This document shows, piece after piece, positions 1-64,000 of a stretch of 64,000 nt of DNA. Position numbers and translations under genes: made by a program. The notes under the pieces were generated by a model that made no database searches, was not told the DNA's origin, and saw only the letters and a list, made by a program, of their open reading frames with translations. The DNA is from Mycobacterium adipatum (GTDB lineage Bacteria; Actinomycetota; Actinomycetes; Mycobacteriales; Mycobacteriaceae): positions 5,642,001 through 5,706,000 of the forward strand of contig NZ_CP015596.1 of NCBI RefSeq assembly GCF_001644575.1, in the 5' to 3' direction. Position 1 is the stretch's first letter; every line of letters starts with the position of its first letter.

Positions 1-161
1 ACACCCAGTTGCGGTTCCCGAAGAAGCAGGGCATGCGTATCGACTTCATCCTCGGCTCCCCCGCGCTGGGTGAGCGGGTGACGCACGCCGAGATCGTGCG
101 TGAGGAGCGAAAAGGTAAGTCGCCCAGTGACCACGCACCGGTACTGATCGAGGTGAACTGA
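1..161 (+). CDS. xthA: Exodeoxyribonuclease III, C-terminal end (partial)
   Basis: Only the last 52 codons are present; the gene begins before the window and the first complete codon is at position 3. The translated end contains GMRIDFIL and the closing KSPSDHAPV motif. Its Asp-His pair is the conserved C-terminal active-site signature of the exonuclease III/AP-endonuclease family, which acts in base-excision repair of abasic sites. The family is recognised from these motifs alone. The TGA stop (159-161) shares a base with the ATG of the next gene, so the two are probably co-transcribed and translationally coupled. In M. tuberculosis xthA (Rv0427c) also lies a few genes from thiC. Confidence 0.85.
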   Translation, partial: TQLRFPKKQGMRIDFILGSPALGERVTHAEIVREERKGKSPSDHAPVLIEVN

Positions 162-808
162 TGGATCTGCTCCCCAAGGTCGAGTTGTCCGACAATGACG
201 TCGCCGAGGTGCTGGCCCGCGCGGCGGCGCTGTCCGGGCTCATCCTGGACGTGCTGGCACAGTTCGATCCGCTCGGGGTTCGCCGGCACCTGGAGATCCT
301 CGAGGTGCCCGGGACGCAGGCCTGGGAGGCCAAGGATCGCGCCGCACGGATCAGGTGGTGGATCCGGCGGGTGGGTGCGCTGGACACCGTCGCGGTGGCC
401 TGGCCCGGCGCCCTCGGCGCGATCGCGAGCCGGTTGCCGGTCCAGGATCTCCTGGGGTTCTCCAGTCAGACACTCATCCTGTGCGCCGTGGCGCGCGAGT
501 ACGGGTTGACCGACCGGCGGGACCAGGTGCGGATGCTGGCCTCGGTGTTGTGCGGCCGGGAGATCCCGGACCCTCCGCTGCCGGAGATCGACGAGCCGTG
601 GCCGGATAACGTCGTACAGAAACTGTGGCACCTGACCGGGATTCTCAACGCCATCGGCGACGAGCTCGGCAGGCGGCCGCACCCGCGGCGGATCTTCCGC
701 TATCTCGGCATGGTCCCGGTGGCCGGGGCGCTCGCCGCCTATCTCGGTGAGTTCGGCGCGCTGCACCGCGCCGCCGAGGCGGCCGAGTTGTGGATCACGC
801 GGGTTTGA
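161..808 (+). CDS. Hypothetical protein downstream of xthA
   Basis: A 215-residue protein of unknown function. The ATG overlaps the xthA stop codon, so it sits in the same transcript. The sequence is rich in Ala, Leu and Arg, has no signal peptide and contains only moderately hydrophobic stretches, around residues 78-112 and near the C-terminus (about 180-195). I cannot assign a domain with confidence; a faint resemblance to EcsC-like helical proteins in the middle is only an impression. The position corresponds to the Rv0426c neighbourhood of M. tuberculosis. The 3' end overlaps the convergent methyltransferase gene by 14 bases. Confidence 0.7.
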   Translation: MDLLPKVELSDNDVAEVLARAAALSGLILDVLAQFDPLGVRRHLEILEVPGTQAWEAKDRAARIRWWIRRVGALDTVAVAWPGALGAIASRLPVQDLLGFSSQTLILCAVAREYGLTDRRDQVRMLASVLCGREIPDPPLPEIDEPWPDNVVQKLWHLTGILNAIGDELGRRPHPRRIFRYLGMVPVAGALAAYLGEFGALHRAAEAAELWITRV

Positions 809-1436
809 CGCCGACGGTGATCAGGTCCGACACCGGCGTCCACACCGGGCGGCGCACCCGGTGCTGGTCCTCGACCTGAAAACCCGCTTCCACGAAGAGC
901 TTCCGCATCGCCTCCGCGGTCGGTGCGTGTGCCGGAGCGCCCAGACCCGCCGACAGCGCGTGCAGAACCGGCAGCGAATGGCGCGGGCTCATGGTGGTGA
1001 CGGCGACGATACCGCCGGGGGTGAGCACCCGGTGGAACTCCGCCAGCGCCGCCGGCTGGTCGAAGAAGTGAAAGGCCGAGGTGGTCACCACGGCGTCCAG
1101 GAAGCCGTCCTCGAAGGGCAGCTGCTCGGCCGGCGCCGACATCCAGCGCACCCGGTCGCAGCGCTGCCGGGCCTGGGCGAGCATGCCGTCGGACATGTCC
1201 AGGCCGTACACCTCGTCGGGTCGCAGCTCCTGCTGGATTCGGGTGGCCAGGATGCCGGTTCCGCAGGCGACGTCGGCGATCTGCTTGCAGCCGTGCCGGC
1301 GGAGCTGCTCGACGACCTCGTCCTGGGCCGGCTTGTACACCAAGCGCTGCAGGCAGCCGGTGTCGTAGGCCGGTGCGGCGAAGCTCCAGAACCGGGTGAT
1401 CGCGTCGTTGAAGGCCCTGCGCTGAATGGTCGTCAC
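795..1436 (-). CDS. Class I SAM-dependent methyltransferase
   Basis: 213 residues, the usual size for a small Methyltransf_11/25 type enzyme. Motif I, VACGTGILA, lies near residues 57-65 and binds S-adenosylmethionine. It is followed by the acidic YGLDMSDGML loop and a post-motif II DAVVTTSAFHFF segment, with VLTPGGIVAV at the usual motif III position. The substrate cannot be told from sequence; small metabolites, lipids or quinones are all possible. The start is GTG at 1436. There is no Shine-Dalgarno sequence before it, but a TACACT hexamer ends seven bases upstream, suggesting a leaderless transcript. Confidence 0.85.
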   Translation of the reverse strand: MTTIQRRAFNDAITRFWSFAAPAYDTGCLQRLVYKPAQDEVVEQLRRHGCKQIADVACGTGILATRIQQELRPDEVYGLDMSDGMLAQARQRCDRVRWMSAPAEQLPFEDGFLDAVVTTSAFHFFDQPAALAEFHRVLTPGGIVAVTTMSPRHSLPVLHALSAGLGAPAHAPTAEAMRKLFVEAGFQVEDQHRVRRPVWTPVSDLITVGVKPA

Positions 1437-1443
1437 CGAGCCG

Positions 1444-1449
1444 AGTGTA
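1444..1449 (-). promoter_or_regulatory. Candidate -10 box for leaderless methyltransferase mRNA
   Basis: TACACT on the minus strand matches the mycobacterial TANNNT -10 consensus and lies seven bases before the GTG start. Transcription would therefore begin at or next to the start codon. No ribosome binding site is present, which agrees with a leaderless mRNA. This is inferred from spacing only. Confidence 0.45.
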
Positions 1450-1457
1450 GGCGCGGG

Positions 1458-1721
1458 CTACCCCGACGGATTTCCATGGGACCGCGGCCCGGAGATGTCG
1501 GCACCCCGCGGCGCGTTCACCCCCTGGAATCCCGGCTCCCAGTCCGTGTCGACGAATTTCACCCGGAGCCCGAAGGGCAGTTCGATCACCTGCCCGCTGA
1601 AATCAAACGGCGTTCTGGGATCCGGATCATCGATCTGCGGGAGCGCGTGAGCCGGTGCAGCTACGCCGATGGACGCTGCAGCCAACGCCGCGGCGACCAC
1701 CCCCAAGATTGTCTTCTGCAT
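1458..1721 (-). CDS. Small secreted protein of unknown function
   Basis: 87 residues. The N-terminus is a classical Sec signal peptide: MQK, then a hydrophobic stretch rich in Ala and Val (about residues 5-20), then an APAHA cleavage site near residues 22-26. This leaves a mature peptide of about 60 residues, rich in Asp, Pro and Gly, with no cysteine pairs. A good ribosome binding site (GGAGG, about ten bases before ATG) supports the start. I do not recognise a family; small exported proteins of this kind are common in mycobacteria. It is followed on the same strand by the methyltransferase gene after a 21-base gap. Confidence 0.75.
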   Translation of the reverse strand: MQKTILGVVAAALAAASIGVAAPAHALPQIDDPDPRTPFDFSGQVIELPFGLRVKFVDTDWEPGFQGVNAPRGADISGPRSHGNPSG

Positions 1722-2049
1722 TTGCTATTCCCCCTCCGAACCATTCGAAGCGCTGACCTCCGGTGCGCGGACGTGCGAGCCATGCCTCACCAGGTTATCC
1801 CCGCCTGTAAGGCTTCGAACAGGCCGAGATCGCCGTTCACGATCAAGAACTTGCCTGCGCAAAGGTACGATCTTGAAGCCCGGCGAAGTTAGCCAGCACC
1901 GGCTTCCCGGTGGGGGCCCCGTTGAGCGCGGAGCTGCGGCTGTGAACAGGCATTATCGGCGGATCACCGACTCGGCGCCGCGCCACGCGCTGTTCCCGGC
2001 TTACACGGCCGTCAGCAAATACCTGACAAGAACTGCCAAGTCCCGTCCA
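1722..2049. other. Intergenic region, no gene seen
   Basis: About 330 bases between the small secreted gene and the end of the MFS gene, both on the minus strand. The part next to 1722 carries the ribosome binding site of the secreted gene and presumably its promoter. I see no convincing coding frame, no strong terminator hairpin and no RNA gene here. Confidence 0.5.
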
Positions 2050-3747
2050 TTACGCGTCGACCCCGTAGCGGCCCGCACTGAACATCGACGCCACCGCGCC
2101 GATGAGCATCATCACCGCGGCGGCCACGAACACCACCGTGAGCCCGGAGTGGAACGGTTCGGTGATCAGTTCCGGGAAGAACGTCTTGCCGGTCAGCACG
2201 TCGGCATTCACGCCCGGCGCGTCCAGCGCGCCCGAGGGGGCGAGGAGTTCACCGATCGGGTTGTAGCCCAGGAACGCGGCGAACAAGCTGCCCACCGGCG
2301 GCGTGTTCGCCACCTCGTGCGCGACCGAGGACGAAACACCCTGCGCCTGAAGGCCGCTGCTCAGCGCCGCCGGTAACGAGTTGGCCAGCCCGACGATCAT
2401 CAGCGAGAAGAAGATGCCGATCGACAACGACGATCCGGCGTTGAAGAAGGTCGCCCGCACACCCGATGCCGCGCCACGTTGGGCGGCCGGCACGCTCGAC
2501 ATGATGGCCGCGGTGTTGGGCGCGGTGAAGATGCCTCCGCCCAGGCCGTTGAGGAAGACCAGGAGCGCGAAGATCCAGTAGTCGAAGTTCACCGGAATCA
2601 TCAGCAGCGCTACGAAGGACGCCGCCATCAGCAGCATGCCGCCGACCGTCAGGGGTCGCGCGCCGAACCGATCGGCCAGCGTCCCGGCCACCGGCGCGGC
2701 CACCAGGAATCCGACGGTGACCGGCAGCAGGTAGATGCCCGCCCACAGCGGCGTCGATTCGAAGCTGTAACCGTGCAACGGAAGCCAGATCCCCTGCAGC
2801 CAGATGATCAGCATGAACTGCAGGCCGCCGCGGCCCACCGAGGACATCAGCCCGGCCAGGTTCCCCATTCCGAACGCGGCAGATCCGAACAGCCGGATGT
2901 CCACCATCGGCTGCGGCACGCGCAGTTCGATGAGGCAGAACGCCACCAGGATCGCCAGCCCGGCGATGATCGATCCGAGCACCCAAGGGCTGGTCCACCC
3001 GGTGCTGGCATCGCCGTAGGGCTGGATGCCGTAGGTGATCCCGACCAGCAGCACCGTCAGCCCGATACCGAAGGTCAGCGTGCCCGCCCAGTCCAGTCGC
3101 CCGGGGGTGCGCACCCCGAGCTCGCGCAGCGAGCGCATGCTCCACACGGTGCCGAGCACACCGATCGGCACGCCCACCCAGAAGATCGCCTGCCAGTGCC
3201 ACTCGGAGAGCACACCGCCGATGAGCAGACCCAGGAATGACCCGGCCACCGCCGCGACCATGTTCACCCCGAGCGCCATCCCGCGCTGATTCGCCGGGAA
3301 CGCATCGGTGAGGATGGCCGACGACGAGGCCATCAGCATGGCGCCGCCGACGCCCTGGATGACTCGCCAGGCGATCAGCCACACCGCGCCGCCCCCGAGG
3401 TGGAACGGGTCGAAGGACAGCGCCACCGCCGCCACCGTGAAGACCACGAAACCCAGGTTGTAGATCCGCACCCGCCCGAACATGTCCCCGAGCCGGCCGA
3501 ACGGGACGACCAGCACGGCCGTCACCACCAGGTATCCCATGATCATCCAGAGCAGATAACTGACATTGCCCGGCGCGAGCGGGTTCAGCCCGATACCGCG
3601 GAAGATCGCCGGCAGCGAGATCAGCACGATGGAGGCGTTGATCGCGGCCAGCAGGATGCCCAACGTCGTGTTGGACAGCACGATCCACTTGTAGCGGGGA
3701 TGGTCGTGATCCAGCCGGGCACGGGTGCGTTCAAGCTCAGTGGTCAT
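2050..3747 (-). CDS. DHA2-family MFS drug/metabolite exporter (14 TM)
   Basis: A 565-residue inner-membrane protein of the major facilitator superfamily, DHA2 (EmrB/QacA) type, which exports drugs or metabolites by proton antiport. It has about 14 hydrophobic helices. MFS motif A, GRLGDMFGRVR, lies in the loop after helix 2, and motif C-like glycines occur in helix 5 (AVAGSFLGLLIGG). I take ATG at 3747 as the start. A TTG lies 18 bases upstream, but the GGAAG sequence between them is placed as the ribosome binding site for 3747. The gene is divergent from the thiC riboswitch leader; a TAATAT -10 lies at 3780-3785. The substrate is unknown. Confidence 0.88.
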   Translation of the reverse strand: MTTELERTRARLDHDHPRYKWIVLSNTTLGILLAAINASIVLISLPAIFRGIGLNPLAPGNVSYLLWMIMGYLVVTAVLVVPFGRLGDMFGRVRIYNLGFVVFTVAAVALSFDPFHLGGGAVWLIAWRVIQGVGGAMLMASSSAILTDAFPANQRGMALGVNMVAAVAGSFLGLLIGGVLSEWHWQAIFWVGVPIGVLGTVWSMRSLRELGVRTPGRLDWAGTLTFGIGLTVLLVGITYGIQPYGDASTGWTSPWVLGSIIAGLAILVAFCLIELRVPQPMVDIRLFGSAAFGMGNLAGLMSSVGRGGLQFMLIIWLQGIWLPLHGYSFESTPLWAGIYLLPVTVGFLVAAPVAGTLADRFGARPLTVGGMLLMAASFVALLMIPVNFDYWIFALLVFLNGLGGGIFTAPNTAAIMSSVPAAQRGAASGVRATFFNAGSSLSIGIFFSLMIVGLANSLPAALSSGLQAQGVSSSVAHEVANTPPVGSLFAAFLGYNPIGELLAPSGALDAPGVNADVLTGKTFFPELITEPFHSGLTVVFVAAAVMMLIGAVASMFSAGRYGVDA

Positions 3748-3779
3748 CAGGTCTCGATCTTCCAATCGGCAAAAAACAT

Positions 3780-3785
3780 ATATTA
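3780..3785 (-). promoter_or_regulatory. Candidate -10 box of MFS exporter gene
   Basis: TAATAT on the minus strand in an AT-rich patch, about 33 bases upstream of the preferred ATG at 3747. It fits the TANNNT consensus and leaves room for a short leader carrying the GGAAG ribosome binding site. Confidence 0.4.
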
Positions 3786-3826
3786 GCTATTCAAACGATC
3801 TCTCGGCAATCCGGCCGCAGATGCGC

Positions 3827-3832
3827 TACGTT
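3827..3832 (+). promoter_or_regulatory. Candidate -10 box of thiC riboswitch transcript
   Basis: TACGTT fits TANNNT. Initiation seven or eight bases downstream would start the RNA at about 3840, exactly where the TPP aptamer begins. No convincing -35 element is seen, which is common in mycobacterial promoters. Confidence 0.4.
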
Positions 3833-3839
3833 GGACCCG

Positions 3840-6320
<2,481 letters not shown>

Positions 6321-6331
<11 letters not shown>

Positions 6332-6938
6332 GGACATCGCGGGGATAGCGCACGAACCCGAAACGACACCCGCCGGCACGGTGGTGCTCACCCACGGTGC
6401 GGGCGGCAACCGCGATTCGGCGATGCTGGTCCGGGTCTGCGACGAATGGGCACGCCGCGGATATCTCGCGGTCCGCTACAACCTGCCCTACCGGCGCCGC
6501 CGCCCCAAGGGACCGCCGTCCAACTCGGCCGCCTCCGATCAGGAGGGCATCGTCGAGGCGATCGCCTGGGCCCGCGCCCAAGACCACGGCCCGGTGATCG
6601 CCGGCGGACATTCCTACGGCGGCCGGATGACCTCGATGGTGGCAGCCGCCCACACCGCGCCACCCGATGTCCTCACCCTGTTCTCCTACCCGCTGCACCC
6701 GCCCGGCAAGCCCGAGCGCGCCCGCACCGAGCACCTGCCCGCGATCACCACGGCGACGGTGTTCACCCACGGCACCGCCGATCCGTTCGGCACCATCGAC
6801 GAGATCCGCGCCGCGGCCGCCCTGCTGTCCGGACCCACCCAGATCGTCGAGGTCACCGGAGCCCGCCACGATCTGGGATCCAAGACTTTGGACGTCCCCA
6901 TGCTCGCGGTGAACGCCGCGGCTATCTTTCTTGCATGA
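6321..6938 (+). CDS. Alpha/beta-hydrolase-like protein (KANL3/Tex30 type, Rv0421c-like)
   Basis: 205 residues with an alpha/beta-hydrolase layout. LTHGAGGNRDS (about residues 23-33) forms the oxyanion region, GGHSYGGR (about 93-100) is the nucleophile elbow with Ser, and FTHGTADPF and GARHDL supply the likely Asp and His. This matches the compact KANL3/Tex30-like dienelactone-hydrolase relatives. The substrate is unknown. It begins inside the end of thiD (11-base overlap) and ends in an ATGA overlap with the next gene. The order thiC-thiD-this gene-membrane protein matches Rv0423c-Rv0420c of M. tuberculosis. Confidence 0.85.
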
Positions 6939-7708
6939 GCGTGCCGCCGCCCGGGGAATTCCCACCACCGCAACCCGGGAACTACCCACCGCCCGGGAAC
7001 TACCCCCCACCCCCAGCCGGGAACTACCCGCCGCCCCCAGCCGGGAACTTCCCGCCGCCCCCGCCCCTGCCGTATGCCGATCCCTACGGGCAGGCCTACC
7101 CGCCGCGGCCGGCGGGCACCAACTGGTGGGCCGTCATCGCGCTGATCTTCGGACTCCTCGGCGGCGTGCTGATCAGCGTGATCTGCGGGTTCGTCGGGCT
7201 CAAGAAGGCCAAGGAGGGCCAGGGCGGGCGCGGGATGGCGATCGCCGGCCTGGTGTTGTCTGCGCTGTGGGTTCTGGTCGGCATCGCGGCCGTCGCGCTG
7301 ATCGTCGCCAACTCCGACGAGATCAAGAACAGCGAGCTCGCCGACATCTTCGACCCGAACGCCGTCAACGCCGCCGATGTCGCGGTGGGCGACTGTCTGT
7401 CGGAGATCCCATCCGACGCCAGCCTGGTGGCCTCGGTGAAGACCGTGGCGTGCACCGAACCGCACAAGGGTGAGGTCTACTACGTTGCCACCGTGCCGGG
7501 CGACGAGTTCCCCGGCGAGACCGCGATCATCGACTACCAGGACAAATGCCAGCCCGCCCTGGAGGAGTTCTCACCGGCGGCGATGGCCGACCCCGAGGTC
7601 GGCATGTTCGTGCTGTACCCGACCGCGGACTCCTGGAAGCGCGGTGACCGCGCCGTGACGTGCATCGCCACCACCGATGTGCCGCGCACGGGATCGCTGC
7701 AGGGGTAG
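6935..7708 (+). CDS. Pro-rich DUF4190/septum-formation-type membrane protein
   Basis: 257 residues. The first 55 are almost entirely Pro, Gly and Tyr, with repeated NYPPPPAG-like units. Two membrane helices follow (about 63-85 and 100-125), separated by a GLKKAKEGQGGRGMAIAG loop typical of DUF4190. An exported C-terminal domain contains VAVGDCLSEI, VACTEPHKGEVY and paired cysteines, resembling the septum-formation (Septum_form) domain. It is probably a cell-envelope protein; the biochemical role is unknown. The ATG overlaps the previous stop by four bases. Rv0420c, a membrane protein, holds this position in M. tuberculosis. Confidence 0.8.
   Translation: MSVPPPGEFPPPQPGNYPPPGNYPPPPAGNYPPPPAGNFPPPPPLPYADPYGQAYPPRPAGTNWWAVIALIFGLLGGVLISVICGFVGLKKAKEGQGGRGMAIAGLVLSALWVLVGIAAVALIVANSDEIKNSELADIFDPNAVNAADVAVGDCLSEIPSDASLVASVKTVACTEPHKGEVYYVATVPGDEFPGETAIIDYQDKCQPALEEFSPAAMADPEVGMFVLYPTADSWKRGDRAVTCIATTDVPRTGSLQG
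6950..7066 (+). repeat. Short tandem repeat encoding Pro-rich NYPPPPAG units
   Basis: Degenerate 18-24 base units of the form GGGAACTACCC-CCGCCCCCAGCC are repeated inside the coding sequence. They encode the low-complexity Pro/Gly/Tyr N-terminus of the DUF4190 protein. Such tracts vary in length between strains by slippage. Confidence 0.6.
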
Positions 7709-7724
7709 GGGTACCGTTTCACCC

Positions 7725-9200
7725 ATGTTTGACGCCGTCATCGTGGGTGCCGGTTTCGCCGGTATCGGCGCAGCCATCCAGCTCAAACGGCTGGGGATCG
7801 AGAACTTCGTGATCCTCGACCGCGAGGACGACCTCGGCGGCACCTGGTATGTGAATCACTATCCCGGACTTGCCGTCGACGTCCCCACCACCACCTATTC
7901 CTATTTCTTCGAGCCGAACCCGAACTGGTCGCGGCTGTTCTCCACCGGCACCGAGATCAAGCAGTACGCCGACGACGTCGCCGACAAGTACGACGTGCGC
8001 CGCCACATCCGGCTGAGCACCGTGGTCGAGGGTGCGCGCTGGGACGAAGAGACCAGCCAGTGGCAGGTGAGCCTGGCCGACGGTGAGGTGTTGAGCACCC
8101 GCTACCTGATCACCGCGACCGGATTCCTGTCCCAGCCGAAGATCCCAGACATCCCCGGCATCGACAGCTTCGCGGGCCGCATCATCCACACCACGGACTG
8201 GCAGGACGATTACGACCCCGCCGGGAAGCGGATCGCGGTCATCGGCACCGGCGCCACCGCCGTGCAGCTCATCCCCGAACTGGCCAAGAAGGCCGCCGAC
8301 CTGACCGTCTACCAGCGCACGCCGATCTGGGTGGTGCCCAAGATCGACCTCCGATTCGGGCCACTGGCGAAGAAGCTGTTCGCGCGCGTCCCGGCAACCC
8401 AACGGGTGCTGCGCTGGTTCACCGACTCGGTCTACGAGGTCATGGTGTCGATCGGTGTGGTGCACTACAAGACGTGCCGCGGGCGGGGCAACATCTCCGC
8501 GGCGGACCTGTCCAAGCTGCACCGGTTCATCACCATCCGAGACAAGGAACTGCGTCGCAGGCTCACCCCCGACTACGACTTCGGGTGCAAGCGACCGACG
8601 TTCAGCAACAGCTACTACCGGGCGTTCACCCGGGACAACGTCCACCTGCAGGACGTCGGCATCGACCACGTGCAGACCGACGGCATCGTCGGAAAGGACG
8701 GCGCCAAGAACGAGATCGACACCCTGGTGCTGGCCACCGGCTTCGACCTCTGGGAAGCGAATTTCCCCGCCATCGAGGTGATCGGACGTGACGGCCGTAA
8801 CCTCGGAAAGTGGTGGCGCGAAACACGTTTCCAGGCCTATCAAGGCGTGTCCATGCCGTACTTCCCGAACTATCTCAGCCTGGCCAGCCCGTACGCCTTC
8901 CTGGGTCTGAACTTCTTCAATACGATGGAGTACCAGATGCGGCTGATGGAACGGCTGTTCGGCGAGGTGAAGCGCCGGGGTGCCACCACGTTCGAAGTCA
9001 CCGAAGAAGCCAACACCCGCTACCTGGACCGGATGACCGAACTGCTCGGCGATTCGCTGTTCACCCTGGGCAACTGCGCCAGCGCGCGGTCCTACTACTA
9101 CAACCCGGCCGGCGAACCCACACTGCTGCGGCCCACCACCACCGAAACCGCCATCCGGGAAGCCTCCGAATTCCCGTTGAGCGATTACGCCATCAACTGA
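7725..9200 (+). CDS. FAD/NADPH-dependent Baeyer-Villiger-type monooxygenase
   Basis: 491 residues. The N-terminal FAD Rossmann motif is VGAGFAGIG (about residues 7-15) and a second, NADPH-type motif GTGATAVQ lies near 178-185. Between them is FAGRIIHTTDW, which fits the FxGxxxHxxxW fingerprint of type I Baeyer-Villiger monooxygenases. Such enzymes insert oxygen into ketones or oxidise sulfides; mycobacteria carry many, including the ethionamide activator EthA. The substrate here is not predictable. Eleven bases separate it from the next small gene, so the two may be expressed together. Confidence 0.88.
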   Translation: MFDAVIVGAGFAGIGAAIQLKRLGIENFVILDREDDLGGTWYVNHYPGLAVDVPTTTYSYFFEPNPNWSRLFSTGTEIKQYADDVADKYDVRRHIRLSTVVEGARWDEETSQWQVSLADGEVLSTRYLITATGFLSQPKIPDIPGIDSFAGRIIHTTDWQDDYDPAGKRIAVIGTGATAVQLIPELAKKAADLTVYQRTPIWVVPKIDLRFGPLAKKLFARVPATQRVLRWFTDSVYEVMVSIGVVHYKTCRGRGNISAADLSKLHRFITIRDKELRRRLTPDYDFGCKRPTFSNSYYRAFTRDNVHLQDVGIDHVQTDGIVGKDGAKNEIDTLVLATGFDLWEANFPAIEVIGRDGRNLGKWWRETRFQAYQGVSMPYFPNYLSLASPYAFLGLNFFNTMEYQMRLMERLFGEVKRRGATTFEVTEEANTRYLDRMTELLGDSLFTLGNCASARSYYYNPAGEPTLLRPTTTETAIREASEFPLSDYAIN

Positions 9201-9211
9201 GAGGGATTGCC

Positions 9212-9481
9212 TTGGCCGAGAAGAAGAGTTCGAGGGGCGCCACCCTGGCCGGCCTGTCGCTGGTCGGTGCCGGCCTGGCGCATTTCGTCGCCCCGCAGGT
9301 GTTCGAACCGATCACCAAACCCGCCTTCCCCCGCGACACCGCCCGCCACATCAAGACCAACGGCACCATCGAGACCGCCCTCGGCGCCGGCCTGCTTTTC
9401 CCGCAGACCCGCAAGCTGGCGGTCCTCGGCGCCCTGGGCTACGGCGCCTATCTGGGCGTCAACGCCGCGAGAAACCGCTGA
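9212..9481 (+). CDS. Small DoxX-like membrane protein
   Basis: 89 residues, read from TTG at 9212, five or six bases after a GAGGGA ribosome binding site. The sequence begins AEKKSSRGATLAG, with a helix GLSLVGAGLAHFVAP, a charged loop with ITKPAFPRDTARH, and two more hydrophobic segments with GALGYGAYLGVNAA. This pattern matches small mycobacterial DoxX/MauE-like membrane proteins of unknown function. Its TGA stop (9479-9481) overlaps the apparent start region of the second thiD. Confidence 0.7.
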   Translation: MAEKKSSRGATLAGLSLVGAGLAHFVAPQVFEPITKPAFPRDTARHIKTNGTIETALGAGLLFPQTRKLAVLGALGYGAYLGVNAARNR

Positions 9482-10314
9482 TCGACACCCTCGCGCTCGC
9501 GGCACCGGGCCGCACGCCCCGACGCATCCTGACGATCGCCGGATCGGACTCCGGCGGTGCCGCCGGACTGCAGGCCGATATGCGGACCTTTGCCATGCTC
9601 GGCGTGCACGGCTGCGCCGCGGTGACGGCCGTCACCGTACAGAACTCATTGGGCGTCAAGGCGTTCCACGAGATCCCCGTCGACGTGGTGGCCAGGCAGA
9701 TCAGCGCAGTGGCCTCCGATATCGGTATCGAGGCGGCCAAGACCGGCATGTTGGCCTCCACCGGCATCATCGAGACGATCGTCGCCACCTGGCGAGCGGA
9801 ACAACTGGTCGGTAGTGTCCCGCTCGTGGTGGATCCGGTGTGCGCCTCCAATGTCGGTGAGCCACTGCTACATCCGAGCGCACTCGACAGCATGCGCAAT
9901 GCGCTGATCCCGCTGGCGACGTTGGTCACGCCGAACCTCGACGAGGTGCGCCTGCTGGTCGGCATCGACGTCGTCGACGACCGCAGTCAGCGGGACGCCG
10001 CCCGCGCCCTGCACGCACTGGGACCGCGCTGGGCGCTGGTCAAGGGCGGCCATCTGCGCACCTCTGCGGTCAGCACCGATCTGCTCTTCGACGGCTCGGA
10101 GTTCCACCAGTTCGCCGCGGCCCGCATCGGCACCCCCCACGATCACGGCGCCGGTGACACGCTCGCCGCGGCCATCGCCGCCGCGCTGGCGCACGGCCAT
10201 CCGGTGCCCGCCGCGGTGAGCTTCGCCAAATCCTGGGTCACCGAATGCATCCGGGCCGCCTACCCGATAGGACGGGGCCACGGACCGGTGAATGGGATGG
10301 CCCGGCTGCTGTGA
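9478..10314 (+). CDS. thiD: Second HMP(-P) kinase, thiD paralogue with non-canonical start
   Basis: A close paralogue of the first thiD; most positions from ILTIAGSDSGG to GRGHGPVN are the same. Asp of HDHGAGDTLAAAI and the ATP-site residues are kept; the substrate loop reads SDSGGAAGLQAD rather than SDSGGGAGIQAD. The frame stays open upstream of the first ATG (9580), and that ATG would delete the substrate loop. The conserved region can only be included by starting at the CTG at 9478, which forms a CTGA overlap with the previous stop, or at some other non-standard codon. The gene ends in a GTGA overlap with an APC permease, suggesting a linked salvage role. Confidence 0.85.
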   Translation: MIDTLALAAPGRTPRRILTIAGSDSGGAAGLQADMRTFAMLGVHGCAAVTAVTVQNSLGVKAFHEIPVDVVARQISAVASDIGIEAAKTGMLASTGIIETIVATWRAEQLVGSVPLVVDPVCASNVGEPLLHPSALDSMRNALIPLATLVTPNLDEVRLLVGIDVVDDRSQRDAARALHALGPRWALVKGGHLRTSAVSTDLLFDGSEFHQFAAARIGTPHDHGAGDTLAAAIAAALAHGHPVPAAVSFAKSWVTECIRAAYPIGRGHGPVNGMARLL

Positions 10315-11504
10315 AGCGCACGCTGGGCGTCTTCGATGCCGTGGTGATCGGGTTGGGCTCGATGATCGGCGCCGGCATCTTCGCGGCCCTCGGCCCGGCG
10401 GCGGCCGCGGCGGGTTCGGGCCTGCTCATCGGCCTGGCACTGGCAGCGGTGGTGGCGTACTGCAATGCGACGTCCTCGGCGCGGCTGGCGGCGCTGTACC
10501 CGCAGTCCGGTGGCACCTACGTCTACGGCCGGGAACGACTCGGCGACTTCTGGGGGTACACCGCCGGCTGGAGTTTCATCGTCGGCAAGACCGCCTCCTG
10601 CGCGGCGATGGCACTCACCGTCGGCGCCTACGTCTGGCCGCAGTACGCCCACGGGGTTGCGGTCGGCGCGGTGCTGGCGTTGACCGCCGTCAACTATGCG
10701 GGCGTGCAGAAGTCGGCGCTGCTCACCAGGATCATCGTCGCGACCGTGCTGGGCGTATTGGCCGCCGTGGTGGTGACCCTCGCCGGCGCGGGCGAGGCGG
10801 ACCGGCTCAGCATCGGCGCAGACGCCGACGCATGGGGTGTGTTGCAGGCCGCCGGCCTGTTGTTCTTCGCGTTCGCCGGCTACGCGCGCATCGCCACCCT
10901 GGGCGAGGAGGTCCGCGACCCGGCCCGCACCATCGTGCGCGCGATTCCCATCGCGCTCGGGATCACCCTGGTGGTCTACGCGGTGGTGGCGGTCGCGGTG
11001 CTCTCGGTGCTCGGCGGCACCGGATTGGCCACGGCGACCGCGCCGCTGGCCGATGCCGTGACGGCGGCCGGCCATCCGGAACTGGCTCCGGTGGTTCGCG
11101 TGGGGGCGTCGGTGGCCGCGCTGGGTTCACTGCTGGCGCTGATTCTCGGGGTCTCGCGCACCACCCTGGCGATGGCCCGGGACCGGCACCTGCCCGCCGC
11201 GCTGGCTGCCGTGCATCCGCGGTTCGGCAGCCCCCATCGCGCCGAGGTGGCGGTCGGGATCATCGTCGCCACACTGGCCGCGTTCGTGGATATCCGTGGT
11301 GCCATCGGCTTCTCGTCGTTTGCGGTCCTGGTGTACTACGCGATCGCCAATGCCAGCGCCTGGACGCTGGCGCCGCGACGCCGGATCATCCCGGCGCTGG
11401 GGCTGGCCGGGTGTCTGCTACTGGCGTTCACGCTGCCCGTGAGCTCGGTGTCATGGGGCGCCGCGGTGGTGGCACTCGGGGCGATCAGATACCTGTTCCG
11501 ATGA
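10311..11504 (+). CDS. APC-family amino acid/amine permease
   Basis: 397 residues and about 12 membrane helices. The N-terminus VKRTLGVFDAVVIGLGSMIGAGIF carries the conserved glycine-rich first helix of the amino acid-polyamine-organocation superfamily, which moves small solutes by cation symport or exchange. The GTG start overlaps the thiD2 stop by four bases (GTGA), so translation is coupled to the kinase. That makes an HMP-like pyrimidine or related amine a plausible substrate, but this is inference; by family alone it could be any amino acid. The 3' end overlaps the convergent tetR gene by 54 bases. Confidence 0.85.
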   Translation: MKRTLGVFDAVVIGLGSMIGAGIFAALGPAAAAAGSGLLIGLALAAVVAYCNATSSARLAALYPQSGGTYVYGRERLGDFWGYTAGWSFIVGKTASCAAMALTVGAYVWPQYAHGVAVGAVLALTAVNYAGVQKSALLTRIIVATVLGVLAAVVVTLAGAGEADRLSIGADADAWGVLQAAGLLFFAFAGYARIATLGEEVRDPARTIVRAIPIALGITLVVYAVVAVAVLSVLGGTGLATATAPLADAVTAAGHPELAPVVRVGASVAALGSLLALILGVSRTTLAMARDRHLPAALAAVHPRFGSPHRAEVAVGIIVATLAAFVDIRGAIGFSSFAVLVYYAIANASAWTLAPRRRIIPALGLAGCLLLAFTLPVSSVSWGAAVVALGAIRYLFR

Positions 11505-12134
11505 ACGGTGCCGAATCCCGGCATCTTCGAGATACACCGCAGCCCAGATCATTTCGGTCAACGCGATGGCCAGCCTGTCATCTGCGGCCCCCGGGGGCTC
11601 ACGCAACATCTGCGCGCAGCACCGCTCGACCATCCAGGTGATCACGCGAGCGGTCTGCTCCAGGTCGATATCACGCACCCGGCCCTGCGCCTGTTCTCGC
11701 TCCAGGAACTCACGCGTGTACTCCGCGTTGCGCTCGATCTGGCCACGGAAAGCCTCGTCGATCTCGGCGGTATAGCCGGCCACCTCCGCGATGGCGGCCA
11801 GCACGAGCTGGTGCCGACGGAAGGCGGCGATCACGTCACGCACCGCGTCCAGCATCTGCAGTGCATCGATCGGAGCGGCTCCCTGCTGCCACAACCGACC
11901 GAGCGCTCCGGCCACATCGGCAAGGACCTGCTCGGCGAACTCCGCGAGCAGCTCGGTCTTGCCCTTGAAGTACACGTAGAACGTCGGGCGCGAGCTGCCC
12001 GCAGCCACCGCGAGCCGTTCGACCCCCAGCTCGGTGAACGAGGCACCGCCCCGCAACAACTCCTCGGTGGCCTCCAGTAGACGCCGCCGGAATTCGACCC
12101 GGCGTTCTTGGCGGAGGCGCTCTGCCGACGTCAT
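11451..12134 (-). CDS. TetR-family transcriptional regulator
   Basis: 227 residues. The N-terminal helix-turn-helix spans about residues 18-65, with VERLAVAAGSSRPTFYVYFKG typical of TetR recognition helices. The C-terminal ligand domain is helical. It is transcribed divergently from the P450 operon, and the 161 bases between them hold two perfect short inverted repeats, one overlapping a good -35 box. The simplest reading is a local repressor of the P450-to-ALDH operon, released by a pathway substrate. Its last 54 bases overlap the permease gene, and the last ~20 residues look unrelated to the family core. Confidence 0.88.
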   Translation of the reverse strand: MTSAERLRQERRVEFRRRLLEATEELLRGGASFTELGVERLAVAAGSSRPTFYVYFKGKTELLAEFAEQVLADVAGALGRLWQQGAAPIDALQMLDAVRDVIAAFRRHQLVLAAIAEVAGYTAEIDEAFRGQIERNAEYTREFLEREQAQGRVRDIDLEQTARVITWMVERCCAQMLREPPGAADDRLAIALTEMIWAAVYLEDAGIRHRSSEQVSDRPECHHRGAP

Positions 12135-12174
12135 CGGTGCAGCTTAACAGGCCCGCACCCCGCACGAGACAGTA

Positions 12175-12222
12175 TGTCTTAGACAATGCGTCTTGACATA
12201 TCGTCAAGGTCCGGCCTACCGT
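12175..12222 (+). promoter_or_regulatory. Promoter and candidate TetR operators of the P450 operon
   Basis: TTGACA (12193-12198) and TACCGT (12217-12222), 18 bases apart, make a plausible sigma-A-type promoter reading into the P450 gene. Two perfect inverted repeats lie here: TGTCT-T-AGACA (12175-12185) and CTTGAC-ATATC-GTCAAG (12192-12208). The second covers the -35 element, a good place for repression by the divergent TetR protein. Confidence 0.55.
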
Positions 12223-12295
12223 CCTCAGCACCGTCGGCTGTGGCGCCGATCACGATCGACGGCCTCCGTGACAGCGTCGACCGTGAGGAATCACC

Positions 12296-13732
12296 GTGCC
12301 CATCTCCACCGTCACCGTCCCCGGCAAGCCGGACTTCGACGGGCTCGACGTCTCGGCTCGCGAGTTCTGGTCGCAGACCGCCCCGGAACGCGAGACAACC
12401 TTCGCCGAACTGCGCCGCCGGCGTCCCGTGTCCTGGCAGCGCCCGGTCGAGTCGAGCCTGATGCCGCTGCCGCCGGAGCCGGGGTACTGGGCGGTGGTCC
12501 GGCATGCCGATATCACCGAGGTGAGCCGCAACAGCGAGGTGTTCATCTCCAGCAGGGGTGTGCACATGGAACCGGTGCCTGAGGACCTCATCGAGGCCAG
12601 CTTCTCGTTTCTGGGCATGGACGGGCAGAAGCACGCCAAGATCCGCGGTCTGGTGCGGGCGGCCTTCACCCCGCGCGCGGTGAACCGACTCATCGACAGC
12701 ATCGAGGCCAACGCCATCCGGATCGTGCGCGAACTCGCCGAATCGGGCAGCGGCAGCGACTTCGTGCGCACCTGCGCCGTCAAGCTTCCGCTGGTGACGA
12801 TCTCGGACATGATGGGCGTTCCCGACTCACAGCGCGACGCGGTTCGCGACGCCGCCGACGCGATGGTCTCGGTCACCGACCCGACGTTCCTCGGCGATCG
12901 GAATCCCCTTGAGGTCATGGTGAGCAACCAGATGTTCCTGCATGCCATCGCCGTGAAAATGGCTCAGGACCGGCGGCGATCTCCTCAGGACGACATCATG
13001 ACCAACCTGGTCCAGGCCGAGGTCAACGGCGAACGCCTGACCGACGCCGAAATCGGGGCGTTCATGATTCTGATGGCCGTCGCCGGCAATGACACGACCC
13101 GCCAGACCACCAGCCTGACCATGCGCGCTCTCACCGAGTTTCCCGACCAAAGTGCTTGGCTCACTGCCGATTTCGATGCACGGATCGGCAGCGCGATCGA
13201 GGAGTTCGTCCGCTGGTCCACACCGGTGATGACCTTCAGCAGAATCGCCGCGCGCGACTACGAGCTGGCGGGACAACAGATCGCCGCGGGCGACAAGGTC
13301 GTGATGATGTACTCCTCGGGCAATCGGGACGAGACGGTCTTCGACAATCCCGGCGTATTCGACCTGGCGCGGCACCCCAACCCGCACATCGCATTCGGCG
13401 GCGGTGGCGCACACTACTGCCTGGGCGCCAACCTCGCCCGGGCGCAGCTGCGTGCCTTGTTCGGGCAACTTATGAGCACCCTGCCCGACATCCAGGCCGA
13501 GGAGCCGACTTTCCTCGGCGGCAACTTCATCCACGGCGTGGCCGCCATGCCGTGTCACTTTCGAGGGGAACTCCATTGTCTGGCAAAGGCATTAGATACG
13601 AACAACCCGATCCGCGGATCGCCAGGATCGTGCTGGCCCGCCCCGATACCCGCAACGCGCAAGACACCGACCTGCTCTATGCGCTCAACGCTGCGTTCGA
13701 CCGAGCCGCCCGCGACGACGAGGTCAAGGTGA
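12296..13732 (+). CDS. Cytochrome P450
   Basis: 478 codons. A heme-thiolate monooxygenase of the soluble bacterial type. The I-helix oxygen-binding motif AGNDTTR is at about residues 263-269, the ExxR pair in EEFVR at about 302-306, and the heme loop FGGGGAHYCLG has its cysteine ligand at 375. GTG at 12296 follows GAGGA by six bases. The family body ends near residue 423 (MPCHFR); the frame then runs on for about 55 unusual residues inside the crotonase gene. It is first in a five-gene catabolic operon and probably hydroxylates the operon's hydrophobic substrate. Confidence 0.9.
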   Translation: MPISTVTVPGKPDFDGLDVSAREFWSQTAPERETTFAELRRRRPVSWQRPVESSLMPLPPEPGYWAVVRHADITEVSRNSEVFISSRGVHMEPVPEDLIEASFSFLGMDGQKHAKIRGLVRAAFTPRAVNRLIDSIEANAIRIVRELAESGSGSDFVRTCAVKLPLVTISDMMGVPDSQRDAVRDAADAMVSVTDPTFLGDRNPLEVMVSNQMFLHAIAVKMAQDRRRSPQDDIMTNLVQAEVNGERLTDAEIGAFMILMAVAGNDTTRQTTSLTMRALTEFPDQSAWLTADFDARIGSAIEEFVRWSTPVMTFSRIAARDYELAGQQIAAGDKVVMMYSSGNRDETVFDNPGVFDLARHPNPHIAFGGGGAHYCLGANLARAQLRALFGQLMSTLPDIQAEEPTFLGGNFIHGVAAMPCHFRGELHCLAKALDTNNPIRGSPGSCWPAPIPATRKTPTCSMRSTLRSTEPPATTRSR

Positions 13733-14418
13733 TCATCCTGGCGGCCGACGGCCCGCATTTCTCCTCCGGTCACGATATGCGCGAGGATCTCGACGGCGCG
13801 ATGGACGGACGTACCACGGTGGGTACCTGGTGTGGCTTCGGATGCGATGGCGCCGAGGGTTACATGGCACGCGAGAAGGAGATCTATCTCGGCTTTTCGG
13901 AGCGGTGGCGCAATATTCCCAAGCCCACCATCGCCGAGGTCCAGGGCAAGGTGGTCGCCGGCGGGCTGATGCTGGTGTGGCCGTGCGATATCGTCATCGC
14001 GGCCGAGGACGCCGTCTTCGCCGACAACACGGTGGCCATGGGCATCGCCGGAGCGGAATTCTTCAACCACCCATGGGAACTGGGTGTCCGCAAGGCCAAG
14101 GAGATGTTGTTCACCTCCGATGCTGTCAGCGCCGCCGACGCCCACCGGCTCGGCATGGTCAACCATGTCGTCCCCAACGATGAGCTCAGCGAGTTCACCC
14201 TCACCCTGGCCCGACGGATTGCCGAACAACCGATGTTCGCGCTGAAGTTGGCCAAGGAGTCGGTGAACACCGCCCAGGACAACCAGGGGCGCGTCAATGC
14301 CATGCAGACATCCTTTGCCGCGCATCAGCTTTGCCACACGCACAACAGGATCGTCGGTGGTCACATCATCGACACGTCTTTCCTGACCCGCCAGCGCGAG
14401 ATCGCCCGTCGCTGGTGA
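13576..14418 (+). CDS. Crotonase-fold protein lacking the hydratase glutamates
   Basis: 280 residues from TTG at 13576, which follows AGGGGA by six bases. The crotonase fold is clear: oxyanion-hole segments FSSGHDM (about 62-68) and GKVVAGG (124-130), then PCDIVIAAEDAVFAD. At the two positions that hold the catalytic glutamates of enoyl-CoA hydratases this protein has Met132 and Thr152. It is therefore unlikely to be a classical hydratase; hydrolase, isomerase, decarboxylase or C-C lyase activity on an acyl-CoA is possible. It lies between the P450 and the acyl-CoA synthetase and starts 157 bases before the end of the P450 frame. Confidence 0.85.
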   Translation: MSGKGIRYEQPDPRIARIVLARPDTRNAQDTDLLYALNAAFDRAARDDEVKVIILAADGPHFSSGHDMREDLDGAMDGRTTVGTWCGFGCDGAEGYMAREKEIYLGFSERWRNIPKPTIAEVQGKVVAGGLMLVWPCDIVIAAEDAVFADNTVAMGIAGAEFFNHPWELGVRKAKEMLFTSDAVSAADAHRLGMVNHVVPNDELSEFTLTLARRIAEQPMFALKLAKESVNTAQDNQGRVNAMQTSFAAHQLCHTHNRIVGGHIIDTSFLTRQREIARRW

Positions 14419-14469
14419 CCCACCCCTGGCGAACCTCAGTCATCGCCACGTTGCGCCTCAAGGAGATAA

Positions 14470-16017
14470 GTGTTTCCCGGAACTCACGCCGCCGCTGATC
14501 CGCAGCGCCCGGCGGTCATCATGGCCGGCAGCGGTGACACCCTGACCTACGGCGACCTGGACACCCGCTCGGCACAGGTCGCCGCTGCGCTGCACGCCGC
14601 CGGCCTGCGCCGCGGTGACGCCATCGCCATCTTGGCCGACAACACCGCCGAGGTCTTCGTCATCTACTGGGCCGCAATGCGTTCCGGTCTGTACGTGACG
14701 GCGGTCAACCACCACCTGAGCGCGCCGGAAGCGGGTTACATCGTCACCGACAGCGGAGCGCAGGCATTCTTCGTCTCGGGTGCACTGGCCGATCTCGGTC
14801 GCCAGGTGCTCGACGAGATACCGGCCGACGTGGCGCGCTACGCCTTCGGCGCCGATATCGACGGATACCGTCCCTACCGCGAACTGCTCGACGCGGTGGT
14901 TCCCCCGCTCACCGACCAACCGCGCGGTGCGGACATGTTGTATTCGTCGGGAACCACCGGCCGCCCCAAGGGCATCAAACCGCACCTGCTGCCCATCCAG
15001 GTCGACGAGCCGGGGGACCCGGTTCTGGCGGTACTGCAGAACGCCTTCGACATCGGACCGGACGCCGTCTACCTCTCCCCCGCACCGATCTACCACGCCG
15101 CGCCGCTGAAGTACTGCGCCGGCATGCAGGCGCTCGGCGCGACCGTGATCCTGATGGAAAAGTTCGACGCCGAGCAGACATTGGCGGCCATCGAGACCCA
15201 CCGCGTCACCATGACGCAGATGGTCCCGACGATGTTCGTCAGACTGTTGCAACTGCCCCAAGACATCCGATCGCGGTATGACCTGTCCTCGCTGCGCACC
15301 GTCGTCCACGCCGGCGCCCCCTGCCCACCGGAGGTCAAGGACGCCATGCTCGACTGGTGGGGACCGATCCTGGTGGAGTACTACAGCGCCACCGAGGCAC
15401 ACGGGATGACGATGATGAACTCCGCGCAGTGGCGCACCAAACGCGGGTCGGTGGGACGTGCGGTGCTGGGTACCATCCACATCTGCGATGACGCGGGTGC
15501 CGAACTCCCGGCCGGCGAGGTCGGCACCGTCTACTTCGAGCGTGACGCCATGCCCTTCGTGTACCACAACGATGCGGCCAAGACCCGCGAGGCCCAGCAT
15601 CCCCATTACGAAAACTGGACCACCGTTGGGGATCTCGGCTACCTCGACGAAGACGGCTACCTGTTCCTGACCGATCGCAAGTCGTTCATGATCATCTCCG
15701 GCGGGGTGAACATCTATCCCCAGGAGACCGAGAACGTGTTGACCCTGCACCCCGCGGTGTTCGACGTGGCGGTGATCGGCGTCCCCGATCCGGTCATGGG
15801 TGAACAGGTCAAGGCCGTCGTCGCGCTGCGCCCCGGGTTCACCGCCGGGGATGACCTCGCCGCCGACCTCATCGACTACGTCCGTGACCGCGTCGCCCAC
15901 TACAAGGCCCCCCGCACCGTCGACTTCGTCGACGCGCTACCACGTACACCCACCGGAAAACTGGTCAAGGGCACGCTCAAAGCCCGCTACATCGACACCA
16001 CGAGGAGCCAGGCATGA
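14470..16017 (+). CDS. Acyl-CoA synthetase (ANL superfamily)
   Basis: 515 residues. An AMP-forming carboxylate-CoA ligase. The P-loop-like A3 motif YSSGTTGRPKGIK is near residues 157-169, the A5 motif YYSATEAHG near 303-311, the A7/A8 region TVGDLGYLDEDGYLFLTDRKS follows, and the C-terminal catalytic lysine sits in PRTPTGKLVKG. GTG at 14470 follows AAGGAG at a normal distance. In the operon it would activate the acid produced by the upstream alcohol and aldehyde oxidation steps. The exact acid is unknown. The stop overlaps the SDR start in ATGA. Confidence 0.9.
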   Translation: MFPGTHAAADPQRPAVIMAGSGDTLTYGDLDTRSAQVAAALHAAGLRRGDAIAILADNTAEVFVIYWAAMRSGLYVTAVNHHLSAPEAGYIVTDSGAQAFFVSGALADLGRQVLDEIPADVARYAFGADIDGYRPYRELLDAVVPPLTDQPRGADMLYSSGTTGRPKGIKPHLLPIQVDEPGDPVLAVLQNAFDIGPDAVYLSPAPIYHAAPLKYCAGMQALGATVILMEKFDAEQTLAAIETHRVTMTQMVPTMFVRLLQLPQDIRSRYDLSSLRTVVHAGAPCPPEVKDAMLDWWGPILVEYYSATEAHGMTMMNSAQWRTKRGSVGRAVLGTIHICDDAGAELPAGEVGTVYFERDAMPFVYHNDAAKTREAQHPHYENWTTVGDLGYLDEDGYLFLTDRKSFMIISGGVNIYPQETENVLTLHPAVFDVAVIGVPDPVMGEQVKAVVALRPGFTAGDDLAADLIDYVRDRVAHYKAPRTVDFVDALPRTPTGKLVKGTLKARYIDTTRSQA

Positions 16018-16808
16018 CCGCCACATCCACCAAGCGCTACATCGTCACCGGCGCCGCATCCGGCATCGGGCACGCGGTCGCCGAGCGACTGGTCACCGCG
16101 GGCGCGGAGGTGATCAGCTTGGACCGCAACACCCCGTCGGTGTCGGTCAAGCACCATATCGCGGTCGATCTGGCGGACCCGCAGAGCATCGACGCGGGGG
16201 TGAACCGGCTCGACGGCACGTTCGACGCGCTGATCAACGTCGCGGGCGTACCCGGGACCGCACCCGCGGCCACGGTGATCGCGGTGAACGTGCTGGCGGT
16301 GCGCCACCTCACCGAGGCCCTGATCGGCCGGCTGCGCGACGGCGGCTCCGTGGTCGTGGTGTCCTCGATCGCCGGATTCGGTTGGCCGGCAAGGATGCCC
16401 GCCATCCAGGCGTTACTGGCCACCGACGGGTATGCCGAGGGCGCACGCTGGTTCGCCGACAACCCGCAGGCCGGCAACGCCTACAACTTCTCCAAGGAGG
16501 TCGCCACGGTCTACACGATGGCCAAGGCACTGGAATTCGCGCAACGCGGGCTGCGGATCAACGCCGTCCTGCCCGGCCCGGTGGAAACCCCGATCCTGGC
16601 CGACTTCGAGGAGACGATGGGCAAGGACACCCTCGACGGCGCCAAGGCGCTGCTCGGCCGGCATGCCACCCCCGAGGACATCGCCGGCGCCGTCGCCTAT
16701 CTGATCTCCACGGACGCCGGCTGGGTCAACGGCCAGACACTGGCCGTTGACGGTGGCGGCATGGCGGCGGTGGCCGCCGGCGTCATCCCCGCACCGGAAA
16801 TGCGCTAG
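16014..16808 (+). CDS. SDR alcohol dehydrogenase, 3alpha-HSD/coniferyl-alcohol type
   Basis: 264 residues. NAD(P)-binding motif TGAASGIG is at 12-19, the NVAG-type segment at 75-78, and the catalytic YNFSK at Tyr157/Lys161. The active-site serine is near 117, so about 40 residues separate Ser and Tyr instead of the usual 13. That insertion is characteristic of the 3alpha-hydroxysteroid dehydrogenase/carbonyl reductase and coniferyl-alcohol dehydrogenase group. Oxidation of a bulky or aromatic alcohol is therefore likely. It is coupled by ATGA to the acyl-CoA synthetase and followed after eight bases by the aldehyde dehydrogenase gene. Confidence 0.88.
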   Translation: MTATSTKRYIVTGAASGIGHAVAERLVTAGAEVISLDRNTPSVSVKHHIAVDLADPQSIDAGVNRLDGTFDALINVAGVPGTAPAATVIAVNVLAVRHLTEALIGRLRDGGSVVVVSSIAGFGWPARMPAIQALLATDGYAEGARWFADNPQAGNAYNFSKEVATVYTMAKALEFAQRGLRINAVLPGPVETPILADFEETMGKDTLDGAKALLGRHATPEDIAGAVAYLISTDAGWVNGQTLAVDGGGMAAVAAGVIPAPEMR

Positions 16809-16816
16809 GACACACG

Positions 16817-18172
16817 ATGAACCCTCAGACCCGAACCCCGCACGCGCGCACCGTCTTCGACACCGGACGCACCCGCCCCGCCGCATGGCGCATCGCACAG
16901 TTGCGTGCCATCGAGCGCATGTGCGACGAACAGGAACAGGCCATCGCGGCCGCTCTGCTCTCCGACCTCGGCCGCCCGGCCATGGAGGCGTGGATGGGTG
17001 ACGTGCAGCCCACCAAGGCCGAAGCAGCGTTCGCGCGCAAGAGAATCCGCAAGTGGATGCGCAGGCGACGGGTATCGGTGCCGGTCAGCCAGCAGCCGGC
17101 TCGCGCCTGGATCCAGTACGACCCCAAGGGCGCGGTCCTGGTGATCGGTCCGTGGAACTACCCGTTCTACCTGGCGATGGCGCCGGTGGTGTCGGCAGTC
17201 GCGGCGGGCAACACCGTGGTGATCAAGCCATCGGAACTCGCCCCGGCCACCTCGGCGCTGATCGCCCGGCTGGTGCCGCGCTATCTGGATACCGAGGCGA
17301 TCACCGTCGTCGAGGGTGATGCCCAGGTGACCCAGGATCTGCTGGCACAGGGATTCGATCACGTGCTGTTCACCGGCGGCACCGAGGTCGGGCGAAAGAT
17401 CATGGCCGCCGCCGCGCCGACCCTGACACCGGTCACCCTGGAGCTGGGCGGCAAGAGCCCGGCCATCGTGGCCGCCGACGCAGACATCGCGGTGACGGCC
17501 CGCCGGCTGGCGCACACGAAGCTGGTGAACTCGGGACAGACCTGCATCGCGCCCGATTACGTGCTGGTGGAGCGAGCCGTCGCCGCCGAGTTGGTCACCG
17601 CGCTGTGCGCCACCATCGCCGAGTTCAGCACCACACCCGACCTGCCCATCGTCAACCAGCGCCAGTTCGATCGGTTGACGGCGTTGATCGCCGGCACCAG
17701 CGGCGAGGTGGTCGCCGGCGGCCGGTCCGATCCGGCGTCCCTGCGGATCGAACCGACCGTGATCCTCGATCCCGGACCGAGCGATGCGGTGATGTCCGAC
17801 GAGATCTTCGGTCCCATCCTGCCGATCATCACCGTCGACTCGGTCGCCGAGGCCGTCGGCTTCGTCCGGCACCGGCCGCGGCCGCTGGCCCTCTACGTGT
17901 TCACCGAGACACCGGAGCGTGCCGAGGACGTGATCAATCGGACCGAATCCGGTGGCGCGGTGGTCAATCACGCGATCATGCACTGCCTGGTGCCGCAGCT
18001 GCCCTTCGGCGGTATCGGCCCCAGCGGCATGGGTGCCTATCACGGCTGGTGGGGATTCGAGGCGCTGTCGCACCGGCGTGCGGTGCTGACCAAGTCCACT
18101 CGCCCCGATCCCCGGCTGGTCTATCCCCCCTACACCGCGCTGTCCCGGAGGATCATTCGTCTGCTGCAGTAA
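16817..18172 (+). CDS. Aldehyde dehydrogenase (ALDH3/coniferyl-aldehyde type)
   Basis: 451 residues, the short length typical of class 3 aldehyde dehydrogenases, which lack the longer N-terminal arm. GPWNYPFYLAMAP near 112-124, ELGGKSP with the general-base Glu, and SGQTCIAPDY with the catalytic Cys are all present. The C-terminal FGGIGPSGMGAYHGWWGF is also class-typical. Such enzymes oxidise fatty or aromatic aldehydes. Directly after the SDR, it would convert the aldehyde product to the acid used by the acyl-CoA synthetase. It is the last gene of the operon; the convergent SulP gene ends 39 bases downstream. Confidence 0.9.
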   Translation: MNPQTRTPHARTVFDTGRTRPAAWRIAQLRAIERMCDEQEQAIAAALLSDLGRPAMEAWMGDVQPTKAEAAFARKRIRKWMRRRRVSVPVSQQPARAWIQYDPKGAVLVIGPWNYPFYLAMAPVVSAVAAGNTVVIKPSELAPATSALIARLVPRYLDTEAITVVEGDAQVTQDLLAQGFDHVLFTGGTEVGRKIMAAAAPTLTPVTLELGGKSPAIVAADADIAVTARRLAHTKLVNSGQTCIAPDYVLVERAVAAELVTALCATIAEFSTTPDLPIVNQRQFDRLTALIAGTSGEVVAGGRSDPASLRIEPTVILDPGPSDAVMSDEIFGPILPIITVDSVAEAVGFVRHRPRPLALYVFTETPERAEDVINRTESGGAVVNHAIMHCLVPQLPFGGIGPSGMGAYHGWWGFEALSHRRAVLTKSTRPDPRLVYPPYTALSRRIIRLLQ

Positions 18173-18211
18173 CAGTCCGCCCGGGGATCGGCGCCCGCAC
18201 GGTGCGCCACG

Positions 18212-19912
18212 TCATCGGTTCGCGCGGTCCCGGAACGCCTGCACCGCGGTAGGCAGCGTGGGGAAGATCCGGTTCGGGCCCAGCTCGTCGTAGAACCCCG
18301 AGGCCACCAGATCGTCGAGGAGGTCCTGCTTGACGCGCGCCATGGCAAAGACGATGCCGCGCCGGGTGAGATCGATTCGCAGCTGCTCGAGGGCGTCGAT
18401 CGCGGTCAGGTCCGGGTCCACGTTGGCCTCGGCGTTGTAGACGAACCATTCGACCCGATACCGTGCCTGCTCGACCGCCGCCATGGCGCGCAGCCGGAAG
18501 TTCTCGGCGTTGGCGAAGAACAGCGGTGCGTCGTAGCGGTACACCACCAGTCCGGGCACCTCTTCGGCCTGCGGGTAGTCGTCGATATCGTGCATTCCGG
18601 ACAGGCCGGGCACGTAGCCGAGCACCCCGTCGTGTGGCCGCGCGATGCGCCGCAGGGTGTCCAGCGCGGACAGTGCGATGGCGACCAGGACGCCGTAGAG
18701 CATGCCGATCCCGAGGACGGCCACCGTGGTCGCGATCGCCAGGACCAGTTCGCTGCGACGGAATCGAGCCAGCCGCCGGAACGCGTCGATATCGATCAGT
18801 CGCAGCGCGGCGTAGACCACCAGCGCACCCAGCGCCGCGGTGGGGAAACCCGCCAGCAGATCGCCGCCCAGCACCAGCACCGCGACGACGACGGCCAGCA
18901 TGACCAGGGAGTACAGCTGGGTGCGGCTACCGGCGGCGTCCCCGAGAGCGGTCCGGCTTCCGCTCGAGCTGACCGGAAAGCCCTGCGTGACACCGGTTGC
19001 CAGATTGCAGACTCCCAGGGCACGCAGTTCGGCGTTGGGGTCGATGGTCTCGTTCTTGCGCGAGCCGAAGGTGCGCGCGGTCAACACGTTGTCGGAGAAG
19101 GCGACCACCGAGATGCCCAGCGCGGCCACGCCCAGGCTGAGCAGATCGGCCGCCGACACCGCCGGCACGCCGAGCGTGGCGAATCCGGCCGGGATCTCGC
19201 CGATCACCGTGATCCCGTACCGCTGGAGGTCCAGGAGCCAGACGGCGGCGGTGGCCGCCAGCACCGCCACCAGAGCACCGGGCGAGGATGGGAAGAACCG
19301 GAACAACGCCAGCAGCAGGGCCAACACCGACACCGACATCGCCAAAGTGGGCCAGTTGGTCTCACCGATGTGGGCTGCGAAAGACGTTATCTGCGGCACG
19401 AATTGGTCGCCGTCGACGTCGATACCGGTGACCTTGCCGAGTTGACTGCCGATCATGAGCACGGCCACCCCGGTCATGTAGCCGATCAGGACCGGGCGCG
19501 ACAACATCTCGGCCAGAAATCCCAGTCTGCACAGCGCGGCCAGCAGGCAGACGATGCCGACGAGAATGGCCAGCGCCGCCGCCAGCGCGGCGTATCGGGT
19601 GGGGTCGCCGATGGCCAGCGGGGCCAGCGCCGCGGCCGTCATCAGCGCTGTCGTCGACTCCGGTCCGACCGACAGCTGGCTGGAGGAACCCACAATCGCG
19701 TAGACGGCCATCGGAACCAGCGCCGCCCACAGCCCGGCGACCGGAGGCAGGCCGGCCAATGTCGCATACGCCATCACCTGCGGTATCAGGTAGGCCGCCA
19801 CGGTCAGGCCGGCGATCACGTCACCGCGCAACCAGGCGCGCCGGTAGTGCCGAAGGTCGGCCGCGCCGGGCAGCCAAGCCATCACCAGTTGTGCTGCGCG
19901 ACGATCCCTCAT
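18212..19912 (-). CDS. SulP-family anion permease with STAS domain
   Basis: 566 residues. About 10-12 membrane helices (residues ~25-410) include the SulP signature region GDVIAGLTVAAYLIPQVMAYA and GPESTTALMTAAALAPL. A C-terminal STAS domain (about 440-560) is marked by VVYRYDAPLFFANAENF. SulP proteins carry sulfate, bicarbonate or dicarboxylates; the substrate here is not decided by sequence. Only 18 bases separate its ATG from the GTG of the divergent uracil permease, and no ribosome binding site is seen, so the promoter may lie inside the neighbour. An internal ATG at 19882 is an alternative start. Confidence 0.9.
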   Translation of the reverse strand: MRDRRAAQLVMAWLPGAADLRHYRRAWLRGDVIAGLTVAAYLIPQVMAYATLAGLPPVAGLWAALVPMAVYAIVGSSSQLSVGPESTTALMTAAALAPLAIGDPTRYAALAAALAILVGIVCLLAALCRLGFLAEMLSRPVLIGYMTGVAVLMIGSQLGKVTGIDVDGDQFVPQITSFAAHIGETNWPTLAMSVSVLALLLALFRFFPSSPGALVAVLAATAAVWLLDLQRYGITVIGEIPAGFATLGVPAVSAADLLSLGVAALGISVVAFSDNVLTARTFGSRKNETIDPNAELRALGVCNLATGVTQGFPVSSSGSRTALGDAAGSRTQLYSLVMLAVVVAVLVLGGDLLAGFPTAALGALVVYAALRLIDIDAFRRLARFRRSELVLAIATTVAVLGIGMLYGVLVAIALSALDTLRRIARPHDGVLGYVPGLSGMHDIDDYPQAEEVPGLVVYRYDAPLFFANAENFRLRAMAAVEQARYRVEWFVYNAEANVDPDLTAIDALEQLRIDLTRRGIVFAMARVKQDLLDDLVASGFYDELGPNRIFPTLPTAVQAFRDRANR

Positions 19913-19930
19913 GGTGTGTAGTCAACACTC

Positions 19931-21175
19931 GTGACACGATTTGGTTGGAATTATGTCGGGCCCGATGCCGATGTCGTCGCACCCGACGAACGGTTGAGTT
20001 GGCCGCGCACCCTGGGCATCGGCGCCCAGCACGTGGTCGCGATGTTCGGTGCGACGTTCCTGGTGCCGGTGCTCACCGGATTTCCGCCCGCCACCACCCT
20101 GCTGTTCTCCGGGGTCGGCACGATTGCGTTCCTGCTGATCACCGGGAACCGGCTGCCGAGTTACCTGGGTTCGAGCTTCGCGGTCATCGCACCGGTCACC
20201 GCGGCGGTGACCGCACAGGGCACCGGCAGCGCGCTGGGTGGCCTGATCGCCGTGGGGCTGCTCCTCATCCTCATCGGCGGGGTCGTGCACCTGATCGGCA
20301 CCCGCTGGCTGGATCTGGTCCTGCCACCGGTGGTGACCGGCGCGATCGTCGCGCTGATCGGGTTCAACCTGGCCCCGGCGGCCAAGACCAACTTCGAACA
20401 GGGCCCGCTGGTCGGGATGGTGACGCTGGTGCTGCTGGTCGGGGCGCTGGCGTTCTTCAAGGGCCTGGTCGGCCGGCTGGCGATATTCCTGGCGGTGGTC
20501 ATCGGCTATCTGTTGGCGCTGGCGCTGGGCGAGGTGGACACCGCCGCGATCGCCGGCGCGGCCTGGATCGGGCTGCCCGAATTCCAGACGCCGACGTTCA
20601 GCCTTGCCGTACTGCCGTTGTTCCTACCGGCGGTGATCGCGCTGGTCGCGGAGAACATCGGGCACGTGAAATCGGTGGGTCAGATGACCGGCACCGACCT
20701 GGACCCGTTGATGGGCAGGGCGCTGGCCGCCGACGGGGTGGCCACCGTACTTGCCGGTGCCGGCGGAGGTTCGGCCACCACCACCTACGCCGAGAACATC
20801 GGCGTGATGGCCGCCACCCGCATCTACTCGACTGCCGCCTACTGGGTGGCCGCCGTGGTGTCCATCGCATTGTCGTTGTGCCCCAAGGTGGGTGCGACGA
20901 TCTCGGCGATTCCGCCCGGCGTGCTCGGCGGAGCCACCATCGTGCTCTACGGCCTGGTCGGGGTGCTCGGCATCCGGATCTGGCTGACCAATCAGGTGGA
21001 CTTCTCCAAGCCGGTCAACCAGATGACGGCCGCCATCCCGTTGATCATCGGGATCGCCGACTTCACCTGGCAGGCAGGGTCGTTGACGTTCACCGGTATC
21101 TCGCTGGGCGCCATCGCCGCACTGGTCGTCTACCACGGGATGACCGGACTGGGCGCTATTCGCCGAGCGCGTTGA
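19931..21175 (+). CDS. NCS2-family uracil/xanthine permease
   Basis: 414 residues and about 14 membrane segments. The NCS2 signatures are clear: VAENIGHVKSVGQ, with the substrate-binding Glu of the uracil type (AEHIGH in UraA), and GGGSATTTYAENIGV with the second conserved Glu and Asn. Family members import uracil or xanthine by proton symport; the AENIGH form favours uracil, but I cannot exclude xanthine. The GTG start has no ribosome binding site and lies 18 bases from the divergent SulP start. The 3' end overlaps the convergent FAD-enzyme gene by 20 bases. Confidence 0.9.
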   Translation: MTRFGWNYVGPDADVVAPDERLSWPRTLGIGAQHVVAMFGATFLVPVLTGFPPATTLLFSGVGTIAFLLITGNRLPSYLGSSFAVIAPVTAAVTAQGTGSALGGLIAVGLLLILIGGVVHLIGTRWLDLVLPPVVTGAIVALIGFNLAPAAKTNFEQGPLVGMVTLVLLVGALAFFKGLVGRLAIFLAVVIGYLLALALGEVDTAAIAGAAWIGLPEFQTPTFSLAVLPLFLPAVIALVAENIGHVKSVGQMTGTDLDPLMGRALAADGVATVLAGAGGGSATTTYAENIGVMAATRIYSTAAYWVAAVVSIALSLCPKVGATISAIPPGVLGGATIVLYGLVGVLGIRIWLTNQVDFSKPVNQMTAAIPLIIGIADFTWQAGSLTFTGISLGAIAALVVYHGMTGLGAIRRAR

Positions 21176-22190
21176 CCACCCGGGTGAACACCGTGGGCAG
21201 CGCCGCGGACGCCGGGGTGATAGCCGCCCGCACCGGGGGTATCCCGGTGGCGTGCAACAACCCCGCGGTCAGGAGTCGGTACCGCCGCGTCAGCGCGCGC
21301 CAGCGACGGTCGTAGTCCGCGGTACGGTCGGTCGCGACGCAGTCCACCAGCACTTCGGCTGCGCCGAACGCCAATCCCAGGCCCTCACCGGTCAACGCGT
21401 CCACGTAGCCGGCGGCGTCACCGACCAGCAGCACCCGCCCGGCCGCGCGATGCCGGACCTTCTGCCGCAGCGGTCCGGCGGCACGGTCCTGGCCGTGCGG
21501 CACACCGTTCAGACGGTCCTGCAGGGCCGGGAACTGCCGCAGGTGTTCCTCGAATCCTCCGCGGGTCGATGTGAGGATCGCGACGCCCACGCAGTCGTCG
21601 GCGACCGGGGTCACATACGCCTCCCCGGCTGCTGGGCTCGCACCCCAGTGCACCTCCACACAGTCCGACCACGGTGCGATCTGGACGTGGCGCCGGATAC
21701 CCCACCTGCGACGCTTCGGTTCCTCGGCCGCCAGTCCCAGCGACCGGCGGATCGGCGAGTGCAGCCCGTCCGCCGCGGCCAGGTAGCGAGCCCGCAAACC
21801 CGCGGCGCGCACGCAGGTCTGGTCCTGGATCACCGCACCGACCTCCCCCGACACCACCTGCACCCCGGCGTCGGCGACGGCCTTGGACAGCGCGTCGTGC
21901 AGCACCGTGCGGCGGACCCCGCGGCCCGGGCCACCGGCGAACCGGGCCTCCGCGGTGCGGCGGCCGTCGAGGTAACGGATGCCGTAGAAGTTCCGGTGCG
22001 GGTGTCCGGCGAGATCCACACCGAGGCGGTCGAGGTGAGCCAGCGAATGCGGCATGAGGCCCTCACCGCAGGCCTTGTCGATCGGCCCGCGCCGCTGCTC
22101 GACGACGACGACCTGCAGCCCCGCCCGCGCGGCGTGCGCGGCGGTGACCAGCCCGGCCGGCCCACCCCCGGCCACCAGCAGGTCGATCAC
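21156..22190 (-). CDS. FAD-dependent oxidoreductase of type III PKS cluster
   Basis: 344 residues from GTG at 22190, which overlaps the previous stop (GTGA). The N-terminal Rossmann motif VAGGGPAGL binds FAD, KACGEGLMP is the geranylgeranyl-reductase/aromatic hydroxylase signature, and GDAAGYVDALTGEGLG is the second FAD motif. In Streptomyces griseus the srsABC phenolic-lipid operon pairs a type III PKS with an ICMT-like methyltransferase and an FAD hydroxylase. The same three-gene order here suggests a tailoring hydroxylase acting on an alkylresorcinol- or pyrone-like product. Reduction of a polyprenyl chain is the alternative. Confidence 0.85.
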   Translation of the reverse strand: MIDLLVAGGGPAGLVTAAHAARAGLQVVVVEQRRGPIDKACGEGLMPHSLAHLDRLGVDLAGHPHRNFYGIRYLDGRRTAEARFAGGPGRGVRRTVLHDALSKAVADAGVQVVSGEVGAVIQDQTCVRAAGLRARYLAAADGLHSPIRRSLGLAAEEPKRRRWGIRRHVQIAPWSDCVEVHWGASPAAGEAYVTPVADDCVGVAILTSTRGGFEEHLRQFPALQDRLNGVPHGQDRAAGPLRQKVRHRAAGRVLLVGDAAGYVDALTGEGLGLAFGAAEVLVDCVATDRTADYDRRWRALTRRYRLLTAGLLHATGIPPVRAAITPASAALPTVFTRVVNALGE

Positions 22191-22690
22191 GATGGACTCG
22201 TCAGACTTTTGAGTGCGTCGTTCTCGACCCGGATCCGGGTGCGCAGCAGCAACGCGTTGGCCACCGAGAACACCGCCGCGGTGATCCAGGCGCCGCCGAC
22301 CAGCGGCAGTGCCGCGCCTTCCAGGATCACGGCCAGGTAATTGGGATGCGGGACAAAGCGATACGGCCCGCCCGCAACGCGCGGGGCGCCCGGCACCACG
22401 ACCACCCTGGTGTTCCACTGCGTGCCGAGGGTGCTGATGCACCACCAGCGCAACGCCTGGGCGGCCAGCACCACCCAGAACGCCGGCCAGATCCACCGTC
22501 TGCGGGCCCTCGCCTCGTACACCGCCCCGGCGAGCAGGCCGGTGTGCAACGCCACCATCACCGGATAGTGCCCGGCGCCGAACTCCCGGCCTCCGTGGGC
22601 CGTACTCCATTGCAGATTGCGCTTGGACACCACGAGTTCGGCCAGCCGCTCCACGGCGACCAGCAGGATCAGTGCGATATAGCCCCGCAT
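22187..22690 (-). CDS. ICMT-like membrane methyltransferase of type III PKS cluster
   Basis: 167 residues with four or five hydrophobic helices. The C-terminal SAM-binding segment GGPYRFVPHPNYLAVILEG is the hallmark of the isoprenylcysteine carboxyl methyltransferase superfamily. Bacterial members beside type III PKS genes, such as SrsB, O-methylate phenolic lipids rather than proteins. The gene starts four bases after the PKS stop and overlaps the FAD-enzyme start by four bases, so the three form a tight unit. Confidence 0.87.
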   Translation of the reverse strand: MRGYIALILLVAVERLAELVVSKRNLQWSTAHGGREFGAGHYPVMVALHTGLLAGAVYEARARRRWIWPAFWVVLAAQALRWWCISTLGTQWNTRVVVVPGAPRVAGGPYRFVPHPNYLAVILEGAALPLVGGAWITAAVFSVANALLLRTRIRVENDALKSLTSPS

Positions 22691-22694
22691 CGGT

Positions 22695-23783
22695 TCAGCG
22701 CCACCGCAACAGCACGAGTTCGGAACAGAAACCCGGGCCCATCGCCATCAGCACACCCGGGGTTCCGGCGGCCGGCCGTTTTCGGATGGTGTCGCGCAGT
22801 ACGTGCAGCACCGACGAGGAGGACAGGTTGCCGATCTCGGCGAGCGACTGCCAGGTGAGGTCCAGCGCATCCGCCGGCAGCGACAGCGTGTCGATGATGG
22901 CCTCGATCACCTTCGGGCCACCGGGGTGGCTGACCCAGGTGCCGATATCGGGAACCGTGAGGTCGTGTGCATCGAGGAACTCGGTGACGTCGTCACCGAG
23001 GTAACGACCGACGAAGGACGGCACCTCGGCGCTGAGCACGATTTCGAAGCCGTCGGTGCCGATGTCCCAGCCCATCGCGTGCAACGAATCCGGGTACAGG
23101 TGGCTGCGCGAGTCCAGCACATCCGGGCCGGCCGGGTTCAGCCGCTCGGCCCGCTGCGCGCCGACCGCCACCACCGCCGAGGCGCCGTCCCCGAACAGCG
23201 CACCCGCCACCAGTGTCGGCATGGACGGATGGTGTTTGCGGGTCAGCGAACACAGTTCCACCGACACCAGCACCGCGACCTTGTCCGGCGCGCCACGCAG
23301 GTAATCGTGCAACCGGGCGATACCGGCGGCTCCGGCCACACAACCCAGACCGAAGATCGGGATCCGGCGCACATCCGCACGCAGCCCCAGTTGCCCGGCG
23401 ATGCGGGCGTCCAGCGACGGGACCGCCGCACCGGTCACCGTGGTGGTCACGATCAGGTCGACGTCTTCGGGCCGCAGCCCCGCTTCATCCAATGCGCCCG
23501 CCAGCGCGGCACACCCGAGTTCGGTCGCATGCTCGATGAACAGATTGTTCGCCGCTCCGAAATCGGTCAACGCGGCATACTCCTCCAGCGGCCGCACAAG
23601 GTAGCGGCTGTTCACCTTGGCGCTCTTGTGCAGGCCGCGGACGGCGTCTTCGAGACCGTCGTATCCGGGCAACGCGAGCAGCGCTTCGGTGATCTCGTCC
23701 TGGGTGTACCGGTGCGGGGGCAGCACCCCGTGCACCCCGGCAATGGTGCTGTGAGTGGGCATTCCGGCGAGATTAGTGGCCAT
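22695..23783 (-). CDS. Type III polyketide synthase
   Basis: 362 residues, a chalcone-synthase-like homodimeric enzyme that condenses an acyl-CoA starter with malonyl-CoA units. The full triad is visible: Cys148 in FGLGCVAGA, His286 in WVSHPGG and Asn319 in GNLSSSS. The GPGFCSE loop near the C-terminus is also typical. Mycobacterial relatives (PKS10/11/18) make long-chain alkylpyrones or resorcinols. Here it lies between an MmpL transporter gene and two tailoring genes. An alternative start at 23762 exists; neither has a strong ribosome binding site. Confidence 0.93.
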
Positions 23784-23837
23784 ACCGTCATTACGGGGCG
23801 CTACACCGTTTGGTTCAACGCCGTTCGGACCACACTT

Positions 23838-25973
23838 TCAGTGATTCAGTCCGATCCGGTCATGCAGCCGGGCCAGCGGCGCGGGCGCCCACCAGTTCCA
23901 CCGGCCCATCAGCTGCATGAACGCCGGCACCAGGACCATGCGCACCAGCGTGGCATCCATCAACACCGCCAGGGTCAGACCCAGACCGAACATCCGCATG
24001 AACGACACATTGGCCGCGATCAGTGCGGCGAACGAGATCGACATCACCAGCGCGGCAGCGGTAACCACGCGACCGGTACGGGCCAGACCGAGCGCCACAC
24101 TCTCTCCGACATCGACCGAGGTGCGATCCGAGGCCAACCAGTATTCGCGGATCCGTGCGAGCAGGAACACCTCGTAATCCATCGACAACCCGAAGGCGAT
24201 ACAGAACAGCAGCACCGGGATGTTCGCGACCAGGGTGCCGGTGGCCGTCGTGCCCAGTGCGTCCAGGTGCCCGTCCTGGAAGATCCACACCATCGCGCCG
24301 AAAGTGGCAGTCAGCGACAAGATGTTGAGCACCAGCGCTTTCAGCGGCAACACCACACTGCCGGTGAGCAGGAACAGCAAACAGAACGTGATGGCCGCGA
24401 TCAGGGCCAGCACCAATGGCAGCGTCGCGGCGATCGCCTGCACGCTGTCGCGGTCGGTCTGCGCCACCCCGCCGAGTAACACCTGCCGGCCCCCCGGGCC
24501 GGCCACCTCGTGCAACCGATCCAGCTGCGCCGAGGAGGCCTCGGAGAACAACGGTGCAGAACTGGACACCCGCAGGAATATGCTGCCGTCACGTTCCACC
24601 GGCGGCGCGACCCCCGAAACGTCGGCCACCGCCGACAATTCGGCCGTATAGCGGTCCAGCTCGGAGGGCGCCAGCCCGGCCGCGTCGGGGATGACCACGG
24701 CGATATCGGTCGCCGAGTTGTGCGCGAAGTCCTGGCGCAGCTGCTCACCCACCTGATGTGCCGACGCGGTCACCGGCAACACCCGGTCATCGGGGAAGCC
24801 CCACTTGACCCCGGCGAACGGCAGGCCCAGCAACACCAGCAGCACCACCACCGCCACACCGATCGGGACCGCCCGACGCAAGACGAATGTGGTTGAGCGG
24901 TACCAGAACTGTTGTTCCACCGGACGCGGTGTGCGCGCCGGCCCGCGCATCCGGTCGCCGAGCAGCACGACGGCCGCCGGGGTGAGCACCAACGCCGCGA
25001 TCGCCGCGAACACCACGGTGGCCACCCCGGCGTAGGCGAAAGACTTCAGGAAGTACATCGGAAACAGCACCAGCGTGGACATCGGCAACGCCACCGTCGT
25101 CGCCGAGAACACCACGGTGCGCCCCGCCGTCACCATCATCCGCACCAGGGCGTCCTCGCGGCCCGCTCCGTCGGCGAGTTCGTCGCGGTAGCGGCTGATC
25201 ATCAGCAACGTGTAGTCGATGGCCAGCGCCAGACCCATTGCCATGCAGAGATTCAGAGCGAACACCGACACATCGGCGGCCATCGTGATCAGCCGCAGCA
25301 CCGCCAGCGAACCGAGGATCGCCATCACGCCGACCACCACCGGCACCGCGGCGGCGAGCAACCCACCGAACACCCACACCAGGACCAGGAAGCTGAACGG
25401 GATGGCAATCGACTCCATCACCAGCAGGTCGCGCTGTGACTGCTCGGTGATCTGGGTGTTCACCATGGCCAGGCCACCGGCCTGCACGCGCACGCCGTCC
25501 CGGTCGTGGACCAGGGTGTCGACGAGCTCCTTGGCATGATTCTGGGCGTACTTCTCACCCCCGGTGATACCGGCGACGATCAATCCCGCGGTGCCGTCCC
25601 GGCTGAGCAGTTCGGCGGCGGCGGGTTGCGGCACGGTCCACGCCGAACTCACCTCGGCCACCTGCTCGGAGTCCCGCAGCGCCGACACGATCTCGGTCCC
25701 CACCCGGCGGGCGTCGGGGCTCATGGCGCCCGACGGGTCCGACACCACGAGCAGCAACTGCATATCACCCTGGTTGAACCTGCCGGTCAGCAGTTCGGCC
25801 GCCTGGCTGGATTCCGCGCCGGGATCCTGGAATCCGCCGGCGGTCAACTTCTGGGTGACCGGGACACCGAAGATCGCCGCCGCGACCGCGAGCAGTGCGG
25901 CGACGACGAGGATCCGTCGGGGCGCGGCGATGGCAAGACGCGCGAGGCGTTCGAAAACGCCGGGTTTTTCCAC
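23838..25973 (-). CDS. MmpL/RND-family lipid transporter
   Basis: 711 residues, a full-length MMPL protein with two repeats of one plus five membrane helices. The extracytoplasmic loops lie at about 45-175 and 385-520. Asp-Tyr pairs in LAIDYTLLMISRYR and GLSMDYEVFLLARIRE mark the proton-relay helices of this RND branch. Family members export lipids or siderophores across the inner membrane. The neighbouring type III PKS cluster, 54 bases downstream on the same strand, makes export of its lipid product the natural guess. The upstream small gene is 20 bases away. Confidence 0.9.
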   Translation of the reverse strand: MEKPGVFERLARLAIAAPRRILVVAALLAVAAAIFGVPVTQKLTAGGFQDPGAESSQAAELLTGRFNQGDMQLLLVVSDPSGAMSPDARRVGTEIVSALRDSEQVAEVSSAWTVPQPAAAELLSRDGTAGLIVAGITGGEKYAQNHAKELVDTLVHDRDGVRVQAGGLAMVNTQITEQSQRDLLVMESIAIPFSFLVLVWVFGGLLAAAVPVVVGVMAILGSLAVLRLITMAADVSVFALNLCMAMGLALAIDYTLLMISRYRDELADGAGREDALVRMMVTAGRTVVFSATTVALPMSTLVLFPMYFLKSFAYAGVATVVFAAIAALVLTPAAVVLLGDRMRGPARTPRPVEQQFWYRSTTFVLRRAVPIGVAVVVLLVLLGLPFAGVKWGFPDDRVLPVTASAHQVGEQLRQDFAHNSATDIAVVIPDAAGLAPSELDRYTAELSAVADVSGVAPPVERDGSIFLRVSSSAPLFSEASSAQLDRLHEVAGPGGRQVLLGGVAQTDRDSVQAIAATLPLVLALIAAITFCLLFLLTGSVVLPLKALVLNILSLTATFGAMVWIFQDGHLDALGTTATGTLVANIPVLLFCIAFGLSMDYEVFLLARIREYWLASDRTSVDVGESVALGLARTGRVVTAAALVMSISFAALIAANVSFMRMFGLGLTLAVLMDATLVRMVLVPAFMQLMGRWNWWAPAPLARLHDRIGLNH

Positions 25974-25993
25974 CGGCTCATGGTGCCCGATGG

Positions 25994-26254
25994 CTACCCG
26001 TCCTGGGTCTCCACGTGGGCGCGGATGCGGCCCTCGTCGTCGAGCCAGCCCTTGGACTCGGCGTAGGAGACCATCCCCGCCAGCTTCTGCTGCCAGTCGG
26101 GGTCGCCGGCGCGCCCGGCGAGTGCGGTCAGGTCAGCGGGATCCACCCAGGAGTGCGCCGCGGTGACCACCACGACCTTGAAGGAGGTGAAATCCTCGGG
26201 TTCGACGACCTCGACGTGCGGCGGGGTGGTGCGGGGATCGATGCGCAGATACAT
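25994..26254 (-). CDS. Conserved small hypothetical protein
   Basis: 86 residues, acidic, beginning MYLRIDPRTTPPHVEVVEP and containing SWVDPADLTALAGRAGDP and a C-terminal helix-like SYAESKGWLDDEGRIRAHVE. No signal peptide, membrane helix or known motif is seen. It is set tightly between the degenerate M28 lipoprotein gene (six bases upstream) and the mmpL gene (20 bases downstream), so it belongs to the same long transcript. The function is unknown. Confidence 0.7.
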   Translation of the reverse strand: MYLRIDPRTTPPHVEVVEPEDFTSFKVVVVTAAHSWVDPADLTALAGRAGDPDWQQKLAGMVSYAESKGWLDDEGRIRAHVETQDG

Positions 26255-26260
26255 GTGTCC

Positions 26261-27670
26261 TCATCCTTGGCGGTGTCGGCGGTCCCGGGCCGGGACACCG
26301 TTGACGCCCTCGATCGAATGCGCGTAGGTGCCGATGGCGAAAGCCAGCGCCGGTCCGGTGATCGACAGCGCACGGTGGTCGACGTTCTCGATGTCATCGC
26401 GGGCGGTGCCGTGGTTGGGGTCGAAGGCGGCCCCGGCGCGCCCACCCCAGAGTCGGGCCTGCACGGCGCTCTTGCGCTGGTTCGATCCGGTGGTCAGTCC
26501 ACCGACGGGCACGCCCGCGGTCAGGAACGGGCCGGAGTCGCCGGCGCTGTCCAGCGGGATGTCGGCCGGCCGGACGCCGGCAAGGTTGAGGTAGCCGGCC
26601 AGGGTGCGCTCGATCCCGGCCGAACCCTCGGGTGCCTCGTTGGTCGCGGCGGACTGGTCACCGTCATATGTGAAGAAGCCGGCGTTCTGCGAGCCGAGCA
26701 TGTCCGCATCCAGGTAGATGGCGATGTCGTCGAGCTGGCCCGCGTCCAGACCGGAGACGTATTTGCCTGCCGCGCCCAGACTCTCGGACCCCCAGAAGGC
26801 GAATCGGACGGCGTTGCCATCCGCGGGCGCCGGCCCCAGCGCGGCGGCGATGCTCAGCAACGCCGCCACCCCGGTGCCGTTGTCGTTGATCCCGGGGCTG
26901 CGGGGCGCGCTGTCCAGGTTGGCGCCGGCCATCACCACATTGGTGGTGTCGCCGGTGGTGGTCTGGGCGAGGACATTGCGTGATTTCGCCACGGAGGCCT
27001 GCGCGTCGAGGGTCAGCCGGACCGGTGCGGTGGTGCGGCGCAACGCAGCATCGGTGGTGCGGTCGATGACGGCGACCGGCAGCGTGAGCTTCTGGTAGTA
27101 GCCGGGCTCGAACAGCCCCTTGGTACCGCCGGCGCTCACCACCAGCAGGCCCACCGCGCCCTTGGCGACGGCGGCGTTCTGTTTGACGACCACCGAACAC
27201 CCGGTGTCGTCGACGATCGCCAGCGCTCCGCGCACATCGCCGTAGTCCGCGGCGGCGCACCCGGCGGGTTTGCGGGGCCGCAGGGACGGGCCGCTGACTC
27301 CGCCGCGCGGGGTGCCCGCGAGTGGGGATGCCTGCGTGACGGGGTAGCTGCGGCCGCCGATCTGCAGGGTCGGCTTCCCCGGGTCGCCCATCTTGAGCCA
27401 TTCGAATTCCGGTGTGCTGACCTCGAATCCGCCGTCACGCAGCACACCGACGACATACTCGACCGTGGCCTCGTACCCGGGTGTGCCGACCGCCCGGTTG
27501 CCCCGGTTGGCGGCGGCGATACCGTTGAGCTCCTCGAGGTGGCCGAAGATGGCGTCGGCGTTCACCTTGCCCGCGAGGTCACGGGCCGGGTCGGCGGGCG
27601 CGGGTTCCGGTGCCGCCGCACACGATGTCAGCATCAGCGCAGCGGCCGCCACCGCCAGCGCTCGTCTCAT
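26261..27670 (-). CDS. M28-family lipoprotein with disrupted zinc site
   Basis: 469 residues, paralogue of the LpqL gene immediately upstream. A lipobox (LMLTSC, Cys17) marks it as a lipoprotein. A PA-domain insert and an M28 aminopeptidase-like domain follow. Compared with LpqL, the first zinc-ligand His is Asn251 (GANLDS), the second glutamate of the EE pair is Ser297 (WGSESLG), and the final ligand His appears as Gly or is shifted (DPNHGTARDD). Asp263 and Asp323 remain. The fold is probably kept but two-zinc aminopeptidase activity is doubtful. It overlaps lpqL by four bases (ATGA), so the pair is co-translated. Confidence 0.85.
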   Translation of the reverse strand: MRRALAVAAAALMLTSCAAAPEPAPADPARDLAGKVNADAIFGHLEELNGIAAANRGNRAVGTPGYEATVEYVVGVLRDGGFEVSTPEFEWLKMGDPGKPTLQIGGRSYPVTQASPLAGTPRGGVSGPSLRPRKPAGCAAADYGDVRGALAIVDDTGCSVVVKQNAAVAKGAVGLLVVSAGGTKGLFEPGYYQKLTLPVAVIDRTTDAALRRTTAPVRLTLDAQASVAKSRNVLAQTTTGDTTNVVMAGANLDSAPRSPGINDNGTGVAALLSIAAALGPAPADGNAVRFAFWGSESLGAAGKYVSGLDAGQLDDIAIYLDADMLGSQNAGFFTYDGDQSAATNEAPEGSAGIERTLAGYLNLAGVRPADIPLDSAGDSGPFLTAGVPVGGLTTGSNQRKSAVQARLWGGRAGAAFDPNHGTARDDIENVDHRALSITGPALAFAIGTYAHSIEGVNGVPARDRRHRQG

Positions 27671-29163
27671 GAGTCGGACTGTGCGTGCCGGGTGCGGTCC
27701 TCGCGCACCGGCACTCCGTTGCGGCCGCTGATGTCCTGTGCGTAGAAGGCCGTCGAGTAGCCGACTCCACGGCCCAGGATCTCAAGTGCCGTGCGGTCGA
27801 TGTGGTCGAGGGTGTCGGTGGCCTTGTGATAGTTGGGATCGAACGGCTGGTCGGCGTTCCCGCCCCAGAGCTCGGCCTGCTCGGCGGTCATGTTCTCCTC
27901 GGCGCCGGAGAACAGTCCACCGGAGGGGATTCCGGCCTGGGTGAAGGCGTCGTAATCGGAGCGCCCGTCAAAGCTGGTGTCCCTGCCCGGCTTACCCGCA
28001 CCGTCGAGGTACCCGATCAGTAGGCGTTCGATCCCGGCGGAGCCCTCCGGTACCCGGGGGACGCTGCCGTCGGCCGCCGGTGGCGCGGACTGGTTTCCGT
28101 CATAGGTGAAGTAGCCCGGATTCGGCGAACCCACCATGTCGAAGTTCAGGTAGAGCGCGATGTCCTTGAGCGCCTCGGCATCCAGCCTGCCGACGTAGTC
28201 CGCCGAGCCCCGCAGGCCGAGTTCCTCGGCGCCCCAGAATCCGAAGCGGACCGCGTTCTGGACGTCCGGCGAGCTGCCCATCTGCAGCGCGGTCTCCAAC
28301 ACCGCGGCCACCCCCGAGCCGTTGTCGTTGATCCCCGGCCCCTCGGGCACGCTGTCCAGGTGGGCACCCACCATGACGACGTTCTCGGTGGATCCGGTCG
28401 TGGTCTGGGCGATCACGTTGCTGGTCTTCTTGACGTCGACACCGGCCGTGAGTTTGACGGTGGCCTCGCCGGGGTTGGCGCGCAAGCGGGCGCCCTCGGC
28501 CTCGGTGATCGCCAGGACCGGGATCTTGACCGTGGTCTTACTGCCGAGGGTGCCGCCGAATTCCTCGACCTTGCGGTCCTCGTTGTCGGCGATGAGCAGT
28601 GCGACCGCTCCCCGTTTGGCGGCGATGCCGGCCTTCTCGCCGAACTGACAGGTCCCGCGGTCCACCAGCACCACCGCCCCCTGTACCGGCAGGCCCTCGT
28701 AGTCGGCGTCGGCGCAGCCCGGGCTCTCGTCGGCGGGCGCGGCGACCAGAGGGCCGGACACACCCTGCGGATCGGTGCCGACCGTGAAGGACATGCCCTT
28801 GGCGCTGACCTTGCTGCCCGCCACCGTCACGTCGGGCTCCTCGGCGAACGGCTGCCGCACCTCGAACTCTTCGGTCTTGGCATCGAACCCCTTGTCACGC
28901 AACAGGTTCACCACGTAGTCGACACTGGCCTGATAGCCCGGCGTGCCCATGGCGCGGTTACCGCCGTGCTGATCGGCGATCTCCTGCAGCCGGGTCAGGT
29001 GTCCCATCATGGCGTCGATATGCAGGCTCTGAGCGATCTTCTCGGCGTACTCCGCCGGTGCCCGCGATGCCGCGTCCTCGGCGTCCCTGGCGCAGCCGCC
29101 GATCCCGACGGCGAGGGCGGCCACGGACAGCATGGCCACCAGGGACCGTGATCTGAACTGCAT
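27667..29163 (-). CDS. lpqL: LpqL-like lipoprotein aminopeptidase (M28)
   Basis: 498 residues, close to the 500 of M. tuberculosis LpqL (Rv0418). The signal peptide ends in a lipobox with Cys24 (VGIGGC). After a PA domain (about 130-240), the M28 zinc site is complete: His268 (GAHLDS), Asp280 (GINDNGSG), Glu313/Glu314 (WGAEELG), Asp342 (NFDMVG) and His446 (DPNYHKATDT). It should be an exported, membrane-anchored aminopeptidase releasing N-terminal residues from peptides. ATG at 29163 is chosen because it begins the signal peptide; the upstream in-frame extension is arginine-rich shadow sequence. Confidence 0.93.
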   Translation of the reverse strand: MQFRSRSLVAMLSVAALAVGIGGCARDAEDAASRAPAEYAEKIAQSLHIDAMMGHLTRLQEIADQHGGNRAMGTPGYQASVDYVVNLLRDKGFDAKTEEFEVRQPFAEEPDVTVAGSKVSAKGMSFTVGTDPQGVSGPLVAAPADESPGCADADYEGLPVQGAVVLVDRGTCQFGEKAGIAAKRGAVALLIADNEDRKVEEFGGTLGSKTTVKIPVLAITEAEGARLRANPGEATVKLTAGVDVKKTSNVIAQTTTGSTENVVMVGAHLDSVPEGPGINDNGSGVAAVLETALQMGSSPDVQNAVRFGFWGAEELGLRGSADYVGRLDAEALKDIALYLNFDMVGSPNPGYFTYDGNQSAPPAADGSVPRVPEGSAGIERLLIGYLDGAGKPGRDTSFDGRSDYDAFTQAGIPSGGLFSGAEENMTAEQAELWGGNADQPFDPNYHKATDTLDHIDRTALEILGRGVGYSTAFYAQDISGRNGVPVREDRTRHAQSDS

Positions 29164-29182
29164 GTGCCCCACGGTAGCCGAC

Positions 29183-29929
29183 TCACGGGTCCCGACGGGC
29201 CACGACGCCGACAGCCGCGGCGAACACCACCGCCGCCACCGCGGCGAAGTAGGCGGCCGAGCCCAGCGGGCCCCACCACATTGAAAAGGTCTGCAACCAC
29301 GGTATTTCGGTGAACGCATTGGCGTTGGCGAACGGCAGCAGCGGGCCGACTCGGGACCCGACGCCCGGGATGGCCCCGAGCAGCGGTTCCAGCACGAACG
29401 GCATCAGCAGCAGGATCGCGATGACGGCGGCGCTGTGCCGCAGCAGGGCGCCCAGTCCGACGGCCAGCAACGCGGCCAGCACGGCGTACAGCGTCACCGC
29501 CCCGACGGTGCGCCACGGTGCCAGGCCGGTGAGCGCCAGTTGCGCGCCCTGGCGCTCGTCGAGCATCGCCCGCACCAGCAGCAGCGATCCCAGCGACATC
29601 GCCGCGGCCAGAAACCCGGAGAACACCATGGTGACAACGGCTTTGGCGATCAGTACCCGAGAGCGCCGCGGGGTCGCCATGAATGTCGTACGGATCATCC
29701 CGGTCCGGTACTCCCCCGTCACGGTCAGCGCGGACAGGATCATCAGCACCGGGACGCCGAACATCGCCACCCCGAGTACCGCCCGGTCTGGGCTCACGAG
29801 GCTGTAGGGCAGCGCCGCGGCGGCCTGCACGGCGGCCAGACCCAGGCTGATTACGACCACGGTGAGCGTCAGCCACAGCGGTGACCGGGTGCTGGTGAGT
29901 TTGATGCGCTCGGCGGCGACGGTGCTCAT
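29183..29929 (-). CDS. ABC transporter permease
   Basis: 248 residues with six hydrophobic helices, in the ABC-2 style. It starts AAERIKLTSTRSPLW, the typical cytosolic amphipathic entry helix, and contains TGEYRTGMIRTTFMATPRR, a coupling loop common in actinobacterial ABC-2 permeases. The ATG overlaps the stop of the ATPase gene by four bases (ATGA), so they form one transporter. The substrate is unknown; drug-, lipid- or peptide-export systems share this form. The lpqL gene begins 19 bases downstream. Confidence 0.88.
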   Translation of the reverse strand: MSTVAAERIKLTSTRSPLWLTLTVVVISLGLAAVQAAAALPYSLVSPDRAVLGVAMFGVPVLMILSALTVTGEYRTGMIRTTFMATPRRSRVLIAKAVVTMVFSGFLAAAMSLGSLLLVRAMLDERQGAQLALTGLAPWRTVGAVTLYAVLAALLAVGLGALLRHSAAVIAILLLMPFVLEPLLGAIPGVGSRVGPLLPFANANAFTEIPWLQTFSMWWGPLGSAAYFAAVAAVVFAAAVGVVARRDP

Positions 29930-30809
29930 GATGAGCCCGCCCGATACTGCACGGCGCCGTCGGTGAGGTTCAGGTAGGCCTCCTCCAGCGACGCCCCCTG
30001 CGCGGTGAGTTCGTGCAACACGATGCCGTGCGCCGCGGCCAGCTCACCGACCTGTTCGGTGCTGCTGTCGTCGACCAGCAGCGCCGCACCGTCGCGGCGG
30101 GCACCGGGGAGCAGGGCGACCAACCGGTCGAGCTGCGGGCTGCGCACCCGCACGGTGCCGCCCTGATTGACGAAGTCGGCCATCGTGGTGGCGGCGATCA
30201 GCCGACCCCGCCCGATCACCAGCACCCGGTCGGCGGTGTTGGCCATCTCGGCCAGCAGATGGCTGGACACGAACACGGTCCGGCCCTCGGCGGCGAGACC
30301 CCGCATCAGGGTCCTGATCCAGCGGATACCCTCGGGGTCCAGCCCGTTGACCGGTTCGTCGAACAGCAGCACCGACGGGTCGCCGAGCAGCGCCGCCGCG
30401 ATGCCGAGGCGCTGCAGCATGCCCAGCGAGTACGTGCCGGCCTGTTTACCGGCGGCGTCGGTCAGCCCGACCTCGGCGAGCACCTCGTCGACCCTGCGTA
30501 GCGGGATCCGGTTGGTCGCGGCGATCCACCGCAGGTGCGCCCGCGCGGTCCGGTTCGGGTGCACCTGCCGGGCGTCGAGCAGCGCGCCGACGGTGCGTAA
30601 CGGGTGCTTGTGTTCGCGATAGGGCCGCCCGGCGACGGTCACGGTACCGGCGCTGGGCCGGTCCAGCCCGACGATCATCCGCATGGTGGTGGACTTGCCC
30701 GCGCCGTTGGGCCCGAGGAACCCGGTCACCACACCGGGCTCGACGCTGCAGGTCAGTTCGTCGACGGCGCGCACCTGGCCGAAAGTTTTTGTCAGACCGG
30801 TCAGTTCGA

Positions 30810-30813
<4 letters not shown>
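29926..30813 (-). CDS. ABC transporter ATP-binding protein
   Basis: 295 residues from ATG at 30813. Walker A GPNGAGKST (about 35-43), a signature-like YSLGMLQRLGIA, Walker B VLLFDEP and the switch His in SSHLLAEM are all present. A C-terminal domain of about 80 residues after the nucleotide-binding fold is typical of ABC-2 export ATPases. It pairs with the downstream permease (four-base overlap), and its own start overlaps the SGNH hydrolase stop by four bases. Longer in-frame extension upstream is a shadow of the hydrolase gene. Confidence 0.93.
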
Positions 30814-32525
<1,712 letters not shown>

Positions 32526-32533
32526 GTCGCCCC

Positions 32534-33538
32534 TCAATGTGTCGCCAGTGCTGCAAGTTCGGTGGCGATCCGCTCCGCCGTCCAGGGCGCCAGCAGGAAA
32601 CCGTTACGTCCGTGACCGGTGGCTGCCAGCGTCCGCTCGTCGAGCCTACCGACCAGCGGCAGACCATCCGGTGTCATCGGCCGTAGCCCGGCCGCACATT
32701 CGGCCAGTTCGTACTCCCCCAGTGCGGGGATCACCGCACAGGCATCGTCGAGCAGGTCCCGCACGCCGCGGACCACCGGGGCAGTGTCCCGGCCGTGCTC
32801 GTATTGGGTGGCGCCCACCACCACGCCGTCACCGCGCGGCACCAGATATACCGGCCGCCCGTGCACACGTGCACGGATGACTCTCTGCGGCAACGGCATA
32901 CACCCCTTGCGCCAACGCAGCCGCAGCACCTCGCCCTTGACCGGGTGCACCGCGAGACCGGGCCAGAGGGCGGGCGCGTCGATACCGTTAGCGATCACCC
33001 GCTGATCGGTGTCCACCGCGGCGAGTTCGGTCACCGGCGGCGCCCACTGCACACCGAGCTCTGCACAGGCCCGCTCCAGGGCGCTCACCAGCGCCCGGTT
33101 GTCCACGGCCAGTTCGGTTTCGGCGCAGAACCCGTGCCGGATCCCCTGGGCCAGCAGCGGCTCCACATCGCGGGCAGCGGTCGTGACCGTCACCGGGTGC
33201 CCCTGCTCGGACAACCAGTCGGCCACCGTCTTGAGGTCCGCGACATCGGCCCGGTCGACCGCCACCACCAGTGACTCATGGGCGGTCACCACGTCGGCGG
33301 GCAGCCCGTCCAGGAACCCGGTATGCCAGAGCTTGAGCGATTCCAGGCCCATCGCCAGCAGGGCCTCTTCCCCCGGCCAGCCCTCGCTGTGCGGGGCCAG
33401 CATGCCGCCGGCCACCCAGGAGGCGCCACGCGCCTCGGTCCGGTGCACGCGCACCGACCACCCGTCCTGGGCGGCGCGCCGAGCCACGGACAGGCCGATG
33501 ACACCACCGCCGATCACGGCAAGAGTTCCCGCCACCAT
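32534..33538 (-). CDS. thiO: Glycine oxidase
   Basis: 334 residues, an FAD-dependent DAO-type oxidase that turns glycine into dehydroglycine for thiazole synthesis. The N-terminal FAD motif is VIGGGVIGLSVARRA, and the C-terminal RPMTPDGLPLVG and GHGRNGFLLAP regions are typical of ThiO. ATG at 33538 is chosen because GGAGAGG sits just before it; the ATG at 33559 lies inside the riboswitch. It heads the thiO-thiS-thiG order seen in Rv0415-Rv0417. Confidence 0.95.
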   Translation of the reverse strand: MVAGTLAVIGGGVIGLSVARRAAQDGWSVRVHRTEARGASWVAGGMLAPHSEGWPGEEALLAMGLESLKLWHTGFLDGLPADVVTAHESLVVAVDRADVADLKTVADWLSEQGHPVTVTTAARDVEPLLAQGIRHGFCAETELAVDNRALVSALERACAELGVQWAPPVTELAAVDTDQRVIANGIDAPALWPGLAVHPVKGEVLRLRWRKGCMPLPQRVIRARVHGRPVYLVPRGDGVVVGATQYEHGRDTAPVVRGVRDLLDDACAVIPALGEYELAECAAGLRPMTPDGLPLVGRLDERTLAATGHGRNGFLLAPWTAERIATELAALATH

Positions 33539-33540
33539 GT

Positions 33541-33634
33541 CCTCTCCCTTCGCCGGCATGACCCGGATCAGGTACGACGGTCAGGGCCGGTCGTAGGCCC
33601 ACTCTCAGTCCCCGGTCCCGGGACTCCCGTGTTC
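33541..33634 (-). promoter_or_regulatory. TPP riboswitch upstream of thiO
   Basis: Read on the minus strand the leader has ACACGGGAGT from 33632, CTGAGAG in the middle, then ACCTGATCCGGGTCATG and CCGGCGAAGGGAG ending at 33544. These are the conserved TPP-aptamer elements in order. As at thiC, the final AGGGAG doubles as the ribosome binding site of the thiO start at 33538. Control of translation initiation is the simplest model; no terminator stem is visible between aptamer and gene. Confidence 0.93.
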
Positions 33635-33640
33635 AGCTGA

Positions 33641-33647
33641 AACAATA
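33641..33647. promoter_or_regulatory. Overlapping divergent -10 boxes, thiO and thiE
   Basis: On the minus strand TATTGT (33647-33642) fits TANNNT and would start RNA near 33634, the first base of the thiO riboswitch. On the plus strand AACAAT (33641-33646) lies six bases before the thiE GTG and would give a leaderless mRNA. The same few bases would serve both directions. Inferred from spacing only. Confidence 0.4.
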
Positions 33648-33652
33648 CGCCG

Positions 33653-34324
33653 GTGCCCGGCCCTCTCGAACGACTGACCACCGCCTCGCTCTACCTGTGC
33701 ACCGATGCCCGGCGTGAGCGCGGCGACCTGGCCGAATTCGCGGACGCGGCGCTGGCCGGCGGGGTGGACATCATCCAGCTGCGCGACAAGGGCTCGGCCG
33801 GCGAACGGCAGTTCGGCCCGTTGGAGGCCCGCCAGGAACTCGACGCGCTGGCGGTGCTTGCCGACGCGGCCCAGCGGCACGGCGCCTTGCTGGCGGTCAA
33901 CGACCGTGCCGATATCGCACGGGCGGCCGCGGCCGATGTGCTGCACCTCGGTCAGGACGATCTGCCACTCGACATCGCCCGCGAGATCATCGGCGGGCGT
34001 CCGGTGATCGGGCGCTCCACCCACGACGCCGCCCAGGTCGCCGCGGCGATCGACGAGCCGGTGGACTACTTCTGTGTCGGGCCGTGCTGGCCGACCCCGA
34101 CCAAACCGGGGCGCACCGCGCCCGGGCTGGATCTGGTCCGCCAGGCTGCCGCGCTGGCTCCGGACAAGCCATGGTTCGCCATCGGCGGGATCGACGAGCA
34201 GCGACTGCCGATGGTCGTGGCGGCCGGCGCCCGCCGGGTGGTGGTGGTTCGCGCGATCACCGCAGCCGAGGATCCACAGGCCGCGGCCCTGGCCCTCAAG
34301 AAAGCAATGGGATCCCGGCCGTAA
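33653..34324 (+). CDS. thiE: Thiamine-phosphate synthase
   Basis: 223 residues. ThiE joins HMP-pyrophosphate and thiazole phosphate to thiamine phosphate. The TIM-barrel signatures are IIQLRDKG (about 40-47), [39 protein letters not shown] and AIGGIDEQ. The start is GTG at 33653 with no ribosome binding site; AACAAT six bases upstream may be a -10 for leaderless transcription. It has no riboswitch of its own, unlike thiC and the divergent thiO. The 3' end overlaps mutT3 by 29 bases. Orthologue of Rv0414c. Confidence 0.96.
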
Positions 34325-34808
34325 CGACGCGCAGCCGCTCCCAGCTGGCGGCGAAACCGGGATGCAACGGCAGGTCGGCGACCTCGTGCTCGGCGACCCA
34401 GCGCAGCTCCGAGCTCTCCCGGTTCGGGACGGTGCGCAGCTGTTCGGTGGCATCGGCGATCACGGTGGTGTAGCTCCAGCCCGGCACCTCATGGGTGACG
34501 ACGGTCGTTCGCACCGTCATGAGGTCGGCCTGCACTCCGGTTTCTTCCAAGGCCTCCCGCACCGCGGCTTCCTCGACGGACTCGTGGCTGTCACGCGCCC
34601 CACCCGGTAGTGCCCAGGTGCCGCCCTGGTGGCTCCACGGCGCTCGATGCTGAAGCAGCACGGCGAAGGTACCGTCGGGACCGGGCGCGCGCAGCAGCAG
34701 TCCGGCTGCCCCGTGACGTCCCCAGAAATGGCCGCCACCCTCCGATATCACCCAACCGTCACCGTCACCGCGCACGACTTCAGAATAGGGGCTCGCGAAT
34801 TCCCACAC
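34296..34808 (-). CDS. mutT3: NUDIX hydrolase MutT3
   Basis: 170 residues. The NUDIX box spans [20 protein letters not shown] plus ETGV (about residues 79-102) and fits Gx5Ex7REUxEExGU. It hydrolyses nucleoside diphosphates linked to another moiety; mycobacterial MutT3 is assigned to cleaning oxidised guanine nucleotides. GTG at 34808 is taken because GGAGTG lies five bases before it; GTG at 34775 (VRGDGDG) is the alternative. Convergent overlap with thiE and divergence from glnX match Rv0413 in M. tuberculosis. Confidence 0.9.
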
Positions 34809-34861
34809 GTCACTCCAATGTCTCTTAGACTTCTTAGAAACACCGAGGAGGTCGCCAACAC

Positions 34862-36180
34862 GTGACCGTGGAGTTGGCACACCCGTCGACCGAACCGCTG
34901 GCATCACGTTCGCCGACCAATCCCGTGCACCCGCGCTGGTCGTTCCTGTGGACCACCCCCGGGCGCATCCTGACCATCGGTGTCGTGCTGTCGGCCCTCG
35001 TGATCGCGTGTGCCTTCGCGACGTCGACCACGATCAACGACCGTCAGGAAGCACTCACCACGGTGCTCGACCACAGCGAGCCGCTGGCCTTCGCGGCCGG
35101 TCAGCTCTACACCACGTTGTCGGTGGCCGACGCGGCCGCCGCCACCGCGTTCATCGCCGGTGCCGAACCGCAGGATGTCCGGCAGCGCTACGAGCAGGCC
35201 ATCACCGACGCGTCGGTCGCAGTCACCCGCGCCTCCGCCGGACTGACCACCGAACCGATGATCGAGCTGCTGGGCCGGGTCAACGCCGAACTGGCGGTCT
35301 ACACCGGGCTGGTGGAGACCGCCCGCACCAACAACCGCGCCGGTAATCCGGTGGGCTCGTCCTATCTGTCCGAGGCTTCGGCGTTGATGCAATCCCAGAT
35401 CCTGCCTGACGCCCAACGGCTCTACGAGGCAACCTCGGCGCGGGTGGACGCCGAGACGACGGCGTCGACCCGTATCCCGGCGCCGGTCATCCTGGTGGTG
35501 CTGGCCACCGTGATGTTCGGGCTGTTCGCCAACAGATGGCTGACCAAGCGGACCCGGCGGCGGATCAACATCGGCTTCGTGGCCGGCGGACTGGCCGTCC
35601 TGATTATGGTGGTGTGGGTGGGCACCGCACTCGTCATCTCCACCTCGGACAGCCGCAGTGCCAAAAACACTGCGGCACAATCGCTCAAGACGGTGACCAC
35701 GATGGCCATCACCGCGCAGCAGGCGCGCGCCGACGAGACGCTGGCGCTGGTCCGCCGTGGCGACGAGGACGTGCGCAAGCAGTCCTACTACCAGCGCATG
35801 GACAGCATGCAGCAGCAGCTGGACACGTTCTTGAGGGCCGACAACGGTATCGACAAGGACGATCTGAGCGGGGCCGGAGACCTGCTGCGCAAGTGGCGGG
35901 CATCCAATGACCGGATCAACGCCTACATCGCCGTCGGCGACTATCAGGCCGCCACCCAGGTGGCGCTGGGCACCGGCGAGGACAACTCCACGCCGGCGTT
36001 CAGCAGCCTCGACGCCGCGCTGGCCAAGGCCATCGAGGAGAGCCGCGGCCAGCTGCGCACCGATATCGTCAACGCCCGCCGGGTGCTGTCGGGGGCGACC
36101 GTCGGCGCCGCGGTGCTCAGCATCATCGCGGCACTCGCGGTGGCGCTCGGGCTGTGGCCGCGGCTCAGCGAGTACCGGTG

Positions 36181-36181
<1 letters not shown>
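34862..36181 (+). CDS. glnX: GlnX, membrane sensor partner of GlnH and PknG
   Basis: 439 residues from GTG, ten bases after GAGGAGG. Four membrane helices are seen, near 36-57, 201-221, 230-255 and 408-432. They enclose two extracytoplasmic helical domains (about 58-200 and 256-407), an arrangement like four-helix-bundle sensor domains. In mycobacteria GlnX (Rv0412c) links the amino-acid-binding lipoprotein GlnH to the kinase PknG and so signals aspartate/glutamate availability. The three genes are consecutive here, with a one-base overlap to glnH. Confidence 0.93.
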
Positions 36182-40541
<4,360 letters not shown>

Positions 40542-40545
<4 letters not shown>

Positions 40546-42659
40546 TGCCGGGCCGCCTGGATCGCGGTGATCGCCACCGTGTTCACGATGTCCTCCACCA
40601 GGGCTCCCCGGGACAGGTCGTTGACCGGCTTGTTCAGTCCCTGCAACACCGGTCCGATCGCGATGGCACCGGCGCTGCGCTGCACCGCCTTGTAGGTGTT
40701 GTTGCCCGTGTTGAGGTCCGGGAAGATCAGCACGGTGGCCCGGCCCGCCACCTCCGAACCCGGCATCTTGGTCTGTGCGGTCGACGGATCCACCGCCGCG
40801 TCGTACTGGATCGGTCCTTCCACCAGAAGTTCCGGTTGCCGCTCGCGCACCAGTTCGGTTGCCGCTCTGACCTTGTCGACGTCTGCACCGGTACCGGAGC
40901 TGCCCGTCGAATACGACAGCATGGCAACCCGCGGATCGATGCCGAACTGGGCGGCGGTGCGCGCCGACGAGATGGCGATGTCGGCGAGTTGTTCGGCCGT
41001 CGGGTCCGGCACGATCGCGCAGTCGCCGTAGGCCAGCACCCGGTCCGCCAGACACATCAGGAAGATGCTGGAGACCGTGCTGACACCGGGTGCGGTCTTG
41101 ATGATCTCGAAGGCCGGGCGGACGGTGTGCGCGGTGGTGTGCCTGGCCCCGGAGACCATCCCGTCGACCATGTCGTTGTGGACCAGCATCGTGCCGAAAT
41201 AGGAGACGTCGGAGATGATCTCGCGGGCCTGGTCGACGGTGACACCCTTGTGGCTGCGCAGCTGCGCATACTGTTCGGCAAACCCGTCGCACAGGTCGCT
41301 GGTGCGGGGGTCGAGCACGGTGGCGGCGGCCAGGTCCACGCCCAGTTCGGCGGCCCGGGCGCGGACCGTCTTCTCCTCGCCCAGAATGGTCAAGTCGGCC
41401 ACCCGGCGCGCCAGCAGACGTCCGGCCGCACGCAGGATCCGGTCGTCGTCGCCTTCGGGCAGCACGATCCGCTGCACGTCGGCGCGGGCCTGGTCGATCA
41501 GCTGATAGGTGAACATCTGTGGCGTGGTGACCGTGGGGATCGGAATCGACAGCGTGTCAAGCAGATCCGCGGTATCGACATAGCGCTCCATCAACGCCAG
41601 CGCGGTGTCGACCTTGCGATGGGAATCGACGGTCACCCGCCCGCGGGCGGAGGCGACGGCACGCGCGGTGTCATAGGTACCCAGTTCGGTACTGATGATC
41701 GGCAGCCGCGTGCCCAGGCCCTCCACCAGCCGGGCAACCTCCGGGTGCAGCGGCAACCCACCGTTGAGGATGACACAGGACAGGGACGGGAACCCCGCCG
41801 CCGCATGCGCACCCATCACTGCCATCACCACGTCGGAACGATCGCCGGGGGTGATGACGGCCATGCCGTCGTGCAGCCGTTCCAGTACATGCTCGGCGGT
41901 CATCCCCGCCACCAGGACGCTCATCGCCTCGCGGATCAGCGACTGCTCGTCACCGCCGGTGAGCTCGCCGTGCACGGCCGCCCGCAACTCCGCCACCGAG
42001 GGTGCCACCAACAGCGGTTCCTCGGGCAGTACGTAGCTCGCGGGCACCAGCTCCGAGAGCTGCGCCAGCGCCTCGGCCACCGCGGTCAATTGATCGGGAT
42101 CGCAGCGGTTGGCCACCACGGCCGCGGTGTGCGCATGCTGGCCGGCCAGTTCCGCCAGGCAGACCTCGACGGCCTGCGCGACCTCGGCGGGGGTGCGGTC
42201 CTTGGCCTTCACCGCGAGCACCACGGGTGCGCCGAGGTTGACCGCTATCCGCGCGTTCATGCTCAGCTCACTGGGTGCCGCCACGTCGGTGTAGTCGCTG
42301 CCGACGATGAGCACCGCATCGCTGCGGTCGGCGACGCGATGGAACCGCTCGACGATCTCGGCGATGGCCGCCTCGGGATCCTCGTGCAGCTGCCGATAGC
42401 TGACGCCGGCGCACTCCTGATAGGTGAGCCCGGCGGTCGCCTGCGACAACAGCAGCTCCAGGATGTAGTCGCGCTCCCCCTCGGCGTCACCGGGTGAGCC
42501 CGGCGAGGGGGCAGCCTCACGATGTTCGAGCCGGGTGATCGGCCGGAACACCGCGACCCTGGCGACGGTGGCCGTCAGCTTGTGCAGGATCCCCAGGGCG
42601 ATGGTGGACTTTCCGGTGTCACCCTCGGGCGACGCGATGTAGATGGCCGAAGCGGTCAC
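40542..42659 (-). CDS. pta: Phosphate acetyltransferase
   Basis: 705 residues, the long form of Pta. An N-terminal P-loop-like domain ([13 protein letters not shown], about 8-20) and a central DRTGG domain precede the C-terminal catalytic PTA domain (about 375-700), with [27 protein letters not shown] and SYSTGSSG. It converts acetyl-CoA and phosphate to acetyl phosphate. The start overlaps the phospho-lyase gene stop by four bases (ATGA), so in this organism acetate metabolism is coupled to the amino-alcohol locus upstream. Orthologue of Rv0408. Confidence 0.96.
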
Positions 42660-43942
42660 TCGGCCAAGCTTGCCAGCACCTCACCGAATTCGGCAACGAA
42701 GCGGTCCACGTCGGACATCGAGAACACCAACGGCGGCCTGACCTTGAGCACATTGCCGTGCGCCCCGCACACCGATATCAGCACCCGGCGCTCGCGCATG
42801 GCGTTGACGATCCAGCGGGCCGCCGCGCGGTCGGGATGGCCGTCGGCGTCGAGCACCTCCACACCGAGGTACAGCCCGGCACCGCGCACCTCTCCGATGC
42901 GCGGATTCTCGGCGGTCAGTCGGGTCACCTCGGCGCGCAGATCACCGCCCACCGCGGCCGCGTTGGCGATCAGCTGTTCACCCTCGATGACGTCCAAGAC
43001 GGCGGCCGCGGCCGCCATCGACACCGGGTTGCCGCCGAAGGTATTGAAATAGGGCACCTCGTTGGCAAAGCCGGCCAACACATCGCCGCGCGCCACCATC
43101 GCCGCGACCGGCATCCCGTTGGCCATCGGCTTACCCATCGTCACGAGCTCGGGCACCACCCCGTGGCGGGAGAAACCCCACATCCCCGCCCCGGTGCGCC
43201 CGAAGCCCGGCTGCACTTCGTCGGCGATCAGCACACCGCCGGCGGCACGCACCGCGGACACCGCCGGCGCCAGCACCAACGGGTCGGGGTAGATGCCGTC
43301 GGAGGAGAAGATGGTGTCCACGATCAACGCGCTCACGCCGAAACCGTTCTCCCGCAGGTCGGCGATGGCCGCGGCGATCTCGGCCGGCTCCAGCTGCGGC
43401 GACACCGTGCGTACATGTGGCCCCAGGCTGGTGCGACCTCCGATGGACGGCGAAATGGCATTCACCGCAGCCGTATTGCCGTGATAGGCCTCCTCGGTGA
43501 CGATGATGCCGGTGGCCCCGGTGTGCATGGCCGCCACCCGCAGGGCCAGATCGTTGACTTCAGATCCGGTGCAGGCGTACATGATCTGGTAGGAGCCGCC
43601 GGGGCCCGGATCGGGGAAGGTCGCCAGCAGGCGCTGGGAGTAGTCCACGATCCCTTCGTGCAGATACCGGGTGTGGGTGTTGAGGGTGCTCAACTGTCTC
43701 GTCACGGCGTCGATCACGTGCGGATGGCAGTGCCCGACGCTGGCGACGTTGTTGTAGGCGTCAAGATAGTCATTGCCGTCTGCGTCGAACAGCTTCGTCC
43801 CCGAGGCCCGGACCAGATGAACGGGCTTCTCGTAGAACAACCGGTAGGCGGGCCCGAGGACTCGGTTCCGAGCAGCTATCAGGGGGTCGTCCAGCTGACC
43901 ACCCTGATAGCTGTTGGAATCCATGATGTTGGAAAAGGACAT
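42656..43942 (-). CDS. Class III transaminase-fold PLP enzyme, phospho-lyase (AGXT2L) type
   Basis: 428 residues. PLP lysine Lys271 lies in VTMGKPMANGMP and the PLP-ring Asp241 in IADEVQPGFGR. YLDAYNNVASVGHCHP and CTGSEVNDLALR closely resemble the AGXT2L group. Those enzymes are not aminotransferases; they split phosphoethanolamine or phosphohydroxylysine into aldehyde, ammonia and phosphate. A kinase of the APH/hydroxylysine-kinase class is in the same locus, supporting this reading over simple transamination. It is ten bases after the permease gene and overlaps pta by four bases. Confidence 0.87.
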   Translation of the reverse strand: MSFSNIMDSNSYQGGQLDDPLIAARNRVLGPAYRLFYEKPVHLVRASGTKLFDADGNDYLDAYNNVASVGHCHPHVIDAVTRQLSTLNTHTRYLHEGIVDYSQRLLATFPDPGPGGSYQIMYACTGSEVNDLALRVAAMHTGATGIIVTEEAYHGNTAAVNAISPSIGGRTSLGPHVRTVSPQLEPAEIAAAIADLRENGFGVSALIVDTIFSSDGIYPDPLVLAPAVSAVRAAGGVLIADEVQPGFGRTGAGMWGFSRHGVVPELVTMGKPMANGMPVAAMVARGDVLAGFANEVPYFNTFGGNPVSMAAAAAVLDVIEGEQLIANAAAVGGDLRAEVTRLTAENPRIGEVRGAGLYLGVEVLDADGHPDRAAARWIVNAMRERRVLISVCGAHGNVLKVRPPLVFSMSDVDRFVAEFGEVLASLAE

Positions 43943-43951
43943 GATTCGTCG

Positions 43952-45511
43952 TCAGCGCTCGTGGGCTTCTTCCAGAACGGTGCGCCCCAATTCGGCGTAC
44001 CGTGCTGGATCTTTGTACTTCAGGAACAGGGCCAGCAGCACGCCCCCGATACCGACGATACCGACCACCCACGGGATGGCGGCGAAGATCCAGTCCGTGG
44101 CCGCGGTGCCCGCCGCGAAGGACGCGTTCTTGGCCAGCAGGTAGACCACATAGATCATGCCGAGCCCGCCCAGGAGCGGGGCCAGGAACGTGCTGAACCA
44201 GTTGGCGGTTTCCGGATGCCGCTTGTGCACATGGAAATACGAGATCACCGAGAACGCTGCCAGGGCTTGCACGATCATGATCGCGGTGGTACCCAGCAGA
44301 GCCATCAGGCCGTACAGACCGGTGTAGGGATCACGATCGGTGAACTGGAAGAACAGCACGATCAGCGTGGCGAAACCGGTCTGCACGAACCCCGCGATAT
44401 GCGGGGAGCCGTGCACCCGGTGGGTGGCACCGATGGTCTTGCGCATACCCGGGATGACGTTCTCCCGACCCAGCGCGTAGAGGTAGCGGGCCGCACAGTT
44501 GTGGAACGCCATACCGCACGCGAACGAGCCCGTCATCAGCAGGATCTTGAACAGATCGACGGCCCATTGGCCCAGATTGTCGTGCACCGGGTTGAAGAAG
44601 ATGTTGCCCGCGGTGGCCGAATCCTGGGCCAGCGCAACGGCGTTCTCCGGGCCGGTACCGACGATGGCCAGCCAGGACACGATCACGTAGAACGCGCCGA
44701 TACCGACGACCGAACAGATCACCGCGATGGGGATGATCTTCTTGGGGTTGCGTGATTCCTCGCCGTACATGGCGCTGGACTCGAACCCGACCCAGGACCA
44801 GAACGCGAAGAACAGTCCGACACCCGCGGACCCGGCCACCGCGATCATGGAGCCGTCGGGGCCCTCGACGGCCCCAGACAAGCTCTGAAAACCGTTGAGC
44901 GGGTTCAACGATCCCCACGACCAGCCCTGCGGACCGCCACCGGCCACCAACACCGAGACAGCCAGGGCGCCCAGCATCACGATCTCGGTGACCAGGAAGA
45001 CACCGAGTACCTTTGCGGCCAAGTTGATGTCGAAGTAGGTCAGCAGGGTGTTCACGCCCAGCATCACCAGCGCGAACACGATCCAGGGCACGTCGACACC
45101 GAACAGTGAGGTGAACAGGTCGGTGCCGAAGAACGAGAAGATGCCGATCAGGGAGGCCTCGAACACCATGTACGCCAGTGCGGTGAGGAATCCGGCGCCC
45201 AGCCCGACGATGCGCCCGAGGCCGTGCGAGATGTACCCGTAGAAGGCCCCGGTGGCGGTGATGTGCTTGCTCATGGCGGCGTAGCCGATGGCGAACAGCG
45301 TGAGCACGATGGTGGCCACGAAGTAGCCGGCGGGCGCGAAGGCCCCGTTGCCGTAGCCGACCGCGATCGGAACGTTGCCGACCATGGCGGTGATGGGTGC
45401 GGCGGTCGCGACCGCCATGAACAGCACGCCCACCAGCCCGACGGCGTTCGGCTTGAGGCGTTGAATGGGGTTGGTGCCCGTAGGGGCGGGTGGATCGATG
45501 ATTTCGCTCAT
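43952..45511 (-). CDS. APC-family amino acid/amine permease
   Basis: 519 residues and about 12 membrane helices. The first helix, GLVGVLFMAVATAAPITAM, carries the conserved APC region, and GLFFAFWSWVGFESSAMYGEES is the helix-6 signature with the charged EES. Relatives carry amino acids, polyamines or ethanolamine. Ten bases before the phospho-lyase gene and divergent from the kinase, it is the likely importer of the locus substrate. A palindromic AT-rich site (45532-45558) lies just upstream of the start and may be the GntR operator. Confidence 0.88.
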   Translation of the reverse strand: MSEIIDPPAPTGTNPIQRLKPNAVGLVGVLFMAVATAAPITAMVGNVPIAVGYGNGAFAPAGYFVATIVLTLFAIGYAAMSKHITATGAFYGYISHGLGRIVGLGAGFLTALAYMVFEASLIGIFSFFGTDLFTSLFGVDVPWIVFALVMLGVNTLLTYFDINLAAKVLGVFLVTEIVMLGALAVSVLVAGGGPQGWSWGSLNPLNGFQSLSGAVEGPDGSMIAVAGSAGVGLFFAFWSWVGFESSAMYGEESRNPKKIIPIAVICSVVGIGAFYVIVSWLAIVGTGPENAVALAQDSATAGNIFFNPVHDNLGQWAVDLFKILLMTGSFACGMAFHNCAARYLYALGRENVIPGMRKTIGATHRVHGSPHIAGFVQTGFATLIVLFFQFTDRDPYTGLYGLMALLGTTAIMIVQALAAFSVISYFHVHKRHPETANWFSTFLAPLLGGLGMIYVVYLLAKNASFAAGTAATDWIFAAIPWVVGIVGIGGVLLALFLKYKDPARYAELGRTVLEEAHER

Positions 45512-45531
45512 TGAATCCCAATCTGAGGGCC

Positions 45532-45560
45532 AAACCAGACAGTTATTTGGTCTGGTTTTG
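45532..45560. promoter_or_regulatory. Candidate GntR operator, site 1
   Basis: Perfect 9-base inverted repeat AAACCAGAC (45532-45540) and GTCTGGTTT (45550-45558) with a nine-base spacer, 20-50 bases upstream of the permease start. Its right half, ATTTGGTCTGGTTTTG (45545-45560), recurs almost unchanged next to the kinase gene (45719-45734). Position and repetition point to the GntR regulator of this locus. Confidence 0.55.
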
Positions 45561-45564
45561 AAGA

Positions 45565-45588
45565 GTCACCGGCTTCGGTACCGGTGAC
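45565..45588. promoter_or_regulatory. Perfect inverted repeat in divergent intergenic region
   Basis: GTCACCGG, eight-base spacer, CCGGTGAC. It lies upstream of both divergent genes, has no T-run on either side and so is not a terminator. It may be a second regulator site. Confidence 0.4.
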
Positions 45589-45718
45589 GGAATGCGACGT
45601 CGGCAATTGTTACCCCGCTCAGATTCGTTGGTCAACTGGAGATTTTAACTGTGAGCTTGCTGTGTTTCGGCGGTGTTTCGCACCGGAGCATATTGCAACG
45701 CTGACGTAAAAATCGGCG

Positions 45719-45734
45719 ATTTGGTCTGTTTTGG
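45719..45734 (+). promoter_or_regulatory. Candidate GntR operator, site 2
   Basis: ATTTGGTCTGTTTTGG shares its first ten bases and overall pattern with site 1 and lies about 28 bases before the kinase ATG, over the expected -35 region. The 158 bases between site 1 and this site hold no gene. Confidence 0.5.
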
Positions 45735-45761
45735 CCCTCTCTTTGGTACACACTGGTCGGC

Positions 45762-46751
45762 ATGCCGGGATTACCTTCTGACCACGAGAGCTTCGCCCGC
45801 GCGGCGCTACCCGCCTACGGTCGCGCCGCGGACACCGAGCTCCGGCTGCTGAGCCTGTCGGAAAATGCCACCTACCTGGTCGGCGGCGACGAACCGTTCG
45901 TGCTGCGGGTGCACCGGCCCGACTACCACTCCAGGCAGGCGATCGAGTCCGAGCTCGCCTGGATGTCCGCCCTGCGCCACCAGACGTCGGTCCGCACCCC
46001 CGAGCTGGTGACCGCGCGTAGCGGGGAGAAGGTCGTCACCGCCGCGGTCGGAGACCGGACGCTGCATGTCGACGCCGTCAGCCATATCGCCGGGTGCACC
46101 GCCGAGGATGCCACCGATATCGTCGGGTTCGCCGACCTCGGTGAACTCGCCGCCCAGATGCACGAACATGCGTTGGCATGGCCGCAGCCGAGCGGGTTCA
46201 CCCGATTCCGGTGGGATGTGGACACCATGGTCGGCCCCGCCGGACGATGGGGAGACTGGCGTGCGGCGGCGGGCTTGACCCGCACCGAGCAGGAGACGAT
46301 CGAGCGGGCACTGTCCGTCCTCGCGCAGCGGCTCGACGAGTTCGGCACCGGCCCGGACCGATTCGGGTTGGTGCACGCCGACCTGCGACTGGCCAACCTG
46401 ATGGTCGATCCGAACACCCCCGGCTCCGGTATCACCGTGATCGACTTCGACGACTGCGGCTGGTCCTGGCACCTGGCCGATCTCGGCGCCGTGGTGTCCT
46501 TCATCGAGGACACCCCGGTGGCCGAGACCATCGTCGAACAATGGTTGCGCGGGTATCAGAACGTGCGCACCCTGCCGGGCGACCACCAGGCCCTGATATC
46601 GACCTTCGTGATGCTGCGCCGCATCCAGCTGACGGCCTGGATCGCCTCGCACGCCGACGCCGACGCCGCAACCACCATAGGACCCGAATTTGTCAGTGGC
46701 ACAGCCCAACTGGCGCAGCGCTACCTTACCGACGCATCGTGGATGAGCTGA
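45762..46751 (+). CDS. APH-family kinase, hydroxylysine/amino-alcohol kinase-like
   Basis: 329 residues. The aminoglycoside-phosphotransferase fold is shown by LSENATYLV and FVLRVHRP (ATP-site strands), the catalytic loop [12 protein letters not shown] (HxDxxxxN) and the metal-binding VIDFDD (DFG equivalent). Members phosphorylate hydroxyl groups of small molecules such as choline, homoserine, hydroxylysine or aminoglycosides. Beside a phospho-lyase gene and a permease it most likely makes the phosphorylated amino alcohol consumed by that enzyme. It is divergent from the permease and followed by SDR and GntR genes on the same strand. Confidence 0.87.
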
Positions 46752-46762
46752 GAGGAACACCA

Positions 46763-47539
46763 ATGTTCGACCTAGTGGGACGTTCGGTCCTGGTGACCGG
46801 CGGGAGCAAGGGAATCGGGCGGGGCATCGCCTCGGTGTTCGCCCGCGCGGGAGCCAATGTCGCGATCGCCGCGCGCTCGGCAGGCAGTCTGGACGAGGCC
46901 GTCGCCGAGGTGGACGATCTCGGCGACGGCACGGTGATCGGGGTACGGGTCGATGTCAGCGACCGCGGGTCCTGCGACGAGATGGCCGCCGCCGCCGTCG
47001 AGGCCTTCGGCGGGCTGGATGTGTTGTGCGCCAATGCCGGCATCTTCCCCGACGCACCGCTGGCCACCATGACACCCGCGCAGCTCGACGAAATCATGGG
47101 CATCAACGTGCACGGGACGTTCTTCGCGGTGCAGGCCTGCCTGGACGCGTTGACCGCGTCGGGGACGGGACGGATCGTGCTGACCTCCTCGATCACCGGA
47201 CCCATCACCGGTTACCCCGGGTGGTCGCATTACGGCGCCACCAAGGCCGCCCAACTGGGTTTCATGCGGACCGCCGCGATCGAGCTGGCACCTCACGGGA
47301 TCACCGTCAATGCCATCCTGCCGGGCAACATCCTGACCGAGGGCCTGCTCGACAACGGCGAGGACTACCTCGCGAGCATGGCCCGATCGATTCCCGCCGG
47401 CGCGCTGGGCACCCCGGAGGACATCGGCCATCTCGCGGCATTCCTGGCCACCAGGGAGGCCGCCTACATCACCGGTCAGGCCATCGCGGTGGACGGTGGC
47501 CAGGTGCTACCCGAGTCCCTGGATGCGATCATCACCTGA
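46763..47539 (+). CDS. SDR-family oxidoreductase
   Basis: 258 residues of classical short-chain dehydrogenase type. NAD(P) motif TGGSKGIG (about 12-19), CANAG, catalytic Ser in TSSITG and YGATK with Tyr and Lys. ATG at 46763 follows AGAGGA by a normal distance, 11 bases after the kinase stop. The C-terminus [14 protein letters not shown] is standard. In the locus it may oxidise or reduce a hydroxy or aldehyde intermediate; the actual substrate is unknown. Confidence 0.88.
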
Positions 47540-47541
47540 TC

Positions 47542-48309
47542 ATGGAGGAAACACCGGGGGGTGCGGTCGCAGAGGATGTACGCCGGCGGATTCTGTCCAT
47601 GCTGTCCAGCGGTGCGCTGCGCCCGGGCTCCCGGCTGGGCACCGAACGGGAGATGGCCGAGCAGTTCGCGGTGTCCCGCGCGACGCTGCGCAGCGCACTG
47701 CTGCCGTTGAGTCAGGCCGGCGTGCTGGAGCGACGCACCGGTCGGGCCGGAGGAACCTTCATCCGTGCAGATGTGGTGCAGCGCAACGCCGCCGAGCGGG
47801 CCGGACTGCCGGCACTACTGCAGGACGGCGGTCACACCAGCCATACCAAGGTACTGGCCACCGACACCAGACCGGCGACCGACGCGGAATCCACCGCACT
47901 GAGCATCCCCGAGAACGCGCCGGTCGTCGTGATCCGTCGGCTGCGCTACGCCGACGGGGTGCCGCTGTCGGTCGACATGTCCTGTTTCAGCGCCGACCAG
48001 GTCGGCGATCTGCTCGAGCAGCCGCTGGGCGGGTCGCTCTACGAGCTGCTGCGGATCCGCTACGGACTGGTGCCCGCCGAGACCGACGAGACCATTGAGG
48101 TCGTCAGCGCCAGCCCGCGGGAGGCGCAATGGCTGGGCATCGCCCAGCGCAAACCGTTGCTCGCCATCACCCGGGTGGCCCGCTGCGAAGCGGGCAGACC
48201 GTTCGAGTACGCCTACGACCTGTTCCGCGCGGACCGGGTCCGACTCACCGCGTCCAGCAGCACCGGGATCACGCTAGCGTGCGCAACCGTGGCTCCAGAT
48301 CCCGTTTGA
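47542..48309 (+). CDS. GntR-family regulator with UTRA domain (HutC type)
   Basis: 255 residues. The N-terminal winged helix (about 8-75) has the GntR pattern [21 protein letters not shown]. The C-terminal UTRA ligand domain (about 95-240) includes [20 protein letters not shown]. It starts two bases after the SDR stop, so it is co-transcribed with the kinase and SDR. It probably senses an effector made in or taken up by this locus and acts on the repeated sites between 45532 and 45734. The last 41 bases overlap the convergent fgd1 gene. Confidence 0.9.
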
Positions 48310-49279
48310 ACAGCTCCAGGAATCGGCGCTGGTCATGGCCGGGCGCGTGGAACACCAGATGATTGAGGCCCCAGTCGACATAGTCCTTGACCTTGGCGAC
48401 CGCCTCGTCGGGATCGGAGGCGACGATCCAACGCTTGGCCACCTGCTCGATGGGCAACGCGTCGGCGGCCTTCTCCATCTCGATCGGGTCGTCGATGGAA
48501 TGCTTCTGCTCGGCCGTCAATGACAGCGGTGCCCAGAACCGGGTGTTCTCCAACGCCAGTTCGGGATCGGTGTCGTAGGAGATCTTGATCTCGATCATCC
48601 GGTCGACATCGTCGGGGTTCTTGCCGGCGGCTTCGGCGCCCTCGCGCATGGCCGGGATGAGCTTGTCCTTGTAGAGCTCTTCGCCCTTACCGGAGGTGCA
48701 GATGAACCCGTCGCCGGCGCGGCCGGCGTACTTGGCCACCTGCGGTCCGCCCGCGGCGATATAGATCGGGATCCCGCCCTCGGGAACGTCGTAGATCGAC
48801 GCGCCCTTGGTCTTGTAGTACTCGCCGTCGAAGTCGACCCGGTCGCCCAGCCACAGCTCGCGCATCAGCCGCACCGATTCGCGCAGCCGCGCGTAACGCT
48901 CCTTGAACTCCGGCCACTCGCCCTCGTAGCCGGTGGCGATCTCGTTGAGCGCCTCACCGGTCCCGACACCGAGGAAGATCCGACCCGGGTACAGGCACCC
49001 CATGGTGGCGAACGCCTGGGCGATGACCGCCGGGTTGTACCGGAAGGTCGGGGTGAGCACCGAGGTGCCCAACTGCAGCCGCTGGGTGCGCTCGCCGACG
49101 GCGGTCATCCAGGCCAGTGAGAACGGGGCATGGCCGCCCTCGTGGCGCCACGGCTGGAAATGATCACTGACGGTCGCACTGTCCATCCCGTGTGCCTCGG
49201 CCGCCACGGCCAATTCGACGAGCTCGCGCGGGGCGAACTGTTCCGCCGACGCCTTGTATCCCAGTTTGAGTTCAGCCAC
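48269..49279 (-). CDS. fgd1: F420-dependent glucose-6-phosphate dehydrogenase
   Basis: 336 residues, the exact length of M. tuberculosis Fgd1 (Rv0407). The luciferase-like TIM barrel has the catalytic His40 (VSDHFQPW) and Glu109 ([10 protein letters not shown]). It oxidises glucose 6-phosphate to 6-phosphogluconolactone and reduces cofactor F420, supplying F420H2 for redox defence and for activation of nitroimidazole prodrugs. It is convergent with the GntR gene (41-base overlap) and divergent from the MBL-fold gene. In M. tuberculosis it adjoins pta; here the amino-alcohol locus separates them. Confidence 0.97.
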
Positions 49280-49314
49280 GGTTCCTTTCTACTCCCCCTT
49301 ATAGGCTCGTGATC

Positions 49315-50046
49315 ATGGCCCCAGCGCTCACCCGCATCACCGACAGCGTCTATTTCGCCCAGACCGATTTGGTGAACTGGACGCTGGTGTCCGGTGACGA
49401 CGGCGTGCTGCTGATCGACGCCGGGTACCCCGGCAGCCGCACCGAGGTCCTCGACTCGGTGCGCGAGCTGGGCTTCGGGCCGGCCGACGTGCGTGCCATC
49501 CTGCTCACCCACGCCCACGTGGATCACCTAGGCTCGGCCATCTGGTTCGCGAAAACCCATGGCACGCCGGTGTATACGCACTCCGCCGAGGTTGGGCATG
49601 CCCAACGGCAATACCTGGAGCAGGCGTCCCCGGTGGATGTGCTGACCCGCGCGTGGCAACCGCGCTACCTCGCCTGGTCGCTGGCCCTGGTGCGCAAGGG
49701 CGGACTGACCCACGAGGGCATCCCGACCACGCAGGCCTTCGACGAGAACATCGCCGGCGCGCTGCCCGGCAACCCGGTGGCCATACCCACGCCGGGGCAC
49801 ACCGGTGGTCACTGTTCCTATCTGGTGGATGGGGTGCTGGTGGCCGGCGACGCCCTGATCACCGCCCACCCGGTCAGCACCCGCCGCGGCCCGCAGCTGC
49901 TGCCGGCGCTGTTCAACCACGACCAGGACGGGTGCGTGCGCAGCCTGGCCGCCCTGGGCATGCTGGACACCGAGGTGCTGCTGCCTGGACACGGGCCGGC
50001 CTGGCGCGGACCGATCCGCGAGGCCGCCGAGCAGGCCGCGCCATGA
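49315..50046 (+). CDS. MBL-fold metallo-hydrolase (Rv0406c-like)
   Basis: 243 residues. The metallo-beta-lactamase signature LLTHAHVDHLGS (HxHxDH) is near residues 62-73. Further metal ligands are His in PTPGHTGGH, Asp in VAGDAL and His in LLPGHGP. The substrate is unknown; glyoxalase II-like or lactonase-like thioester or lactone cleavage are both common. ATG at 49315 is used; a GTG six bases earlier is possible, and TATAGG just upstream could be a -10 for a short-leader transcript. The stop overlaps the next start by four bases. Confidence 0.88.
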   Translation: MAPALTRITDSVYFAQTDLVNWTLVSGDDGVLLIDAGYPGSRTEVLDSVRELGFGPADVRAILLTHAHVDHLGSAIWFAKTHGTPVYTHSAEVGHAQRQYLEQASPVDVLTRAWQPRYLAWSLALVRKGGLTHEGIPTTQAFDENIAGALPGNPVAIPTPGHTGGHCSYLVDGVLVAGDALITAHPVSTRRGPQLLPALFNHDQDGCVRSLAALGMLDTEVLLPGHGPAWRGPIREAAEQAAP

Positions 50047-50795
50047 CCGGCGGGCAGCCATTGCACCGCGACCGGGCGCGCGCCACCTCCTTCGGATCGG
50101 CGGCCGCGCGCTACGACCGCTTCCGGCCCCGCTACCCCGGCGCGCTGATCGCCGACCTGGTGCCCCGGCCCGGTATCCGGGTGCTCGACGTGGGCGCCGG
50201 GACCGGTATCGCGACCGCCCAGCTGCGCGCGGCCGGTGCCGACGTGCTGGCGGTGGAACCGGATCCGGCGATGGCCGAGGTCGCCGCGGGCAAGGGCCTG
50301 CCGGTCGAGGTGGCCACGTTCGCCGAGTGGGATCCGCGCGGACGCTCCTTCGATCTGGTCGTGTTCGCCCAGTCCTTCCATTGGGTGGACCCGCAACCCG
50401 CGCTGCGCAAGGTGGGCGCGGTCTTGGCCGGCGACGGTCGGCTGGCGCTGCTGTGGAACCGGATCGTCGCGGACCGCCCGAGTCCGGACGAACTCGCCGC
50501 CGTGTATGCGGATGTGGGTGCCGAGCCGCAACGGCCGTCGGTCCTCGTCGAAGGCGACGATCTGGAGCCGCTGCTGGCCGCGGCGGGCTTCACCTCGCAG
50601 CGCCGGCACTACACCGAGCACCCGCACTACGGCGGTACCGCGTGGGTACAGATGGTGAGCACCTACTCCGCGGTGTTGCAGCTGCCGGCGGCCGATCAGG
50701 ACCTGCTGCGCAACCGCCTGGCAGCCACCATCGGCGAGGCCGGTGTGCAGGCGACCAACGACGCGCTCGCCGTGCTGTGCACGATCACCCGATGA
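50043..50795 (+). CDS. Class I SAM-dependent methyltransferase
   Basis: 250 residues. Motif I VLDVGAGTGIATAQL is near 40-54, followed by VLAVEPDPAMAEVA and the FDLVVFAQSFHWVD segment typical of the Methyltransf_11 group. The N-terminal FGSAAARYDRFRPRYP is a common start in this subfamily. The substrate is unknown. It is coupled to the MBL gene by ATGA. The last few codons lie in a 24-base tandem duplication that extends into the convergent gene. Confidence 0.87.
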   Translation: MTGGQPLHRDRARATSFGSAAARYDRFRPRYPGALIADLVPRPGIRVLDVGAGTGIATAQLRAAGADVLAVEPDPAMAEVAAGKGLPVEVATFAEWDPRGRSFDLVVFAQSFHWVDPQPALRKVGAVLAGDGRLALLWNRIVADRPSPDELAAVYADVGAEPQRPSVLVEGDDLEPLLAAAGFTSQRRHYTEHPHYGGTAWVQMVSTYSAVLQLPAADQDLLRNRLAATIGEAGVQATNDALAVLCTITR

Positions 50796-50824
50796 GCGCC
50801 GTGCACGATCACGCGATGAGCGCG
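50777..50824 (+). repeat. 24-base tandem duplication at convergent gene ends
   Basis: GTGCACGATCAC-C/G-CGATGAGCGC occurs twice in tandem (50777-50800 and 50801-50824) with differences at two positions. The first copy ends the methyltransferase gene; the second spans the gap and the last codons of the convergent membrane-protein gene. Confidence 0.8.
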
Positions 50825-51099
50825 TAACCGAACACGAAGACCGCGGTCACCACCAGCCCGCACACCACCACGATGGTGGGCAACAGGATCATCTGGTCGA
50901 GTTCCTCGCTGTCGAGGGCGTCGTTCTCCGACGGGCCGAACAGCACCCGGCCTGCCGCGTTGCCACGCAGCCGGGTCACCGTGCGGCGTACCGCGGGCAC
51001 CTCGGCGTTGCGGCCGACCAGGGTGCGCACCGCGATCCCCAACAGCGCCGCAACCAGGGCGGCGGCCAGGATCAGCAGACCCACGGTGGCAAGTGACAC
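50809..51099 (-). CDS. Small two-helix membrane protein
   Basis: 96 residues. Helix 1 (about 4-24) is LATVGLLILAAALVAALLGI and helix 2 (about 72-95) includes TIVVVCGLVVTAVFVFGYA. The loop between them is about 45 residues, with basic RRTVTRLRGN and acidic ENDALDSEELDQ stretches. No family is recognised. The last residues come from the tandem duplication at 50777-50824. The GNAT gene ends five bases upstream of it on the same strand. Confidence 0.72.
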   Translation of the reverse strand: MSLATVGLLILAAALVAALLGIAVRTLVGRNAEVPAVRRTVTRLRGNAAGRVLFGPSENDALDSEELDQMILLPTIVVVCGLVVTAVFVFGYALIA

Positions 51100-51103
51100 C
51101 GCC

Positions 51104-51619
51104 TCAGCCTACGAAAGGCTCTGCGGTTTCGGGCTGTCCGCTCACCATCTTCTCGAAGGCGATCGGGAAGATGTCCCCCTCGGCGGGCAGCGGTTCGACC
51201 AACCGGGAGTAACCGGCCGATTCATAGAGTGCCTCCGCCTCGGGCTGGCGATCCCCGGTGGTCAGGTAGATGCGCCGGTAGCCCCGCCCGGCGATCATCG
51301 CCTCGAGTTCGACCAGCAGAGCCTTGGCGTAACCGCGCTGGCGGTACCCGCTGGCGGTCCAGATCCGTTTCAGTTCGGCGGTCTCGTCGTCGAAACGCTG
51401 AAACGCTCCACCGGTGACCGGACGCCCGCCGAGCAGACCGATGAGCAGCGCCCCGTGCGGTGCGGCGAAGTCCGCGGCCGGATGCCCGCGCAGCCAGGCG
51501 CTCACACCCGCCTCGGAGCCGCCGTAACGCTGCGCGTACTCGACGGCCAGCTCGGCCAGCAACGGCTCGGCCAGCGGATCCGTCTGGGCCACGGCGACGA
51601 AACGCAGAGAGTCCGACAC
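51104..51619 (-). CDS. GNAT-family N-acetyltransferase
   Basis: 171 residues from GTG at 51619. The acetyl-CoA-binding pyrophosphate loop ASGYRQRGYAKALL (Q/RxxGxA) is near 91-104, preceded by the beta-4 strand with ELKRIW and followed by LYESAGYSRL. It acetylates a small molecule or protein amine; the substrate is unknown. The gene is divergent from the SDR gene, and a 20-base near-palindrome lies between them. Upstream in-frame sequence to 51715 lies inside the SDR gene and is not used. Confidence 0.85.
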   Translation of the reverse strand: MSDSLRFVAVAQTDPLAEPLLAELAVEYAQRYGGSEAGVSAWLRGHPAADFAAPHGALLIGLLGGRPVTGGAFQRFDDETAELKRIWTASGYRQRGYAKALLVELEAMIAGRGYRRIYLTTGDRQPEAEALYESAGYSRLVEPLPAEGDIFPIAFEKMVSGQPETAEPFVG

Positions 51620-51653
51620 CGCTCCTGCATACCGTGGCCCCCCTTCCCGCACA

Positions 51654-51673
51654 AACTTGACACGTGTAAAGTT
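51654..51673 (+). promoter_or_regulatory. Near-perfect 20-base palindrome over SDR -10 box
   Basis: AACTTGACACGTGTAAAGTT is symmetrical except for one base pair. It contains TAAAGT (51667-51672), a TANNNT -10 element ending eight bases before the SDR ATG, consistent with leaderless transcription. The layout suggests a repressor site of TetR or similar type. Confidence 0.5.
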
Positions 51674-51680
51674 CGCCGCC

Positions 51681-52541
51681 ATGGACAACATCAGCGGCAA
51701 GACCATCGCGATCACCGGCGCGGCCCGCGGTATCGGTTATGCCACCGCCAAGGCCCTGCTGGCCCGCGGGGCCCGGGTCGTCATCGGCGACCGTGACGTC
51801 GCCCTGCAGGAATCCGCCGTCGTCGAGCTCACCAAGCTCGGCCAGGTCTCCGGTTACCCCCTCGACGTCACCGACCGGGAATCCTTCGAGACCTTCCTGG
51901 ACAAGGCCCGCACCGACGGCGGCGGTCACATCGACGTGCTGATCAACAATGCCGGTGTCATGCCGGTCGGCCCGTTCCTCGAGGAGACCGAGCAGTCGGT
52001 CCGCTCGTCGCTGGAGGTCAACGTCTACGGTGTGCTCACCGGCTGCCAGCTCGCGCTGCCGCAGATGGTCAAGCGCCGCAGCGGCCACATCATCAACATC
52101 GCCTCGCTGTCGGGGTTGATCCCGTTGCCGGGCCAGGTGGTCTACGTGGGCGCCAAGTACGCCGTGGTCGGGCTGACCACGGCGCTGGCCGATGAGATGG
52201 CGCCGCACGGCGTGAACGTCTCGGTGATCATGCCGCCGTTCACCAACACCGAACTGATCTCCGGCACCAAGTCCGGCGGCGCGATCAAGCCCGTCGAGCC
52301 GGAGGATATCGCCGCCGCGATCGTCAAGACGCTCGACAAGCCCAAAACCCATGTGTCGGTGCCGCCGCCGCTGCGGTTCACCGCGCAGGCCGCCCAGATG
52401 CTGCCACCGAAGGGCCGTCGCGCGATGAACAAGGCACTGGGCCTGGACAAGGTGTTCCTGGAGTTCGACAAGAGCAAGCGCAAGGCCTACGAGGACCGGG
52501 CCCGTGCCGCCCAGGGTGTCATCGAATCCGAAGGCAAGTAG
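51681..52541 (+). CDS. SDR-family oxidoreductase
   Basis: 286 residues. Motif TGAARGIG near 10-17, NNAG, catalytic Ser in IASLSG and YVGAK with Tyr/Lys. The C-terminal ~70 residues extend beyond the classical SDR fold, with basic segments such as PPKGRRAMNKALG and DKSKRKAYEDRARAAQ; this longer tail is common in mycobacterial SDRs of unknown substrate. ATG at 51681 lacks a ribosome binding site but follows a -10 box by eight bases. It is monocistronic: the class IV transaminase gene converges on it 19 bases downstream. Confidence 0.88.
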   Translation: MDNISGKTIAITGAARGIGYATAKALLARGARVVIGDRDVALQESAVVELTKLGQVSGYPLDVTDRESFETFLDKARTDGGGHIDVLINNAGVMPVGPFLEETEQSVRSSLEVNVYGVLTGCQLALPQMVKRRSGHIINIASLSGLIPLPGQVVYVGAKYAVVGLTTALADEMAPHGVNVSVIMPPFTNTELISGTKSGGAIKPVEPEDIAAAIVKTLDKPKTHVSVPPPLRFTAQAAQMLPPKGRRAMNKALGLDKVFLEFDKSKRKAYEDRARAAQGVIESEGK

Positions 52542-52560
52542 CGGCGGCGTCCGGCCCGCC

Positions 52561-53580
52561 TCAGTACTGAATGGCCTCGATCAACGGCGAGGGCTCATCC
52601 ATCAACGCCCAGAACCGGTCCCGGATGGCAACCGTCATCGGGCCGGGCTCGCCGTTGCCGATCGGTTCACCGTCGAGCGAGTTGATCGGGGTGACACCGC
52701 CGGCGGTGGTGACCGCCATCAGCTCGTCGGCGTCGTAGAGCTCATGGCTGGTCACATCCCGAAGGGTGGCCTCGATGCCCATCTGATCGGCGAGCTCGAA
52801 CACCGTCTTACGGGTGATGCCGGGCAAGGCATTTCGTGACGGCGAGGCCAGCTTGCCGTCCTTGACGATGCAGACGTTGAAACCGGGCCCCTCGGCCACG
52901 CAATTGTCGGCATCCAACAGGATCGCGGTGCGGGCACCGCGGTCCTTGGCCTCGAAGCTGGCCGCGGTCAGATCGCCCCACTGGTAGTTCTTGATGGTCG
53001 GGTCGACGGTGTTGCGCCCGGCCCGGCGCACGTGGCGCGGCACGATCGCGGTGGTGCCGAAGATCTGCTCGGCCGGCGGGAAGGCCCACAGGTACGGGAT
53101 GGCGTAGATGTACACCTGGTGGGTCAGCTTGGACAGGTCCTTCTCGCCCTTGCGCTTTCCGTATCCCCTCGTCACGGTGAGGTTGACGAACGATTCGCGC
53201 AGCTGGGACAGCGACACGCACTTTTTGGTGATCTCGGCGAGTTCGTCTTTGCCCATGCCGGCATCGAGGCGCAGCTTGGCCGCGCCGTCGAGCAGCCGGT
53301 CCAGGTGATCACCCAGCCGGAAGATGTTGCCGTGCCACACATGTGCCACCGTGTAGGTCAGATCGGAATGTCCGAACCCGGTGTCGAAGATCGAGATCTT
53401 GGCCTCTTCGGCGGGCATGTACTCGCCCTCGATCCAGGCGACACCGCCGGCAAAGGGGCTGGAGGTGTCCAGTTCGTAGTCGCTGTACTGGATCACCGAG
53501 CCTTCCGGAGTGGCTTCGCGAATGGCGGCGCCGGGCTCGACGGCGACCAGGTTGGAGGTGCCTGCGTCTGCAATGGTCAT
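52561..53580 (-). CDS. (R)-selective amine transaminase-like class IV PLP enzyme
   Basis: 339 residues, fold type IV. PLP lysine Lys197 is in PTIKNYQWGDL, the Glu of the ring-nitrogen contact in NCVAEGPGFN, and phosphate-loop residues in GITRKT and TTAGGVTP. The N-terminal YSDYELDTSSPFAGGVAWIEG and FDTGFGHSDLTYTVAHVW are hallmarks of the (R)-amine transaminases known from Arthrobacter and M. vanbaalenii, rather than of branched-chain or D-amino acid transaminases. It transfers an amino group from an (R)-amine to a keto acid. It lies 15 bases after a permease gene of the same operon. Confidence 0.92.
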   Translation of the reverse strand: MTIADAGTSNLVAVEPGAAIREATPEGSVIQYSDYELDTSSPFAGGVAWIEGEYMPAEEAKISIFDTGFGHSDLTYTVAHVWHGNIFRLGDHLDRLLDGAAKLRLDAGMGKDELAEITKKCVSLSQLRESFVNLTVTRGYGKRKGEKDLSKLTHQVYIYAIPYLWAFPPAEQIFGTTAIVPRHVRRAGRNTVDPTIKNYQWGDLTAASFEAKDRGARTAILLDADNCVAEGPGFNVCIVKDGKLASPSRNALPGITRKTVFELADQMGIEATLRDVTSHELYDADELMAVTTAGGVTPINSLDGEPIGNGEPGPMTVAIRDRFWALMDEPSPLIEAIQY

Positions 53581-53595
53581 CTGTGTTGGGTCCTT

Positions 53596-55098
53596 TCAGG
53601 AGGTGTGGGTCTTGGCGTATGCCACGCCGGCCTCGCCGGCGGCCAGTCGGGTCTTCAGGCCGGTGGCCCACCAGATCGCGGCGATCAGCACGACACCGAG
53701 GAACACCCATTTGTTGTTGGTGAACTGCGGCAGGAACAGCAATGTCACGGCGACGCTGAGGAAGACGACCAGCGCGGTGAGGTAGATCGGCAACCGGAAC
53801 CGGCCCAGGTCGAAGGTGCCGGGGTCACCGACCGGGATGGTGCCCTTGCGGTACCCGACCAGCAGCCCGATGGTCTGCAGGATGTAGACGAAGAAGAACA
53901 GCAGCGACGCGATGCCGATGATGTAGTTGAACGCCTTCTCGTTGACGATGGCCGACAGCAGCAACAGTGTCGACAGGCAGCCCAGACCGATGATCGAGTA
54001 CGTGGGTGTCTTGCGGGTCGGCGAAACATGGCGCCACACATGGGAGAACGGCAGCATGTTGTCACGAGCCATCGAGTAGGTCAGCCGGGTGGCGACCAGA
54101 ATGTTGGCGAGCAGGCAGGCCAGGATGTTGGTCAGGGCAATGGCGACGATGATCTTGGTGACCACCGGGCCGGCCTGCTGGGTGATGATCTCCTCGATCG
54201 GGGCGCCCGAATTAGCCTGCACGGCAGCGGGATCCTTGATCGCGAGCACGTACACGATGTACATCAGCAGCTCGATGACGATCGAGGTGATCAGCGCGTA
54301 GAACATCGTCTTGGGCACCACGCGGCGGGCGTCCTTGGTCTCCTCGGCGACGTCGGCGCCGGATTCCACGCCGATGAGCCCGAAGAACGGGCCGAGCGCG
54401 GCGGCCAGCCAGGCCAGCAGGTAGGAGTCCTTGTCACCGGCTTCGCCACCGGTGAACAGCACCGAGATCGGTTGGTGGTTCTCGGGCGCGGAGAATGCGA
54501 TGACGGCGATGAGCGCGGTGGCCCCGACGGTGATGACGAGTTCCAGGCTGACGCCGATGTTGTTGACCATGGTGGCGAAGCGGACGCCGTAGATGTTGAT
54601 GAGCACGCAGACGAACACCACGGCGATGGCCAGCAGGATCTGCGTGGTCTGGGTCATGCTCCAGCCGAACAGCCCGCCCAGATAGCCGGACAGGATGAAT
54701 CCGACGCCGGTCATCCCGCAGACCCATCCCATCAGCGCGATGAACCCGGTGAACCAGGCCAGGTTCGGCCCGTTGATCCGGCTGATCCACTGGTAGGAGT
54801 AGCCGGCCAGCGGCAGCTTCGCGGTGAGATCCGCGGCGATGAAGGTCCACAGCGCGAAGACCGCGCCGGCGAGCAGCAGCGTCCAGACGAACGGCGCCCC
54901 GGCGGTGAAATAGCCGGCGCCGAAGCCGGTGAAGACCGCGGTGGTGGCGCTGATGGTCGCGAAGCCGATGGCAAACGATGCCAGCGTGCCCACCGAGCGG
55001 TCCAGCTTCTGGGTGTAACCCAGTTCGGCGAGCTTGGAATCCTCGGCGTTCAACACGGGCGTCGATGGATCAGTGGGTCGTACGGGGGTGTCGGTCAT
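53596..55098 (-). CDS. APC-family amino acid/amine permease
   Basis: 500 residues with about 12 helices plus a soluble N-terminus (1-35). DRSVGTLASFAIGFATISATTAVF is the conserved first-helix region and GVESGADVAEETKDARR the helix-6/loop signature, close to GABA/amine permeases (AAT/ACT subgroups). GGAG five bases before ATG supports the start. Placed between lysR and the (R)-amine transaminase, it probably imports the amine or amino acid used by that enzyme. Confidence 0.9.
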   Translation of the reverse strand: MTDTPVRPTDPSTPVLNAEDSKLAELGYTQKLDRSVGTLASFAIGFATISATTAVFTGFGAGYFTAGAPFVWTLLLAGAVFALWTFIAADLTAKLPLAGYSYQWISRINGPNLAWFTGFIALMGWVCGMTGVGFILSGYLGGLFGWSMTQTTQILLAIAVVFVCVLINIYGVRFATMVNNIGVSLELVITVGATALIAVIAFSAPENHQPISVLFTGGEAGDKDSYLLAWLAAALGPFFGLIGVESGADVAEETKDARRVVPKTMFYALITSIVIELLMYIVYVLAIKDPAAVQANSGAPIEEIITQQAGPVVTKIIVAIALTNILACLLANILVATRLTYSMARDNMLPFSHVWRHVSPTRKTPTYSIIGLGCLSTLLLLSAIVNEKAFNYIIGIASLLFFFVYILQTIGLLVGYRKGTIPVGDPGTFDLGRFRLPIYLTALVVFLSVAVTLLFLPQFTNNKWVFLGVVLIAAIWWATGLKTRLAAGEAGVAYAKTHTS

Positions 55099-55186
55099 GG
55101 GATCTCCAGGTCGGAGCAGGGGTGAGATGACTGATGACAGACAATCGCCCCCGGGCGGTCACCGGAAGTTCCATCTTTTGATCTAT

Positions 55187-55205
55187 TGATAACCCACGTT
55201 TATCA
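55187..55205. promoter_or_regulatory. Candidate LysR binding site
   Basis: Perfect inverted repeat TGATAA, seven-base spacer, TTATCA. It lies in an AT-rich patch about 90 bases upstream of the permease start and overlaps the last codon of lysR. It has the dyad size typical of LysR-type sites. The rest of the 104-base gap (55099-55202) holds no gene. Confidence 0.5.
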
Positions 55206-56126
55206 GCGCTGACCAGCGGTCGTCTCATCGCCGCCATCGAAACCCCAATTCTGCTGAACGTGCCTGATCAGCGCGTCGGCCTGCGGGCTCAGCGTGCCCG
55301 GGTGCCAGGCCAGCGCCACCTGGCTGGGCGGGCGATCGACGATCGGGACGTAGACGATGCCCGGGCGGTCATAGAAGCGGGCCACCGAGGAGGTGGTGAA
55401 GCTGATCCCCAAGCCGCGGGCGATGGACGTGGTCTCCGCCTCGTAGGTGGCGGCGACCGCGGCAATGGTGGGTGGCCGGTTGCCGCGGGCATCCATGGCC
55501 AGCCAGTAGTCCCGCCACGGCCCCGCGGTCACCGGCGCGCAGACGATCGGGTCGTCGAGCAGTTCACCGATCTCGACCTCGTGCCGGCCGGCCAGCGGAT
55601 GGTCCCTGGGCAGGCAGGCCACCCAGGATTCGGAGTCCAGCACCAACATCCGGTGCTCGGGCAGATCCACCGGCGGACGGATCAGCGCCACCTCGGTGGC
55701 GCCGCTGGACAATCCGGCGGTGGGGTCGGCGAAATCGAACTCGATGGGCTCGACGCGGACATCCGGATACGCGGCCTCGAAGTGCCGCACCAGACGGAAC
55801 AGCAGGTCGGCGCCGGTGCCGATGAGGTACCCGAGGCGCAGCCGGCCCTGGCGGGTGCCCGAGAGCGTCACGAGGTTGGACACCACCGCGTCCACCCCGG
55901 ACAGCGCCTGCTGCACCTGCGGTAGCCACGCCGCACCGAGATCGGTCAGGGCGACCTCGCGGGTGTTGCGGTTGAACAGCACCACCCCGAAGGACTGCTC
56001 CAGTTGCTTGATCGCGGTGGACAGCGCCGGCTGGGTGATGAACAGGCGTTCGGCCGCGCGGCGGTAGTTCAGCTCCTCGCCCAGGACCGCGAAGTAGCGC
56101 AGTTGCCGCAGCGTCAGGTCACTCAC
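55203..56126 (-). CDS. LysR-family transcriptional regulator
   Basis: 307 residues from GTG at 56126 (AGGG upstream). The N-terminal winged helix LRQLRYFAVLGEELNYRRAA ... ITQPALSTAIKQLEQ (about 5-45) is unmistakable. The effector domain (about 90-300) has the usual two-lobe pattern with GRLRLGYLIGTGADLL. Unlike many LysR genes it is not divergent but lies upstream of, and in line with, the permease and transaminase genes. A TGATAA-N7-TTATCA dyad just after its end is the likely binding site. The inducer is unknown. Confidence 0.92.
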   Translation of the reverse strand: MSDLTLRQLRYFAVLGEELNYRRAAERLFITQPALSTAIKQLEQSFGVVLFNRNTREVALTDLGAAWLPQVQQALSGVDAVVSNLVTLSGTRQGRLRLGYLIGTGADLLFRLVRHFEAAYPDVRVEPIEFDFADPTAGLSSGATEVALIRPPVDLPEHRMLVLDSESWVACLPRDHPLAGRHEVEIGELLDDPIVCAPVTAGPWRDYWLAMDARGNRPPTIAAVAATYEAETTSIARGLGISFTTSSVARFYDRPGIVYVPIVDRPPSQVALAWHPGTLSPQADALIRHVQQNWGFDGGDETTAGQR

Positions 56127-56130
56127 GGCC

Positions 56131-56535
56131 CTAGCCGAACTCCGGGACCGGGTCACCGTTCCGGTAGGTCTCGATGGCCTCCAGATGCTCGAACAACTGG
56201 GCGTGGGTGAACGGGTGCGGCGTGGTGGTGCCGACCAGGACCACCCGCACGATCGCCCCGTCCTCGGCGGCGTCCAGCCACAGCGAGGTCACCGGCAGAC
56301 CGTCGTCGACCTGTGCGCCGGAGGGTTCGAAAAACCACACCGCGTAGTCGTCATCGGATTGCTCTTCGTCGAACGTCCAGTCCCGGGCAGTGATCCGCTC
56401 GTCGAACTCGGCGAGGTCGGCGACGATACCGTCCGGGATGGCGGACAGCTGCGCGACGATCGCGTCGGGAACCCGCCGGGTGCCACCCAGACGCTTACGG
56501 CGCCGCGCCTTCTTCGCGTCCCCTCGCTTGGACAC
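56131..56535 (-). CDS. Conserved hypothetical protein
   Basis: 134 residues. A very basic start (KRGDAKKARRRKRLGG) is followed by an acidic, mixed alpha/beta body with DYAVWFFEPSGAQVDDG and PVTSLWLDAAEDG and a C-terminal LFEHLEAIETYRNGDPVPEFG. The basic head suggests nucleic-acid or ribosome contact, but this is a guess. There is no membrane helix. It lies three bases after metZ on the same strand and four bases before lysR, so it is probably in the metZ transcript. Confidence 0.75.
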   Translation of the reverse strand: MSKRGDAKKARRRKRLGGTRRVPDAIVAQLSAIPDGIVADLAEFDERITARDWTFDEEQSDDDYAVWFFEPSGAQVDDGLPVTSLWLDAAEDGAIVRVVLVGTTTPHPFTHAQLFEHLEAIETYRNGDPVPEFG

Positions 56536-56538
56536 GGG

Positions 56539-57762
56539 TCAGCTCAACGCCCGGTCCAGGTCGGCGAGCAGGTCCTCGGTGCCCTCCAGGCCGACCGAGA
56601 TCCGCACCACACCGTCGCCCAGCCCGATCGCCGCACGGCCCTCCGGCCCCATCGCCCGGTGAGTGGTGGTGGCCGGGTGGGTGATCAGGGATTTGGCATC
56701 GCCGAGATTGTTGGAGATGTCGATGACCTGCAACTTGTCCAGCACTTCGAAGGCGCGGTCCTTGCCTCCCGCCAGCTCGAAGGTCACCACCGTTCCGCCA
56801 CCGCGCATCTGCCGCTTGGCCAGGTCGAACTGCGGATGTGATTCCAGGAAGGGGTATTTCACCCAGTTCACGCCGGCCTGCTGCTCCAGGAACTCGGCGA
56901 TGCGGTGCGCCGAACGGTTCGAGTAGTCCACCCGGACCGCCAGCGTCTCAAGGCCTTTGAGCAATGTCCAGGCGTTGAACGCACTGATCGCCGGACCGGT
57001 GTGGCGCATCAGCTTCTGCACCGGCCCGTCGATGTACTCCTTGTCGCCGAGGATCGCGCCACCGAGCACACGCCCCTGACCGTCGATGTGCTTGGTGCCC
57101 GAGTAGACCACCACGTCGGCACCGAGCGGCATTCCCTGCTGCAGCAGCGGAGTGGCGAAGACGTTGTCCAGCACCACCTTTGCACCGGCAGCGTGGGCCA
57201 GCTCGGACACCGCGGCGATATCGACGAGCGATTGCATGGGGTTGGACGGTGTCTCGAAGAACACCGCCTGGGTCGGCGTGCTGAGCGCCTCCTCCCACTG
57301 GGACAGGTCATCGCCGTCGACGAAGACGGTCTCCACACCCCAGCGCGGCAGAATCTCGTTGCACACCACGAAGCACGAACCGAACAGGCTGCGGGCCGCG
57401 ACCAGCCGGTCGCCGGCGCCCAGCAGAGCACCGAGTGCGGTGAACACCGCGGCCATCCCGCTGGCGGTGGCGAAGGCGGCGGGCGCGTCCTCGATGAGGC
57501 GCAACCGCTCCTCGAACATGGAGATGGTCGGGTTGCCGTAGCGGGAGTAGACATACCGGTCGATGTCGCCGGTGAAGGCCTTCTCCGCATCGGCCGCCGA
57601 GGAGTACACGTAGCCGGAGGTGAGGTACAAGGCTTCGGAGGTCTCCTCGAAGCCGGATCTCAGCAGCCCGCCGCGTACCCCGATGGTGGCCTGGCTGACA
57701 CCGTCGGGCAGCGGCGCGGGGATCCGGACCGACGGCACCTGATGTTCTTCGGGACTGCTCAT
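56539..57762 (-). CDS. metZ: O-succinylhomoserine sulfhydrylase
   Basis: 407 residues (M. tuberculosis MetZ, Rv0391, 406). A PLP enzyme of the Cys/Met metabolism family that makes homocysteine from O-succinylhomoserine and sulfide. RYVYSRYGNPT, ASGMAAVF, FFETPSNPM, VDN-type DNVFATP and the PLP lysine in YSGTKHIDGQGR are present. The ATG overlaps the rhodanese stop by four bases, so a sulfur-transfer protein is made just before it from the same mRNA. Longer upstream frame is a shadow of the rhodanese gene. Confidence 0.96.
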   Translation of the reverse strand: MSSPEEHQVPSVRIPAPLPDGVSQATIGVRGGLLRSGFEETSEALYLTSGYVYSSAADAEKAFTGDIDRYVYSRYGNPTISMFEERLRLIEDAPAAFATASGMAAVFTALGALLGAGDRLVAARSLFGSCFVVCNEILPRWGVETVFVDGDDLSQWEEALSTPTQAVFFETPSNPMQSLVDIAAVSELAHAAGAKVVLDNVFATPLLQQGMPLGADVVVYSGTKHIDGQGRVLGGAILGDKEYIDGPVQKLMRHTGPAISAFNAWTLLKGLETLAVRVDYSNRSAHRIAEFLEQQAGVNWVKYPFLESHPQFDLAKRQMRGGGTVVTFELAGGKDRAFEVLDKLQVIDISNNLGDAKSLITHPATTTHRAMGPEGRAAIGLGDGVVRISVGLEGTEDLLADLDRALS

Positions 57763-58196
57763 GACTGCGTCCAAGGCAGGCCGACCGCTTTCCAGCCCGT
57801 CGTGCCGCGGTGGCCGTCGGCGTCGAGATTGCCTTCGAACCCGTCCAGCACGTTGTAGGACGGCCCGATGCCGGCCTCGGTGGCCGCGATCGCCGAACCG
57901 ATGGAGCGGTTGCCCGACCTGCACAGGAAGACCACCGCACGCTGTCCGGGCGCGATCCCCGCCTTGCCGAGATCGTCGACGAAGTTGTCATTGTGGGAGC
58001 CGTCGGTCCTGGTCCACTCCACGTAGACGACGTCGCGGCGCAGCGAGCTCAGGTCGGGGACACCCACGAAGCGCCATTCGGCTTCGGTACGGCAATCGAC
58101 GAGCACAGCTTCGGGGTTGGCGGACAGCAGCTCCCATGCCTGCTCGGGCGTGATGTCTCCGGCGTAGCCCGGACTCTCGGATGTGGACACCCCCAT
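57759..58196 (-). CDS. Rhodanese-like sulfurtransferase (Rv0390-like)
   Basis: 145 residues, a single rhodanese domain. The substrate Asp/Arg in VDCRTEAEW and the active-site loop FLCRSGNRSIG, with the catalytic Cys followed by RSGNRS, are intact. It can carry sulfur as a persulfide. Coupling to metZ by ATGA suggests that it supplies sulfide or persulfide for homocysteine synthesis, which is inference. Same order as Rv0390-Rv0391. Confidence 0.92.
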   Translation of the reverse strand: MGVSTSESPGYAGDITPEQAWELLSANPEAVLVDCRTEAEWRFVGVPDLSSLRRDVVYVEWTRTDGSHNDNFVDDLGKAGIAPGQRAVVFLCRSGNRSIGSAIAATEAGIGPSYNVLDGFEGNLDADGHRGTTGWKAVGLPWTQS

Positions 58197-58206
58197 ACCG
58201 TAACGG

Positions 58207-58653
58207 CTAGGCCGGTCCAACCGAGCACACCTTCCAGGTGCCGTCCTCGCGCACGAAGGACATGTCGGCGCTGGCCTCGGACTCCTGGTTCGCACCGAAG
58301 TGGTAGCGCACGGTGGCCGTCGCGGTATCGCCGTCGACGACGATATTGCCCGCTCCGTCGACGTACCGTTCGCCGCGCTTGGCCACGGAATCGCGCTGCC
58401 GGGTGAGCACCTCGTCCTCGGTGCCGTGCTGGGCGGCGCAGGTGCTGGCCACGAAGGCCTGGTAATCCTGTCGCTGCAGGGCGTCGTTCTGGGCGACCAC
58501 GGCCCGGCCGATCTGCTCGGGATCGCCGTCGCCGTCACCGCGGTTCAGCAGAAGAATCGCGGTGATCACAACCACGATGACGACCAGCGCGAGCAGAAAC
58601 GGTGTCGCGGTCGGGCGATCCTCGGGTGCGCTGTCGTTGGTGTCGCTGCTCAC
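58207..58653 (-). CDS. Membrane-anchored protein of unknown function
   Basis: 148 residues. A short cytosolic N-terminus, one helix (about 18-36, FLLALVVIVVVITAILLL), then an exported domain of about 105 residues with QNDALQRQDYQAFVASTCAAQHGTE and a final DGTWKVCSVGPA. Two cysteines, one in each, could form a disulfide. The exported part resembles lumazine-binding/DUF4878-like NTF2 folds of mycobacterial envelope proteins. It overlaps purT by four bases and lies ten bases before the rhodanese gene. Confidence 0.75.
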   Translation of the reverse strand: MSSDTNDSAPEDRPTATPFLLALVVIVVVITAILLLNRGDGDGDPEQIGRAVVAQNDALQRQDYQAFVASTCAAQHGTEDEVLTRQRDSVAKRGERYVDGAGNIVVDGDTATATVRYHFGANQESEASADMSFVREDGTWKVCSVGPA

Positions 58654-59855
58654 GACTGCCAGAGCCTACGCAGCGAGACCGCGGTGCGCTGCGCGCGGTC
58701 CCGGGCCACCGTCACATCGGGTGCCGTCGCGATCGCGGCACCCAACCGGTGCCTGCCGTCGGTCTCGTCGAGGCGGTCGAACAGCAGCACATCGCTCTCG
58801 GCCACGGCAAGCGCCTCCGACAGCACCCCGACGATGTCGGATTCGGCGGCAACCGAGGTGTCGCCGCCGGCGTAGCCGATCTGCGCGGCGCCCGGGGAGA
58901 TCATGATGGTGTCGACGGACAACCCGAGGATGGCGCGGGCGTGCAGATCGAATTCGGAGAGCCGCTGGGTGCGCAACGTCAGCAGCCCGGTGTCGTCGGG
59001 CCGGGGCCGCACGCCGGCGAAGTACACCTCGTCTCCGCGAACCAGGAGTTGCACGGCGAACACCCCCCGCCCGCCGAGCGAGTTGACGATGCGGGCGGCG
59101 ATGGACTTGGCGGCGTCCAGGGCGGCCGGGCTGAGCCGGTGCGGCTGCCAGGTGGCCAGCGCGCCGTCTTCGGCGACCCGGTGACCGATCGGCTCGCAGA
59201 AGTGCACGGCCGGTCCCGTCGTCCCGGTGGTGCGCACGGTCAGCAGGGTGATCTCGTCGTCGACGTCGACGACGGTTTCGGCCATCACCCGGTTGGGGGT
59301 GGTGAGGTGGCCCGCCGCGATGGCCCGGTTCCACGCCGGCTCCACATCCTCGGGGCGCAGCAGCACCGACCGGCCTTCGCCGGGAACGCCGGCGACCGGG
59401 GTGACCGCCAGCGGAAATCCGGCGTGCTCGGCGACGGCGGCCAGTTCGGCCGCCGATCCGGCGAACCAGAACGGCGCGGTGGGCAGACCCAGTTCGTCGG
59501 CGGCCAGCCGGCGCAGCCCCTCGCGGTCCAGGCTGAGCCGGGTGGCGCGCGGTACGGGGAACACCTCGATGCGTTCGGCCAGCGCGTCCAGCGCATCGGT
59601 GGCGACCACACCCGCCTCGACAACCACGTAGTCGGGGCGCTCCCGCTCGACCGCGGCGGACAGCGCTTCGGGATCGTTCATCCGGACCACCGCGCTGCGA
59701 TCCGCGACGCGGTGCGCGGGCGCATCGGCGTAGCGGTCCACCGCGACGACGGTCGCGCCGAGGCGCTGAAAGGACAGCGTCAGTTCACGACTCACCTCGC
59801 CGGACCCGAGCAACATCACCACAGGCCTCGCGCGCTCGTCAGCATGTCTGGTCAT
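58650..59855 (-). CDS. purT: PurT-like ATP-grasp protein with altered active site
   Basis: 401 residues, aligning end to end with formate-dependent GAR transformylase. The scaffold is clear: VVMLLGSGEVSRE, VDRYADAPAH, REGLRRLAADELGLPT, EITLLTVR and RPRPDDTG. But key residues of E. coli PurT differ. The ATP lysine of VKPVMSSSGKG is Thr152 and the loop reads AGVPGEG; the two Mg-ligand glutamates are Gln269 (FAVQLL) and Gly281 (YFAGVRP); EIEAIAT reads EAGVVAT. Formate-dependent purine synthesis is therefore doubtful. It occupies the Rv0389 position and is coupled to the next gene by ATGA. Confidence 0.85.
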   Translation of the reverse strand: MTRHADERARPVVMLLGSGEVSRELTLSFQRLGATVVAVDRYADAPAHRVADRSAVVRMNDPEALSAAVERERPDYVVVEAGVVATDALDALAERIEVFPVPRATRLSLDREGLRRLAADELGLPTAPFWFAGSAAELAAVAEHAGFPLAVTPVAGVPGEGRSVLLRPEDVEPAWNRAIAAGHLTTPNRVMAETVVDVDDEITLLTVRTTGTTGPAVHFCEPIGHRVAEDGALATWQPHRLSPAALDAAKSIAARIVNSLGGRGVFAVQLLVRGDEVYFAGVRPRPDDTGLLTLRTQRLSEFDLHARAILGLSVDTIMISPGAAQIGYAGGDTSVAAESDIVGVLSEALAVAESDVLLFDRLDETDGRHRLGAAIATAPDVTVARDRAQRTAVSLRRLWQS

Positions 59856-59878
59856 CGCTCACCCAGCCTGCCAGATCC

Positions 59879-60193
59879 TCAGCCGATCCGGCTGTCGACA
59901 TAGCACCATCGCCACGACTCGCCGGGCTCAGCCGAACGCATCACCGCGTGGCCGGTCTCCCGGAAATGCCGGGTGGCGTGCTGATGTGGGCTGGAATCGC
60001 AGCAGCCGACATGCCCGCAGGACAGGCACATCCGCAGATGCGCCCAGGCGCCCTCGCCGTCACGTGCGCATTCCTGGCAGCGACCCGGGGTCAGCGGGTC
60101 CGGATCTACGATGCCTACCGCGGCATGAAGGTGCTCGCAGCGATCCTCGGCCGTAGCGCGCGCTTTCTCGGGCCGGCGGGATCTCTTACGCAT
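59879..60193 (-). CDS. UBP-type zinc finger protein
   Basis: 104 residues. After a basic start (RKRSRRPEKARA) the ZnF-UBP pattern is complete: CEHLH, CQECARDG, MCLSCGHVGCCDSS, HQHATRHFRETGHAVM and WRWCYVD. In eukaryotes this fold binds the ubiquitin C-terminus; in actinobacteria the partner is unknown. It is divergent from a CPA1 antiporter gene, and I recall related UBP fingers next to or fused with antiporters, though I cannot check this. No ribosome binding site precedes the ATG; TATCCT eight bases upstream may give a leaderless mRNA. Confidence 0.88.
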   Translation of the reverse strand: MRKRSRRPEKARATAEDRCEHLHAAVGIVDPDPLTPGRCQECARDGEGAWAHLRMCLSCGHVGCCDSSPHQHATRHFRETGHAVMRSAEPGESWRWCYVDSRIG

Positions 60194-60201
60194 GTTGATC
60201 A

Positions 60202-60211
60202 AGGATAGGTT
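60202..60211. promoter_or_regulatory. Overlapping divergent -10 boxes, UBP finger and antiporter
   Basis: AGGATAGGTT contains TAGGTT on the plus strand (60206-60211, six bases before the antiporter GTG) and TATCCT on the minus strand (60207-60202, eight bases before the zinc-finger ATG). Both fit TANNNT and leaderless initiation, and they share bases, so the two promoters should compete. Confidence 0.4.
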
Positions 60212-60217
60212 GATGCC

Positions 60218-61798
60218 GTGGCAGCAACACTGCTGGCAGTGCTGGTGGCCGCGATCCTGCTGGCAGCGGTGAGCCGCCGGCTGGACATCTCGGCGCCGCT
60301 GGCGCTGGTGGTCGCCGGCCTGGTGGCCAGCACCATCCCCGGCCTCGACGAGGTCGAGCTCGACCCTGAACTGGTGCTGTTCGTCCTCCTCCCGCCGCTG
60401 TTGTGGTCGGCGGGCCTGGAGAGCAGCTATGTCACCATGCGCCGGCATGTCCGCCCCATCGGATCCCTGGCGGTCGGGCTGCCGCTGATCACCACGCTGG
60501 CGGTCGGTTTCGTGGCCTACCACGTGGTGCCCGATTTCACGTTGGCCGCCGCGCTGGTGCTGGGCGCCATCGTCGCGCCGCCGGACGCGGTGTCGGCGAC
60601 GGCGGTGGGCCGGCGGCTCGGGCTGCCGCGGCGCATCATGACGCTGTTGGGCGGCGAGAGCCTGCTCAACGATGCGACCGCGCTGACCGCATACCGCGTC
60701 GCGTTGGCCGCCGCGATCGGGGCCTCGGCGGGATGGGTGTCCGGGCTGGGCACCTTCGTGCTGGCCGCCGCCGGTGGGGTGATCGTCGGTGCGCTGGCCG
60801 GGACGGCGATCACCTTCGTCCGGTCCCGGCTGGATGATCCACTGGTGGAGAGCGCCATCGGCCTGGTCGCGCCCTTCGTGATCTACCTGCTGGCCGAGGA
60901 GGCACACGCCTCGGGGGTGCTGGCCGTCGTCGTCGCCGCACTGATGCTCGGTCAGCGCTCCACGCATGCCGGATACGCCACCCGGCTGCAGGACGACGCG
61001 GTGTGGAAGGCCCTGCAACTCATCCTGGAGTCGTTCGCGTTCCTGCTGATCGGGCTACAGCTGCCCGGGGTGGTCGGTCAGCTGTCCGGGTTGTCCGCCG
61101 TCGCGATGACGGTCTCGTCGGTGGCGGTGCTGACCACCGTCATCGCCGTCCGGATGGCCTGGGTGTACGCGACCACCTCGCTGCGCCGCCCGCGCCCCGC
61201 GGCCGGCGAGGTTTTCGTGGTGGCGTGGGCCGGCATGCGGGGCGTGGTGTCGCTGGCCGCCGCATTCGGTGTGCCGTTGACGACGCTGAGCGGTGCGCCG
61301 TTCCCGGGCCGGCCGCAGTTGGTGTTCCTGACCTTTGTCGTGGTGGTGGGCACACTGTTGCTGCATGGTCTGACGCTGCCGTGGGTGATCCGGCGATTCG
61401 GCATCCGGGGCGACGATGCGCAGCGCGATGCGCTGGCGCACGCCGCAGCACAGGACAAGGCGGCCCGGGCCGCCGCCGCGCGGCTCGATGAACTGCTCGA
61501 GGAGCACCGCACCGAGGGCACCGGCGTCCGGCCCGCCGCGGTCACCGACGATGCCGCCGAGGTGCTACGCCGGTGGAACACCGCGCGGCGCAACTCGGCG
61601 TGGGAACGACTGGGGCGCAGCGAGGACGAGATCGGCGAGAGCCCAGCATCGGCGTTCCGCCGGCTCCGGCTGGAAATGCTTGCCGCCGAGCGCGATACGT
61701 TCATCGCCGAGTGTGACGCCGGGAACATCGACGACGAGGTGTTGCGCGAGGTGCTGCGCGGCCTGGACCTCGAAGAGGCGACCCTCAACCGTCGTTGA
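60218..61798 (+). CDS. CPA1-family cation:proton antiporter
   Basis: 526 residues: about 12 membrane helices (1-400) and a soluble C-terminus of about 120 residues. The ion-binding ND motif is in GGESLLNDATALTAY, preceded by GAIVAPPDAVSATAV, and the helix-11 Arg lies in WAGMRGVVSLAAAFGVP. These are CPA1 (NhaP/YjcE) signatures; it exchanges Na+ or K+ for H+. The GTG start has no ribosome binding site and follows TAGGTT by six bases. The 3' end overlaps the convergent marR gene by 14 bases. Confidence 0.92.
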   Translation: MAATLLAVLVAAILLAAVSRRLDISAPLALVVAGLVASTIPGLDEVELDPELVLFVLLPPLLWSAGLESSYVTMRRHVRPIGSLAVGLPLITTLAVGFVAYHVVPDFTLAAALVLGAIVAPPDAVSATAVGRRLGLPRRIMTLLGGESLLNDATALTAYRVALAAAIGASAGWVSGLGTFVLAAAGGVIVGALAGTAITFVRSRLDDPLVESAIGLVAPFVIYLLAEEAHASGVLAVVVAALMLGQRSTHAGYATRLQDDAVWKALQLILESFAFLLIGLQLPGVVGQLSGLSAVAMTVSSVAVLTTVIAVRMAWVYATTSLRRPRPAAGEVFVVAWAGMRGVVSLAAAFGVPLTTLSGAPFPGRPQLVFLTFVVVVGTLLLHGLTLPWVIRRFGIRGDDAQRDALAHAAAQDKAARAAAARLDELLEEHRTEGTGVRPAAVTDDAAEVLRRWNTARRNSAWERLGRSEDEIGESPASAFRRLRLEMLAAERDTFIAECDAGNIDDEVLREVLRGLDLEEATLNRR

Positions 61799-62249
61799 CG
61801 GTCCGGAACTCGCGCATCGCGCCGGTGATGGCGGTGAACACGCGGTGCGCGGCGTCGAGGTCGGCGTCGGGCAGGTCGGCCAGCGCCTGGGAGTTGATCT
61901 GGGCCAACGGGGTGAAGAAGTCGGTGGCCACGGCGAGACCGTGATCGTCGTAGCGCAGGATCACCTTGCGCCGGTCGCCGGGATGGGCCTCCCGACGCAG
62001 ATGCCCGGACTCGATCATCCGCTCCACCAGGTAGGTGATGGCTGCGGCGGAGGTCCCCATCAGCTTGCGCAACTCCCCCGCAGTCAGCGGGGCGCCCGCA
62101 GCCTCGGCCACCATGATGTGCAACAGTGCCCGAAAATCATTGGAGGAAAGGTTATTTCGGCTCGCAAACTCCCGGCCGATCTGATCGGACTCGGCCGTCA
62201 GGGCGCGCACATCGGCAGCGATCAGCCGCACGAGTTCCTCTCGCTGCAT
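61785..62249 (-). CDS. MarR-family transcriptional regulator
   Basis: 154 residues. The winged helix is at about 50-105, with GELRKLMGTSAAAITYLVERMIESG as recognition region and REAHPGDRRKVILRY as the wing, the MarR DxRxxxxxLT-like pattern. It is divergent from an MMPL-type exporter gene with only 55 bases between, the usual arrangement for a repressor of an efflux pump. The 3' end overlaps the antiporter gene. Confidence 0.92.
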   Translation of the reverse strand: MQREELVRLIAADVRALTAESDQIGREFASRNNLSSNDFRALLHIMVAEAAGAPLTAGELRKLMGTSAAAITYLVERMIESGHLRREAHPGDRRKVILRYDDHGLAVATDFFTPLAQINSQALADLPDADLDAAHRVFTAITGAMREFRTVNDG

Positions 62250-62266
62250 GACGTCATCATAACGTT

Positions 62267-62279
62267 CATTTGATTAATG
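62267..62279. promoter_or_regulatory. AT-rich dyad between marR and MMPL exporter
   Basis: CATTTGATTAATG has perfect four-base ends with a five-base centre, in a strongly AT-rich stretch of an otherwise GC-rich genome. It is a candidate MarR site covering the divergent promoters. Confidence 0.4.
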
Positions 62280-62304
62280 GTTAAGTATCTGAAATATTTG
62301 GGGC

Positions 62305-64000
62305 ATGTCCCGTCGCGTCTCCTGGCTCGTCGCACTGCTCGTGATCCTGATCTCCGGCGCGGGCCTGGGCCTGATCAGCGGCTCCGATGCCGCGTCCCAG
62401 TCACCCGTGGCGGTTCCGGCCGAGTCCGAATCGGCACGCGTCGACGCGCTACGAGCCGAGTTCCCCGGTGGCGATACCGCACCGGCGATCATCGTGTTCA
62501 CCAGAACCGACGGTGCGCCGTTGAGCCCGGCGGATGTGGCGGCGGCCGGGCCCGGCGCCCAGGTGTCCGAGGACGGACTGGCTGCCGTGTCGGTCTCCTC
62601 ATTGTCGGCCGATCTGTCCGGGTTCGCGCTCAACGACGCCGTTGTGGATCTGCGCACCCAGACCGCCGAACGCCTGCCCGACGGGCTGCAAGCGGAGGTC
62701 ACCGGGGGCCCCGCATTCGGTGCCGACATCGCGAATTCCTTTGCCGGAGCCAATGTCACACTGCTCGCGGTGACGGCGACGGTGGTGGCACTGCTGCTCA
62801 TCATCACCTACCGCTCCCCCGTGTTGTGGCTGGTGCCGCTGCTGGTGATCGCCTTCGCCGACCGGGTAGGCGCCGTGGTGGGCACCGCGGTGGCCTCCGG
62901 GCTGGGTCTCAATCCCGACGGGTCGACCAGCGGTATCACCAGCGTGCTGGTATTCGGTGCGGGCACCAACTATGCGTTGCTGCTCATCTCGCGATACCGC
63001 GAAGAGTTGGGCCGCCGCGCCGATCACCGCGAGGCGCTACAGGTGGCGACCCGTGCGGCCGGCCCGGCGATCCTTGCCAGCAACGCCACCGTGGTGCTTG
63101 CCCTACTCACGCTGGCCTTCGCATCGGCACCGTCGAACCGCAGCCTCGGCGTGCAGGCCGCGGCGGGCCTCGTGGTGGCGGCGGTCTTCGTGCTGTTGGT
63201 GCTGCCGCCGTTCCTCGGACTGTTCGGCAAGAAGCTGTTCTGGCCGTTCATCCCACGGGTGGGCGACGAGGCCCTCACCGATAGCGGTGTCTGGCACCGG
63301 ATCGCCTCCTGGGTCGCCGACCGGCCCGGCTGGGTCGCCACCGGTGCCCTCGGCGTACTGGTCGCGTTGTGCTTCGGGCTGGTCGGCACGCCGGTGGGCC
63401 TGTCGCAAACCGAACAGTTCCGGGTGCAGGCCGAATCGGTCAGCGGCTACAACACGCTCGCCGAACACTTCCCGAGCGGGTTGACCGATCCCGCCGTCGT
63501 CATCGCGCCCACCGCCGACGCTGCCGCGGTCTCGTCCGCCATCACCGCTGTGCCCGGCGTGGTTTCGGCCCGGCCCGCCGGTGAGTCGGATGCCGGACTG
63601 AGCCAGTGGTCGGTGGTGCTACAGGCCGAACCGGCGTCCGACGAAGCGTTCGAAACCGTTGACGCGTTGCGCAACTCGGTACACGCCATCTCCCCGGACG
63701 CCCTGGTCGGCGGTTCCGACGCCAAGGCACGCGATGCGGCGTCGGCCGCCCAACGCGATCGCATGGTGGTCATCCCGGCGATCCTGGCCGTGGTGCTCGC
63801 GGTGCTGTTCATCCTGCTGCGCTCCGCGCTGGCGCCGGTGCTGCTGGTGGCCGTCACCGTCCTGAGCGCGCTGGCCGCGTTGGGTCTCGGCGGGTGGGCC
63901 AGCGTGCACCTGTTCGGCTTCCCGGCCCTGGACAACAGCACCCCGCTGTTCGCGTTCCTGTTCCTGGTCGCCCTCGGCGTCGACTACACCATCTTCCTGG
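62305..64000 (+). CDS. MMPL/RND-family transporter, N-terminal part (cut by window end)
   Basis: 565 codons are present and the frame runs off the window. MSRRVSWLVALLVILISGAG is the first helix; an extracytoplasmic domain (about 30-150) follows; then five helices with LVFGAGTNYALLLISRYREE, where Asp of the usual GxxxDY is replaced by Asn. The second repeat begins near residue 340 and reaches ALGVDYTIFL at the edge, where Asp is kept. Divergent from marR, it is likely a drug or lipid efflux protein under MarR control. It is a different branch from the MmpL at 23838-25973. Confidence 0.88.
   Translation, partial: MSRRVSWLVALLVILISGAGLGLISGSDAASQSPVAVPAESESARVDALRAEFPGGDTAPAIIVFTRTDGAPLSPADVAAAGPGAQVSEDGLAAVSVSSLSADLSGFALNDAVVDLRTQTAERLPDGLQAEVTGGPAFGADIANSFAGANVTLLAVTATVVALLLIITYRSPVLWLVPLLVIAFADRVGAVVGTAVASGLGLNPDGSTSGITSVLVFGAGTNYALLLISRYREELGRRADHREALQVATRAAGPAILASNATVVLALLTLAFASAPSNRSLGVQAAAGLVVAAVFVLLVLPPFLGLFGKKLFWPFIPRVGDEALTDSGVWHRIASWVADRPGWVATGALGVLVALCFGLVGTPVGLSQTEQFRVQAESVSGYNTLAEHFPSGLTDPAVVIAPTADAAAVSSAITAVPGVVSARPAGESDAGLSQWSVVLQAEPASDEAFETVDALRNSVHAISPDALVGGSDAKARDAASAAQRDRMVVIPAILAVVLAVLFILLRSALAPVLLVAVTVLSALAALGLGGWASVHLFGFPALDNSTPLFAFLFLVALGVDYTIFL

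Follow-up and report, generated by a model that had tools for sequence, protein, structure and literature searches.

A five-gene cluster located between pta and fgd1 in Mycobacterium adipatum somewhat more probably than not encodes, in our judgement, a pathway that scavenges nitrogen from a short amino alcohol in the cytosol, with no protein shell. The substrate would most likely be aminoacetone/(S)-1-amino-2-propanol, which would be converted to propanal, ammonia and phosphate. The cluster appears to be under GlnR nitrogen control, with GlnR binding predicted upstream of the kinase gene.

Gene content of the cluster

The window, meaning the whole 64-kb stretch of M. adipatum DNA that was analysed, carries the following features at this locus.

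40542-42659, minus strand: pta (NF004167, 919 bits), context
42656-43942, minus strand: AGXT2L/ETNPPL-type PLP phospho-lyase by family placement, 428 aa (PF00202; class III)
43952-45511, minus strand: APC-family amino acid/amine permease, 519 aa (PF13520, 78 bits)
45545-45558, plus strand: ATTTGGTCTG element near the permease start, candidate GntR operator (direct repeat)
45664-45679, minus strand: GlnR-type site, GAAAC-n6-GAAAC (pattern and conserved spacing)
45719-45732, plus strand: ATTTGGTCTG element before the kinase gene, candidate GntR operator (direct repeat; alignment)
45742-45755, plus strand: TTTGGTACACACTG element, candidate second GntR half-site (alignment)
45762-46751, plus strand: APH-family kinase, 329 aa, predicted (S)-1-amino-2-propanol kinase (PF01636, 90 bits)
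46763-47539, plus strand: SDR, 258 aa, predicted aminoacetone reductase/1-amino-2-propanol dehydrogenase (PDB matches, tree)
47542-48309, plus strand: GntR-UTRA regulator, 255 aa, HutC type (PF07702, 132 bits; PF00392, 55 bits)
48269-49279, minus strand: fgd1 (TIGR03554, 726 bits), context, convergent with the GntR gene

An earlier note on this DNA had described five genes between pta and fgd1, with the lyase and permease genes divergent from those for the kinase, SDR and GntR protein, and all were found as located. The four-base overlap of the lyase gene with pta (42656-42659 is common to both) and the three motifs quoted from the PLP enzyme (NNVASVGHCHP, DEVQPGFGR and MGKPMANGMP) were likewise recovered. 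At its other end, the cluster's GntR gene runs over the 3' end of fgd1. The SDR and GntR starts were read by eye, the mechanical ORFs being longer and beginning at 46178 and 47026. The intergenic region (45512-45761) holds the GlnR-type site plus the TTTGGTCTG elements; the earlier note assigned no function to the SDR and left the GlnR-type site unmentioned. A sigma-70 scan returned one weak site (9/12). A plasmid origin of the cluster was considered and rejected, given that a single plasmid record was matched and covered 6% of the query.

The PLP enzyme groups with phospho-lyases

The best relatives of the PLP enzyme in the PDB are 5g4i (341 bits) and 6tor (291 bits), with the next match at 165 bits. 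The solved relatives are named there as a phospholyase and, for 6tor, an ethanolamine-phosphate phospho-lyase. In our tree the enzyme falls in a 59-row clade that includes both solved lyases (support 100/98), while ten other class III enzymes encoded by M. adipatum lie outside it, as do four PLP enzymes from RMM microcompartment loci. Seven residues (R25, N64, N65, R92, W255, F299 and K400) are kept in all 59 rows of this clade, and the genome's own ten transaminases have none of them, apart from a single occurrence each of W255 and K400. The AGXT2L-type assignment that had been proposed agrees with the PDB matches, the clade and the diagnostic residues, and the phylogeny that had been suggested as a check, setting AGXT2L enzymes against GABA-type transaminases, places the enzyme with the lyases. 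By family placement, we therefore classify it as an AGXT2L/ETNPPL-type phospho-lyase, whose PLP-binding lysine would lie within LVTMGKPMANG. The window lyase shares its clade and diagnostic residues with human ETNPPL (6tor) and with the 5g4i/5g4j phospholyase, which we take to be A1RDF1 of Arthrobacter. However, it belongs to a different subclade from 5g4i and 6tor, and has V391-C392 where 5g4i has R-V and 6tor has A-D.

A two-step deamination by kinase plus lyase, also proposed earlier, is supported as a predicted activity. The lyase and the kinase each match their own part of the fused family PRK06149, in which the two predicted activities are joined in one chain. The M. adipatum genome also encodes a fused kinase-lyase of this family (1387 bits), whose lyase part is 34% identical to the window lyase and whose kinase part sits on a very long branch of the kinase tree.

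Kinship with the RMM microcompartment

The RMM, also called the Aut or aminoacetone-utilisation microcompartment, is found in Mycobacterium and Rhodococcus (PMC4207490, PMC6620236). RMM loci contain the gene kinds of the cluster, namely an SDR, an APH kinase, a GntR-UTRA regulator, an APC permease and a class III PLP enzyme. Over the aligned parts, the cluster proteins and those of the RMM loci retrieved are 42-46% (kinase), 59-64% (SDR) and 60-63% (permease) identical. The best of only three solved matches to the cluster kinase is 6ef6 (287 bits, next 45), which the kinase of RMM locus L094 matches at 579 bits. For the SDR, the PDB matches are 3pk0 (454 bits), 3rih (405) and 6ci8/6ci9 (317), with the next at 157; the SDR of the same RMM locus matches 6ci8/6ci9 at 487 and 483 bits. 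By the titles of the papers on them, the kinase and the dehydrogenase of the M. smegmatis RMM are (S)-1-amino-2-propanol enzymes.

In trees, the cluster, RMM and Nocardioides proteins group together for both the kinase (85/79) and the SDR (86/86), which is moderate rather than strong support, and the cluster-RMM grouping of kinases is without resolution when the fused PRK06149 domain is included. By sequence kinship, the SDR of the cluster belongs to the 1-amino-2-propanol dehydrogenase group represented by 6ci8/6ci9. A non-compartment paralogue of the kinase in M. smegmatis has reportedly been shown to be an aminopropanol kinase and is said to occur often with a candidate phospholyase; we found no aminopropanol phospholyase described in a limited set of papers.

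RMM loci have shell genes, whereas the M. adipatum cluster has neither these nor an acylating aldehyde dehydrogenase. A search of the genome with PF00936, the BMC-domain family, gave no match, and the RMM-type CoA-acylating aldehyde dehydrogenase has weak matches in the genome, the best at 44 bits, and none in the cluster. On these two grounds, we rejected the possibility that the cluster is part of an RMM organelle. The cluster suggests that the chemistry of this microcompartment occurs without a shell as well, under nitrogen control and with a genuine phospho-lyase.

The PLP enzyme of the RMM loci does not look phospho-lyase-like. The four examples adjoin the lyase clade from outside on a long branch (80/80) and have only N65 and W255 of the seven diagnostic residues, and the best match of the L094 enzyme is a putrescine aminotransferase, 5g4i falling outside its best 60. 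Given this PLP enzyme, the question arises which enzyme cleaves the phosphorylated amino alcohol in the RMM organelle.

A conserved GlnR-type site

The GlnR-type site ends 82 bp ahead of the kinase start codon. Its pattern (Gn2AC-n6-GnAAC) is common on its own, with seven occurrences in the window against 7.0 expected. Among 61 distinct sequences obtained from 74 orthologous intergenic regions, 46 carry a site at 79-85 bp and 15 have none at that place, and 4.7% of shuffled promoter regions hold the pattern anywhere. Permease/PLP promoters were examined for 16 of the 20 RMM loci retrieved, and none of these shows the pattern; it is also absent from the 13-kb eutBC stretch of M. adipatum. Other conserved elements may serve the GntR protein. 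In an alignment of 21 of the 74 regions, the ATTTGGTCTG direct repeat is largely conserved, as is the TGG..CACACT portion of the TTTGGTACACACTG element, which is 22 bp from the preceding ATTTGGTCTG. We consider the ATTTGGTCTG pair and TTTGGTACACACTG to be candidate GntR operator elements.

By annotation, M. smegmatis MSMEG_0778-0782 has the gene kinds and order of the cluster, and on that basis these genes are its likely orthologues; by a paper title, this species also has an RMM locus, unlike M. adipatum. The papers that cover MSMEG_0778-0782 (PMC3662644, PMC4222082, PMC4617892 and PMC3283656, with PMC2018728 as a listing) give a GlnR ChIP peak between MSMEG_0780 and 0781 and GlnR-dependent expression of MSMEG_0778-0781. 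The lyase gene, msmeg_0782, is not mentioned in the main text of either GlnR paper. Our proposal would provide a testable function for members of the mycobacterial GlnR regulon that go by no more than the labels ‘phosphotransferase’, ‘amino acid permease’ and ‘SDR’.

Proposed pathway and alternative substrates

We infer the substrate, each catalytic step, the GntR ligand and the fate of the aldehyde as follows. On nitrogen starvation, GlnR would activate the divergent promoters. The permease, which probably imports the pathway substrate, would bring the amino alcohol into the cell, the SDR would interconvert aminoacetone and 1-amino-2-propanol, and the APH kinase would form the O-phosphate of the amino alcohol. 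The lyase would then remove phosphate to yield an enamine that is hydrolysed to propanal and ammonia, and the GntR-UTRA protein would sense a pathway metabolite. Propanal could be converted to propionyl-CoA by an acylating dehydrogenase encoded outside the cluster, after which Pta-AckA might regain ATP; the earlier note had suggested such a coupling for the acetaldehyde carbon, by way of acetyl-CoA, if ethanolamine is the substrate.

Several observations count against this reading. No acylating aldehyde dehydrogenase is present in the cluster, the kinship of the kinase and SDR with the RMM enzymes is moderate, and threonine, a possible source of aminoacetone, is reported to serve M. smegmatis poorly or not at all as a nitrogen source. 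Furthermore, M. smegmatis depends on GlnR for growth with ethanolamine as nitrogen source. This growth and the moderate support for the kinase grouping add weight to ethanolamine as the substrate, a serious though less probable alternative. The kinase would then make phosphoethanolamine, from which the lyase would release acetaldehyde, ammonia and phosphate, and the pathway would stand beside EutBC as an alternative under GlnR control; both amino alcohols might also be used.

The earlier note had envisaged an ethanolamine route without EutBC, which is wrong as a statement on this genome, given that EutB (680 bits), EutC (295 bits) and an ethanolamine permease (534 bits) are all encoded with scores above curated cut-offs. 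The EutBC route likewise breaks an amino alcohol down to an aldehyde with release of ammonia, but it is B12-dependent and its enzymes are unrelated to those of the cluster and encoded elsewhere in the genome. EutB is present in all 16 genomes that have the cluster between pta and fgd1 (116-genome subset), and is commoner in genomes with a class I lyase (30/51) than in those without it (42/147), which counts against ethanolamine, although the other 21 of the 51 have no EutB match. In M. smegmatis, where eutBC is MSMEG_1553-1554, a nitrogen-stress study reports an up-regulated ethanolamine module and does not name the MSMEG_0778-0782 genes in its main text. Conversely, the GlnR papers list genes from MSMEG_0778-0781, list no msmeg_155x gene and do not name eutBC in the main text, and the eutBC stretch of M. 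adipatum lacks the GlnR pattern as noted above. The second-best solved relative of the lyase, 6tor, acts on ethanolamine phosphate by name. Against this, ethanolamine leaves the SDR without a role, the permease lies outside the ethanolamine family (31 bits with TIGR00908, cut-off 381.75), and the kinship of kinase and SDR favours the RMM enzymes.

Hydroxylysine or another larger hydroxy-amine is an unlikely substrate. The human pair of hydroxylysine kinase and AGXT2L2 is also a kinase and a lyase from the same two enzyme families, and the permease is of the amino-acid type. However, an SDR of the aminopropanol-dehydrogenase group would have no role, and the nearest solved kinase is the RMM enzyme. 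It is very improbable that the kinase is an unrelated neighbour and the PLP enzyme a conventional transaminase of class III: the enzyme's NCBIfam class III matches are below their cut-offs and its Pfam match is to the general family only, but the PDB matches, clade and diagnostic residues speak against this, the kinase-lyase neighbourhood recurs, and each of the two proteins matches its own part of the fused PRK06149. Cobalamin uses the R form of aminopropanol, whereas the names of the RMM enzymes refer to the S form. It is exceedingly improbable that the kinase makes aminopropanol phosphate for the assembly of cobalamin or the salvage of cobinamide instead of for catabolism, since a phospho-lyase in the same divergon would destroy the product and the control site points to nitrogen starvation, even though cobalamin assembly has an aminopropanol attachment step (PMC8088520).

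Distribution of the cluster

We surveyed 198 genomes, scoring the best 8 lyase and best 11 kinase candidates in each, and took the pta-fgd1 spacing for 116 of them. The two genes are less than 150 bp apart in 44, have this cluster between them in 16 and other content in 56. The earlier description of an accessory insertion, made with reference to adjacent pta and fgd1 genes in M. tuberculosis, holds to this extent, but other genomes carry the cluster away from pta-fgd1 (e.g. loci L083, L086-L090 and L092). Counted over 76 distinct lyase rows, with score thresholds set by the analyst, the class I lyase is accompanied by all four partners at 43 loci, which indicates an association beyond chance. 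Ten loci have only kinase and lyase (L060 and L127 are at contig ends), and thus the SDR is not obligatory.

Eight of the 16 pta-fgd1 clusters are without kinase and SDR. The M. peregrinum type strain has the lyase but no kinase gene beside it. Ten genomes show a class I lyase but no match to the class I kinase among the best candidates scored. All ten carry an RMM shell gene, compared with 7 of 41 that have both; this pattern represents about 3-4 independent changes. Of the 46 genomes with a class I kinase, 5 show no class I lyase match among the best 8 candidates. The Fisher tests applied to such genome counts take no account of kinship. We tentatively suggest, as a rather doubtful proposal, that in some mycobacteria the lyase supplies the step that is missing from the aminoacetone microcompartment pathway, with the RMM kinase and dehydrogenase making aminopropanol phosphate where these two genes have been lost from the pta-fgd1 cluster. 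If so, a single pathway would be divided between the operon of an organelle and a cytosolic gene under GlnR control, and it would depend on nitrogen status whether ammonia is drawn from the compound.

The kinase gene also lies within about 2.3 kb of the lyase gene in Bifidobacterium and Nocardioides, both with SDR and GntR genes, and in Eggerthellaceae, Collinsella, Cellulomonas and a Treponema MAG.

Gene arrangement and the PLP enzyme

The five genes reported in the earlier note between pta and fgd1 are all present at 42656-48309 by gene, domain and sequence reading, and they are arranged in two arms:

Minus strand: class III PLP enzyme and APC permease
Plus strand: APH kinase, SDR and GntR-UTRA regulator

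The stop codon of the lyase gene and the start codon of pta share positions 42656-42659, which confirms the four-base overlap noted earlier. Intergenic gaps are 9 bp between lyase and permease, 11 bp between kinase and SDR and 2 bp between SDR and GntR, and this tight spacing within each arm is consistent with two divergent transcription units. Across the genus the pta-fgd1 interval varies, with the two genes adjacent in 44 of 116 genomes, separated by the cluster in 16, and by other inserts, 0.4-28.6 kb long, in 56.

The PLP enzyme had been proposed to be an AGXT2L-type lyase, and its best solved relatives, its tree position and seven conserved residues all place it there rather than among the GABA-type transaminases. 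Its top phmmer matches are 5g4i/5g4j, annotated as 'phospholyase' (341 bits), and human ethanolamine-phosphate phospho-lyase 6tor (291 bits), after which the next solved relative is a 4-aminobutyrate transaminase (165 bits). In a maximum-likelihood tree built from 73 sequences, the enzyme falls inside a 59-row clade with both solved lyases (support 100/98); this clade leaves out ten further class III enzymes encoded by M. adipatum. Residues R25, N64, N65, R92, W255, F299 and K400 are identical in 59/59 clade members; of these seven, only W255 and K400 are found in the ten own-genome transaminases, once each. By inference, the phosphate would be bound by R92 and K400.

The M. adipatum genome also encodes a PRK06149-family protein of 962 aa (1387 bits; G000:C1:1970666-1973551, equivalent to L033:7666-10551, minus strand), in which a kinase is fused to a lyase domain that the tree assigns to the AGXT2L clade. 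This protein could represent another amino-alcohol route.

Kinase and SDR

The kinase has a single strong solved relative, 6ef6 (287 bits), with the next of its three matches altogether at 45 bits. For the SDR, the solved relatives are 3pk0 (454 bits), 3rih (405 bits) and 6ci8/6ci9 (317 bits), below which scores fall to 157 bits. The identity of 6ef6 and 6ci8/6ci9 was traced via L094, an aminoacetone-utilisation microcompartment (RMM) locus of a relative, and these structures are RMM-type enzymes given that the L094 kinase scores 579 bits against 6ef6 and the L094 SDR scores 487 and 483 bits against 6ci8/6ci9. Two 2018 papers, named in a reference list, carry titles that describe an '(S)-1-amino-2-propanol kinase' and an 'S-(+)-1-amino-2-propanol dehydrogenase' of the M. 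smegmatis RMM. Cluster, RMM and Nocardioides SDRs group together (support 86/86), and the corresponding kinases do so with moderate support (85/79), a grouping that is no longer resolved once the fused-protein domain is included. The abstract of the RMM kinase paper reportedly states that a non-microcompartment paralogue also acts as an aminopropanol kinase, and that a candidate phospholyase commonly accompanies this kinase. One further locus (L107, G012:C1:880000-899500) carries a second kinase and a divergent SDR (37%) approximately 10 kb from an RMM kinase.

Candidate control elements

The following elements were recognized:

45664-45679, minus strand: GlnR-type site, GAAAC-n6-GAAAC, fitting the published M. 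smegmatis motif
45545-45558 and 45719-45732: two copies of the ATTTGGTCTG element, candidate GntR operators
22 bp beyond the second ATTTGGTCTG copy: TTTGGTACACAC element, candidate GntR operator

The M. smegmatis GlnR motif is Gn2AC-n6-GnAAC (PMC3662644), and by itself the pattern is common, occurring 7 times in the window versus 7.0 expected. Among 61 distinct orthologous promoter regions, 46 carry the site 79-85 bp ahead of the first gene on the plus strand, and the pattern appears at any place in 4.7% of shuffled promoter regions. Its half-sites are almost fixed and its six spacer bases vary. The site is retained in 12 of 17 promoter regions that lack kinase and SDR; the 15 of 61 regions without it at that place include all 8 of one subclade (L053, L057 and L158-L163). 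None of the 16 RMM permease/PLP promoters examined has the pattern.

For M. smegmatis, orthology to the cluster was taken from the annotation and gene order in the papers. A GlnR ChIP peak is reported between MSMEG_0780 and 0781, whose expression ratios (wild type / glnR deletion) are 23.0 and 8.4. A second GlnR study gives 10.2, 35.2, 8.8 and 36.2 for 0778, 0779, 0780 and 0781 under nitrogen starvation (wild type vs glnR deletion), as well as gel-shift binding upstream of 0781. In a third M. smegmatis study, 0778 (2.1) is among the nitrogen-regulated regulators. The lyase gene, 0782, goes unmentioned in the main text of both GlnR papers.

The ATTTGGTCTG copies and the TTTGGTACACAC element are largely conserved in 21 aligned regions. 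At 45532-45558, a 9-bp inverted repeat without mismatches, AAACCAGAC/GTCTGGTTT, runs into the first TTTGGTCTG element; the aligned relatives do not conserve the left arm of this repeat.

Distribution and comparison with the RMM locus

We found 76 distinct class I (window-type) lyase loci, including 43 with all four partner genes, 17 with permease and GntR and without kinase and SDR, 10 with the kinase as sole partner (two of these, L060 and L127, lying at contig ends) and 6 with other combinations. The Mycobacterium aurum record LT549889.1 (L126) has the cluster between pta and fgd1, and the permease gene was not found in it. L127 (CALQLM010000021.1) is binned as Bifidobacterium breve, and its kinase and lyase nest among mycobacterial ones; this contig is probably mis-binned. 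Further afield, Bifidobacterium has lyase-SDR-kinase with GntR nearby, Nocardioides has a GntR-SDR-kinase/lyase neighbourhood, and kinase-lyase neighbourhoods also occur in Eggerthellaceae, Collinsella, Cellulomonas and a Treponema MAG. A kinase of this type was not found in the fetched flanks of six alphaproteobacterial loci (L173-L175, L178, L180 and L190).

The cluster is not a microcompartment: the M. adipatum genome has no BMC-domain (PF00936) match, whereas 37 of 198 surveyed genomes do. The genome also has no clear counterpart of the RMM-type acylating aldehyde dehydrogenase (best match 44 bits), and holds two above-cut-off matches elsewhere to TIGR03215 (acylating acetaldehyde dehydrogenase). 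Unlike the cluster enzyme, the L094 PLP enzyme is closest to putrescine aminotransferase (179 bits), with 5g4i absent from its best 60 matches. Four PLP enzymes of the RMM type are not part of the lyase clade but sit beside it, with a long branch and weakly supported placement (80/80); they share N65 and W255 with the clade and lack R92, F299 and K400. An RMM-like shell locus (L043, G055:C1:5131000-5150000) comprises GntR, a kinase (39%), a BMC domain, an aldehyde dehydrogenase, a permease and an RMM-type PLP enzyme, and has at each end a lyase-type gene (55% and 52%, respectively, relative to the window enzyme).

Candidate substrates

We keep aminoacetone/1-amino-2-propanol as the first candidate substrate, as suggested by kinase and SDR kinship, the mere presence of an SDR and the pattern of gene loss. 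Ten surveyed genomes keep the class I lyase without a detected class I kinase, and 10/10 have an RMM shell gene and an RMM-class kinase close by; a shell gene occurs in 7 of the 41 genomes with both class I genes, and the pattern amounts to only three or four changes on the lyase tree, so that the Fisher value overstates the association. The simplest reading would be that a lost local kinase was replaced by the RMM kinase. AGXT2L-type matches of any class are present in 34/37 shell genomes versus 61/161 others (counted by hand), an excess that may be partly due to the large genomes of fast growers, and 16/37 shell genomes had neither a class I nor a class II lyase at the chosen threshold.

Ethanolamine as the substrate of the kinase-lyase pair is less likely, yet a serious rival. 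With ethanolamine as nitrogen source, growth of M. smegmatis depends on GlnR, a dependence that might also arise through ammonium assimilation, and the main texts of the two GlnR papers name no msmeg_155x gene (eutBC is MSMEG_1553-1554). The GlnR pattern is absent from the 13-kb eutBC stretch of M. adipatum (0 vs 1.3 expected), as would suit a GlnR-controlled ethanolamine route through the cluster. In another nitrogen-stress study of M. smegmatis, a module called 'ethanolamine uptake and assimilation' was up-regulated, and the main text names neither 0778-0782 nor msmeg_155x. Against ethanolamine, M. adipatum already encodes EutB, EutC and an ethanolamine permease in one stretch, the cluster permease scores far under the ethanolamine-permease cut-off, and the route leaves the SDR without a place. 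EutB is furthermore present in 16/16 cluster-bearing genomes of the 116-genome subset, 8 of them without a local kinase or SDR, and in 30/51 genomes with a class I lyase versus 42/147 others. One enzyme pair accepting both 1-amino-2-propanol and ethanolamine is possible. The eutBC stretch (L207, G000:C1:5184000-5197000) also holds a gene resembling a diol dehydratase reactivase (TIGR04491, 865 bits).

Proposed pathway

What the analysis establishes is the layout of the genes, the family placement of their products and the conserved site. Both the enzymes and the RMM pathway are known from earlier work, and amino-alcohol kinase plus phospho-lyase routes were reportedly described at the biochemical level in Erwinia in the 1970s. 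Within the literature searched, the following seem new: the assignment of this GlnR target to the chemistry of amino-alcohol phosphates, the conservation of the site, and the connection to the shell locus through gene loss.

With aminoacetone/1-amino-2-propanol as substrate, uptake would be followed by interconversion of the two compounds, phosphorylation of 1-amino-2-propanol, elimination of phosphate to give an enamine, and enamine hydrolysis to propanal and ammonia, with GlnR placing the pathway under nitrogen control. An acylating dehydrogenase together with Pta and AckA could allow ATP to be recovered. Next to pta lies an ackA-type gene that matches TIGR00016 ('acetate/propionate family kinase') at 401 bits (cut-off 293).
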